DNA from: an uncultured Clostridia bacterium
Lineage (GTDB): Bacteria; Bacillota; Clostridia; TANB77; CAG-508
Direction: 5' to 3'
DNA: 64,000 nt
Assembly (NCBI GenBank): GCA_944386325.1
Contig: CALXAP010000008.1
Location: forward strand, 1 to 64,000
Part shown: positions 1 to 64,000 of the stretch, in pieces
Layout: every line of letters starts with the position of its first letter
Position numbering within the stretch: position 1 is the stretch's first letter
Notes under the pieces: model-generated
The model's database searches: none
Told to the model about the DNA's origin: nothing
Seen by the model: the letters and a program-made list of their open reading frames with translations, nothing else
Made by a program: the position numbers and the translations under genes

Positions 1-63
1 ATTTTTTTTATTTTATAAATTCATTTAAATAATATTATAGCATAACTTTTTTATCTGCATTTT

Positions 64-118
64 CGTATTCATTTTTTTATTAACCCTCCTAATATTAGTA
101 GCAAGATTAGGGTTATGA
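64..118 (-). pseudogene. prepilin-like N-terminal remnant
   Basis: Read on the minus strand, this stretch encodes ALITLILLLILGGLIKK and a stop. It matches the hydrophobic prepilin-type segment of the proteins at 15.2 and 41.6 kb, with the part between ILA and GGLIDK deleted. It joins directly onto an R3 repeat copy on its 5' side, so no start codon remains. I infer a decayed gene end. Confidence 0.45.
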
Positions 119-176
119 GTGCAACCTTCGGTTGCGGTGAATAGTGAATAGTGAATGGTGAATAATTAATAATTTA
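98..176 (+). repeat. R3 repeat copy
   Basis: R3 consists of TTAGGGTTATGAGTGCAACC, a small hairpin (GCAACC-TTCG-GGTTGC) and a run of GTGAATA-like units ending in AATTAATAATTT. Related copies lie near 21.85, 22.02, 42.69 and 42.89 kb. The remaining bases of 1-275 are AT-rich and show only the nrnA ribosome site near 263. Confidence 0.7.
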
Positions 177-275
177 AACCACATTATGTGTCAATAATTT
201 AAACCACATTATGTTTACTTTTTTGTTATTTTTTGCTATACTTATATTTGTTAATATTTAAACGGAGGTACTATT

Positions 276-1268
276 ATGGATACTATTTCAACTGAAAATT
301 TATCTAAAACTATGTTAAATGCAAATACTTTTGCAATTATTACTCACAAACGGCCAGATGGAGATGCCATTTCAAGTGCACTTGCAATATTTTGGTATTT
401 AATTGATTCTGGAAAAAGTAAAGATAATATTGATGTTATTATCCCTGAGTTTAATAATGATTTTTCTTTTATTCCAGGAATTGAATATCTAAAAAAATTT
501 AATACTAAAAAACATTATGACTTAGTAATAGTTGTTGACTGTGCTACTTTACATTTATTAAAAGGATGTAATATCTTAAAAAATGCAAAACAAAGTATTT
601 GTTTTGATCATCACGAAAAAACGTCAATAAATACTAATTATAGTTTTATTGATATACTTGCTCCTTCTTGTAGTGTAATTATTTATAAAATTCTTCCTTG
701 CACAAATAGAAATTTTCTGAACTGTGTTGCAATTGGATTAATTTCTGACACTATGAATTTAACTTTAAATGTGACAAATTCAGCAAAAAATATTATTAAG
801 GAACTAAAAAATTTTGGAATAGATATAAATTTTTTATTGTCTAAACTAAATTATAAAAATAATAGAACAATCCAATTAGTAAAAATTGCAAAAGAAAGAG
901 GATACTTTATTAATACAAAAAATAACTCTATTTTTTGTAGTTATTTATTTCAAAAAGATTTACTGGATTCTGAAAAAAGCTTAAATGAATTAAATCATAA
1001 AGCAATAATTTTCGAATTACAACAATTAATAAATAACAGTTCTTTAATTTTATTAATAGAAAATAATAAAGGAGAATTTAAAGGATCTTTGCGTACTCAC
1101 AACCAAAAAATAAATCTAAGTAATATTTGCCTAAAACTTGTAGAAAAAGGTAAAATAATTAAAGGAGGAGGGCACAGTTATTCAGCAGGATTTACAGCAA
1201 AGGGTAATTATAATGATATAATAAAATCTGTTGCATGTGAAATTATTACTAATATTAAAGAGTCATGA
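276..1268 (+). CDS. nrnA: DHH-family phosphoesterase (oligoribonuclease / pAp phosphatase, NrnA-like)
   Basis: Predicted cytosolic enzyme that degrades very short RNA oligonucleotides and, in this family, dephosphorylates 3'-phosphoadenosine 5'-phosphate. The 330 residues match the family length. Metal-binding motifs are visible: PDGD (27-30), VVDCA with D88, DHH (111-113) and D158. The C-terminal DHHA1 signature GGGH is at 297-300. GGAGG sits just before the ATG. The gene is monocistronic and is followed by a clear terminator. It holds one in-frame CGG arginine codon (351-353), which is rare in this genome. The exact substrate preference cannot be read from sequence. Confidence 0.85.
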   Translation: MDTISTENLSKTMLNANTFAIITHKRPDGDAISSALAIFWYLIDSGKSKDNIDVIIPEFNNDFSFIPGIEYLKKFNTKKHYDLVIVVDCATLHLLKGCNILKNAKQSICFDHHEKTSINTNYSFIDILAPSCSVIIYKILPCTNRNFLNCVAIGLISDTMNLTLNVTNSAKNIIKELKNFGIDINFLLSKLNYKNNRTIQLVKIAKERGYFINTKNNSIFCSYLFQKDLLDSEKSLNELNHKAIIFELQQLINNSSLILLIENNKGEFKGSLRTHNQKINLSNICLKLVEKGKIIKGGGHSYSAGFTAKGNYNDIIKSVACEIITNIKES

Positions 1269-1274
1269 TATTAT

Positions 1275-1310
1275 AAAATGGGTCAGATTAATCTGATCCA
1301 TTTTATTTTT
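1275..1310 (+). terminator. intrinsic terminator of nrnA
   Basis: AAAATGGGTCAGAT pairs with ATCTGATCCATTTT and is followed by TATTTTT. It may also serve the convergent hydrolase gene. Confidence 0.85.
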
Positions 1311-1325
1311 CTATTTATTTCAATT

Positions 1326-2036
1326 TTATTTACAAAATCTGTGATTTCCTATAGTTACAGTCATTGGTCTAGACCAAATCCATTTATTTGTAGCAGTGTT
1401 TGGATTAAAATAATATATTGCACCATATGTTGGATCCCAACCATTTAAAGCATCTTGTGCTGCTTTTTTTGCTGTACTATTTGGAGTTAAGTTAATTTGA
1501 CCATCACTTACAACATCAAAAGCACCTGACTGATATATCACTCCTGATATAGTATTCGGGAAAGATGAGCTTTTTACTCTATTTAAAACAACTGCAGCAA
1601 CAGCTACTTGACCTGCATATGGTTCTCCTCTTGCTTCACCATAAACTAATCTGCTTAATAAATTTAAATCACTACTATTACTGCTAGATGAACTAGAGCC
1701 ACTAGAAGAAGAAAATATTCCCATAGCTTTTAAAGTATTTGGTCCTGCTATACCATCTACTGCAAGTCCATTTTTTCTTTGAAAATATTTAACAGCATTT
1801 ACAGTTTGAGTTCCATATATTCCATCTATATTTCCATTATAATAACCCCATCTTTTTAATTTTGTCTGTATTTGTGTAACTTCACTACCTCTTGAGCCAT
1901 ATTTAGAAAGAGCTATTACAGAATTATTTGTAATAAAAATATCATAAGTATATAAAAGTGTAAATATAATAACTATTATCGAAATAAACGCTATAATTTT
2001 TGTAGTAATTTTTGAATTTTTTATTTTTTTAATCAT
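1326..2036 (-). CDS. SleB/CwlJ-like cell wall hydrolase with peptidoglycan-binding domain
   Basis: Predicted exported lytic transglycosylase-type enzyme acting on peptidoglycan, possibly spore cortex. Residues about 10-32 form an uncleaved membrane anchor or signal. About 45-105 is a PG_binding_1 domain (YGSRGSEVTQIQTKL, then DGIYGTQTVNAV and VDGIAGPNTL). A serine linker follows, and about 125-236 is the Hydrolase_2 (SleB) domain with YGEARGEPYAGQVAVAAVV, whose first Glu is the likely catalytic residue. The domain order is that of SleB. The germination role is inferred from the family, because vegetative hydrolases share this fold. AGAGGTGGAG precedes the ATG. The next gene, spoVB, is divergent. 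Confidence 0.8.
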   Translation of the reverse strand: MIKKIKNSKITTKIIAFISIIVIIFTLLYTYDIFITNNSVIALSKYGSRGSEVTQIQTKLKRWGYYNGNIDGIYGTQTVNAVKYFQRKNGLAVDGIAGPNTLKAMGIFSSSSGSSSSSSNSSDLNLLSRLVYGEARGEPYAGQVAVAAVVLNRVKSSSFPNTISGVIYQSGAFDVVSDGQINLTPNSTAKKAAQDALNGWDPTYGAIYYFNPNTATNKWIWSRPMTVTIGNHRFCK

Positions 2037-2150
2037 CTTTCTCCACCTCTAGCATTGTTTGAAATTTAAATTTATATAAATTCATATATTTTCCTTTGCA
2101 ATATATTGTCTCCTCTTATGGATTTTTTATACAAAAAAGGTGATAAATAA

Positions 2151-3647
2151 TTGAAAAAAATACAAGTTTTTTTATTTAATACTGTAATATTAATAATAAC
2201 TTCACTTATAATTAGCTCATGTTCAATGTTTTTTGATATATATGTTGCTAATAAAATTGGTAGTGAAGCTATAGGATTATTTGGACTAATTATGTCTGTA
2301 TACATGTTTGCAATGACTATAGCAAATTCTGGTATAAGTTTAGCTTCAACTAGAATTGTAGCAGAAGAACTGTCTTTAAATTCTGAATCTGGTGCTAAAA
2401 TTGCTATACGAAAATGTATATTGTATAGTTTATTTTTTGGTAGTATTGCTTGTATTCTTTTAGTAGTTCTTTCGCCAATCATATGTAAATACATACTACA
2501 TGACAGGATATCAAGTATAGTTTTATATATTATTGCTATAAGTTTACCATTTTCATCTGTTACTATATCAATAACAGGATATTTTACAGGTGTAAAAAGA
2601 ATATATAAAAATTCTCTTTATGATATATTTGGTTTGTTTATTAAAATAATTTTTATTGTTACTGGCTTTAAATTCTTTAATTATGAAAACATAGAATCAG
2701 CTTGCATAATATTAGTTGGAGCAAATACGCTTTCTGAGATATTTTCATTTATATTCTTATATATTTTATATTTTTTCGATAGTAGAAAAAATTTATCTAA
2801 AACTAGAAATGATAAAAATAATTATTTTAAAAGAATATTAAAAATATCATTGCCTGTTGCAATAACTTCATATGTAAGGTCAGGCTTATCTACTATAAAA
2901 CATTCACTAATTCCAATAAGACTTGAAAAGTCTGGTCTTTCTTGTGAAGCATCTTTATCTACATATGGAATGATAAATGGTATGGCAATGCCAATACTAA
3001 TGTTTCCTGCTCTTATTGTAAATTCTATTTCTAGTTTACTTATACCTGAATTTGCTCGTTATAACATAAAAAAAGATTTCAAAAGAATGAATGAAATAAT
3101 AAATATACTTTTTAGATTAGTAATTACATTTTCTATATGTATTATTGGAATATTTTTATTATTTCCAAATGAAATTTCTAAATTCACATATAATAATATA
3201 GAAATTGCAAAATTTGTTTTACTTCTTTGTCCTTTACTCTTATTCATGTATTTAGATCATGTAATTGATGCTATTTTAAAAGGTATAGATAAACAAGTAG
3301 GTGTAATGTTTTGTAATATCTTAGATTTATTTATAAGTATTTTTTTAATATACAATCTAATACCTATTTTTGGTATAATGGGATATATTATAGTAATTTA
3401 TATTAGCGAGTTTTTAAATTTTTCTGTTAGTTTATTTCAATTATATAAAGCAACTAAATTTAATCTGAATATTATAAAAGTATTAGTTATTCCTCTTATT
3501 TCTATTTTTATAACAATGATTATTACAACTAATTTATTTACTTATACCAATAATATTATTAATATTGTTTGTAATATAATTATTTTTATTTTAATTTATT
3601 TATTTGTTAATATATATTTAAATATTATCAAAAAAAAATTCCAATGA
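2151..3647 (+). CDS. spoVB: MATE/MOP-superfamily flippase, SpoVB-like
   Basis: Polytopic inner-membrane protein of 498 residues with roughly 12-14 hydrophobic segments. It belongs to the MOP flippase superfamily (SpoVB/MurJ/Wzx), which moves undecaprenyl-linked sugar precursors. Members like this are annotated as stage V sporulation protein B and act in spore cortex synthesis. The N-terminal pattern MFFDIYVANKIGSEAIGLFGL and a central ARYN stretch after ASLSTYGMINGMAMP fit the family. The start is TTG at 2151 behind AAGGTGAT, with no closer ATG. A SpoVB role rather than another flippase role is inferred from the sporulating host. Confidence 0.78.
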   Translation: MKKIQVFLFNTVILIITSLIISSCSMFFDIYVANKIGSEAIGLFGLIMSVYMFAMTIANSGISLASTRIVAEELSLNSESGAKIAIRKCILYSLFFGSIACILLVVLSPIICKYILHDRISSIVLYIIAISLPFSSVTISITGYFTGVKRIYKNSLYDIFGLFIKIIFIVTGFKFFNYENIESACIILVGANTLSEIFSFIFLYILYFFDSRKNLSKTRNDKNNYFKRILKISLPVAITSYVRSGLSTIKHSLIPIRLEKSGLSCEASLSTYGMINGMAMPILMFPALIVNSISSLLIPEFARYNIKKDFKRMNEIINILFRLVITFSICIIGIFLLFPNEISKFTYNNIEIAKFVLLLCPLLLFMYLDHVIDAILKGIDKQVGVMFCNILDLFISIFLIYNLIPIFGIMGYIIVIYISEFLNFSVSLFQLYKATKFNLNIIKVLVIPLISIFITMIITTNLFTYTNNIINIVCNIIIFILIYLFVNIYLNIIKKKFQ

Positions 3648-3665
3648 AATCTCATTGGAATTTTT
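3634..3665. terminator. bidirectional terminator
   Basis: AAAAATTCCAATGA and TCATTGGAATTTTT form a hairpin between the convergent spoVB and the first small paralogue. The spoVB stop lies inside it. Confidence 0.85.
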
Positions 3666-3672
3666 AGAATAG

Positions 3673-3984
3673 CTAATCATGCTCAGCATGTTGCTGAACT
3701 TTATAAAATTCTTTATCTCCTTCCTTAAAAATTTTTTTATCGTTATTTTCATCCTTTTTAAAACGATATGAAAAATAACAAGTTAAAGCTTTGTATATTC
3801 TGCTGTTTACTTTTTCCTTTTCTACCAAAATCCATGTAGATTTTTTTTGTAATACAGCTGAATTACTTTTTTGAAGTAGTTCAGAAACAATTATCCAATC
3901 CTCTTTAGTTAATGTGTAGACATACACATTAAGAGCGATTAAATTCTTAGCATTCTTAACTATTCTTTTGTTTGTAAACTGCAT
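3673..3984 (-). CDS. small protein, paralogue 1 of a tandem triplet
   Basis: Family not recognised. The 103 residues share a pattern with the genes at 4195 and 4670: LTKEDW near the start, then KKSTWI.V, KAL..YF.YRFKK and a final FY.VQ. No signal peptide or membrane segment is seen. It is basic, and a compact alpha/beta, possibly nucleic-acid-binding, fold is only a guess. It has its own promoter (4024-4052), AAGGAGG before the ATG, and a terminator. The conserved Trp and the YRFKK basic patch are the residues to watch. Confidence 0.7.
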   Translation of the reverse strand: MQFTNKRIVKNAKNLIALNVYVYTLTKEDWIIVSELLQKSNSAVLQKKSTWILVEKEKVNSRIYKALTCYFSYRFKKDENNDKKIFKEGDKEFYKVQQHAEHD

Positions 3985-4023
3985 ATAATTATACAGCCTC
4001 CTTTATAATTGTGATATAAATAT

Positions 4024-4052
4024 ATTATACTCTACATATTATGTAAAGTCAA
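4024..4052 (-). promoter_or_regulatory. sigma-A-type promoter of paralogue 1
   Basis: Minus strand: TTGACT, 17 bases, TATAAT. The spacer begins TTACATAATA, which is also found in the promoters of the other two paralogues. Confidence 0.8.
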
Positions 4053-4071
4053 TTTTAACAATTATAACATT

Positions 4072-4133
4072 TATTATTGAGCCGAAAAAATTATAAGATA
4101 TTATTATATCAAGTTCCTATAGCGTAAATTTTA
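4072..4133 (+). repeat. R1 fragment (right end)
   Basis: Matches the right end of the R1 element (ATTGAGCCGAAAAA...ATATTATTATATCAA...). The left arm and hairpin centre are absent. Confidence 0.65.
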
Positions 4134-4138
4134 ACAAA

Positions 4139-4176
4139 AAATCTCTAATATTATTAAATATTAGAGATTTTTTAGT
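4139..4176. terminator. terminator of paralogue 2
   Basis: AATCTCTAATATT pairs with AATATTAGAGATT and is followed by a T run. The terminator after the third paralogue (4630-4668) is nearly the same sequence. Confidence 0.8.
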
Positions 4177-4194
4177 ATAATAAACTACTTATTT

Positions 4195-4551
4195 CTAAAA
4201 TAGTTTACCATACCTTTTTTGAACAAGGAAAAAATTCATACCTTCCTTTTTCTTTACATATCGCTTATTATCTTTTGTTTTCTTAAAGCGATAATTAAAG
4301 TAATTAACAAGGGCGTCTACAACGTTTTCCGATAAAACATCTTGCGACACTTCTATCCATGTCCTTTTTCTGGATATCCGCACTTCCTGAGATCGTTTTT
4401 CCAGTACATCAATCACCTGCCATTCTTCTTTTGATAGTTTCTTCATATAATACTCAATTGTTTTTAATCTTGCTTGTGCAATGTTCGCAAGCATTTTTTC
4501 CCGTTCAATTTCCATTTCTTTTTCATTAATTTCAAGATTTTCTTTAGTCAA
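4195..4551 (-). CDS. small protein, paralogue 2 of a tandem triplet
   Basis: Unrecognised protein of 118 residues with the pattern of its neighbours: LSKEEW, then RKRTWIEV, DALVNYFNYRFKK and FFLVQK. A charged helical N-terminus (about 1-35, rich in Glu and Lys) precedes the shared domain. The start is TTG at 4551 behind AAGGAGGAG. Codon use is less AT-rich than its neighbours and includes two in-frame CGG codons (4378-4380 and 4501-4503), which suggests different ancestry or recent arrival. It is transcribed as a unit of its own from the promoter at 4585-4614. Confidence 0.7.
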   Translation of the reverse strand: MTKENLEINEKEMEIEREKMLANIAQARLKTIEYYMKKLSKEEWQVIDVLEKRSQEVRISRKRTWIEVSQDVLSENVVDALVNYFNYRFKKTKDNKRYVKKKEGMNFFLVQKRYGKLF

Positions 4552-4584
4552 AGTAATCTCCTCCTTAAGTCTTAGCTAATATAT

Positions 4585-4614
4585 ATTATAACATTTCTAA
4601 TTATGTAAAGTCAA
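4585..4614 (-). promoter_or_regulatory. sigma-A-type promoter of paralogue 2
   Basis: TTGACT, 18 bases beginning TTACATAATTA, then TATAAT. The proximal spacer is conserved with the two sister promoters. Confidence 0.78.
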
Positions 4615-4629
4615 ATACAAAAATCAATA

Positions 4630-4668
4630 AACCTCTAATATTATTAAATATTAAAGGTTTATTTTTAG
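4630..4668. terminator. terminator of paralogue 3
   Basis: AAACCTCTAATATT / AATATTAAAGGTTT hairpin followed by ATTTTT. It closely resembles the terminator at 4139. Confidence 0.75.
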
Positions 4669-4669
4669 A

Positions 4670-5224
4670 TTAATATATATCTTTTGCTATAACAGCATAT
4701 CTTACACCATTTAGATTAGCATTTACTATAATTAAATTATAATATTTTAATGCTAATTGTATTTTCTCAGTTAACAATCTACTAAAAACTAATACAATTT
4801 TTTTTCTAGAAACAATATATTTATATACAATCCAATCAAAAATCTCTTTTTCTGTCTCATTTAATTCTATAGTTCTCTTTTTCTGAATCATATAAAATTT
4901 TATTCCATTTTCTTCTACAATTCTATTTTTACCATTGATTTCTTTTTTTACCCTAAAGTGATAATAATCTACTAAAACTTTTTTTAACATTGGAGTTATA
5001 GAATTTACTCTTACTTTTATCCATGTAGATTTTTTTGATTTCATAGCAGATCTAGAATTATTGTCTAAATTTGTTATTAAATCAAATTCTTTTTTAGTTA
5101 ATTTGTTAATGTACTTTTTTATAAGCTTTAATCTCATCCATCCTAAAACATATTGAATCTTTTGCTTTTCCTTTCTTATTTTTTTTATAAAGTTCCGTAT
5201 CTTCATGTCTTCTGTGTAAAACAT
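4670..5224 (-). CDS. small protein, paralogue 3, with a second degenerate domain copy
   Basis: Unrecognised protein of 184 residues. Residues about 40-120 carry the family pattern: LTKKEF, SKKSTWIKV, KVLVDYYHFRVKK and FYMIQKK. The extra C-terminal half (about 121-184) looks like a worn second copy: LNETEKEIFDWI, then LVFSRLLTEKIQLALKYY and NGVRYAVIAKD line up with the first copy in the same order. This suggests an internal domain duplication. The start ATG follows AGAGGAGG. It has its own promoter and terminator, like its sisters. Confidence 0.68.
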   Translation of the reverse strand: MFYTEDMKIRNFIKKIRKEKQKIQYVLGWMRLKLIKKYINKLTKKEFDLITNLDNNSRSAMKSKKSTWIKVRVNSITPMLKKVLVDYYHFRVKKEINGKNRIVEENGIKFYMIQKKRTIELNETEKEIFDWIVYKYIVSRKKIVLVFSRLLTEKIQLALKYYNLIIVNANLNGVRYAVIAKDIY

Positions 5225-5259
5225 ATATTATAGCCTCCTCTAAAAAATTAATTACCATT

Positions 5260-5288
5260 ATTATATACTTTCTATTATGTAAAGTCAA
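5260..5288 (-). promoter_or_regulatory. sigma-A-type promoter of paralogue 3
   Basis: TTGACT, 17 bases beginning TTACATAATA, then TATAAT. This is the third copy of the same promoter block. Confidence 0.8.
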
Positions 5289-5318
5289 ACACAAAATAAA
5301 CTTTATATGTTTAATTTG

Positions 5319-5458
5319 TATTTATTCAGGAGTAGAATTAATATCTTCAATTTTTAAGAAATAGCTCTGTAGCGCGGGCGAACGCTGCTTTCCCCTACAG
5401 CTATTCTATTAGATTTTTTGTATTTTAGGTTTTATAGATTTTACCTCTTAATAGTTAC
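5319..5458 (+). repeat. R2 repeat, full copy
   Basis: R2 is about 140 bases. Its left end TATTCAGGAGTAGAAT is an imperfect inverse of its right end ATTTTACCTCTTAATAGTTAC. The palindromic core is GTAG-GCGGGCGAAC...CCCCTAC. MITE-like by shape, with no coding capacity. Confidence 0.7.
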
Positions 5459-5600
5459 TTCATTTTTTAGAAATAGCTATGTAGTGCGGGCGAACTTTGT
5501 TCGCCGCTACAATTATTCCATTAAATTTTTTACAATTTATAAACATGTTATTTGTTAAATATTATATTTTTCTATTCAGGTTTTATAGAATTACACCTTA
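5459..5600 (+). repeat. R2 repeat, second tandem copy
   Basis: Directly follows the previous copy: TTTTTAGAAATAGCT, then GTAGTGCGGGCGAAC TTTGTTCGCC, ending ATAGAATTACACCTTA. It is more worn at the ends. Confidence 0.6.
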
Positions 5601-5604
5601 GCTT

Positions 5605-5850
5605 TTAAGAACAACAATTTCTTTTTTTACTACATAACATATATATAGCTGTTAATGCTGCTAATAGTCCTAAAATTATAGCTAATACAATTATTGCACC
5701 TAAATTTAAGAACACTATTAATGCCAATGCTGCTCCTAATAAAATACCTATTGTAAACAATAATAAAGCTAATAATATAGCAAGTATTATTCCTAAACAG
5801 TTTCTTTTTTTATCTTTTTTGCAACAACTTATACTTATTTGTGGTTCCAT
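5605..5850 (-). CDS. small two-helix membrane protein, Cys-rich ends
   Basis: Unrecognised protein of 81 residues. Two long hydrophobic segments (about 19-42 and 46-70) with many Gly and Ala are flanked by a CCKKDKKRNC stretch and a terminal CSKKRNCCS. The repeated CC/KKRNC pairs at both ends suggest metal binding or disulfides on one side of the membrane, which is inference. I chose the ATG at 5850, which has AGGAGG 8 bases upstream, over the GTG three codons earlier that overlaps the ribosome site. Confidence 0.6.
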   Translation of the reverse strand: MEPQISISCCKKDKKRNCLGIILAILLALLLFTIGILLGAALALIVFLNLGAIIVLAIILGLLAALTAIYMLCSKKRNCCS

Positions 5851-5980
5851 ATACTCCACCTCCTATTCGAGAATGGTATACTACATTATATGTAAATTTA
5901 ATAAAAATGTGAGTCGATTATTGACTATTCACATTTTAAGCTCTATAATTATATTATTAAATTTTGAAAGAAGGGGTTTT

Positions 5981-6157
5981 ATGATACGGATTTATAAAAT
6001 GTTAAAAAACTTAAAACGTTGTATTATTTGTTTTTTTGAATTTTTAAACAATCCTGGAAAAGTAATTGATGAAATCTTTTACATTCCAGAAGTGTTTAAC
6101 CCCTTGGATAAATCAGAAATTGATGATATATTATCCAAAAAAGAAGCAATCCAATGA
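5981..6157 (+). CDS. small hypothetical protein
   Basis: 58 residues, family not recognised. It starts at 5981 behind AAGAAGGGG. Basic and aromatic at the N-terminus (KMLKNLKRCIICFF), then acidic (DKSEIDDILSKKEA). Its stop codon lies inside the hairpin at 6143-6172. Being closely packed with its own terminator supports a real gene. It contains one CGG codon. Confidence 0.5.
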   Translation: MIRIYKMLKNLKRCIICFFEFLNNPGKVIDEIFYIPEVFNPLDKSEIDDILSKKEAIQ

Positions 6158-6172
6158 TTGCTTCTTTTTAAT
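6143..6172. terminator. bidirectional terminator
   Basis: AAGAAGCAATC / GATTGCTTCTTTTT hairpin between the small + gene and the 3' end of the fab operon. Confidence 0.8.
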
Positions 6173-6945
6173 TAAATCCCCATTATTTCATATCCATTAT
6201 CAGCATAAATTACTTGCCCTGTAATACATCTTGACATATCACTAAATAAAAATGTTACAACATCTCCAACTTCTTCTTTTGTCACATTTCTTTTTAATGG
6301 AGCTCTTTTTTCAACAACATCTAATATTGTATTAAAATCTTTTATACCTTTTGCAGATAATGTTTTTATTGGTCCTGCAGATACTGCATTTACTCTTATA
6401 TTCTTATTTCCAAGTTCACTTGCTAAATATCTTACACTACTTTCAAGTGCTGCTTTTGCAATTCCCATAACATTATATCCATTTAAAACTTTTTCTGCTC
6501 CATAATAACTTAATGCTACTAAACTTGCATCATCACTTAACAAATCAATTTCATCTGCTATTCTAGCAACAGCAACAAAAGAATATGCACTTATTTCACA
6601 CGCATGTAAAAAACCTTCTCTTGATGTTTTAATAAAATCATTTCTCAAATCTTCTGTATTTGCATGTGCAATACTATGTAATATACAATCTATTCTGCCA
6701 AACTTTTCTTTTATCTTGTTAAAAGTTTCTTTTATTGCTTCATCATTTGATACATCACATTGATATAAAGTAGCATTTGGAATTTCTTCTAATAATTGTT
6801 TTGATTTTTCACCACTACTTTCTGAATTATATGTAAATATTATATTTTTTGCTCCAGCTTTATATGCTGATAATGCTGCTCCCCATGCAATACTCCATTT
6901 ATTTCTAATTCCCATAATCAGAACATTTTTACCTTCTAATATCAT
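6172..6945 (-). CDS. fabI: enoyl-ACP reductase FabI
   Basis: Catalyses the last reduction of each fatty acid elongation cycle, converting trans-2-enoyl-ACP to acyl-ACP with NAD(P)H. The 257-residue SDR fold has the FabI-type N-terminus GIRNKWSIAWGAA instead of the usual TGGxxGIG. The catalytic Tyr-x6-Lys is in YNVMGIAK, and the ending ITGQVIYADNGYEIMG is typical. It is the last gene of the operon, 16 bases after accA. Using FabI rather than the flavoprotein FabK is notable because many Clostridia carry FabK. Confidence 0.92.
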   Translation of the reverse strand: MILEGKNVLIMGIRNKWSIAWGAALSAYKAGAKNIIFTYNSESSGEKSKQLLEEIPNATLYQCDVSNDEAIKETFNKIKEKFGRIDCILHSIAHANTEDLRNDFIKTSREGFLHACEISAYSFVAVARIADEIDLLSDDASLVALSYYGAEKVLNGYNVMGIAKAALESSVRYLASELGNKNIRVNAVSAGPIKTLSAKGIKDFNTILDVVEKRAPLKRNVTKEEVGDVVTFLFSDMSRCITGQVIYADNGYEIMGI

Positions 6946-6961
6946 ATTTAACCTCCATTAT

Positions 6962-7747
6962 TTACATACTTCTATATTTATTATATCTTTTATCTAATAA
7001 TTCCTTTTTATCAATTTTTTTATATTCTTTATTGAAATTTTCTATTTCTTTTTTCATATCAGCAGAAATTTTCTCTACAGAAAATTTTTCATTTTCTATA
7101 TATTCATTTAATATTTTATCTATTTTTCCCATATCATATAAATCATTTGCTGTTAATTTCATGATATTAGCAGCTTCTTGGACTCTTGATGAATCTTTCC
7201 ATAATATACTTGCAAATCCTTCTGGTGAAAGTATAGAATATATTGCATTTTCAAGCATAATAACTCTATCTGCAACACCTATTGCAAGTGCACCACCACT
7301 TGACCCTTCTCCTATTACAAAAGCTAATATAGGAGTTTTAAGTCTAGCCATTTCTATTAAATTTTTTGCAATAGCCTCTCCTTGTCCTCTTTGTTCTGCC
7401 TCTATACCTGGATATGCACCTTTTGTATCTATAAAAGTAATTATAGTCCTATTAAATTTTTCTGCTTGTTTCATTAATCTTAAAGATTTCCTATAAGCCT
7501 CTGGATTTGGCATACCAAAATTTCTTAGTATATTTTCTTTTGTATTTCTACCTTTTTGCTCTGCTATTATTGTATATTTAGAATTGCCTATACTACCAAT
7601 TCCACAAACTATAGATTCATCATCTCTATAATATCTATCACCATGTAATTCTATGAATTCATCAAATATATTATCTATATAATCTAATGCTGTTGGTCTT
7701 GAAGATAATCGTGCAAGTTTAACTTTTTCCCATGCAGTTTTTTCCAT
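6962..7747 (-). CDS. accA: acetyl-CoA carboxylase carboxyltransferase alpha subunit
   Basis: Alpha half of the carboxyltransferase that makes malonyl-CoA with AccD. The 261 residues show the crotonase-like core ...[20 protein letters not shown], and [15 protein letters not shown] forms the oxyanion region. It lacks part of the longer N-terminal extension of proteobacterial AccA, as is usual in Firmicutes. I chose the ATG at 7747 because GGAGG lies six bases upstream. A start four codons earlier would put the ribosome site inside the gene. It follows accD in the operon. Confidence 0.92.
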
Positions 7748-7794
7748 TTTAACCTCCATTTTTTAGCTATTTTCATTTTTATTTATTAAATAAA

Positions 7795-8607
7795 TTAATC
7801 CTCATCTTTGTGCAATTTCAATAATTTTGATAATGTATTTTTCATATCTTTTCTATTAACAATCATATCTATAAAACCATGCTCTAGCAAAAACTCTGAT
7901 GTTTGAAAACCTTCTGGCAATTCCTGCTTGATTGTATTTTTTATTACTCTAGGTCCTGCAAAACCAATCATTGTTTCTGGCTCTGAAATTATAATATCTC
8001 CTAAGCTTGCAAAACTTGCTGTTACACCTCCATAAGTTGGATCTGTAAGTACTGATATGTATAACAATCCTGCTTCATCTAATCTTGCTAATGCAGCACT
8101 TGTTTTTGCCATTTGCATTAGAGATACAATTCCCTCTTGCATTCTAGCACCACCAGAAACACAAAATATAATTAGTGGTAATCTTTTTTCTATAGCTTTT
8201 TCTATCGAATATGTTATTTTTTCACCTACAACATATCCCATACTACCCATTAAAAAATTCCCATCCATTACGCAAATTACAGTTTCTTCATTATTTATTT
8301 TGCCTATTCCACATAAAACAGCTTCTTTTATTCCGGTTTTTTGTCTTAATAAATCAATTTTTTTACTATAATCTTCTATATTTAATGGATTTGGTGTTTC
8401 AATATTTAATTCAAACTCTGTAAATGTTCCCTCATCTACAATTTGTTTTATCCTTCTTCTGCTAGATAATCTAAAATGATATCCGCAATTTGGACATATA
8501 CTATAATTATTATGTACATCTTCTTTATACAATATTTCTTTGCATTTATTACATTTAACCCATTTTCCAACTGGTATATCTGGTACCTTAGTAATTTTTC
8601 TTTCCAT
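7795..8607 (-). CDS. accD: acetyl-CoA carboxylase carboxyltransferase beta subunit
   Basis: Beta half of the carboxyltransferase, 270 residues. The N-terminal zinc ribbon is complete, with C19, C22, C38 and C41 (KCNKCK...CPNCGYHF). The carboxyltransferase core follows, with [32 protein letters not shown] and [12 protein letters not shown]. Ten bases separate it from accC. The chain is intact and of normal length. Confidence 0.93.
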
Positions 8608-8616
8608 AATTTTCTC

Positions 8617-9963
8617 CTATTTTTTAGTAAACTCTTTTGCTATAAATGATGTGTCATAATCTCCTGAAATAAATTTTTTATTATTTAAGATTTTTATTAA
8701 ATAATCAATATTAGTTGTAATACCCTCAATATTAAATTCATTAAGAGCTCTTTTCATTTTTGCAATAGCTTCATTTCTATTTTCTGCATGAACAATTAAT
8801 TTTGCTATCATTGAATCATAATTAGGTGGTATAACATAACCTTCATATACACTAGTATCAACTCTAACTCCATTTCCACCAGGTAAATTTAACTTATGGA
8901 TTTTACCTGGGCATGGCATAAAATTCTTATCTGGATTTTCTGCATTTACCCTACATTCAATACTGTGCCCCTTTGGATGAATATCTTCTTGCTTTAATCC
9001 TAATTTTTCACCTGCAGCAATTTTTATCTGATATTTAACTATATCTATATCTGTCATCATTTCAGTTACAGGATGTTCAACCTGTATTCTAGTATTCATC
9101 TCCATAAAATAAAAATTTTTATGTTTGTCAACTAAAAATTCAATTGTACCTGCATTAGTATAATTTACTGTTTTTGCAACTTTTATTGCCGCTTCTCCCA
9201 TTTTCTTTCTTAGTTCATCATTTAATACAGTAGATGGACTTTCTTCTAAGATCTTTTGATTTCTTCTTTGAATTGTACAATCTCTTTCACCAAGATATAC
9301 TACATTTCCATGCTCATCTGCAAGTATTTGTATCTCAACATGTCTTGGATTTTCAACAAATTTTTCTATATATATTTCTTCATCATTAAAAGAAACTTTT
9401 GCCTCTTTTTTTACAATATTATATGCTTCTTCTAAATCTTCTTCTTTATTAACTAATCTTATACCCTTTCCGCCTCCACCATTAGCTGCTTTAATCATTA
9501 TTGGATAACCTATTTTACTTGCTACTTCTTTTGCACTTTCATAATCTTTTATAATACCGTCAGAACCTGGTATTACAGGTACTCCCGATTTTTTCATCAT
9601 TTCTTTTGCATTAGATTTATTTCCCATTAAATCAATTACATTATAATTTGGTCCTATAAATTTTATATTACATTCCTCACACATTTTTGCAAATTTAGAA
9701 TTTTCAGATAAAAAACCAAATCCAGGATGTATTGCTGTAGAATTTGTTAAACATGCTGCTTCTAATATATTTTTTACATTTAAATAGCTCTTATTTGAAC
9801 TTGCAGGTCCTATACATACAGCTTCATCTGCAAGTTTAACATGTAATGAATCTTTGTCAATATCTGAATATATTGCAACAGTTTTAATATTCATTTCCCT
9901 ACAAGCTCTTATTATTCTTAATGCAATTTCTCCTCTATTTGCTATTAATATTTTATTAAACAT
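8617..9963 (-). CDS. accC: acetyl-CoA carboxylase biotin carboxylase subunit
   Basis: ATP-dependent carboxylation of the biotin on AccB. The 448 residues have the N-terminal NRGEIALRIIRACREM, the ATP-grasp glycine loop AANGGGGKGIRLV, the metal and bicarbonate site region FMEMNTRIQVEHPVTEM, and the closing VRVDTSVYEGYVIPPNYDSMIAKL. All match biotin carboxylase. It lies between fabZ and accD. Confidence 0.95.
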   Translation of the reverse strand: MFNKILIANRGEIALRIIRACREMNIKTVAIYSDIDKDSLHVKLADEAVCIGPASSNKSYLNVKNILEAACLTNSTAIHPGFGFLSENSKFAKMCEECNIKFIGPNYNVIDLMGNKSNAKEMMKKSGVPVIPGSDGIIKDYESAKEVASKIGYPIMIKAANGGGGKGIRLVNKEEDLEEAYNIVKKEAKVSFNDEEIYIEKFVENPRHVEIQILADEHGNVVYLGERDCTIQRRNQKILEESPSTVLNDELRKKMGEAAIKVAKTVNYTNAGTIEFLVDKHKNFYFMEMNTRIQVEHPVTEMMTDIDIVKYQIKIAAGEKLGLKQEDIHPKGHSIECRVNAENPDKNFMPCPGKIHKLNLPGGNGVRVDTSVYEGYVIPPNYDSMIAKLIVHAENRNEAIAKMKRALNEFNIEGITTNIDYLIKILNNKKFISGDYDTSFIAKEFTKK

Positions 9964-9984
9964 ATTTTTATACTCCTCTTATTG

Positions 9985-10404
9985 TTATTTTATTGCAAAA
10001 GTAAGTTCACCCTTTACTGCTATTTCTCCATTTACTGTAGCTATTGCACTACCTATTCCAATAGGGCCTTTTCTTTTAATTATGTTTACTTCCAATTTTA
10101 ATACATCACCTGGTATAACTTGCCTTTTAAAACGCAATTTATCAACACCACCAAATAAAGCAATTTTACCTTTATATTCTGGTAATGATAATATAGCAAT
10201 TGCACCAGTTTGAGCTAATGCCTCTATTATTAATACACCTGGCATAATTGGCTCACCTGGGAAATGTCCTTGGAAAAAACTTTCATTCATACTTACATTT
10301 TTATATGCAACAGCACTTTCACCTGGCACCACACTTTCCACTCTATCAACTAATAAAAATGGATATCTATGTGGCAAAATCTCCATTATTTCTTTTATAT
10401 TCAT
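9985..10404 (-). CDS. fabZ: 3-hydroxyacyl-ACP dehydratase FabZ
   Basis: Dehydrates beta-hydroxyacyl-ACP in elongation. The 139-residue hot-dog fold begins with [14 protein letters not shown] and has the catalytic His in [13 protein letters not shown] and the Glu in IEALAQ. The length is normal. It sits between accB and accC, as in other Firmicute fab operons. Confidence 0.94.
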
Positions 10405-10415
10405 AATTCCTCCAT

Positions 10416-10865
10416 TTATTTTATAACAAATAATTTTTTACCGTAATCTACCATTTCTTCATCTTTAACTAATATTTCAACAATTTCTCCATCTTCTTCT
10501 GCCTCTATTTCATTCATTAATTTCATTGCTTCTATTATACAAAGTTTATCACCTTTTTTTACTTTTGAGCCTACCTCAACAAAAGGTTTAGCATCTGGTG
10601 AAGGCTTTGAATAAAATGTACCTACCATTGGAGAAGTAATATATTTTTTATTTTCACTATCAATATTATTCTCTACTACTTCATTTTTTCCTTTTTCCTC
10701 TTGCACATCATCATCTGCTTCTACTACTCTATGTTTTTGTTTACAAGGTTTTACATTATCTTTTTCCATTTCAATTTTTGTTCCATCTGGGAATTCAATT
10801 TTTATTGAATTTAATTTAGAGTTTCCCATATCTTCCATTAATCTTTTTATTTCATTATATTCCAT
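10416..10865 (-). CDS. accB: biotin carboxyl carrier protein
   Basis: Carries CO2 on biotin between AccC and AccA/AccD. The 149 residues comprise an N-terminal helical part, a charged linker (about 40-75) and a C-terminal biotinyl domain with the biotin-accepting Lys in [16 protein letters not shown] chose the ATG at 10865, which follows AGAGGT and lies just after the fabF stop. An ATG six codons upstream overlaps fabF and lacks a ribosome site. Confidence 0.92.
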
Positions 10866-10867
10866 TT

Positions 10868-12112
10868 CTATACCTCTTTCCATGCCTTTAATATAATACT
10901 ACTATTATGTCCACCAAATCCCAAAGAATTAGACATTACATAATTTAATTCTTTTTCTCTACCTTTGTTTGGAACAATATCTAAATCACACTCTTCATCT
11001 TTAACTTTATATCCAACAGTTGGTGGTAAAAAAGAATCTTTTATTGCTTTTACACAACAAATTGCTTCAACCCCTCCTGCTGCTCCTAATAAGTGTCCTG
11101 TTGCTCCTTTTATAGATGACATAGCAAATTCATATGCATGCTCACCAAAAACACTTTTTACAGCTGCTGTTTCATATTTATCATTTAAGCATGTTGATGT
11201 TCCATGTGCATTAACATAGTCAACCATATCTGGTGAAATATTTGCATCATTTATTGCATTTTTCATTGCTCTTGCTCCACCTTCACCTTCTGGGGCTGGG
11301 GCTGTTATATGAAATGCATCAGATGCTGTTCCATATCCTACTACTTCAGCATATATTTTTGCACCTCTTTTTTTAGCATGTTCTAATTCTTCTAATAATA
11401 TTATTCCTGCTCCTTCTCCCATTACAAAACCATTTCTTTCTTTATCAAAAGGTATACTCGCTCTTTGTTTATCTTGTGTTGTTGATAAAGCTTTCATATT
11501 AGCAAAACCTGCTACACCTATAGGATTTATAGAAGCCTCTGTTCCACCTGCTAACATTAAATCTTGATATCCGTGTTTTATTATTCTATAGCTTTCTCCT
11601 ATTGCATGCGTACCACTTGCACATGCTGTAGTAATTGCAAAAGACTCTCCCTTAGCTTTAAATTCTATAGAAACATTTCCTGCTGCCATATTTAATATTG
11701 CCATTGGTATAAACATAGGAGATACTCTATCTGGACCTTTTTCATTTAATATTTTACATTGATTATCTATGGTTGTTAACCCACCGATTCCTGAACTTAT
11801 TGCAACACCAAATCTTGTGCTATCTATATTATTAATATCTAAATTAGCATCTTTTACAGCTTCTCTTGAAGCAATTAATGCAAATTGTGAATATCTATCT
11901 AATCTTTTTGCCTGTTTTTTCTCAAAATAATCTTCTGGATTATAATTTTTAACTTCACCTGCAAGCTTTACTTTAAAATTATCAGCATTAAATAAAGTTA
12001 TATTATCTATTCCGCTTTTACCTTCTTTTATTCCTTTCCAAAATTCTTCTACATTATTTCCAACAGGAGTTATAGCTCCCATTCCTGTAATAACAACTCT
12101 TCTCGTACTCAT
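10868..12112 (-). CDS. fabF: 3-oxoacyl-ACP synthase II FabF
   Basis: Condensing enzyme that extends acyl-ACP with malonyl-ACP. The 414 residues carry the Cys-His-His triad: Cys in [12 protein letters not shown], His in [12 protein letters not shown] and His in [14 protein letters not shown]. The N-terminus [15 protein letters not shown] is typical. Its stop almost touches the accB start, which points to translational coupling. Confidence 0.95.
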
Positions 12113-12127
12113 TTTTTCCTCCTTAAA

Positions 12128-12865
12128 TTACATGACCATTCCGCCATCTATATTTATAACTTGACCAGTTATATATGAATTTTTGTCTGATACTAAAAAC
12201 TCAACTAAATTTGCAATTTCTTGTGGTGTACCCATTCTTTTTAATGGTATTTGATTTAAAATATTTTCTTTAACATTGTCTGATAAAACATCTGTCATTT
12301 TTGTTTCTATAAAACCTGGTGCAATAGCATTTACTAATATATTTCTACTTGAAAGCTCTTTTGCAAGAGATTTTGTAAATCCAATTATTCCAGCTTTTGA
12401 GGCTGCATAATTACTTTGTCCTGCATTTCCAACAACCCCTACTACAGATGATACATTTATTATTTTTCCACTTCTTTTTTTCATCATGTATGGCACTACA
12501 TTTTTTGTCATATTAAATGTTCCAACTAAATTTATATCTATTACTTCTCTAAAATCTTCTTCTTTCATTCTCATTAATAATGTATCTTTTGTTATACCTG
12601 CGTTATTTATAAGAACATCAATACTTTCTAATTCTTTTATTGTTTCATCAACCATTTGCTTACATTCATCAAATTTAGAAACATCTGCTTTTATAAGTAA
12701 GCATTTTACATTATTTGATTCAATCTCTTTTTTTAAATCTAAGGTATCATCTTTCATATTCCTATAGTTTAAAACAATATTAAAACCTTGTTTTGCAAGT
12801 TCTAAAGCAATATATTTTCCAATACCGCTTGTTCCCCCTGTAATTAATGCATTTTTACTCATCAT
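12128..12865 (-). CDS. fabG: 3-oxoacyl-ACP reductase FabG
   Basis: NADPH-dependent ketoreductase of the elongation cycle. The 245-residue SDR has the cofactor loop TGGTSGIGKYIA, NNAG, the catalytic Ser in INVSSVVGVVGN, and Tyr-x3-Lys in NYAASKAG. Two adjacent ATG codons could start it behind AAGGAGG. Its first codons overlap the end of fabD by about 11 bases, so it depends on fabD being read through to its real end. Confidence 0.94.
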   Translation of the reverse strand: MMSKNALITGGTSGIGKYIALELAKQGFNIVLNYRNMKDDTLDLKKEIESNNVKCLLIKADVSKFDECKQMVDETIKELESIDVLINNAGITKDTLLMRMKEEDFREVIDINLVGTFNMTKNVVPYMMKKRSGKIINVSSVVGVVGNAGQSNYAASKAGIIGFTKSLAKELSSRNILVNAIAPGFIETKMTDVLSDNVKENILNQIPLKRMGTPQEIANLVEFLVSDKNSYITGQVINIDGGMVM

Positions 12866-13797
12866 TTTCCTCCTTTTTTAATATTTCTATAGTTTCTTTT
12901 AAACTTGAAACATCATTTATATTATAAACTTTTACATCTCTAGATATTTTCTTTACAAAACCAGATAATACTTTTCCTGGACCTATTTCAACAAATGTAT
13001 CAACACCATTTTCTATCATATAATCTATTGTTTCTTTAAATCTAACAGGACTTATTATATGTTTTGCTAATATATCTTTTATATCATCCTCTTTTTTATA
13101 TTCTCTTGCATCTATATTTTTAATTACTTTTATCTCATCATTATATTTTATATCTACATTTTCTAATTCTTTTCTCAATTTATCTGAAGCATCTTTTAAT
13201 TTAATAGTGTGGAATGGTCCACTAGTCTTTAATTCAATAGCCCTTTTTGCTCCTTTTTCTTTTAACAATTCCATTGCTTTTTCTACAGCTACTCTCTCAC
13301 CTGAAATTATTATTTGTTTTGGACAATTATAATTTGCAACACCTACAAATCCATTATTTACTTTTTTACACTCTTGCTCTACTTCTTCATATTCTAGTCC
13401 GCATGATTGCTGCCATTTTCCAATCACCTTTGCAATCTTGCATTAATTCTCCTCTTTTTCTTACTATTTTTATACCATCATCTAAATTTATAAATTTAGA
13501 ATATATTAAAGAGGTATATTCTCCTAAACTTAATCCTGCGGTATATTTTGCATTAATATTATTTTCTTCTAAAACTTTTAATATTCCTAAACTCATAAGC
13601 AATATTGTTATTTGTGTATTACTAGTTTTACACAATTTTTCCTCTGTTGAATCAAAAGTAAGTTTTGAAACATCAATATCTAAAATTTCATTTGCTTTAT
13701 TATATAACTGTTTTATTTCACTATAATTGTCATACAAATCTTTTCCCATTCCAACATATTGTGCTCCTTGACCAGGAAAAATAAATGCTAATTTCAT
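12855..13797 (-). CDS. fabD: malonyl-CoA:ACP transacylase FabD, split by a +1 frame break at a CGG codon
   Basis: Transfers malonyl from CoA to ACP and is normally essential. The first frame (13797 to 13402, 132 codons) has FPGQGAQYVGMG and the nucleophile Ser in AGLSLGEYTSL. It then meets CGG and stops three codons later. The other frame continues from 13400 with GLEYEEVEQEC, SGPFHT (catalytic His) and VEIGPGKVLSGF. Dropping one base (13401, the C of CGG) gives ...MAAIM-GLEYEEV..., exactly the family pattern AAI-x-GL, and a 313-residue protein of normal length. It is either programmed frameshifting or an error; decay is unlikely because both halves and the operon are well preserved. Confidence 0.88.
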
Positions 13798-13818
13798 AAA
13801 TAATTCTTCCTTTCCAAA

Positions 13819-14748
13819 CTATATTTCTAAGAGAATACTTCCCCAATTAAGTCCTCCACCATATCCTATTAGAACAATTTTATCATTTTCTTTTAATATA
13901 TTTTCATCAAACATTTGAGTTAATGCTATAGGTATACTTGCACAAAATGTATTTCCTACATTTTGCAAATTAGAATACATTTTACTTTTCTCTATTTTTA
14001 ATTCACTTGCCATTTTATTTAATATTCTAGCATTAGATTGATGTGGAACTATATAATCTATATTTTCTATACTTTTATTTTCTCTTTGTAATAATTCATT
14101 TATATTTTGCACTGTTTTTGTTATAGCAAATTTATATATTTTTTTACCATCCATATATAGTTTTTCATTAGATGTAACTTTTAAAATTTCACTTTCTGTT
14201 GGATCACTACAAATATTAGATTTATATAATTTTTCGTTTTTGCTTTTCTCTATTAAAGTAGCACCTGCACCATCACCAAGTAAAATTGCTGTATTTATAT
14301 CATCTTCATTTATAAATTTACTTATTGTTTCTACTCCAATTACCAATGCATTATCAATTTTGCCTAATGCAATATAATTTCTTGCAATATCAAAAGCATT
14401 TATGTATCCATTACATCCACCTAAAACATCTAAACACATACATTTTTGAATATTAAAATATTTTTGAACATAAAAAGAAATCCCAGGCATAAAGTTTTGT
14501 GTTGAAGTTGTAGCTACTATTATGGCTTGTATATTATTTACATCTACATCATATTTTTCTATCATATCATTAGTCGCATTAATTGCTAAATCTATAATAC
14601 TTTCATCTTCTATTTTATATCTCCACAAAATACCTGTTCTTTTATATATCCATTCATCATCTAAATTGAATTTTTTATTAAAATATTCATTACCTATTTT
14701 TATTTTTGGTAAATACATTCCATTTGCTACAATTTTTATAGAGTTCAT
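13819..14748 (-). CDS. fabH: 3-oxoacyl-ACP synthase III FabH
   Basis: Starts fatty acid synthesis by condensing acyl-CoA with malonyl-ACP. With the ATG at 14748 (AAAGGAG seven bases before) the protein has 309 residues and the catalytic Cys falls at 112 (LGGCNGY), as in well-studied FabH. The His is in DYIVPHQSNARI and the Asn in NVGNTFCASIP. First gene of the fab operon. Its leader holds a candidate operator (14797-14820). No acpP or plsX gene is seen with it. Confidence 0.93.
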   Translation of the reverse strand: MNSIKIVANGMYLPKIKIGNEYFNKKFNLDDEWIYKRTGILWRYKIEDESIIDLAINATNDMIEKYDVDVNNIQAIIVATTSTQNFMPGISFYVQKYFNIQKCMCLDVLGGCNGYINAFDIARNYIALGKIDNALVIGVETISKFINEDDINTAILLGDGAGATLIEKSKNEKLYKSNICSDPTESEILKVTSNEKLYMDGKKIYKFAITKTVQNINELLQRENKSIENIDYIVPHQSNARILNKMASELKIEKSKMYSNLQNVGNTFCASIPIALTQMFDENILKENDKIVLIGYGGGLNWGSILLEI

Positions 14749-14796
14749 ATATTCTCCTTTGTTATCAAATTTTATTATATTTAAATAAATTTTTCT

Positions 14797-14820
14797 ATTA
14801 GTCCGACCAGTCAGATTTAT
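14797..14820 (-). promoter_or_regulatory. candidate operator in the fab leader
   Basis: Minus strand: AATCTGACTGGTCGGACTAA, an imperfect inverted repeat with the GAC/GTC half-sites typical of TetR-family operators, standing out by its GC content. It lies between the likely promoter and fabH. The regulator is unknown. Confidence 0.4.
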
Positions 14821-14858
14821 ATATTTGTTTTTATAAATTTTTTGCCTCACAATTTCAT

Positions 14859-14887
14859 ATTTTAATATTAATTTATAAATTTTTCAA
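14859..14887 (-). promoter_or_regulatory. likely promoter of the fab operon
   Basis: TTGAAA, 17 bases, TAAAAT on the minus strand, leaving a leader of roughly 100 bases before fabH. Confidence 0.5.
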
Positions 14888-14934
14888 CTAAAGTTAAAAA
14901 TTTTTCAGGGAAAAAAAGTGCTACTTCGTTACAA

Positions 14935-15000
14935 TTCACGGCTAAAATTATATATTCAATTTTTTGAGAAATAACTTTTTTTCTATATTACATTTATAAT
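14935..15000 (+). repeat. R1/R2 boundary fragment
   Basis: GTTACAATTCACGGCTA, the outer end of R1, runs into TATTCAATTTTTTGAGAAATA, the start of R2. Otherwise 14890-15050 shows nothing. Confidence 0.45.
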
Positions 15001-15054
15001 AATATTTATTAAATTTTGAATATGCTTGGAAATGTTTTTATATACACAAAAAAT

Positions 15055-15092
15055 AAGAAAATAAATTTTTTATCTATTTTCTTATTTTTTGT
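15055..15092. terminator. terminator of the 15.2 kb surface protein
   Basis: AAAATAAGAAAATA / TATTTTCTTATTTT hairpin. Nearly the same sequence follows the paralogue at 41.6 kb. Confidence 0.75.
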
Positions 15093-15151
15093 TTTATTAT
15101 TATTAATTTTATAATGTTTATTTAATAATCTCATGTGCTACTATCTATCAA

Positions 15152-16624
15152 TTATTCTGCAGTTTCATCTGGATTATAATCCCAAACTATATTTGCATAA
15201 AACCACCAACCTTTCCAATCAGAGCTCCAATTTTTCGATTCTTCTTCAGAACATTCAAAATATATTGTTTGTTCATTATTCTCGCCCCATTCAGCAAAAA
15301 CACTATCCCCTATATACTCCACACTTTCTGGTATTATAATTTTTGTTATATTTTCACATCCTGTAAATGCATAATCATCTATTCTCGTTACACTTTCTGG
15401 TATTTCTATACTTGTTAGAGATTCACAACCTCTGAAAGTTTCATAACCTATACTCGTTATACTTGATGGTAGCTTTATACTTGTTATACCAGTGCCAGAT
15501 AACGCACTATCACCTATACTAGTTACACTGTCTGGTATTTCTATACTTGTTAGCAACTCGCAGGATTTAAATGCACTACTACCTATATTTGTTACGCTTG
15601 ATGGTATCTCTATATTTGTTATTGCTGATTTATAGAATGCATTATTAGATATACTTGTTATACTATCTGGTATCTCTACATTTTTTAATGCATAGCAATA
15701 TGCAAATGCATAATTACCTATACTTGTTACACTTGATGGTATCTTTATATTTGTTATACCAGTCCTATAGAATGCATAATCACCTATTTCTGTTACATTT
15801 TCTGGTATTTCTATATTTTTAATATTAGTACCATAAAATGTATAATCACCAATACTTGTTATACCTGCTGGTATTTCTATATTTTCTATATCTGCACAAC
15901 TAAATGCACTATCTGCTATATTTGTTAAATTTTTTGATAAAATTATTTCTACTGGTTGATTTAGAACACTACTATTTCCCATCACTATTTTTTCATTTCT
16001 ATTAATTTTTTCTACAGTATTAGGGTATATCACTTTTTTTATACTTGGAAACGAACTACCAGGCTGCTTACTTCCTCCTCCATAACCCATTATTGATAAA
16101 TCTACTTCTGTAATCTTATATATTTCTCCATTCTCTGTTACATTTGCATTTTTATCTAATTCTACCTCATATGGTATTACTAATACATCTGTTATTCCTT
16201 CATGTTTTATTTTATAATACCATTCATTATAACTTATCTCTTGTTTTTCTATATACTCTGGCTTTATTCCTGTTATTTTTGCTGTTTTTGTTGGTAAGTT
16301 TTGCATATATGGGCTTGCAACTGAGCCATCATTTATTATTTCATATTCAAATAAATTTGCTGGTGCTATGTTGTCTTCTGCTCCTTCTTCTTCATATACT
16401 GGTTCTAAATCTATTTCTTGTTTATTATAATCATTTATGTCATCTATTATATCTTGCTGTTTTTTATCTGCATTTTCATATTCATTCATTGCAATCTGTG
16501 TTTTATCTATTAGCCCTCCTCCTGTTATGTAGCTTATTGTTATTCCTGCTAGTATTAATAATAGTATTATTGTAATTACTAGTACTACTAATGTTATTCC
16601 CTTTTCCTTTGTATTTTTATACAT
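15152..16624 (-). CDS. prepilin-like protein with BspA-type leucine-rich repeats
   Basis: Predicted surface protein of 490 residues. Residues 1-35 are a type IV prepilin-like leader (KEKGITLVVLVITIILLLILAGI) with KG as the likely cleavage point. The usual Glu at +5 is absent. A helical stalk follows (IDKTQIAMNEYENADKKQQ). From about 200 there are around ten LRR_5 repeats of about 23 residues (SIGDYAFYGT..., ...IEIPSSVTSIG). A close paralogue lies at 41.6 kb. Function unknown: adhesion or a pseudopilin-displayed LRR are reasonable inferences. ATG behind AAGGAGAG. Confidence 0.75.
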   Translation of the reverse strand: MYKNTKEKGITLVVLVITIILLLILAGITISYITGGGLIDKTQIAMNEYENADKKQQDIIDDINDYNKQEIDLEPVYEEEGAEDNIAPANLFEYEIINDGSVASPYMQNLPTKTAKITGIKPEYIEKQEISYNEWYYKIKHEGITDVLVIPYEVELDKNANVTENGEIYKITEVDLSIMGYGGGSKQPGSSFPSIKKVIYPNTVEKINRNEKIVMGNSSVLNQPVEIILSKNLTNIADSAFSCADIENIEIPAGITSIGDYTFYGTNIKNIEIPENVTEIGDYAFYRTGITNIKIPSSVTSIGNYAFAYCYALKNVEIPDSITSISNNAFYKSAITNIEIPSSVTNIGSSAFKSCELLTSIEIPDSVTSIGDSALSGTGITSIKLPSSITSIGYETFRGCESLTSIEIPESVTRIDDYAFTGCENITKIIIPESVEYIGDSVFAEWGENNEQTIYFECSEEESKNWSSDWKGWWFYANIVWDYNPDETAE

Positions 16625-16717
16625 TTTTCCACTCTCCTTTTTATAATTTATACAAATTATATCCCACTTTGTTAATTTTTATAACAGTTACCAACCATTT
16701 ATTTTAGCAATGCAAAA

Positions 16718-16798
16718 TCATGCTAATATTAGTAGCACTATTTGGGTTATAACTAATGCAATTAAAGTTATACCTTTATTTTGTATATTGTTTTTCAT
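16718..16798 (-). pseudogene. truncated prepilin-like gene (26 codons)
   Basis: AAAGGAG and an ATG at 16798 lead into MKNNIQNKGITLIALVITQI and five more hydrophobic residues, then TGA. It is the leader of a prepilin-like protein without any body. The ribosome site is still perfect, so a tiny membrane peptide may be made. From about 16805 to 17230 I see only AT-rich sequence. Confidence 0.55.
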
Positions 16799-17237
16799 AA
16801 CTTCAACTCCTTTTTTTATATTTTTAATTTTAGTATTTCGTTAAAACAGTTAATTCTACAATAATTATAGATTATTAAATAATTAATTTATTTGTAAAAT
16901 ATTACAATATATTACTTATTTGTGCATATATTAAAATTTTAATATTTTACATTATTTTTACTATTTTTTTATCATATAATATACAAATAATACACATAAA
17001 ATATACAATAAAAAAAGGATATCCTTAACCAATATTTTACTATATTTAATAATAAAATATTTTTATAGATATCTCTTATTTAGCACTCTTTCATTCATTA
17101 TTAACATATCTAAACACCTCTTTCTCATTTGTTATTATTCGACAATATTATAACAATAAGTTTTTAAAAAATCAATATTTCATCATTGTTTTTTTTAATG
17201 TATTTATTATACAATATACATTTTTTATTATTCAGGC

Positions 17238-17288
17238 ATAAAAATAACCCAAATCATTAAACTTTTTTATTTAATAATTTGGGTTATT
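17238..17288. terminator. terminator of the AAA ATPase gene
   Basis: AATAACCCAAATCATTAAA pairs with TTTAATAATTTGGGTTATTT. Strong stem, usable in both directions. Confidence 0.8.
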
Positions 17289-17310
17289 TCGTTTTTTTAA
17301 CATTTTTTAT

Positions 17311-18513
17311 TTAAAAATCATCATTCATAAAAAAATCAAAAGCATTTACATGTTTTATCCCATTTCTAGATAGATTACTTTCATCTAAAGATATTACATA
17401 CTTAGGATAATTATCTAAAATCCCATTATATGCTCCAAATTCTCTTTCTATAGTATCCTCATTTGATAAATATAAACATACTTGAATATATTTAAATTCT
17501 TTATCTTTTTGTGCTACAAAATCAACTTCTCCATTTTTTGTCTTACCAATATATACATCATACCCCTTGCTTATTAATTCATTATAAACAATATTCTCCA
17601 TGCAGATGGAGTAGTTAATTTTTTTACTGTTTGTTTTTATTTTTTTTACTCCTAAATCTGAAGCATAATATTTATTCAATGTTTTTAACACACCTTTTCC
17701 TGTTATATCATATCTATATACTTTATTCATTATAAATGTTGAGCAAAGTGCATCTACATAGTTATATAATGTTTCTGCTGATACTTCTCTATATTCATTT
17801 TTTAAATAATTTAAAACATTAGTAGCAGAAAACTCTCTTCCTTCAATTTCTAAAATATATTGCAAAATCTTATTAAACAGTGTTATGTCCTTTACTCCTA
17901 ATCTCTCAACAACATCTTTTAATAAAATAGAATCATATACATCTGATATGTAATTTAATTTTGTAGAATTTTCTTTAAAAGAAAATCTTTGAGGTAAACT
18001 ACCCCATTCAAATATATCATATAATAAATCTTTATAAGTTTCTTTCTTAGTTTTTGTTATATCTACAGATTCTTTAAATGTTAATGGATTAACTTTAAAA
18101 CTCACATATCTTCCTGTTATATCAGTTGATAATTCCATAAATGTCATTTTACTATTAGAACCTGTTATAAATATACTACATTTATCCATTATTCTAATAG
18201 AATTTACTCCTTTTTCAAAATCTTCAACCTTTTGTACCTCATCTAAAAATATATAATATATTTTTTCATCTTTAATTTTTGTTTTTATATAATCATATAA
18301 ATCCTTAGCATTTTTTATAAAACTATAATCTAATGATTCAAAATTTATATATATAATGTGTTTATTATCTACTTGTTTTGCTTTTAGCTCATCTATTATT
18401 TGTGTTAATATTACTGATTTTCCAGCTCTTCTTAATCCATATATTATTTTTATTAGAGATGTTTCATTATAAAAATCTCTAATTTTATTTAAGTATTTTT
18501 CTCTTTTTAACAC
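17311..18513 (-). CDS. AAA_14/DUF4143-type ATPase
   Basis: 400-residue P-loop ATPase of the family common in anaerobes, with no settled function. Walker A is in GLRRAGKSVILTQI, Walker B in YYIFLDEVQKV, and sensor-like FITGSNSK follows. The C-terminal DUF4143 part carries a nuclease-like fold hint (GEVDFVAQKDKEFKYIQV), as in these proteins. I chose the GTG at 18513, which has TAGAGGTGA upstream, over a more distal ATG. It stands alone with its own terminator. Confidence 0.78.
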   Translation of the reverse strand: MLKREKYLNKIRDFYNETSLIKIIYGLRRAGKSVILTQIIDELKAKQVDNKHIIYINFESLDYSFIKNAKDLYDYIKTKIKDEKIYYIFLDEVQKVEDFEKGVNSIRIMDKCSIFITGSNSKMTFMELSTDITGRYVSFKVNPLTFKESVDITKTKKETYKDLLYDIFEWGSLPQRFSFKENSTKLNYISDVYDSILLKDVVERLGVKDITLFNKILQYILEIEGREFSATNVLNYLKNEYREVSAETLYNYVDALCSTFIMNKVYRYDITGKGVLKTLNKYYASDLGVKKIKTNSKKINYSICMENIVYNELISKGYDVYIGKTKNGEVDFVAQKDKEFKYIQVCLYLSNEDTIEREFGAYNGILDNYPKYVISLDESNLSRNGIKHVNAFDFFMNDDF

Positions 18514-18596
18514 TTTATTCACCTCTAAATATAATATAACACATATATAAATTTTATGCAAAATTTTTTCGATACAGAGAAAAAACTTTATAGTTA

Positions 18597-18634
18597 TATA
18601 AATTTTTTCGATAAAGCGAAAAAATTTATATTTA
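18597..18634. terminator. hairpin after the AlbA_2 fragment
   Basis: TATAAATTTTTTCG and CGAAAAAATTTATA are perfect inverses with a six-base loop. Confidence 0.6.
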
Positions 18635-18649
18635 TTTTTTTCATTTTCT

Positions 18650-19045
18650 TTATTTCTTATTACTATTTTCTATATATCGTTTTTTCTTATATACACTTTT
18701 TCTTTTAGTATTTAAATAATAATATCTTATATTTTTTCCTGGAAATATTTTTAAAAGTACAATATTCCTCGCATTTATATTTATAATTTCAATTATTGGT
18801 ATTAAATCTGGAAATATTTTCGTTTTAATTTCTTTAAAAATTTCTTTGTAAGCTTTTTTTACATTCTTTATTCCTATTATTTCTTTATTTTCAGGTTCTA
18901 TTCCAAATATTATATACCCTATACATTTTCCATTTGCAAAAGAAGTTACTGTCTTTAAATAAGTATTTGGATTTTTAAAATTCACCTTATCCTTCATAAC
19001 TACTTTATATCTTTCATTTCCCAAAATTTTTTGAATTATATCCAC
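18650..19045 (-). CDS. AlbA_2 (Schlafen-type) domain protein, short
   Basis: 131 residues covering only an AlbA_2 domain: YLKTVTSFANGKCIGYIIFGI, then KEIIGI and VLLKIFPGKNIRYYY. Full-length relatives continue with an ATPase-like region and a winged helix, so this is probably a truncated form that ends in a basic tail. The GTG at 19045 behind GGAGGGAG is the best start. A separate fragment with the missing C-terminal type lies at 60.5-61.1 kb, but the two need not be related. Confidence 0.6.
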   Translation of the reverse strand: MDIIQKILGNERYKVVMKDKVNFKNPNTYLKTVTSFANGKCIGYIIFGIEPENKEIIGIKNVKKAYKEIFKEIKTKIFPDLIPIIEIININARNIVLLKIFPGKNIRYYYLNTKRKSVYKKKRYIENSNKK

Positions 19046-19067
19046 TGCTCTCCCTCCCAACCGAAAA

Positions 19068-19102
19068 ATAAGACTTTAGAACCTAAACTAAAGTCTTATC
19101 TT
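19068..19102. terminator. terminator after the RHH-like gene
   Basis: AAGACTTTAG / CTAAAGTCTT hairpin with T-rich flanks on both sides. Confidence 0.75.
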
Positions 19103-19123
19103 TCTATTTAATTATAAACAAGC

Positions 19124-19459
19124 TCACTTTTTACTTTTCTTTATTTTTTCAATTCCATTTCTTATTGCAAGATTTAATATAACATATTGTGGAATATTAA
19201 ATTTCGCTTTCATATCAGCTAATTTTTTAACTGCACTTTTTCTAAATATAACAGAATGCTTAGATAAATCACCTAATTGATACATTGTTAATCTATCTTT
19301 TTGTGCAAATTCATATATACAGGCATTTATTATTTTACTTACAGAGGCATCAAGCATATTTTCTGATAATTTTACTAACTCTTCATATAGACTGTCCTCA
19401 ATTTGCACAGTTTTTTGAACTAATTTATCTTTACCCCATAGAGTCTCTATTATATCCAT
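19124..19459 (-). CDS. small protein, possible ribbon-helix-helix DNA-binding
   Basis: 111 residues. The N-terminal part VQIEDSLYEELVKLSENML resembles the strand-helix of RHH or plasmid-type regulators, and the rest is helical and basic (KKLADMKAKF...). I do not recognise a specific family. It lies within the small integrase island, which supports a mobile-element role. Confidence 0.5.
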   Translation of the reverse strand: MDIIETLWGKDKLVQKTVQIEDSLYEELVKLSENMLDASVSKIINACIYEFAQKDRLTMYQLGDLSKHSVIFRKSAVKKLADMKAKFNIPQYVILNLAIRNGIEKIKKSKK

Positions 19460-19593
19460 CACTATTCACTCCCATTACACATATAATATAGATTTATTAT
19501 ATTCTATTTTTTTATATTTTATAACAGTTGCTAATAGTGTATTATAGTAATGTTCTAGCATTGTTTATAAATCTTTATTGCTATTTTTTTACT

Positions 19594-19833
19594 TTAGTCT
19601 ATATCTAATAACTTTTCATTGTAGCTTTCTCCCACATATTCATAAAATAGTTTTGGAGAAATATAATATGTCCATTGTGAACTTAATTTAACAGCTACCC
19701 CAAATGGTAATCTTTTATTTCTTAATCCTATTCTAATAAATTGTTCAGATTTTCCCATTATTTTAGATGCTTCTTTTATTGAAACTGTCCTATATACATT
19801 TTGTTTCAATATAATTGTTTTTTCGATTTTCAT
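19594..19833 (-). CDS. excisionase-like MerR/HTH_17-type small DNA-binding protein
   Basis: 79 residues with a single winged-helix type motif: VSIKEASKIMGKSEQFIRIGL followed by LPFGVAVKLSSQWTYYISPKLF. Proteins of this kind sit next to integrases and phage repressors as Xis or as a Cro-like partner. It is divergent from the CI-like gene, with AAAGGAGG before its ATG and a perfect promoter at 19921-19949. I infer it controls excision or lysogeny of the island. Confidence 0.65.
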   Translation of the reverse strand: MKIEKTIILKQNVYRTVSIKEASKIMGKSEQFIRIGLRNKRLPFGVAVKLSSQWTYYISPKLFYEYVGESYNEKLLDID

Positions 19834-19920
19834 GTTTATAAACCTCCTTTTATTTTTATTAAAGAGTTGATTTTAATTATATTTATTTTAACATGTACAT
19901 TTTTTATTTGTATGGCATGT

Positions 19921-19949
19921 ATTATATATCATTTTTATAATTATGTCAA
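19921..19949 (-). promoter_or_regulatory. promoter of the Xis-like gene
   Basis: TTGACA, 17 bases, TATAAT on the minus strand, back to back with the repressor promoter. This is the classical switch layout. Confidence 0.8.
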
Positions 19950-19978
19950 CTTTTATATTTATTTTTGTTGTGCTTTTA

Positions 19979-20007
19979 TTGACTTATATCACTTTTAAAT
20001 GTATAAT
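19979..20007 (+). promoter_or_regulatory. promoter of the CI-like repressor
   Basis: TTGACT, 17 bases, TATAAT. Its -35 lies 30 bases from the -35 of the divergent promoter, so operators probably lie between. Confidence 0.8.
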
Positions 20008-20035
20008 ACATATCATAAAGGAGTTGATTTTTTAT

Positions 20036-20413
20036 ATGAAAAACCGCTTATGCGAAATAAGAAACGGCTGTAATTTGTATCAAGAACAACTTGCTCAAGC
20101 TATTGGCTGTTCACAACAATTAATTAGTAATTATGAAACAGGTAAACTAAGGAGACTACCTGTAGACTTTGAAGAAAAAATTTGTGATTACTTTAATTGT
20201 AGTATTGATTATTTACGTTGCCGTACAAATATAAGAAATGAAGAAAGATATTCAAAGACTTTAAAAAAAATTGAATTAATAATAGAAGATTTTTATTCAA
20301 ATAATAGGGAAAATAATAAAAGTCAACAAGATCTTTCTGATGAAGAACTTGTTAACTTTCAAGAAATTTTGTCTCATTTTAAGGATATTCTACAGAAATT
20401 TCCAAAATTATAA
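20036..20413 (+). CDS. XRE-family CI-like repressor
   Basis: 125 residues. Residues about 2-60 form an HTH_3 domain (LCEIRNGCNLYQEQLAQAIGCSQ..., ISNYETGK, FNCSIDYLRCRT). A helical acidic tail without a peptidase domain follows. Start at 20036 behind AAAGGAG, with a rather long 12-base gap. Divergent from the Xis-like gene and upstream of the integrase, as expected for an integrative element repressor. Confidence 0.75.
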   Translation: MKNRLCEIRNGCNLYQEQLAQAIGCSQQLISNYETGKLRRLPVDFEEKICDYFNCSIDYLRCRTNIRNEERYSKTLKKIELIIEDFYSNNRENNKSQQDLSDEELVNFQEILSHFKDILQKFPKL

Positions 20414-20527
20414 ATTTTCATTATCATCATCTATATCTTCAAGTAAAATTTTAACAAGTGCTAATACAGCAAGAAGTTCTATGTCATTATCCTTAAAATA
20501 TTGAATTAACTTATTAAAATTTGACAT
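20408..20527 (-). CDS. 39-residue acidic protein, convergent with the repressor
   Basis: A short gene easily missed. AAGGAGGTTGAT precedes the ATG at 20527, and its promoter is at 20545-20573. It encodes MSNFNKLIQYFKDND then ELLAVLALVKILLEDIDDDNENL. It is helical with an acidic tail, and the family is not recognised. Its end overlaps the last six bases of the CI-like gene on the other strand, and it is divergent from the integrase. It could be an anti-repressor or a DNA-mimic type protein, but this is speculation. Confidence 0.6.
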   Translation of the reverse strand: MSNFNKLIQYFKDNDIELLAVLALVKILLEDIDDDNENL

Positions 20528-20544
20528 AATATCAACCTCCTTCT

Positions 20545-20573
20545 ATTATATCGTATTTTACACTTTTTACCAA
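20545..20573 (-). promoter_or_regulatory. promoter of the 39-residue gene
   Basis: TTGGTA, 17 bases, TATAAT on the minus strand. Confidence 0.65.
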
Positions 20574-20619
20574 CAGTCTTGTATATTAATCTTCAAACAC
20601 GAATAGGAGGAAGATAATA

Positions 20620-21774
20620 ATGAGAAACCCCAATGGATTTGGATGTGTTTTTAAATTAAATGGTAGAAGAAGAAAACCTTATGCCGCTAGAATAACTGTA
20701 GGTTGGACAGATGAGGGAAAACAAATATATAAAAATTTAGGTACATATAGTAGTTACAAAGAAGCAATGCAAGTTTTAAACGATTATAATTCTAATCCTT
20801 ATGATATTGATGCAAGTAAAATAACATTTGCAGAAATATATAAAAAATGGTCATCTACTAAATTTATAAAATTAAGCAAATCAATGATTGCAGGATATAA
20901 AAATGCATATGAAAGTTGTAAAGAATTACATGATGTACCATTTGTATTGATTAGAAAATTTCATATACAGGAATTAATAGATAAATCTAATAAAACATAT
21001 AGTGGTCGTGAAAAAATTAAAATGTTAACTAGTCAATTATTTGAATATGGAATGGAAAATGATATTGTGAGTAAAAATTATAGTAATTATTTAGATTTAG
21101 GTGAAAAACCTGATAAATCTTTAATACGAATTCCATTTTCTATAGAAGAAATTACAAAGCTATATAGTTCTTTACATATATATAGATATATTGATACAAT
21201 ATTAATGATGATCTTTACAGGAGTTAGACCAAGTGAATTATTACTTTTAAAAACTAATGATGTTTTTTTAGATGATAACTACTTTGTATGTGGTATAAAA
21301 ACAGCTAGTAGTAAAAATAGAAAAGTTCCTATTTCTAGATTTGTAAGACCTTTTTTTGAAAAATATTATTCCGAAGCAATAAAAAATAATTCTGAATTTT
21401 TAATAACAAATACTGAAGGATATAATATGAAATATAGCAATTACAATAGAGATAAATTTCATAGAATAATGGAACAATTAGAAATGTCTCATATGCCTCA
21501 TGATGGAAGACATACATTTGCTACATATATGTCTAAGTGTAAAGCTGATAAATTATGTACTCAGTTGATTATGGGACACTCTCCTAAAGTATTGATTGAT
21601 AAAACATATGTACATAAAAATATAGATGATTTGCAATTAGAAATAAATAAATTAGAAGAACTTTTGGATTATAATAAAATGATATCTTTGATTGATAAAA
21701 AATATTTTACTAATGATTACCAATTTCTTACTTTCAATTCTAAAGAAAATCTATTATCACAAAGATGTTCATAA
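20620..21774 (+). CDS. tyrosine recombinase / integrase
   Basis: 384 residues of the phage and ICE integrase family. An N-terminal AP2-like arm domain (about 1-60, FKLNGRRRKPYAARITVGW) is followed by a core-binding domain and the catalytic domain. Catalytic residues visible are R203 (TGVRPSEL), H294 and R297 (HDGRHTF), H320 (MGHS) and Y330 (KTYVH). All are present, so it is probably active. GGAGGA precedes the ATG. It lies at the edge of the small island. Confidence 0.9.
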   Translation: MRNPNGFGCVFKLNGRRRKPYAARITVGWTDEGKQIYKNLGTYSSYKEAMQVLNDYNSNPYDIDASKITFAEIYKKWSSTKFIKLSKSMIAGYKNAYESCKELHDVPFVLIRKFHIQELIDKSNKTYSGREKIKMLTSQLFEYGMENDIVSKNYSNYLDLGEKPDKSLIRIPFSIEEITKLYSSLHIYRYIDTILMMIFTGVRPSELLLLKTNDVFLDDNYFVCGIKTASSKNRKVPISRFVRPFFEKYYSEAIKNNSEFLITNTEGYNMKYSNYNRDKFHRIMEQLEMSHMPHDGRHTFATYMSKCKADKLCTQLIMGHSPKVLIDKTYVHKNIDDLQLEINKLEELLDYNKMISLIDKKYFTNDYQFLTFNSKENLLSQRCS

Positions 21775-21783
21775 AAATACCAA

Positions 21784-21851
21784 TGCAAGTGGCAATATAC
21801 AATAAATATACAAACATATATGTAATAGTATATTTTAAGCCACTTGCATGA
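21784..21851. other. inverted repeat after the integrase
   Basis: ATGCAAGTGGC and GCCACTTGCAT are perfect 11-base inverses separated by about 46 bases of AT-rich, partly symmetric sequence. It could be a terminator, integrase arm sites or part of an attachment site. I cannot decide between these. Confidence 0.5.
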
Positions 21852-21852
21852 A

Positions 21853-22065
21853 AAGGGTTATTAGTGCAACCTTCGGTTGCGGTGAATAATGAATAGTGAA
21901 TGGTGAATGATTAATAATTTAAATATATGCATGTGTTTGGAGGTTTTTGTTTTTCATTTTTTCGAGAAATATCTTTGGAGCGCTGGCGAACACTGTTCGC
22001 CCCTACAATTGCTTTTTTGAGTGCAACCGAGGGTTGTAGTGAATGATGAATGATTAATGATTTTT
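21853..22065 (+). repeat. R3 - R2 core - R3 composite
   Basis: R3 (GGGTTATTAGTGCAACC with TTCG hairpin) at 21855-21920, an R2 core (GGCGAACACTGTTCGCCCCTAC) at 21957-22015 and a worn R3 after it. The same arrangement occurs near 42.7-42.96 kb. This marks the island boundary. Confidence 0.6.
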
Positions 22066-22102
22066 GATTTTTTTACAATTTAAATATATTATTTTCAAAT
22101 AT

Positions 22103-22141
22103 AACAAAGATAACGAGCTCTGTAGAGCTCGTTATCTTTGC
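22103..22141. terminator. terminator of the GH13 gene
   Basis: AAAGATAACGAGCTC / GAGCTCGTTATCTTT perfect stem with a four-base loop. Confidence 0.8.
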
Positions 22142-22155
22142 TTAAAAATTCTTTT

Positions 22156-24045
22156 TTATCTTTTCCGGACCCAAATACCTCCATAAGGAGATAATACATT
22201 TGTGTCATCCGAATCATTAATCTTGAAGATGACATTTTTGTTTCGAACGAAATTTGATATATCCATTTCCTTTCTTGTTCTATTAACAGCCATAACAATT
22301 GTGTTTTTACCAAGAGATCTTTCTGCGATAAACACATTGTTATCTATGTGAATTATCCTAAATTCGCCTTCTTTAAAAATGGTGTTCGCTTTTCTCGTTT
22401 TTGCAAGTTCGATAAAGAATTCTAATAATTCCTCATCTTCCTGCCCCCAAGGATATGGCTTCCGATTAAACGGATCTTTATAACCAGTCATTCCAACTTC
22501 GTCTCCATAATATATGGATGGAACCCCTGGTACAAAGAATTGTATGAGAGAAGCAATTTTAAATCTTTTCTTACCAAGTTTATATTGATCTTCAGTAAGT
22601 TCATCTCGATTCTTCTGCCAAATACGGTCTTGCCAGATTTCTCCTACTTCGTGATAGGTTTCACCACCTAATATAGAAATTCCTCTTTCTACATCATGTG
22701 TAGAAATGAAATTCATATTGGCATGAAGAGCAGGTTTTGGATATTGTTCCACAATTCTCATTAAAGTATTGTAGAAATTACCTCTTACCCTTTTATCCTC
22801 GTCACCATCTGTTAGAATATATTCTAACAATGGTTTTCTTAAAAAGTAATTCATTACTGAATCTACTTTTTTCCCAAGTAGATAATCTTTTCTCTCAGAA
22901 TATGCTTCTTTGAGAATTGCATCCTCCCAAACTTCAGCAATAATGATTGCCTCTGGATTAACAGATTTTACTTTCTTTCTAATCAATTCTAAAAATTGAT
23001 TAGGCAATTCATCTGCTACATCTAATCTAAATCCAGATACACCAAGCTTTAGATAATGTTCTAGTACCTCGCAAATATAATTCTGATAATCAGAATTATT
23101 TTTTTCAATTTCTGGTAAACTTTTATGTCCCCACCAGCACTTATATTCTTCTGGATAATTTATGAACTTAAACCATCCAAAGAACTTTGATGATGGATCA
23201 TTATATGCTCCGCCAGATCCAAAAGTTTGATACTTATTAAAGTATTTACTATCCGCACCAACATGCGAATAGACTCCATCTAATATTATCCTCATACCTC
23301 TTTCCTTTGCCTTTTGACAAAGTTCTTTCAAATCCTCTTCGTTTCCAAGTAAAGGATCTACTTTCTTGAAATCTCCAGTATTGTAACGATGATTTTCATT
23401 TGCTAGACTAATCGGATTCAAATAAATTGCTGTTACTGACAATTTTTCTAGATAATCTAATTTGTCAATAATTCCTCTGATGTCTCCACCATAGAAATCA
23501 TTGTTTAAAATTTTCCCTTTTTCATCCGGCAAATAATCAGGAAACTCATGCCATTTTTTTAATTTACGCCCTGGAATATGCTTTATGTTTTTTCCAGATG
23601 AATTAAATCTATCTGGGAAAATTTGATACATTATACCACCATAAATCCAGTCTGGAACTTCTCTTCCTTGATATGAATGGATAACTAAATCATAATGGAA
23701 ACCTCCATTATTTAAAATGTCTGCATCATTATCTTGCCAGTTTCGCTTTATTAAAAAACTTCTTCCATCATTTGTGACTGATTGGAAACAATATGAATAT
23801 CTACCAGACTTATAAATTGCAAAACGCAATCTATATACATCATGGAATTCATCATGTTCGAATTTATCCATGATTAATTCCATAACTGGAATTTGATAAT
23901 TATCATTACCAAATACCAATAACTTAGTATACATTACATTCAAATCTTTCCGAAGAAGAATACTTATGCGAATCATTTCGCCCACTTTAACAGCTCCAAA
24001 AGGAGATTTGAATTTTTTTAAAAAAGAATTGTAAATTCGGGTCAT
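22156..24045 (-). CDS. GH13 alpha-glycosidase (neopullulanase / maltodextrinase-like)
   Basis: 629-residue cytosolic amylase-family enzyme with no signal peptide. About 1-125 is a CBM34-like N-domain, followed by the TIM barrel: GVYSHVGADS, the nucleophile Asp in GFRLDVADEL, the acid Glu in IIAEVWEDA and the third Asp in STHDVERG. Probably cleaves maltodextrins or pullulan and would feed the ROK glucokinase gene next to it. Base composition and codon use are clearly less AT-rich than its neighbours, with three CGG arginine codons, so transfer is likely. AGGGAGG precedes the ATG. Confidence 0.85.
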   Translation of the reverse strand: MTRIYNSFLKKFKSPFGAVKVGEMIRISILLRKDLNVMYTKLLVFGNDNYQIPVMELIMDKFEHDEFHDVYRLRFAIYKSGRYSYCFQSVTNDGRSFLIKRNWQDNDADILNNGGFHYDLVIHSYQGREVPDWIYGGIMYQIFPDRFNSSGKNIKHIPGRKLKKWHEFPDYLPDEKGKILNNDFYGGDIRGIIDKLDYLEKLSVTAIYLNPISLANENHRYNTGDFKKVDPLLGNEEDLKELCQKAKERGMRIILDGVYSHVGADSKYFNKYQTFGSGGAYNDPSSKFFGWFKFINYPEEYKCWWGHKSLPEIEKNNSDYQNYICEVLEHYLKLGVSGFRLDVADELPNQFLELIRKKVKSVNPEAIIIAEVWEDAILKEAYSERKDYLLGKKVDSVMNYFLRKPLLEYILTDGDEDKRVRGNFYNTLMRIVEQYPKPALHANMNFISTHDVERGISILGGETYHEVGEIWQDRIWQKNRDELTEDQYKLGKKRFKIASLIQFFVPGVPSIYYGDEVGMTGYKDPFNRKPYPWGQEDEELLEFFIELAKTRKANTIFKEGEFRIIHIDNNVFIAERSLGKNTIVMAVNRTRKEMDISNFVRNKNVIFKINDSDDTNVLSPYGGIWVRKR

Positions 24046-24100
24046 TTTTATTTCCTCCCTTAATTAAAAGAAAAAAACTACTTGAATAAAAGACGATTCT

Positions 24101-24129
24101 ATTTTAACACTTTACATGTATTATGTCAA
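24101..24129 (-). promoter_or_regulatory. promoter of the GH13 gene
   Basis: TTGACA, 17 bases, TAAAAT. The -35 overlaps the last codons of the ROK gene, so the amylase has its own promoter. Confidence 0.7.
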
Positions 24130-25053
24130 TTTATTTAAATTTTTTCTAATTATTGTTGCACCAACTATTCCTGCATCATTTTTTAATTTTGCCATACTTA
24201 TTTTTGGGAAAATATCTGTATTATATATTAAATTACTTTTTCTTAGGTATTCTCTTGTTTTATCTACAATTATATCTTCATAATATACAATACTCCCACC
24301 TAGAACAATTATTTCTGGTTCAAAAATATTAATAATATTTGCAAGACCAACAGCAAAATGCCTTATGTACTCATCTAAAACATTTCCAATTATAATGTTT
24401 TTACTATTATTTCTTAAAATATCAGCTAATTGCTTTCCTGTAATTTCTTTTTCTAATCCCATTCTCTCTGCAACTATTTTTCTTAAATTACCAATTGAAG
24501 AATATGCTTCAAAACATCCATTATTTCCGCAACTGCATTTTCTTCCACCAATATCTATAGTCATATGTCCTAATTCAAAACCTGGAGTTCTTGCAGATTC
24601 AAGTAAATGTCCATCCCAAAATACAGCACCACCAATACCTGTACCAATACATAAAAACACACTGTCTACATATCCTTTTAAATTTCCATATTCTTTTTCT
24701 GCTATTGCAGCACATTTTGCATCATTATCTAAATATATTGGAACATTATATTTTTTCTTTAATTCGCCCACTATATTAAATTTATTTAAATTTAAATTAT
24801 CAGCTTTAACAATAATACCTTTTTTTATAACACCTGGTGATGCTATTCCTATTAACTCTATATCATCAATACTTGCATCTTTAGCTTCTAAAACTCTTCC
24901 AATCAATTTATTTATATAAGATATTATTGTATTATTTGCATCTATTTTATCATTACTTTCTAAATTTACTTCTCTTTTTGCTAATATATCTCCCATATCA
25001 TTAACTAGTCCAACACCAATATGACTTCCACCCATGTCTATACCTATTTTCAT
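24121..25053 (-). CDS. ROK-family glucokinase
   Basis: 310 residues. The ATP-binding start KIGIDMGGSHIGVGLV, the second phosphate loop GTGIGGAVFWDG and the ROK zinc motif CSCGNNGCFEAYSS are all present. Phosphorylates glucose or a related hexose. I chose the ATG at 25053 behind AGAGG over an upstream ATG with no ribosome site. The downstream amylase suggests a maltodextrin use route. Confidence 0.85.
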   Translation of the reverse strand: MKIGIDMGGSHIGVGLVNDMGDILAKREVNLESNDKIDANNTIISYINKLIGRVLEAKDASIDDIELIGIASPGVIKKGIIVKADNLNLNKFNIVGELKKKYNVPIYLDNDAKCAAIAEKEYGNLKGYVDSVFLCIGTGIGGAVFWDGHLLESARTPGFELGHMTIDIGGRKCSCGNNGCFEAYSSIGNLRKIVAERMGLEKEITGKQLADILRNNSKNIIIGNVLDEYIRHFAVGLANIINIFEPEIIVLGGSIVYYEDIIVDKTREYLRKSNLIYNTDIFPKISMAKLKNDAGIVGATIIRKNLNKLT

Positions 25054-25147
25054 ATCATCATACCTCTTTCTACATAATGCTATTATACAAGATTTACAAT
25101 ATCTTAGCAAGAATATAAAGGAAATTGAAATACAGTTACGTAGCATT

Positions 25148-25187
25148 ATGAATAGCCCAAATTAAATATAATTTAATTTGGGCTATT
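25148..25187. terminator. terminator of ppdK
   Basis: GAATAGCCCAAATTAAA / TTTAATTTGGGCTATTC, 17 perfect pairs with a five-base loop. Confidence 0.85.
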
Positions 25188-25211
25188 CATGAATCTCTTA
25201 CTGACTTTATT

Positions 25212-27834
25212 TTATTTATTCTTTATTGCTGCTTGTGCTGCTGCTAGTCTTGCAATTGGAACCCTATAAGGAGAACATGATACATAAGTTAAACCAATAT
25301 TATGGCAAAATTCTATTGTAGCTGGATCTCCTCCATGTTCACCACATATTCCAAGTTTGATATCTGGTCTTGTTTGTTTTCCTAAATCTACTGCCATTTT
25401 CATTAAACGACCTACACCTTTTGTATCAACCTTTTGGAAAGGATCAAATTCATATATATTTTTTGAATAATAATCTTTTAAGAATTTACTTGCATCATCT
25501 CTACTAAATCCAAATGTCATTTGTGTTAAATCATTTGTTCCAAAAGAGAAAAATTCTGCTTCTTTTGCAATTTCATCTGCTGTTATTGCAGCTCTTGGTA
25601 TTTCAATCATAGTACCTACATGATAACTTAATTCCATACCTGATTCTGCAATTATTTTATCTGCAACTGATGCAATTATATTTTTTACATATTCTAATTC
25701 CTTTATTTCTCCAATTAAAGGTACCATAATTTCAGGAACAATATTCATACCTTCTCTATTAACATTAATAGCTGCTTCAATAATAGCTCTTGTTTGCATT
25801 TCTGCAATTTCAGGATATGTTACAGCTAATCTACAACCACGGTGTCCCATCATTGGATTAAATTCATGCAAGCCATTTACAATATCTTTTAATTCATCAA
25901 AAGACATACCCATATCATTTGCTAAACTTCTTATCTCCTCATCTTCATGTGGTAAAAATTCATGTAATGGTGGATCAAGTAATCTTATTGTTACAGGTCT
26001 TCCTTTCATTTCTCTATATAAACCTTCAAAATCATTTCTTTGCATAGGTAAAATTTTAGCTAAAGCTTTTTCTCTTTGCTCTCTTGTTTTAGAAACAATC
26101 ATTTCTCTTATAGCTCGTATTCTATCTGCCTCAAAGAACATATGCTCTGTTCTACATAATCCAATACCCTCTGCACCAAATTTATAAGCCTGTTTTGCAT
26201 CTCTTGGAGTATCTGCATTTGTTCTTACACCCAAAACTCTATATCTATCTGCCCATTCCATTAATTTAGATAAATCACCTGATAAGCCTGGTTCTTCTGT
26301 TTCTATTTTTTCACCATACACATTACCTGTACTTCCATCTAATGATATATAATCTCCTTCTTTATATATATTTCCTCCGTGCATCTTTAAAATATTTCTC
26401 TTCTTCATTTACAACAATTTCACCACATCCAGCAACACAACATGTACCCATTCCACGAGCTACAACCGCAGCATGTGATGTCATTCCACCTCTTACAGTT
26501 AATATTCCTTTGCACACATTCATTCCCTCAATATCTTCTGGAGATGTTTCTAATCTAACTAAAACTAATTCTTTTTCTCCTTCTTCACTCTTTTTAACAG
26601 CCTCTTCTGCTGTAAATACCACTTTTCCAGTAGCAGCACCAGGTGAAGCTGCAAGCCCTTTTGCAATTACTTTTGCTTGTTTTAATTTTTCGTGATTAAA
26701 ATTCGGATGCAATAGCTGGTCTAATTGTTTTGGTTCAACTCTCATTACAGCTTCTTCTTCACTAATCATTCCTTCTGATACCAAATCTACTGCTACTTTT
26801 AAAGCAGCTTGAGCAGTTCTTTTACCATTTCTTGTTTGTAATATAAATAATTTTCCATGTTCAATTGTAAATTCTAAATCTTGCATATCTCTAAAGTATT
26901 TTTCCAATTTATTTGCATATATTTTAAAATCGTTATATGATTGTTCATCTATATCTTTTAAAGTATCTAATGATTGAGGTGTTCTTATTCCTGCAACAAC
27001 ATCTTCTCCTTGTGCATTCATTAAATATTCACCATATATTTTGTTTTCACCTGTAGCAGGATTTCTTGTAAATGCAACACCTGTTCCACAATCATCCCCC
27101 ATATTTCCAAAAACCATTTCTTGAACATTAACAGCAGTCCCCCAACTTGATGGTATATCATTCAATCTTCTATAAGTTATAGCTCTTGCATTATTCCAAG
27201 ATCTAAAAACAGCTTTAACAGCCTCTATTAATTGCACTCTTGGTTCTTGTGGAAAATCTTGACCCTTTTTTTCTTGATAAATCTTTTTAAATCTGTTTAC
27301 TAATTCCTTTAAATCTTCTGCATTAAGCTCAGTATCTAATTTTACACCTTTTTGCTCTTTCATATTGTCTATTTCTTTTTCAAAAAGTGATTTTGGTATT
27401 TCCATAACAACATCACTAAACATTTGAATAAATCTTCTGTAACTATCATAAGCAAATCTCTCATTTTTTCTTGCTAAAGCAAGTGCTACATAGTCGTTTA
27501 TTCCTAAGTTTAAAATTGTGTCCATCATACCAGGCATTGATGCTCTAGCACCTGATCTTACTGAAACTAAAAGTGGATTTTGTGCATCACCTAATCTTTT
27601 ACCAGTAGTATCTTCTAATTTTTTTAATGATTCAAAAATTTGATCTAAAATATCTGTAGCAATATTTTGCCTATCTTGGTAATATCTTGTACATGCTTCT
27701 GTTGTAACAGTAAATCCTCTTGGAATAGGTAATCCTAAATTAGTCATTTCTGCTAAATTCGCACCTTTACCACCTAAAAGTTCTCTCATATCTTTATTAC
27801 CTTCATTAAATAAGTATACATATTTTGTACTCAT
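25212..27834 (-). CDS. ppdK: pyruvate phosphate dikinase, split by a +1 frame break at a CGG codon
   Basis: Interconverts pyruvate, ATP and phosphate with PEP, AMP and pyrophosphate. The first frame (27834 to 26380, 485 codons) holds the nucleotide-binding domain (GGKGANLAEM) and the phospho-accepting His in GGMTSHAAVV (H454). It then reads CGG and stops four codons later. The second frame (from 26378) carries the PEP domain (RTNADTPRD, GIGLCRTEHMFF, CGEHGGDP). Skipping the C at 26379 gives ...FKDA-GGNIYKEGDYISLDG..., the family pattern with GG, and 873 residues, the usual length. Same break type as fabD. Confidence 0.9.
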
Positions 27835-27951
27835 CTGTAACCTCCTAAATTATTTCTTTTGTTTTATCTTTTGCTATTATACCACAATTATGCAAAATTC
27901 AACTAAAAAGATAAATTTTTTTATAAATATTTATTAAAAATTTAATATTTA

Positions 27952-28190
27952 AGGCTATAAAACAAGATAAAGAATTTGATATAATAATATTAAATAAATT
28001 TTGAATGCGATTGGAGATATTTTTAGAATTTGTTATATAATTTAATGAGGAATGTTCATGGGCAAAATCTTTGATTTTGAGCCTGAATGAAAGAGGCGCA
28101 TTAAATTATATTATAAATTCTTAAATATCGTATTGAGCCGAAAAATTTATAAGATATTATTATATCAAATTCTTATGCCGTGAATTATAA
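27952..28190. repeat. R1 element, copy A
   Basis: About 230 bases that are nearly one long palindrome. Outer arms are AGAATTTGATATAATAATATT and its inverse, middle arms AATGCGAT/ATCGTATT and AGAATTTG/CAAATTCT, inner arms TTAATG(A)G/CTCATTAA or similar. The centre is GGGCAAAATC-TTT-GATTTTGAGCC. Copies B and C share it almost throughout. No coding capacity. Confidence 0.8.
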
Positions 28191-28244
28191 CATTAAAAAC
28201 ATATTTTTTGTTATAATAATATTGTTTTGAAAGGATAGATTATT

Positions 28245-29048
28245 TTGAATAAAACAAATTTATTAAATGAATATTCTAATACAGAAGATAGATTATTAAT
28301 AAGCAAAGTTTTAGATAAGTTGCAATATTGCGATACTAGAAATAAAATCACTTATTTATATTTTCTCAATTTATTTGAAAAAAATTTAATTATTAAATTC
28401 CTAAATAAAATAAAGAAAACAAATTATTTATTCTATGGTGGGTATGAAAATTGCGAAAGAACAGTTTTATTTTTTTATCCTTCCAAATATGACAACAATA
28501 TTATTTTATCCAATATAAAAAATATTATAAAAATATTAAGAATTGAATTACCTAAGAATTTATATTCTAAATATAATCATAAAATATATTTGGGTGGATT
28601 AATGAAATTAGGAATAAAAAGAGAAACAATTGGAGATATAATTACCTATGAAACTGGTGCAGATATTATTATTTTAGAAAATATTTCGAATTATTTATAT
28701 AATAATATTCAAGAACTTACCAGATTTCAAAAATGCAATTTTCAAATTTTAGATATAGAAAATTTAAAAAATATCACTCCTACTTTTAAAGAATTTGATA
28801 TTATTCTTCCATCTTTAAGATTAGATTCATTTGTTTCACATGTTATGCATTGTTCTAGAAATAAAGCAATTGAAATAATAAATGATGGTAGAGTTTTTGT
28901 TAATTTTTCTACTATAACAAAATATAATAAGATTTTATCTGAAAATGATATTATAACAATAAGAGGAACTGGTAGATTTTATATTACAGAAATTTTAGGT
29001 AAGACAAAAAAAGATAATGTGAAAATAAAGGTAAAAAAACCGATTTAA
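28245..29048 (+). CDS. S4-domain RNA-binding protein, YlmH-like
   Basis: 267 residues. The C-terminal S4 domain (about 185-250) reads RLDSFVSHVMHCSRNKAIEII, then GRVFVNF and LSENDIITIRGTGRFYI. The N-terminal half matches the YlmH arrangement (FYGGYENCERTVLFFYP and LGGLMKLGIKRETIGDI). YlmH acts in ribosome rescue or in cell-division gene clusters in Firmicutes; here it stands alone. TTG start at 28245 behind AAAGGA. Confidence 0.8.
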   Translation: MNKTNLLNEYSNTEDRLLISKVLDKLQYCDTRNKITYLYFLNLFEKNLIIKFLNKIKKTNYLFYGGYENCERTVLFFYPSKYDNNIILSNIKNIIKILRIELPKNLYSKYNHKIYLGGLMKLGIKRETIGDIITYETGADIIILENISNYLYNNIQELTRFQKCNFQILDIENLKNITPTFKEFDIILPSLRLDSFVSHVMHCSRNKAIEIINDGRVFVNFSTITKYNKILSENDIITIRGTGRFYITEILGKTKKDNVKIKVKKPI

Positions 29049-29053
29049 TCCAA

Positions 29054-29084
29054 ATAAAAGAGAGTTCAATTGAACTCTCTTTTA
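29054..29084. terminator. bidirectional terminator
   Basis: AAAAGAGAGTTCAA / TTGAACTCTCTTTT between two convergent genes. Confidence 0.85.
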
Positions 29085-29318
29085 TTTGAATGCTGCATGG
29101 CGAAGATGCTGCATAGTTGCGATGAAAATCTCATCGGTAACATTTTGACCTTTATGGTCAGCAGCAAATCTCTTCATAGATTCTGCCGTATAAATACGGC
29201 ATCCATCTTCTGCTATGGTTACTTCGTAACCATTAACTAATTCAGCAGCTTCAGTAGCTGAATAGCTACCAACCAATACCATAATTCCTAAAAACAAAGA
29301 TGCAAATAATTTTTTCAT
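29082..29318 (-). CDS. small secreted protein, unknown
   Basis: 78 residues with a clear signal peptide (MKKLFASLFLGIMVLVGSYS, cleavage after TEAA near 25), leaving about 53 residues: ELVNGYEVTIAEDGC...ESMKRFAADHKGQ.... One Cys, so no internal disulfide. Family not recognised. Its DNA is visibly richer in G and C than the surroundings, suggesting foreign origin. It has a strong promoter at 29383-29412 and AGGAGG-type ribosome site. Confidence 0.65.
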   Translation of the reverse strand: MKKLFASLFLGIMVLVGSYSATEAAELVNGYEVTIAEDGCRIYTAESMKRFAADHKGQNVTDEIFIATMQHLRHAAFK

Positions 29319-29382
29319 TACGTTTTCCTCCTTAAAGTTCCTATTTAGGAACTAAAATAAATAATAATTTAAAACTATTTAT

Positions 29383-29412
29383 ATTATACCATTTTTAACC
29401 ATATTATGTCAA
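29383..29412 (-). promoter_or_regulatory. promoter of the small secreted protein
   Basis: TTGACA, 18 bases, TATAAT on the minus strand. Confidence 0.75.
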
Positions 29413-29439
29413 TTTTTAATATAATCACATTTTTACAAT

Positions 29440-29468
29440 TTGACAAATTTAAGAAATATTATTATAAT
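29440..29468 (+). promoter_or_regulatory. promoter of the toxin mRNA (RNA I type)
   Basis: TTGACA, 17 bases, TATAAT: a consensus promoter about 44 bases before the 22-codon gene. Transcription would start near 29475. Confidence 0.8.
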
Positions 29469-29477
29469 TAGTTAGTC

Positions 29478-29502
29478 CTTTTTTCTGAAGAAGAGAAAGG
29501 AG
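29478..29502 (+). promoter_or_regulatory. 5' stem that covers the toxin ribosome site
   Basis: TCCTTTTTTCT-GAAG-AAGAGAAAGGA can pair, with two G-U pairs and one mismatch, hiding the AAAGGA of the ribosome site. A similar upstream helix is known in fst mRNA. Confidence 0.55.
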
Positions 29503-29511
29503 GGTTATTAC

Positions 29512-29580
29512 TTGAAACCAATCATAAAATTATTAGCATTATTAATTGTTCTTTTAATATTAAGACATTTTGATGACTAA
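29512..29580 (+). CDS. Fst-like type I toxin, 22 residues
   Basis: TTG start behind AAAGGAGGG. The peptide is a single hydrophobic helix with a charged tail, MKPIIKLLALLIVLL then ILRHFDD. Size and layout fit membrane-acting toxins of type I systems. The whole locus repeats the logic of par of pAD1: convergent antisense RNA, shared terminator, and a direct repeat at the start codon. It is too short for most gene callers. Toxicity is inferred from this layout, because the peptide itself has no diagnostic motif. Confidence 0.7.
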   Translation: MKPIIKLLALLIVLLILRHFDD

Positions 29581-29584
29581 TAAA

Positions 29585-29651
29585 AGAAAAATACTAGGTC
29601 TCACCACCTAGTATTTTTTAGTTAATTACTTGAAACCATTTTGCAATTGCT
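29585..29651 (-). ncRNA. antisense antitoxin RNA (RNA II type), predicted
   Basis: From the promoter at 29658-29686 a transcript would begin near 29651, run through the complement of the second direct repeat and end at the hairpin 29590-29617. Its length is about 65 bases, close to RNA II of par. It carries TGGTTTCAAGTAAT, complementary to the toxin start region. Confidence 0.65.
29590..29617. terminator. shared bidirectional terminator of toxin and antitoxin RNAs
   Basis: ATACTAGGT / ACCTAGTAT with T runs on both strands. Confidence 0.85.
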
Positions 29652-29657
29652 ATAATT

Positions 29658-29686
29658 ATTATATAGCATAATTTATTATATGTCAA
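29658..29686 (-). promoter_or_regulatory. promoter of the antisense RNA
   Basis: TTGACA, 17 bases, TATAAT on the minus strand, with no protein-coding gene downstream except the toxin on the other strand. Confidence 0.8.
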
Positions 29687-29715
29687 TTTTTTTACTTTAT
29701 TAATCCAATAATAAA

Positions 29716-29825
29716 GTAACTATTCAGAGATAGAATTAATATTTTCAATTTTTTGAGAAATAGCTCTGCAACACGGGCGAACAATGTTCGCCCCTACATC
29801 TATTATATTAGCATTTTTTCAAACA
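29716..29825 (+). repeat. R2 repeat copy
   Basis: Left end GTAACTATTCAGAGATAGAAT, then TTTGAGAAATAGCT and the core CGGGCGAACAATGTTCGCCCCTAC. The right end is lost. Confidence 0.7.
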
Positions 29826-29842
29826 CTAATATCAACGTAAAA

Positions 29843-29882
29843 AAGATAAAAAGAATCTTTTTATAGACTCTTTTATCTTTTC
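29843..29882. terminator. terminator of the following minus gene
   Basis: AAGATAAAAAGA and TCTTTTTA / CTCTTTTATCTTTT form overlapping stems next to the stop codon. Confidence 0.6.
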
Positions 29883-30707
29883 TCGCTTCCATCTGTTATT
29901 GTATTTGATAAATCAACTTTTATTCTTATCTTAAATAAGTAAGATATTGCTCTTCCTACTTTAGATTGTTTAATTCTTTCCCATAAAGATGGTTTTACAT
30001 CTATTCTAGTATCATTCATATATTCTGTATCTACTGTTACATCTGTTTCTTGTTTTTCTTCTTCTAGCATATCTATTGGTGCTGGTATTGATTTCAAAGA
30101 TTCAGCTACCTCTATTCCTATATAACTTAATGCTTTTGATCTATCTTCTATTCTTTCCATATCTATTTCAATATGCAAGTTAGTTTCTAAATTAGAAATT
30201 CTTGCATTTATTAATTTTATTGCATCTTTATAATTATCAGAGCTGTCACTTCTACATCTTCCTATTAATGACAAAGTATCTATTATATCCTCAGGATAAT
30301 CATCAGATATTTCTTTTATTTTATCTTTCCAGTCTTTTTCTTTGTTTTCTACTACATTTAACACGCTTTTTAGTTGAGCTGCCAATGAAATATTTTTTTC
30401 TCTTTGTCTTATTAATTCTTCTATTTGTTTTGTATTTTCTTCAAACTGATTTGTTGCATACTCTACTAAACCATATGCTGCTTTATATACACTAACTGGA
30501 AAGTTCTTCTTTTTAGGATATTCTACTAAATACATTTTTATAGATTCTACTAAGTCTTTAAAATATGTATCTTCCTCTAATTGAACTATCTGTTTTTTAC
30601 TATTTGGATTTATTATTTTTTGTACTTTGTCAATATTTGATAATATTTTTTCTTCTGTGATTACCATCTTCACGTTTACTATGCCGTGGCTTTGAAAAAA
30701 ATAGCAT
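29873..30707 (-). CDS. unknown cytosolic helical protein, start lies before a +1 frame break at CGG
   Basis: The main frame gives about 266-270 residues, mostly helical (EENTKQIEELIRQREKNISL, a probable coiled coil) with a basic end (RIKQSKVGRAISYLFKIRIK). No family recognised. The main frame has no ribosome site at its own first start codons. A strong AAGGAGGGG lies before an ATG at 30707, in another frame, coding MLFFSKP then CGG. Skipping the C at 30686 gives MLFFSKP-GIVNVKMVITEEK, joining the main frame (277 residues). This is the same break type as fabD, ppdK and spoIIP. Confidence 0.6.
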
Positions 30708-30848
30708 GTAAACCGTCCCCTCCTTTATCCTGCGTAAGGTATTTTTCATCAATACTATTATACAATTAATTTTTTAAAACTACAAGAGAATTTAAATTAT
30801 TTTATTTATCAATTCTGTTACAATTTTATTACATAAATATTACTTAAG

Positions 30849-32582
30849 TCAAGCTTTTTCGACATCATTTTTTTCTAATTTTTTCATTTCTTCAAATCTT
30901 TTTATTTTTAAAGTTGTAGTCTTTATCAATTCTTCTTCTGTAATTGTTAGATTTCTAATATATTTATATGGTGGCATTGTTTTATTTATTTCTTTTACCT
31001 TTTTCCATAATTCTTCTTTTATTTTTTCTTCATCTTCTACATTATATACTTCTTTCATTATTTCTTTATCATAAACTATTTTTACTGAAATAACAGGATC
31101 ATTATCTTTATCTATTAATCCATAAACAAAAGATTCTTTTACACCTTGTATCCTATTTATTAAATTTTCTAATTCTTCTGGATATATATTTTTTCCATTT
31201 TTTAATACAATTACATTTTTCTTTCTTCCTGTAATATATAAAAAGTCATCTTTATCCATATATCCTAAGTCACCTGTATGGAACCACCCATCTTTTATGG
31301 CTTCTTTTGTTGCCTCTTCATTATTATAATAACCTAACATTACAGAAGGTCCTTTAACTATAACTTCTCCTATTCCTTCTTTATTTTTATCTGCTATTTT
31401 TACTTTTAAGCTTGGAAGTACTTTTCCCACACTACCAAGTCTTGTGTAAACATCATTTTCTGCTGCAACAACAGGAGATGTTTCTGTTAATCCATAACCT
31501 TGTAAAACTTTTAAACCTAAATCATTAAAACCTTTTTCTACTTCTTTATCTAATTCTGCAGCGCCACTAACAAATAATCTAAGTTTTCCTCCTAAACTCT
31601 CATGAATTTCGCTAAATATTTCTCTTCTTTTATCTATACCAAATTTTAATAATAAATTACTTATTTTTATTCCTTTTTGAACCTTGTCTAATTTTCCTTT
31701 TTTCTCAATATTTTTAATTATCTTTTTATACATATTTTCAAATAATACTGGAACAGATATCATTGCTGTAACTTTATATTCCTTAATATTTTCTGCAATA
31801 TGTCTTATTCCATCACAAAATACAATTGTTCCACCTATATATATAGGATATAAAAATCCTACTGTACATTCAAATGTATGATGTAAAGGTAAAAATGAAA
31901 GTAATACATCATTTTCATTTAATTCTATTACAGAACATATATCCATAAGATTAGAACATATATTTTTATGTGATAACATAACAGCTTTAGATTTAGAAGT
32001 TGTTCCTGATGTAAATAACATTATATTCATTATTTCTGGATTTATTTTTGCATCTATAAATTTTCTATTTCCATCTTCTAATAATCTATTTCCTTTTTTT
32101 ATTAATTCTCTTTGCGATAACACTCCATCTTTATTTTCTTCTAAATCCATAGATATATAATATCTTAAATCAGTTGTATTTCTCTTTTTTATATCCATCA
32201 TTATTTCATCATATTTATGTGAATAAAATATTGCCTCTACTCCTGAACGTATAATTAAACTCTCAATTTCATTTGCTGGTAAAGATTTATCAAGTGGAAC
32301 AATTATACCTGTTCCATTAACTACTGCAAGATATGTTATTCCCCATTCATATCTGTTTTCTGATATTACTGCTACCTTTTTATTTTTAAGTCCCATTTCA
32401 ATTAAAATCGTTCCTAAAGAATTAACAGTATTTCCTAATTCTTTATATGAAATCTCTCTATATACTCCAGGTTTATCTGTTTTTAATTTATAAGCAATAT
32501 TATCAGAAAATTTTTCTACTGACTTATTAAACATATCTTTTAAATCATTTATTTTAACAAATTCATGATATTTCTTTTTCAT
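30849..32582 (-). CDS. long-chain acyl-CoA synthetase (AMP-forming)
   Basis: 577 residues, ANL superfamily. The ATP loop is MLFTSGTTSKSKAVMLSH, followed by LQGYGLTETSPVV, the hinge region GWFHTGDLGYMDKDDFLYITGRKKNVIV and the C-terminal ENLINRIQGVKESFVYG. Activates fatty acids to acyl-CoA for lipid synthesis or turnover, at the inner face of the membrane. Stands alone with AAAGGG before its ATG. Confidence 0.88.
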   Translation of the reverse strand: MKKKYHEFVKINDLKDMFNKSVEKFSDNIAYKLKTDKPGVYREISYKELGNTVNSLGTILIEMGLKNKKVAVISENRYEWGITYLAVVNGTGIIVPLDKSLPANEIESLIIRSGVEAIFYSHKYDEIMMDIKKRNTTDLRYYISMDLEENKDGVLSQRELIKKGNRLLEDGNRKFIDAKINPEIMNIMLFTSGTTSKSKAVMLSHKNICSNLMDICSVIELNENDVLLSFLPLHHTFECTVGFLYPIYIGGTIVFCDGIRHIAENIKEYKVTAMISVPVLFENMYKKIIKNIEKKGKLDKVQKGIKISNLLLKFGIDKRREIFSEIHESLGGKLRLFVSGAAELDKEVEKGFNDLGLKVLQGYGLTETSPVVAAENDVYTRLGSVGKVLPSLKVKIADKNKEGIGEVIVKGPSVMLGYYNNEEATKEAIKDGWFHTGDLGYMDKDDFLYITGRKKNVIVLKNGKNIYPEELENLINRIQGVKESFVYGLIDKDNDPVISVKIVYDKEIMKEVYNVEDEEKIKEELWKKVKEINKTMPPYKYIRNLTITEEELIKTTTLKIKRFEEMKKLEKNDVEKA

Positions 32583-32647
32583 TTTAATTACCCTTTCATT
32601 TTATCAATACTTTTCTTGTAACTATTCACATCTAAAATTTGTATGTA

Positions 32648-32871
32648 GTTACAGTTCACGGCATACGATTTTGAAATAATAATATTGAATAAATTTTGAA
32701 TGCGATTGGAGATGTTTATAGAATTTGTTATATAATTTAATGAGGAATGTTCATGGGCAAAATCTTTGATTTTGAGCCTGAATGAAAGAGGCTCATTAAA
32801 TTATTTTACAAATTCTTAAATATCGTATTGAGCCGAAAAATTTAGGAAATATTATTATTTCAAAATCTTTA
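32648..32871. repeat. R1 element, copy B
   Basis: Begins GTTACAGTTCACGGCATACG, with the same nested arms and centre as copy A (TTCATGGGCAAAATC...GATTTTGAGCCTGAA). Lies in the gap between two minus genes. Confidence 0.8.
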
Positions 32872-32935
32872 TATATTATATATACTTTTAACTAAATTTT
32901 CAACTATACTGAATATTTATTCAGGGAAACATATA

Positions 32936-33892
32936 TTATTTCATAATATCATAGAAATTCTCAAACACATATCCTTGGTCTCTAAAGAAATTAATTACAT
33001 CTTGAAGAGCATCTACTGTTGTTTGTTTATCTCCAGCATCATGCATTAAAAGTACTACACTTTGTTTATTTCCTGCTGTTTGATATAAATTCTGTAATAG
33101 CTGTTCTTTTGAGAATTTACCTTCTGCATCTTTTGTTAATGCGCTCCAATCAACATGCATTATTCCATTTTGTTCTAATAATGCAATAGTTTCTTTCTTT
33201 ACTTGTGCGTATTTACCACCAGAAGATCCTCCTGGAAATCTAAATAAATGCGAATTATAATTTTGATTTCCAATTGCATTTCTTATAGAATATTCTGTTT
33301 TATTAAACTCATCTAAAACATTATATGGATTTGCATATAATACACTATATTGATGACTGTATCCATGATTTGCTATATAATGTCCTTCATCATATTCTCT
33401 TTTTAAAATACTTGGATATAAATCAACTCTATTTCCTAAAACAAAAAATGTTGCTTTAACATTGTTTTGTTTTAATATATCTAATATCTGTGGTGTTATG
33501 TTTTTAGATGGACCATCATCAAAAGTTAAAAATACTCTTTTATAATCTGATGCATATATATGTTTCATTTTTTCTTTAGCATTATCTGTTAGTCTAGGTT
33601 GCATACTGTTTATTAATGTTTGACTTGCTATACTTGCTATTTTTTTGTCATCTATTATATATATTACATTATCATTTGGTTCTTCTTGGCTAACATTTTC
33701 TGTATTTATATTTTCAATATTTAAACTATTATTTGTTTCATTTTCGGTTGAAATTTGAACATTTTTTCTTTTTACACTTTGAATGCACAAAAATATTGAT
33801 ACACCTATTATTATTAATATTAATACAGTAAAAATTATATGTTTATAATTTAATTTTTTCCTTTTTATATCAGGTAACATTAAGTCTATCAT
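32936..33892 (-). CDS. polysaccharide deacetylase, membrane-anchored (PdaA/PgdA-like)
   Basis: 318 residues. An N-terminal anchor (about 18-38) and a polar linker lead to the NodB domain (about 118-318): LTFDDGPS with D125 and D126, metal His in ANHGYSH (H176 and H180), LFRFPGGSSGG and LLMHDAGDKQTT. All metal and catalytic residues are present. Probably removes acetyl groups from peptidoglycan outside the cell; whether it works on spore cortex or vegetative wall is unknown. GGAGAT precedes the ATG. Confidence 0.85.
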   Translation of the reverse strand: MIDLMLPDIKRKKLNYKHIIFTVLILIIIGVSIFLCIQSVKRKNVQISTENETNNSLNIENINTENVSQEEPNDNVIYIIDDKKIASIASQTLINSMQPRLTDNAKEKMKHIYASDYKRVFLTFDDGPSKNITPQILDILKQNNVKATFFVLGNRVDLYPSILKREYDEGHYIANHGYSHQYSVLYANPYNVLDEFNKTEYSIRNAIGNQNYNSHLFRFPGGSSGGKYAQVKKETIALLEQNGIMHVDWSALTKDAEGKFSKEQLLQNLYQTAGNKQSVVLLMHDAGDKQTTVDALQDVINFFRDQGYVFENFYDIMK

Positions 33893-34008
33893 AATATCTC
33901 CACTTTCATTTTATATTACATATATATAATATATTTATTTCTCCTTTTTTTCAACATATTCTTACAAAAATATAGTAATTATTTAAAAATATATGTTACT
34001 CTTTACAA

Positions 34009-34052
34009 AAAAATGTACTCTTTATTTCACAAATAAAAAGTACATTTTTTAT
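34009..34052. terminator. terminator of the cation ATPase gene
   Basis: AAAAATGTAC / GTACATTTTTT with an inner TTTATTT/AAATAAA pair. Confidence 0.8.
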
Positions 34053-34056
34053 AAAT

Positions 34057-36762
34057 TTATTCATCCTTACTTGTATTAATTTTTAATAATTTAAATATCT
34101 CAACTATTAGTACTGGTGAAAATACTAATAATATAACTTCTAATACATTCTCTATAGGTAATTCTACTATACTAAATACATTTCTTAAAGATGGTACTAA
34201 TAGTATTACAAACATCATAATAGTAGAAGCTATTGTTGCTAATATTAATTTTTTATTATCGAATATTCCTGTTTTAAATATTGATAATTTATTATCTCTT
34301 ATATTGAATACATGCACAAGTTGTGAGAATGCTAAAACTGTAAATGCCATTGTTTGTGCAATTTCAAGTCTCATATGCTCTGATTGATTTGGTGTTGCAA
34401 GACCTATACAATAAGCTATAAGTGTTATAGTTCCTATCATAATTCCTTGGTATACAACTCTCCATATCATTCCTTTTGTAAATATACTGCTTCCTGCCTT
34501 TTTAGGTTTTTTATTCATTATATCTTTTTCAGGAGGATCAACTGCTAGTGCTAATGCTTGAAGAGAATCAGTAACTAGATTAATCCATAAAATGTGTATT
34601 GGTAATAATGGAGTTAAATTTGATATATCTGTTATACCAAAAGTACTTGCTAAAATAGGTGTAATCAATATTGCTACAAATAATGTTATTATTTCACCCA
34701 CATTACTAGATAATAGATACTGTATAGCTTTTAATATATTATTATATATTCTTCTTCCTTCTTCAACAGCTGAAACTACTGTTGCAAAATTATCATCCGT
34801 TAATATAACATCTGCAGCTTCTTTTGCAACATCAGTTCCAACAACTCCCATAGCACAACCAATATCTGCTGTTTTTAAAGCTGGTGCATCATTTACACCA
34901 TCACCTGTCATTGCAACTACATTACCTTTTTTCTGCCATGCTTTAACAATTCTTACTTTATGTTCTGGTGAAACCCTTGCATATACAGAATAATTTTCTA
35001 TATTTTTTTCTAATTCACTTTGAGGCATTTGTTCTAACTGTGCACCTGTTATTGCTTCTGTGTCATTTTCTAAAATACCTAATTGTTTTGCAATTGCAGT
35101 AGCTGTTAATTTATGGTCACCTGTAATCATTATAGGTTTTATACCTGCTGTTTTACATTTTTTTACCGCTTCTTTTGCTTCTTCTCTTGGTGGATCAATC
35201 ATACCAACCATTCCTATAAATGTTAAATCTTTTTCTATCTCTTTTATTTCTTGATCAGTTGGCATAACATCTAATTCCTTATATGCAAAACCTAGAACTC
35301 TTAATGCATTATTTGCCATTATCATATTGTTTTCAGAAACTATTTTTCTATATTCTTGTAAATCATCTTTTATGTTGCCATCTAGAGTATAATTTATACA
35401 CCTTTTCATAAGTTCATCTACTGCACCTTTTGTATATACAATGTATTTTCCATTATACTCATTTATCGTTGTCATTAATTTTCTATCAGAATCAAAAGGT
35501 ACTTCACCAACTCTTTTATGTGTACTTATAATATTCTTTGCATCTTTTTGTATTTTATATGCTAAATCTATAAGTGCTGTTTCTGTTGGATCTCCTGTTA
35601 ATTTTTTATTATCACTTATTTTTGTATCATTACATAATACACCTGAATCTATCAGTAATTCAAATTCTTTATTTTTATCCTTTATATCAGATACTTTAGC
35701 TAAATTATTATTATAAAATACCATTTCTACAGTCATTTTATTTTGTGTTAATGTACCAGTTTTATCTGAACAAATTACACTACTACTTCCTAATGTCTCA
35801 ACAGAAGGTAAATTCTTTATTATAGCATTCTTTTTTACCATTCTTTGAACACCTATAGCTAAAACAATAGTTGATACTGCTGGTAATCCTTCTGGTATAG
35901 CTGCAACCGCTAAACTTACTGCTGTCATAAACATATGAATAGGTTCTTTTCCATAAAGTAATCCTATTACAAAAATTATTACACAAATTATTAATGCAAC
36001 GATTCCTAATATTTTACCTAATTTATTTAATTTTAATTGTAATGGAGTTTGTGTATTTTCTGTTTCATTAATTATTCCAGCTATTTTTCCTACTTCTGTA
36101 TTCATTCCAGTTTCTACCACAATGCCTTTTCCTCTACCATAAGTAATTAAACTAGAAGAAAATAACATATTAGCTCTATCACCAATTCCAATATTTTCAT
36201 CTTCTATAATATCTGAAATTTTTTCTACAGGAACAGATTCTCCTGTTAATGCAGACTCCTGAGATTTTAAATTTATAGATTCTATCATTCTTAAATCTGC
36301 TGGAACATAATCTCCTGTATCTAGAACAACAATGTCTCCTGGTACTAATTGCCTAGATTCTACTATTTCTAATTTTCCATTTCTAATAACTTTTGCAACA
36401 TGATTACTTAATTTTTTTAATGCTTCAAGAGATTTTTCTGCTTTATTTTCTTGAATAACACCAATTATTGCATTCAAAATAACAACAATTAATATAATTA
36501 TTGTATCAGTAAGTCCTTCTCCTTCAGCCACCCCAACAATTCCAGAAACAATTGCAGAAATTATTAAAACAATAATCATAAAATCTTTAAATTGTTCAAA
36601 AAACTTTACAATTAAACTTTTTTTCTTTTTAGATTTTAGTTCATTATAGCCATATTTACTTCTAGCATCATTTACTTCGTTTTCATTTAATCCGCTTTCA
36701 ATATTAGTATTTAATTCTTTTTCTACTTCTTTAGTAGATTTGTTAAACCAGTTCTTCTCCAA
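34057..36762 (-). CDS. P-type calcium-transporting ATPase (P2A, PMR1-like)
   Basis: 901 residues in the inner membrane. The cation_ATPase_N domain is followed by TGES (173-176), the calcium-site helix motif PEGL (290-293), the phosphorylated Asp333 in CSDKTGTLTQ, a nucleotide domain with KGAVDELM, the hinge TGDGVNDAPALK and the C-terminal transport helices. Pumps Ca2+ (possibly Mn2+) out of the cell. The TTG at 36762, seven bases after AAAGGAG, is the start. Confidence 0.9.
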   Translation of the reverse strand: MEKNWFNKSTKEVEKELNTNIESGLNENEVNDARSKYGYNELKSKKKKSLIVKFFEQFKDFMIIVLIISAIVSGIVGVAEGEGLTDTIIILIVVILNAIIGVIQENKAEKSLEALKKLSNHVAKVIRNGKLEIVESRQLVPGDIVVLDTGDYVPADLRMIESINLKSQESALTGESVPVEKISDIIEDENIGIGDRANMLFSSSLITYGRGKGIVVETGMNTEVGKIAGIINETENTQTPLQLKLNKLGKILGIVALIICVIIFVIGLLYGKEPIHMFMTAVSLAVAAIPEGLPAVSTIVLAIGVQRMVKKNAIIKNLPSVETLGSSSVICSDKTGTLTQNKMTVEMVFYNNNLAKVSDIKDKNKEFELLIDSGVLCNDTKISDNKKLTGDPTETALIDLAYKIQKDAKNIISTHKRVGEVPFDSDRKLMTTINEYNGKYIVYTKGAVDELMKRCINYTLDGNIKDDLQEYRKIVSENNMIMANNALRVLGFAYKELDVMPTDQEIKEIEKDLTFIGMVGMIDPPREEAKEAVKKCKTAGIKPIMITGDHKLTATAIAKQLGILENDTEAITGAQLEQMPQSELEKNIENYSVYARVSPEHKVRIVKAWQKKGNVVAMTGDGVNDAPALKTADIGCAMGVVGTDVAKEAADVILTDDNFATVVSAVEEGRRIYNNILKAIQYLLSSNVGEIITLFVAILITPILASTFGITDISNLTPLLPIHILWINLVTDSLQALALAVDPPEKDIMNKKPKKAGSSIFTKGMIWRVVYQGIMIGTITLIAYCIGLATPNQSEHMRLEIAQTMAFTVLAFSQLVHVFNIRDNKLSIFKTGIFDNKKLILATIASTIMMFVILLVPSLRNVFSIVELPIENVLEVILLVFSPVLIVEIFKLLKINTSKDE

Positions 36763-36905
36763 TACAAATCTCCTTTCTTTTACTTAACCATAGAATATAA
36801 TTATTTTATATCACAAAACTATTTTATATACAAGCAATTATCTTTATCATATAATAATATAAAACAATAGTGTATAAATTATACATTTTTACCTGAATAT
36901 TGTCC

Positions 36906-36934
36906 TTGATATATTAATATAAATATTGTATAAT
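36906..36934 (+). promoter_or_regulatory. promoter of ssrA
   Basis: TTGATA, 17 bases, TATAAT, with the tmRNA 5' end 12 bases later. Confidence 0.75.
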
Positions 36935-36945
36935 ATTTTTTACAT

Positions 36946-37311
36946 GGGGATGTATTTGGCTTTCGACAGTAATTTAGAAGTATAAATAGCGAGTGGTGGA
37001 TGTTCGCTTCGGCCACCTTAACAAAAGCGAATTTAAATATAAACGCTAAGAATAATAATAATTATCAATTAGCTTACGCTGCCTAATTGCAGTGTCATCT
37101 TTATATAAATTCCCACGGTTATATAAAGGTGTTTAATTAGTGGGTAACAAAATTATTTCTTGCTCTAGAAATAATGGGTAATTTTGAGCTAGTATAGAAT
37201 TGGTTTTGTTTATTAATCCAATTTTATATGAAATTAAATAATAAACTGCACTCGGAGAAGTTTATATGGAAAAATTATTGGACAGGGGTTCGACTCCCCT
37301 CATCTCCACCA
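36946..37311 (+). ncRNA. ssrA: transfer-messenger RNA (tmRNA)
   Basis: Rescues stalled ribosomes with SmpB. The tRNA-like ends match: 5' GGGGATG...GGCTTTCGACAG and 3' GGGGTTCGACTCCCCTCATCTCCACCA. The tag frame resumes at GCG near 37028 and codes ANLNINAKNNNNYQLAYAA with a TAA stop. The 3' CCA is encoded. Pseudoknot-like stems lie between. Confidence 0.95.
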
Positions 37312-37395
37312 ACTTTTACAATTAAATATATATGACCATTCAATTACATAATATAAACAATATGTTTTTAATTAATATAGAAAGATGGTGTTTTT

Positions 37396-37671
37396 ATGAT
37401 GTATCCATACGTAAAGTATTCTGATGGTACAGAAGTTTTATTCTCTAATATATACATAGATAATGAAAAAGAATGCATTGATGTTCATTTTGAAAGGCCT
37501 ACTAATAATGGATTTGACTCTGTTAGAATACAATTACCAACTTATGAAGTAACTGTCTGGGAGGGTAATTATAGCGAAGAAGAAATTGAATTTTTTAAGC
37601 AAGTAGTTAAAAATAATGCAGATTTATTTTATAAATATGCTAAAGAAGGAGGTCTTAAATTTGCGTTATGA
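37396..37671 (+). CDS. small conserved-looking protein, unknown
   Basis: 91 residues (two ATG codons in a row). Beta-rich first half (VKYSDGTEVLFSNIYIDNE, IDVHFERP, VRIQLPTYEVTVWEG) and helical end (EEEIEFFKQVVKNNADLFYKYA). It resembles DUF4160-like small proteins linked to toxin-antitoxin loci, but I cannot confirm a family. Between tmRNA and tRNA-Trp. Confidence 0.6.
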   Translation: MMYPYVKYSDGTEVLFSNIYIDNEKECIDVHFERPTNNGFDSVRIQLPTYEVTVWEGNYSEEEIEFFKQVVKNNADLFYKYAKEGGLKFAL

Positions 37672-37756
37672 TAAAATAAGATAAAGATTTTGATATAATA
37701 ATTTTTAAATATACTTGAATTTAAAAATTATTTATGCTATTATAAATATTAGTTTT

Positions 37757-37830
37757 AGGGGTATAGTACATCGGTAGTATAACGGTCTCCAAAACCGCTG
37801 AGCTTGGTTCGATTCCAAGTACCCCTGCCA
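37757..37830 (+). tRNA. tRNA-Trp (CCA anticodon)
   Basis: Seven-pair acceptor stem AGGGGTA/TACCCCT, D arm, anticodon stem CGGTC-TCCAAAA-CCG with CCA, T arm TTGGTTCGATTCCAA, discriminator G and encoded CCA. Confidence 0.93.
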
Positions 37831-46064: not shown

Positions 46065-47315
46065 TTATTTTTTTATATATTGTTTTATTATATTCTCATC
46101 AAGCTTTATCTTATCACTATTTCCAGTTTGCATATTTTTAATTTGAGCATAATTATCTTTTATTTCATTTTCACCTATAACAATTACATATTTTGCATTT
46201 ATTTTATCTGCATATTTCAATTGTGCTTTTAAACTTCTTTGTAAAATATCTCCTTCTACATATATACCTAATTGTCTTAAATTAAATTTTAACTTATTTG
46301 CAAAATTACAACTTGCATCATCAATATATGCTATATACAATTCAGGTCTTGATTTTTCTAATTTATCTAAATTATATTTTTTAAATAATTCTATTACTCT
46401 TTCCATACCTATTGCAAAACCTATAGCACTAGTATCTTGTCCACCTAATTCTTTTATTAAATAATCATAACGTCCTCCACCGATAATAGTATAACCCTCT
46501 TCTTCAGATACAAATTCAAAAACTGTTTTAGTATAATAATCTAATCCTCTAACAATTCTAGGATTTATTTTATATTTTATATTACTATTATCAAGTAATT
46601 TTTGAAGATTAATAAAATGCGTTTTGCAATTCTCACATAAATAATCTATAATACTTGGTGCATTAGCATTATTTTCTTTACACTTTTTCTCTTTACAATC
46701 TAATATTCTCATAGTATTTTTTTCAAATCTAGATTTGCATGTATCACAATACTCATCTATTTTAGAACCTATAAAACTTTTTAAAGCTTCTTGATATTTT
46801 CCCCTACATTCTTTACAGCCTATACTATTTATCTCTAAAACAATATTAGGTAAGTTTAAATCATTTATTATTCTATTTGCCATTTCAACTATCTCAAAAT
46901 CTGCTAAATATGAATCTGTTCCGAAAACTTCTGCACCAATTTGATGAAACTCCCTTAATCTACCTTTTTGTACATTTTCATATCTATACATAGCCATATT
47001 ATAAAATAATTTTAATGGACTTGGCCAAGATGCCATTCCATTTTCTATAAATGCTCTAACAATGCCAGCAGTTCCTTCTGGTCTTAAAGTTATACTTCTT
47101 CCACCTTTATCGTCAAATGTATACATTTCTTTTTGAACAACATCTGTTGTATCACCAACACCTCTTAGAAAAAGCTCTGTACTTTCAAAAACTGGTGTTC
47201 TTATTTCTTTAAATCCATATAAACTCATTATTTCTTCTATCTTTTTTTCTACATATTGCCACAAATATATTTCATCTGGTAATATGTCTTTTGTTCCTTT
47301 TGGTCTTTGTATCAT
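46065..47315 (-). CDS. hisS: histidyl-tRNA synthetase
   Basis: 416-residue class II enzyme. Motif 1 region KGTKDILPDE, motif 2 TLRPEGTAGIVRAFIENG, HisRS signatures RGLDYYTKTVFEF and GGGRYDYLI, and the C-terminal anticodon domain. No T-box is seen in the short gap to the upstream gene. Part of the relA - MBL - hisS operon. Confidence 0.93.
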   Translation of the reverse strand: MIQRPKGTKDILPDEIYLWQYVEKKIEEIMSLYGFKEIRTPVFESTELFLRGVGDTTDVVQKEMYTFDDKGGRSITLRPEGTAGIVRAFIENGMASWPSPLKLFYNMAMYRYENVQKGRLREFHQIGAEVFGTDSYLADFEIVEMANRIINDLNLPNIVLEINSIGCKECRGKYQEALKSFIGSKIDEYCDTCKSRFEKNTMRILDCKEKKCKENNANAPSIIDYLCENCKTHFINLQKLLDNSNIKYKINPRIVRGLDYYTKTVFEFVSEEEGYTIIGGGRYDYLIKELGGQDTSAIGFAIGMERVIELFKKYNLDKLEKSRPELYIAYIDDASCNFANKLKFNLRQLGIYVEGDILQRSLKAQLKYADKINAKYVIVIGENEIKDNYAQIKNMQTGNSDKIKLDENIIKQYIKK

Positions 47316-47328
47316 AATTTCTCTCCTT

Positions 47329-47976
47329 TTAATATTTTCTAGGTTGTAAATTAAAATATATTGGTTCTTCTTCTCTTATCATAGAAGATTTTCCATGCCC
47401 TGGATATATTATAGTATCTTCTGGTAATACCAATAATTTGTTTGTAATTGATCTCATAATACTCTTAAAATCTCCTGTAGGTAAATCAGTTCTTCCCCAA
47501 GTTCCCCTAAATAGTGTATCTCCTGATAATAACATTTTTTCTTTTTCACAATATAAACATATTCCACCTTTTGTATGTCCTGGTGTATGTATTATTTTAA
47601 ATTCAATATTACCTACATGTATAACATCATCATCATCTAATCTTGAATCTGCTTCTAAAATAATTTTATTTTTCCCTATCATTTCACACAAACTTATTTC
47701 TGGATTATATAAACCTTCTACTTCATCTCTATGTATTAATATTTTTCCACCAAATCTATTTTTTATTTCAGAAACTGCCCCTATATGATCAGCATGACAA
47801 TGTGTTAGAACAATATATTTTATTTTTACATTTAATACTTCTATCATATTTGCTATTTTATCTGGTTCAGCACCAGGGTCTACTATCATTGCTTCTTTTG
47901 TATTTTCATCTACAATTATATAACAATTAGTAATATGTGTATCCTCAACATATAATCTTAATCTCTTTAGTATCAT
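47329..47976 (-). CDS. MBL-fold metallohydrolase (glyoxalase II-like)
   Basis: 215 residues. The dinuclear metal motif THCHADHIG, later His in IIHTPGHTKGG, Asp in LLSGDTLFRGTWGRTDLP and His in IIYPGHGKSS. Usual neighbour of relA and hisS in Clostridia. May hydrolyse glutathione- or bacillithiol-type thioesters; the true substrate is not known. Confidence 0.85.
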   Translation of the reverse strand: MILKRLRLYVEDTHITNCYIIVDENTKEAMIVDPGAEPDKIANMIEVLNVKIKYIVLTHCHADHIGAVSEIKNRFGGKILIHRDEVEGLYNPEISLCEMIGKNKIILEADSRLDDDDVIHVGNIEFKIIHTPGHTKGGICLYCEKEKMLLSGDTLFRGTWGRTDLPTGDFKSIMRSITNKLLVLPEDTIIYPGHGKSSMIREEEPIYFNLQPRKY

Positions 47977-47990
47977 TAAACATTTCCTTT

Positions 47991-50180
47991 CTATTTTCTT
48001 CTTTTTACATCAAAAACACTATCAACAGTTTTTAGTACTTTTATTACTTTATTTAATTCTTCCAAATTTTCAATTGAAATTGTAATTTCTGTTAAAACAG
48101 TTCTTTCTTTATTTACTTTTGAACTAATTTCAACAATGCTTGCTTTAACACTATCTAATTTTTGTATAATATCAGCTAACAAGCCTTTTCTATCATTTGC
48201 ATATACTTCTATATCTACATTATATTTTGATTTTGTTTCTTTATACCAATAAACATCAATTATTCTATTTTCGTCAGAAACTAATTGTTTTACATTTACG
48301 CAATCAGCTCTATGAACAGACACTCCTCTACCTTTAGTTATATAACCTACAATTTTATCACCTGGTAAAGGATTGCAACATTTAGATAATTTAACTAAGC
48401 AATTATCTATCCCTTTTACAATAATTCCTGACTTTGAAGGTTTACTAACCTGTTTTTTTTCTACTAATTCTTCTATTTTCTTTTCTATGTTTTCTTCTTT
48501 ATGTGTTTTCCTATATTCTTCCAGTATTCTAGAAATTATTTTTCCAGCACTTATTCCTCCAAAACCAACACTTGCATACATATCATCAAGACTTTTAAAT
48601 TTATATCTATCTAAAGCTGCTTGTACAAATTCTGTTTTAAATAATTCTGTATGAGTCATTCCAATTCTTTTTATTTCTCTTTCAATTGTTTCTTTTCCCT
48701 TATCAATATTTTCTATTCTTAAAGCCTTTTTAAACCACTGTTGAATTTTAGTTTTTGCAGCAGAACTTTTTACAAATTTAATCCAATCTCTACTTGGTCC
48801 TTTCGAATTTTCAGAAGTTATTATTTCTACAATATCCCCATTATTTAATGGTGTTAATATTGGTCTCATTTTACTATTAATTTTTGCACCAACCATTTTA
48901 TGGCCAATTTCAGCATGAATATTATATGCTAAATCTATAGGTGTACTACCTTTTGGCAATACTTTTATATCACCTTTTGGTGTAAATACATATACCTCAT
49001 CCTCATATAATTCTGTTTTTAAAGTATTTAAAAACTCATCAGGATCTAATGTATCTTTTTGCCATTCAAGAGTTTCTCTAAGCCAAGCTAATTTATCATC
49101 TTTTACAGTAACATTTGATTTTTTTGTTTTATTCGCCTCTTTGTATGCCCAATGTGCTGCTATACCAAACTCAGCAACTCTATGCATATCCCATGTACGT
49201 ATTTGAACTTCAAAAGGAGTTCCATTTGGTCCAATTAAAGTAGTATGTATAGATTGATACATATTTGGCTTTGGCATAGCAATATAGTCTTTAAATCTTC
49301 CTGGCATAGGATTAAATAATTCATGAACAATTCCTAAAGAAGCATAACAATCTTTTACAGAATTTACAACTATTCTTATTGCAAATAAATCGTAAATTTC
49401 ATCTAATGTTTTATTATCTCTCTTCATTTTTCTATATATACTATATAAATGCTTTGCCCTTCCTTGAATTTCAAACTCTATTCCTTCTCTTTTTAATTCA
49501 GTTTCAATTTCCTTTATAACTATATCCAAAAATTTTAATCTCTCATCTCTTTTTTTATCTAATCCTTGAACAATTGCAAAATATTCCTCTGGATATAAAT
49601 ATCTAAAAGCTAAATCCTCCAATTCCCATTTTAAAGAATATATACCTAACCTATTAGCAAGAGGTGCATATAAGTCCATTGTTTCTTTTGATATACGAAT
49701 TTGTTTTTCTCTTTTTAAATGTTTTAGAGTCCTCATATTATGGAGTCTATCTGCCAGTTTTATAAGAATTACTCTTATATCTTTTCCCATTGCTAAGAAT
49801 AATTTTCTATAATTTTCTACTTGTTGCTCTTGTTCACTTGTATAATTAATTTTGCCAAGCTTTGTAACTCCATCGACCATTTCTGCAATTTCTTCACCAA
49901 ATTCTTTTACTATATCATTATATGTTGTATCTGTATCTTCAACAACATCATGCAATAATGCTGCACAAATAGTATTATCATCTAATCCAAGATTAGCTAA
50001 AATATATGCAACATGTAATGGATGAATTATATACGGTTCTCCTGATTTTCTACATTGATCTCCGTGCTGAGCATTTGCTAAATTATATGCTTTCATTATT
50101 AATTCTATATTAACATTTTTCCTGTGTTCTTTAATTTTATTAATTATGTCTTTTATTTCTACTGGTTCTATACTTGTCAT
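47991..50180 (-). CDS. relA: bifunctional (p)ppGpp synthetase/hydrolase RelA/SpoT
   Basis: 729 residues, stringent response. HD hydrolase domain (about 45-150, HPLHVAYILANLG and LLHDVVEDT), synthetase domain (KRDNKTLDEIYDLFAIRIVV, ...YQSIHTTLIG), TGS domain (VFTPKGDIKVLPKGSTPIDLAY), a zinc-finger-like CCNPLPGD and a C-terminal ACT domain. Complete and of normal length. Between the radical SAM and MBL genes. Confidence 0.94.
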   Translation of the reverse strand: MTSIEPVEIKDIINKIKEHRKNVNIELIMKAYNLANAQHGDQCRKSGEPYIIHPLHVAYILANLGLDDNTICAALLHDVVEDTDTTYNDIVKEFGEEIAEMVDGVTKLGKINYTSEQEQQVENYRKLFLAMGKDIRVILIKLADRLHNMRTLKHLKREKQIRISKETMDLYAPLANRLGIYSLKWELEDLAFRYLYPEEYFAIVQGLDKKRDERLKFLDIVIKEIETELKREGIEFEIQGRAKHLYSIYRKMKRDNKTLDEIYDLFAIRIVVNSVKDCYASLGIVHELFNPMPGRFKDYIAMPKPNMYQSIHTTLIGPNGTPFEVQIRTWDMHRVAEFGIAAHWAYKEANKTKKSNVTVKDDKLAWLRETLEWQKDTLDPDEFLNTLKTELYEDEVYVFTPKGDIKVLPKGSTPIDLAYNIHAEIGHKMVGAKINSKMRPILTPLNNGDIVEIITSENSKGPSRDWIKFVKSSAAKTKIQQWFKKALRIENIDKGKETIEREIKRIGMTHTELFKTEFVQAALDRYKFKSLDDMYASVGFGGISAGKIISRILEEYRKTHKEENIEKKIEELVEKKQVSKPSKSGIIVKGIDNCLVKLSKCCNPLPGDKIVGYITKGRGVSVHRADCVNVKQLVSDENRIIDVYWYKETKSKYNVDIEVYANDRKGLLADIIQKLDSVKASIVEISSKVNKERTVLTEITISIENLEELNKVIKVLKTVDSVFDVKRRK

Positions 50181-50193
50181 ATTTTATCCCTCC

Positions 50194-51240
50194 TTAATAT
50201 TTAATTTTTTTTGAATAATAACGACATATGTTAAAATATTTTTTATTATTTTGAAAAATAATATTTCCTTTATTATCTTCTGAAATTTGTTTTAAATCAT
50301 TACTAATGCAATTATTTGCAATAGGACAATCTAATTTTGGGTTTAATAATTTTATATCTTCATCATCAATATTAAAAAAATAATTTTTATTAACTTTTGT
50401 AAGAATTGGGCAAAATGTGCATTTTAAAGCATCTCTTGTAAGCCAAATTTGTAATCCTCTACCACCTACTCTACAATAAGTATTAGAATTATCATATAAA
50501 TCATATTCTTCCTCTGTTATGAATACTTTTGGAATATTCATTTTAAGATTATATTTTTGAGCGATTCTTATAAGTTTTTCCCTTATTTCTACACTTTTTT
50601 CTGGTTCTATATGCTTTAAGATATCAATTTTTTCATCTCCTATTGCTTCAAAACTTCCTGTATGAAATGTATACCAATTCAATCCATGCTTTTTATAAAA
50701 ATATTCTATAAGTTCTTGATAATCATCTTGATTTATTCTCCAAAGTGTTGGTTGTATTTTTACTGGTATTTTTCTTTTTTTACAGTAATTAATCACTTCA
50801 TCTATTTGTTCTAAAGTAATATTTTTATTTCCCTTTAGTTTTTTTAATTTATCTTCATTTATTGTATCTACACTTAAACTAACATATTCAATTTTAGATA
50901 AATCTATATTTTTTGTAAGTTTCTTTAATGTTTCAACACCATTAAAACCAGAAGTTGAAAACATAACCTTTTTACCATTTTCTATAAATTTATTAGCAGC
51001 TAAATTGCAAAACTCTGGATCTACAGATACATCTGGGTTTCCTAAAAGATATGCATTTTTTAAATTTGGTAACTTTCTTATTATCTTCTCAATTTGTTTT
51101 ATATTTCCCTGATATGCATAGTTATCTTCATCATTTCTTTGTGTACAACCAATACATTTACAAGTACAATATTTTCTTCCATTTGTTCCAGTATATAATG
51201 TTAAATCAGTTACATTATTTAATAAAATTTTACTATTCAT
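50194..51240 (-). CDS. radical SAM protein
   Basis: 348 residues. With the ATG at 51240 the iron-sulfur motif CTCKCIGC (C-x3-C-x2-C) is at about 25-32. LLGNPDVSVDPEF and YVSLSVDTINEDKL support the partial TIM barrel. A C-terminal cluster of Cys (CRVGG, CTFCPI, CPIANNCI) may bind a second iron-sulfur cluster, as in SPASM-type proteins. Substrate unknown. Between recJ and relA, so possibly a housekeeping RNA- or nucleotide-linked role. Confidence 0.72.
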   Translation of the reverse strand: MNSKILLNNVTDLTLYTGTNGRKYCTCKCIGCTQRNDEDNYAYQGNIKQIEKIIRKLPNLKNAYLLGNPDVSVDPEFCNLAANKFIENGKKVMFSTSGFNGVETLKKLTKNIDLSKIEYVSLSVDTINEDKLKKLKGNKNITLEQIDEVINYCKKRKIPVKIQPTLWRINQDDYQELIEYFYKKHGLNWYTFHTGSFEAIGDEKIDILKHIEPEKSVEIREKLIRIAQKYNLKMNIPKVFITEEEYDLYDNSNTYCRVGGRGLQIWLTRDALKCTFCPILTKVNKNYFFNIDDEDIKLLNPKLDCPIANNCISNDLKQISEDNKGNIIFQNNKKYFNICRYYSKKIKY

Positions 51241-51266
51241 GCCTACCACCCTTTAATATATAAATA

Positions 51267-52958
51267 CTATACAATAGATTTCATCATATCTTTTATATTT
51301 ATCTGTAACTTTTCTATATTATTATATGAATTAATTTCTAAAAATCCTACCACATCAATTTTATCTTCTATTGTGAATTGTTCAACTAATTCTCCCATAT
51401 TAAATCCGATAGCATCAATCCAACCTCTACTGTACTTTAGTGATAATTTTAAATGTTTACCATCTGATATTGCTCTAATAGAATCTATTTTTAAATTTCT
51501 AAACAAAAATATAGGAATTTTATTTTCTTCACCAAATGGTTCTAACTTGCTCATTTCTTTTACCATATCCATTGTTATATTTTTTAAATCTATTTCTTCA
51601 TCAATTTTTATTATTGGTACAATATCTTTTATATCACTTTCTTCTACTATACCTTGAAATTTTTCTTTAAATTTATTAAAATTTTCTTTTTTTAAACTTA
51701 AACCAACAGCCATTTCATGTCCGCCAAACTTTTCAAGATATTCACTCGACTTACATAATGCATTATGTAAGTCAAATCCCATAATACTTCTACCAGAACC
51801 TTTCCCCTCATCGCCTTCAAAACAAATTAATATAGAAGGTTTATTAAATAAATCTGTTATTTTAGAAGCAACTATTCCAATAACACCATGATGCCAATTT
51901 TCTCCACCTAATATTATAGAATTTTCTTTACTCATATTATTTTCTTCTATCTTTATTAATGCCTCTTCATAAATCTTTTTTTCTATAGATTGTCTAGTTA
52001 CATTATATTTATTCAAATCATCTGCAATATTTCCTGCCTCTACAATATTTTGTGTTAAAAATAGTTTAACTGCTTCATCTGCATGTCCCATTCTTCCACA
52101 TGCGTTAATTCTAGGTGCAATGCCAAATGACACAGCACTTGAATCTATTTTTTTAAACCTAATACTACTTATTAATTCTCTTAAACCTACATTTCTAGTT
52201 ACACATACTAATTTTAATCCTAACTTAGCAATAACCCTATTTTCATCAATTAACGGTACTATATCTGAAATAGTTCCAATACATACTAAATCTAAGTATT
52301 TTAGGTATTCTTTTTCTGGTAGTTCTAATTTTTTACTTATTGCTTGTATTAACTTAAAAACAACACCAACACCTGCCAAATTTTTGAATGGATATGTACT
52401 ATCTTGCCTTTTTGGATTTATAACAGCAAAAGCATTTGGAATAATATCTGAAGGTTCATGATGATCTGTTACTATAACTTTCATACCCAAACTATTAGCA
52501 TATTCTACATCTTCTATTGCTGTTATACCACAATCTACAGTTATAATTAATTCATATCCTTCGCTTGAAATTTTACTAATAGCTTCTTTATTTAACCCAT
52601 ATCCTTCATTTAATCTATCTGGTATATAATATCCTGCTTTTATCCCTCTATCTTCTAAAAATTTCTTTAATACTGTTATACTTGTTATACCATCAACATC
52701 ATAATCTCCATAAATAATAATTTTTTGTTTCTTATTTATAGCTTCAATTATTTTACTAACAGCCTTGTCCATATCATTTAATAAAAATGGATTATAAAAA
52801 TCATTTCTAGTTGGATTTAAAAAAACTTTTATTTGTTCATCTTCTGTAATATTTCTGTTTACTAATATTTTTGCTATAAATTCAGGTAAATTAAATTTTT
52901 GAGATATTTGTTTTATCTTTAATTTATCTGAATTATAATATTCCCATTTTTTATTCAT
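51267..52958 (-). CDS. recJ: single-strand-specific 5'-3' exonuclease RecJ
   Basis: 563 residues, DHH family. Motifs IIYGDYDVDGITS, ITVDCGITA, VTDHHEPS and GVGVVFKL, then INACGRMGHADE and the DHHA1 part FGGHEMAVGLSL. Shorter than some Bacillus RecJ proteins but complete for the core. Acts in recombination and repair. First gene of the run recJ - radical SAM - relA - MBL - hisS. Confidence 0.9.
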   Translation of the reverse strand: MNKKWEYYNSDKLKIKQISQKFNLPEFIAKILVNRNITEDEQIKVFLNPTRNDFYNPFLLNDMDKAVSKIIEAINKKQKIIIYGDYDVDGITSITVLKKFLEDRGIKAGYYIPDRLNEGYGLNKEAISKISSEGYELIITVDCGITAIEDVEYANSLGMKVIVTDHHEPSDIIPNAFAVINPKRQDSTYPFKNLAGVGVVFKLIQAISKKLELPEKEYLKYLDLVCIGTISDIVPLIDENRVIAKLGLKLVCVTRNVGLRELISSIRFKKIDSSAVSFGIAPRINACGRMGHADEAVKLFLTQNIVEAGNIADDLNKYNVTRQSIEKKIYEEALIKIEENNMSKENSIILGGENWHHGVIGIVASKITDLFNKPSILICFEGDEGKGSGRSIMGFDLHNALCKSSEYLEKFGGHEMAVGLSLKKENFNKFKEKFQGIVEESDIKDIVPIIKIDEEIDLKNITMDMVKEMSKLEPFGEENKIPIFLFRNLKIDSIRAISDGKHLKLSLKYSRGWIDAIGFNMGELVEQFTIEDKIDVVGFLEINSYNNIEKLQINIKDMMKSIV

Positions 52959-53089
52959 ATATCTCTCCTAAATCTAATAATTTTATATATTTTATAACAT
53001 TTTTTGTTTTTTTTAAAGAGTTATTGAATATATTATATTTAAATTTTATGATAGTTTGTTACTATTAATTTTGATATAATAATATTTTA

Positions 53090-53118
53090 CATTATAGGAA
53101 ATTGCATTTCCTATAATG
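53090..53118. repeat. short perfect palindrome
   Basis: CATTATAGGAAA and TTTCCTATAATG with loop TTGCA. Shares TATAGGAAA/TTTCCTATA with the nested repeat at 37867. Confidence 0.65.
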
Positions 53119-53165
53119 CAAAATAAATAGATGCACAGAAAAATTGCTTTGCAATTTTTCGCGTC

Positions 53166-53255
53166 GACAAATCTTAAACGATTCTTGCTAGACCTTAAAT
53201 TAATATAGAAAATGTTAAAAAAGAAGAGAAAAGGTCTAGCGAATCTAGATTTGTC
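53166..53255. repeat. nested 90-base inverted repeat
   Basis: Outer GACAAATCT / AGATTTGTC, middle GATTC / GAATC, inner GCTAGACCTT / AAGGTCTAGC around a 34-base AT-rich loop. No gene is seen in 52960-53340, which also holds a worn R2 end (53260-53300). Confidence 0.7.
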
Positions 53256-53320
53256 ATATAAATTTTTCGTCCGCACTACAAAGGCATTTTTTTCAAAAAT
53301 CGAACATAGAATATAATCCT

Positions 53321-53353
53321 AAAAATAAGAGTAGCATGTGCTACTCTTATTTG
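53321..53353. terminator. terminator of the next minus gene
   Basis: AAATAAGAGTAGCA / TGCTACTCTTATTT perfect stem. Confidence 0.85.
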
Positions 53354-53946
53354 AGGATTCTTTTACCGCACTCGTTTAAATAATTGATATCGGCAATAAT
53401 TCGTTCATGCCCCCTTTTCAGCAGTTTCCATTCCGGAGTTTCTGCTAGACCTGCATCTTTAAGCCTTTGATTGAGTTCCTCCCAGTTCTCCTTGTCATAC
53501 TCTAGAAAACTGGTCATATTTTCAACAGTGAACTTAAAGTTCAAACTCGGGTCTTTATCGAACCAATATTTTGATTCAATAGCCAGATCCCCCAGATCAT
53601 GAAGTTCCCTCTTTGAGAGGAACTGTTGTTCTGCAGAAATCTGCAGATCGAGTTCTGTATAAACAGCTTTGGCGGTTTCGTAGAACCTTTGCTTTTGTTC
53701 CAATGGATTTTCCACTGGAACAGTATATTCCGACTTTTCCTTCTGCTGTTCTACAATTTCACGCTCCTGTTTATACACATTGTCAGGGGGCGAGAAAATT
53801 AGAAATGTTGTGGTTGCTGTAACAACCCCAACAAGCAAAAGAATCATTGTCTTAACCTTATTTTCCTTAATAAGATTAAGAACCTTTGCTAACCGTCCTT
53901 GTTTGTTTTCCTTTTTTTCTTGATTTAAATCTTTTACATTTGTCAT
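53347..53946 (-). CDS. single-pass membrane protein, unknown
   Basis: 199 residues. A basic N-terminus (about 1-34), one membrane helix (MILLLVGVVTATTTFLIF) and a charged helical extracytoplasmic part (EREIVEQQKEK..., then AVYTELDLQISAEQQF...). Family not recognised. The DNA is clearly less AT-rich than its surroundings and uses one CGG arginine codon, so foreign origin is likely. AAGGGAGG precedes the ATG. Similar base composition to the small secreted protein at 29.1 kb. Confidence 0.6.
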   Translation of the reverse strand: MTNVKDLNQEKKENKQGRLAKVLNLIKENKVKTMILLLVGVVTATTTFLIFSPPDNVYKQEREIVEQQKEKSEYTVPVENPLEQKQRFYETAKAVYTELDLQISAEQQFLSKRELHDLGDLAIESKYWFDKDPSLNFKFTVENMTSFLEYDKENWEELNQRLKDAGLAETPEWKLLKRGHERIIADINYLNECGKRILK

Positions 53947-54042
53947 TTTTGAATCCTCCCTTTATTTTGTTTACATAACACTGTAATTATATTATAGCAT
54001 TTTTGTACAAATTAGTAAATATTTGATAATTTTTTTATGATT

Positions 54043-54741
54043 TTATATATTAACCATCACATATCCCACTATCAAATATAATAAAATTCTTAGTAGTGAA
54101 GTAAAAATCAAATTATAATTCACCATTTTTACACCTATTTTATTTAATACATCATATTGTCCAACAACTTCTTCTATCTCTTCTGGTTTTAATATTTTCT
54201 CTGTAATCATATATGTTCTTGCTAAATATCTTGCCTTTATCATTGCATCTGTTTCTAAATAACTTTTTACAGTATAATATACAAAACTTATAATTAATAA
54301 TATAAAACCTTGTAATATTATATTAGTATATACTCCGCAGATTGTAAGCACTATTGCTACAATCCAATATATTAAATAAATATTAGATATTATAAAATTT
54401 GACCATAGAATTTTCCTATCTTGCATTGAATGAATACATTCATGCGCAATTGTTTGTATTCTCGTGTAATTTCCTTTTAAATTTGCAATTGATATCTTAT
54501 TTGATAATACTAAATACATACTTGTTTTACTATCTTTTTCCTCTTCAATTTTTACATTATTATTTCCAATTAATCTTAATATCTTTTTACAAATCTCTAT
54601 GTTTTCAGGAAATTTATCTGTAAGTTTATTTAAGAATTCATTATTTCCTAGTGATTTCACCTTTTCAATATTTACATTAAAAATATATTTTAATAACATT
54701 ATTACAATTACTAATATAATTATAGAAATTATTATATCCAT
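54043..54741 (-). CDS. HEXXH membrane protein, possible zinc peptidase
   Basis: 232 residues. N-terminal helix, then IQTIAHECIHSMQDRKILW with HEXXH, and two or three membrane segments (about 115-165). Residues E183-type TDAMIKARYLARTYM could provide the third ligand. It resembles the neutral zinc peptidase YugP group in layout, but the match is not certain. Downstream of the YlbF-like gene, with AAGAGGTG before the ATG. Confidence 0.55.
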   Translation of the reverse strand: MDIIISIIILVIVIMLLKYIFNVNIEKVKSLGNNEFLNKLTDKFPENIEICKKILRLIGNNNVKIEEEKDSKTSMYLVLSNKISIANLKGNYTRIQTIAHECIHSMQDRKILWSNFIISNIYLIYWIVAIVLTICGVYTNIILQGFILLIISFVYYTVKSYLETDAMIKARYLARTYMITEKILKPEEIEEVVGQYDVLNKIGVKMVNYNLIFTSLLRILLYLIVGYVMVNI

Positions 54742-54770
54742 ATTAGCACCTCTTTCTTTTTATTATCATT

Positions 54771-54795
54771 AAAGGCGGAAATTTCTTTCCGCCTT
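54771..54795. terminator. terminator of the glycogen gene pair
   Basis: AAGGCGGAAA / TTTCCGCCTT, GC-rich stem between the YlbF-like gene and the HEXXH gene. Confidence 0.85.
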
Positions 54796-54821
54796 CTTAT
54801 TATACAATAAACCATAATCTA

Positions 54822-55154
54822 TTATAATACTTCTTTAACAGCTTCTCCAATTATTTTATTAATATCTGCAAGCATTACATTAAATCTAACTTCCATATCA
54901 AAATATTTTTTAATATCAGAATCTGCTACAAGTATACTATACATTTCTTGTAATCTTTTCATTTTTTCTGTATTATCTTTTTCACCTTGCATAGTTAATA
55001 CCTGTGTATTATATCTTAATTTTTCAAATTCATCTACTTTTTTTTTAAGTTCTGGTTTAGAGTTAATTAAATCTTTCATTTCCTTATATTCTATATATTC
55101 TCTACTATTTTTTATCTGACGTGCTAGCTCATGTGTAGTATCATATACTGTCAT
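54822..55154 (-). CDS. YlbF/YmcA-family protein
   Basis: 110 residues, all helical: ELARQIKNSREYIEYKEMKDLI, then KKKVDEFEKLRYNTQ and a C-terminal MLADINKIIGEAV. Fits the YlbF/YmcA family, known in Bacillus as part of the Y-complex that modulates RNase Y. In many Clostridia it sits after the glycogen-type glycosyltransferase as here. Role in this host not known. Confidence 0.78.
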   Translation of the reverse strand: MTVYDTTHELARQIKNSREYIEYKEMKDLINSKPELKKKVDEFEKLRYNTQVLTMQGEKDNTEKMKRLQEMYSILVADSDIKKYFDMEVRFNVMLADINKIIGEAVKEVL

Positions 55155-55168
55155 TTTTACCTCCTTAT

Positions 55169-64000: not shown

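Follow-up and report, generated by a model that had tools for sequence, protein, structure and literature searches.

Three adjacent minus-strand genes of the window (the whole 64,000-nucleotide stretch of clostridial DNA that was analysed) form a real and sharply bounded array, which encodes a genus-restricted protein family and carries strongly conserved promoters common to all of its members. Our leading interpretation, held tentatively and at somewhat less than an even chance, is that these genes arose long ago as tandem paralogues, that they encode a small nucleic-acid-binding regulator specific to the genus, and that all of them are controlled through a single dedicated operator, plausibly by the proteins themselves. 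Lineage-specific tandem paralogues under shared control are a known kind of arrangement, and the array is a variant of it. The genes and the neighbours that delimit them are as follows.

3673..3984, minus strand: gene 1, 103 amino acids, net charge +7; orthologue 55% identical in genome G037 (L013:973-1293:-)
4195..4551, minus strand: gene 2, 118 amino acids, TTG start, net charge +8; orthologue 58% identical in G037 (L013:1498-1842:-)
4670..5224, minus strand: gene 3, 184 amino acids, net charge +25, with an additional C-terminal part of ~65 amino acids
2151-3647, opposite strand to gene 1: convergent flippase gene of the SpoVB/MurJ type, named by reading its sequence
6172-6945: FabI-like ORF, the first of a fatty-acid synthesis cluster, named by reading its sequence

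The three products share 28–31% pairwise amino-acid identity along one common domain, and a search of their own 1.69 Mb genome with gene 2 recovered the other two paralogues (E values of 1e-12 and 1e-11) and no significant match beyond them, which bears out the preliminary description of three adjacent genes with a common domain. The array is bounded on one side by the flippase gene and on the other by a small membrane-protein gene, followed by the fatty-acid synthesis cluster. Reading of the surrounding ORFs identified the flippase, FabI, acetyl-CoA carboxylase subunits, FabZ and FabF, and no mobile or defence genes were recognised beside the array. Each gene lies alone between its own promoter and its own terminator, with no two-gene operon among them.

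The promoter elements are located at the following positions.

4038..4052, minus strand: 15-bp element TTGACTTTACATAAT (−35 box plus nine spacer bases) of gene 1
4024..4029, minus strand: −10 box TATAAT of gene 1
4600..4614, minus strand: 15-bp element TTGACTTTACATAAT of gene 2
4585..4590, minus strand: −10 box TATAAT of gene 2
5274..5288, minus strand: 15-bp element TTGACTTTACATAAT of gene 3
5260..5265, minus strand: −10 box TATAAT of gene 3

All three promoters have the layout TTGACTTTACATAAT-N8/9-TATAAT, with 11 of 12 consensus matches and −35/−10 spacers of 17, 18 and 17 for genes 1, 2 and 3, respectively; the earlier assignment to each gene of its own promoter with the same extended −35 region was thus correct, the 15-mer being exact at all three. 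In the 1.69 Mb genome these are the only exact copies, and no further copy was found at one mismatch, indicating that the 15-mer works for these genes specifically rather than as a general sigma-factor signal. At two mismatches 20 sites were found, compared with 22 for a reversed-pattern control, so that only the exact copies rise above chance. One of the two-mismatch copies lies inside the reading frame of fabF in the window (10930-10944); a one-mismatch copy in G037 (C3:61072), which, judged by distance, seems to be the counterpart of that fabF copy, was set aside as a chance occurrence. None of the viral contigs searched carries the promoter motif.

When the five intact promoters (three from the window and two from G037) were aligned on the motif, 15 of 15 columns within it were identical, compared with none of the 25 preceding bases being fully invariant; the spacer bases 3′ of the 15-mer also vary. 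The coding sequences of the genes are only 47–65% identical as DNA (28–58% as protein), and the 15-mer is therefore most likely a selected element, as judged from these sequence alignments. G037 carries the exact 15-mer at both of its surviving genes and a remnant of it at the deleted third. The promoter of the homologue in G062, a further genome of the genus, has TTGATT and TATAAT only (the contig begins just upstream), so control through the 15-mer is not conserved across the genus. Operators of dimeric proteins are often palindromic; the 15-mer is not. A palindrome in the spacer before gene 1 (TACATAATATGTA) was considered as an operator and dropped, since it is not retained in the other four promoters.

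The genes end in the following hairpins.

3634..3665, both strands: bidirectional terminator hairpin that serves both gene 1 and the flippase gene convergent to it, z −5.0
4128..4181, minus strand: terminator hairpin of gene 2, z −5.4
4626..4663, minus strand: gene 3 terminator hairpin, a relative of the gene 2 hairpin, z −5.9

The preliminary description had the terminators as similar, which is true in part: every gene has a strong hairpin and those of genes 2 and 3 resemble one another (77% across 60 nucleotides), but that of gene 1 is unrelated to them and bidirectional.

Searches of Pfam, NCBIfam, PHROGs, PADLOC and PDB sequences with the array proteins returned chance-level matches only (the best PADLOC match, at E 0.016, came from one member alone), and no match to the family was found in phage, plasmid or viral-contig collections. 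Neither Pfam nor NCBIfam gave a match to a helix-turn-helix family, no toxin family was matched, and a literature search returned nothing relevant. The proteins had been described as unknown, and profile searches together with structure prediction recognised no known family for them, housekeeping or other.

An AlphaFold2 model of gene 1, built on six sequences, has a mean pLDDT of 85.5 and comprises two helices, a strand, a nine-residue helix, a second strand and a beta hairpin, with a predicted core domain of ~75 residues in the order helix-strand-helix-strand-hairpin. Foldseek found nothing under E 1 in the PDB and nothing below E 0.05 among viral structures. With a structural aligner, for which Z scores below 8 may reflect a common arrangement only, all matches fell below that value: for gene 1 the CodY C-terminal domain (5.2), Smr (5.1), CtsR (4.7), R3H (4.4) and S8 and ArsR proteins (~4), and for gene 3 CENP-K (6.6), Alba (6.2), R3H (5.1) and CtsR (5.0), with MarR also among the weak neighbours. 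Most of these are nucleic-acid-binding folds, which hints weakly at such a function for the modelled domain, although at Z below 8 the likeness may be one of arrangement only.

Two of these likenesses deserve comment. The R3H domain (PF01424; found in KhpB/Jag and Smubp-2) has the same helix-strand-helix-strand-strand order as the family model, and 59 of 62 residues of the R3H structure 1msz align with the model (Z 4.4-5.1, rmsd 2.9), a result tied by many unrelated entries. R3H domains are defined by an Arg-x3-His signature that the array proteins do not have; the second helix reads SRIYKAL, SENVVDAL and TPMLKKVL in genes 1–3, with no histidine there in any member. R3H domains of KhpB proteins from the same bacterial family gave hhalign probabilities of only 0.8-1.5% against the array profile, in an alignment that was short, out of register and little above a reversed control, and Pfam R3H gave no match. 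Membership of the R3H family was rejected on the signature and the profile comparison, and the likeness of the model to it is probably one of common arrangement only. The winged-helix domain at the C-terminus of CodY resembles most of the gene 1 model weakly (Z 5.2 over 83 residues, rmsd 3.7), and Z scores of 3.3-5.2 were obtained against several of the winged helix-turn-helix repressors (CodY, CtsR, ArsR and MarR). The helix-turn-helix of those repressors consists of two helices, whereas the model has a single nine-residue helix, with a three-residue turn in place of the first.

Gene 3 had been thought to hold a second, worn copy of the domain. The predicted secondary structure of its C-terminal 65 residues (helix, strand, helix, strand, strand) does agree with the order of the first domain, at low confidence (pLDDT ~34-51), but three sequence tests do not support the idea: a profile comparison with the first domain gave an hhalign probability of 0.4-0.5%, 248 of about 3000 shuffles scored as well as the actual alignment, and HMM scoring gave no support for common descent. 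A worn domain copy in the C-terminal part is at most a suggestion of the predicted structure.

Repressors of the CodY, CtsR, ArsR and MarR type bind over the promoters that they repress, and the operators of autoregulated bacterial repressors overlap their own promoters. Such operators likewise consist of a conserved stretch across the −35 box and spacer of the genes concerned. The array differs from them in that its element precedes three diverged tandem paralogues and is unique in the genome at one mismatch, and in that binding is here only presumed. For the array we infer nucleic-acid binding, auto- or cross-regulation, and repression rather than activation. The array would be an old tandem set in which a small basic protein, confined to the genus, is represented by three paralogues, each transcribed as a separate unit. 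The 15-bp element, which spans the −35 box and the first spacer bases, would serve as a dedicated operator bound by one regulator of all three promoters, for which the simplest candidate would be one or more of the array proteins. The bound protein would compete with RNA polymerase at the −35 box and spacer, and the array proteins would thereby restrain their own and each other's synthesis. The element is private to the array, the products are small and basic with a predicted nucleic-acid-binding type of fold, and auto- and cross-regulation is the most economical reading.

The main rival to auto- and cross-regulation is a separate regulator: the array would then be a small regulon whose transcription factor is unrelated, is encoded elsewhere and reads the 15-mer, and the array proteins would have some other role, such as binding RNA or ribosomes or inhibiting an enzyme. 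The promoter data in themselves point to no more than a single factor reading all three promoters, and the predicted fold is also compatible with the RNA-binding domains R3H, S8 and Alba. An outside regulator devoted to three adjacent paralogues alone is a less economical arrangement than autoregulation, however, and no regulator gene was recognised beside the array; we consider this explanation rather unlikely, while still taking it seriously.

Relatives were sought with a single sequence among 145 genomes of the taxonomic family and then with a profile. Two other genomes belonging to the same genus contain clear relatives, with two genes in G037 and a single one in G062, and the profile confirmed the family in all three genomes of the genus examined. 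In samples of 385 genomes of the order, 391 of the class and 398 of the phylum, the profile returned only short or stop-interrupted chance matches. A match in another genome (G136, E 0.008) was dropped, being an ORF without the shared motifs that was absent from the profile search. A survey of neighbours in other species, as the preliminary description had proposed, showed that in both G037 and G062 a family gene is convergent to and adjoins the same flippase gene.

In a tree of the family, gene 1 clusters with its counterparts in G037 and G062, gene 2 clusters with its own in G037, and gene 3 forms a long branch. Since genes 1 and 2 each pair with an orthologue, the duplication is older than the split between the window species and G037. 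Gene 3 survives in G037 only as its 3′ end (82% DNA identity across 154 columns), which abuts the beginning of the gene 3 promoter element, the result of an internal deletion.

Genes 1 and 2 are 55% and 58% identical between the window and G037, compared with 81% for the small membrane protein, 92% for a flippase fragment and 98% for a FabI fragment, and both dN and dS of the two genes lie above those of their neighbours. Against its G037 orthologue gene 1 has a dN/dS of ~0.34, and gene 2 a dN of 0.29 with saturated dS. Third-position G+C is 0.22 in gene 1 and 0.29 in gene 2, compared with a mean of 0.127 for ORFs of the window, and this may perhaps account in part for the raised dN and dS. 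By these estimates the array genes evolve fast under purifying selection on average, the dN/dS coming from gene 1 and each pair comprising two sequences. The diversifying selection that had been suggested finds no backing in these values, which are two-sequence averages and do not describe single sites. Dosage, the other suggested cause of the repetition, is unlikely given a divergence of the proteins to ~30% identity; the repeated promoter points to common regulation instead.

Rapid divergence relative to the neighbours, the loss of one copy in G037, the raised third-position G+C of genes 1 and 2, and confinement to one genus might together be expected of anti-phage or mobile-element cargo in rapid turnover. 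This explanation appears improbable: the defence, phage, plasmid and viral searches described above gave no match to the proteins, nor any viral contig the promoter, the dN/dS of gene 1 lies at ~0.34, and the same locus is found beside core genes in sister species. The link to defence or phage raised in the preliminary description is accordingly not upheld. Small basic proteins with a repeated, promoter-overlapping element also recall in plan the autoregulation of antitoxins, and the genes could in principle be antitoxin-like, or orphan components of toxin–antitoxin systems, repressing their own promoters; the genes stand singly between promoter and terminator, form no two-gene operon and match no toxin family, and we regard this explanation as very unlikely. 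Decay of functionless duplicates might explain the remnant in G037 and the fast divergence, but is similarly hard to credit given that the other five frames (in the window and G037) are intact, that dN/dS of gene 1 is below 1, and that ribosome-binding sites and invariant promoter elements are present.

In a more specific picture, diverging tandem paralogues of a family private to its genus, with a domain of no recognised family, would remain wired together by a private 15-bp operator and so make up a small closed circuit of self- and cross-regulation at a core locus; we advance this picture as doubtful. The array is a clear case of regulation outlasting coding sequence, in that paralogues at ~30% identity keep an identical, genome-unique 15-bp element in two species. 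Should the proteins bind the 15-mer, the array would show a lineage-specific family arising, duplicating and staying under its own control, and would provide a testable function for an otherwise unplaced family of uncultured Clostridia; should they not, it would be an ordinary lineage-restricted paralogue cluster.

Several features of the surrounding DNA were also recorded. One of them adjoins the array.

4052..4135: dispersed MITE-like repeat, half copy, immediately upstream of the gene 1 promoter

G037 has a different sequence at the place of this half copy. The full element is ~220 bp long, with imperfect inverted ends and internal hairpin-like repeats, and occurs in the window at 27972-28192, 32650-32867 and 38569-38788; one copy begins GTTACAATTCATGCTATACGAATTTGATATAATAATAT. 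At least ~40 near-full copies are present in the window genome and at least several in G037, and the element is essentially absent from G062. It had no match in Rfam at gathering level.

Beyond the gene 3 promoter, a GC-rich palindromic element (TGTAGCGCGGGCGAAC...CTACA) is present as a direct repeat (79%) at 5350-5427 and 5462-5539, contrasting strongly with the AT-rich DNA around it. A small ORF on the plus strand (5981-6157) has its final codons (KKEAIQ and stop) within a terminator-like hairpin (AAAGAAGCAATC...GATTGCTTCTTTTT); the N-terminal half of its G037 counterpart is strongly diverged and the hairpin end is kept. Elsewhere in the window, minus-strand ORFs at 53347-53946, 60719-61123 and 22156-24045 have third-position G+C of 0.24-0.38, compared with the mean of 0.127, and are possibly recent arrivals. 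Finally, positions 1-45 of contig L014 in G062 consist of apparent Nextera adapter sequence (AGATGTGTATAAGAGACAG) at the contig start, an assembly artefact in a public genome.
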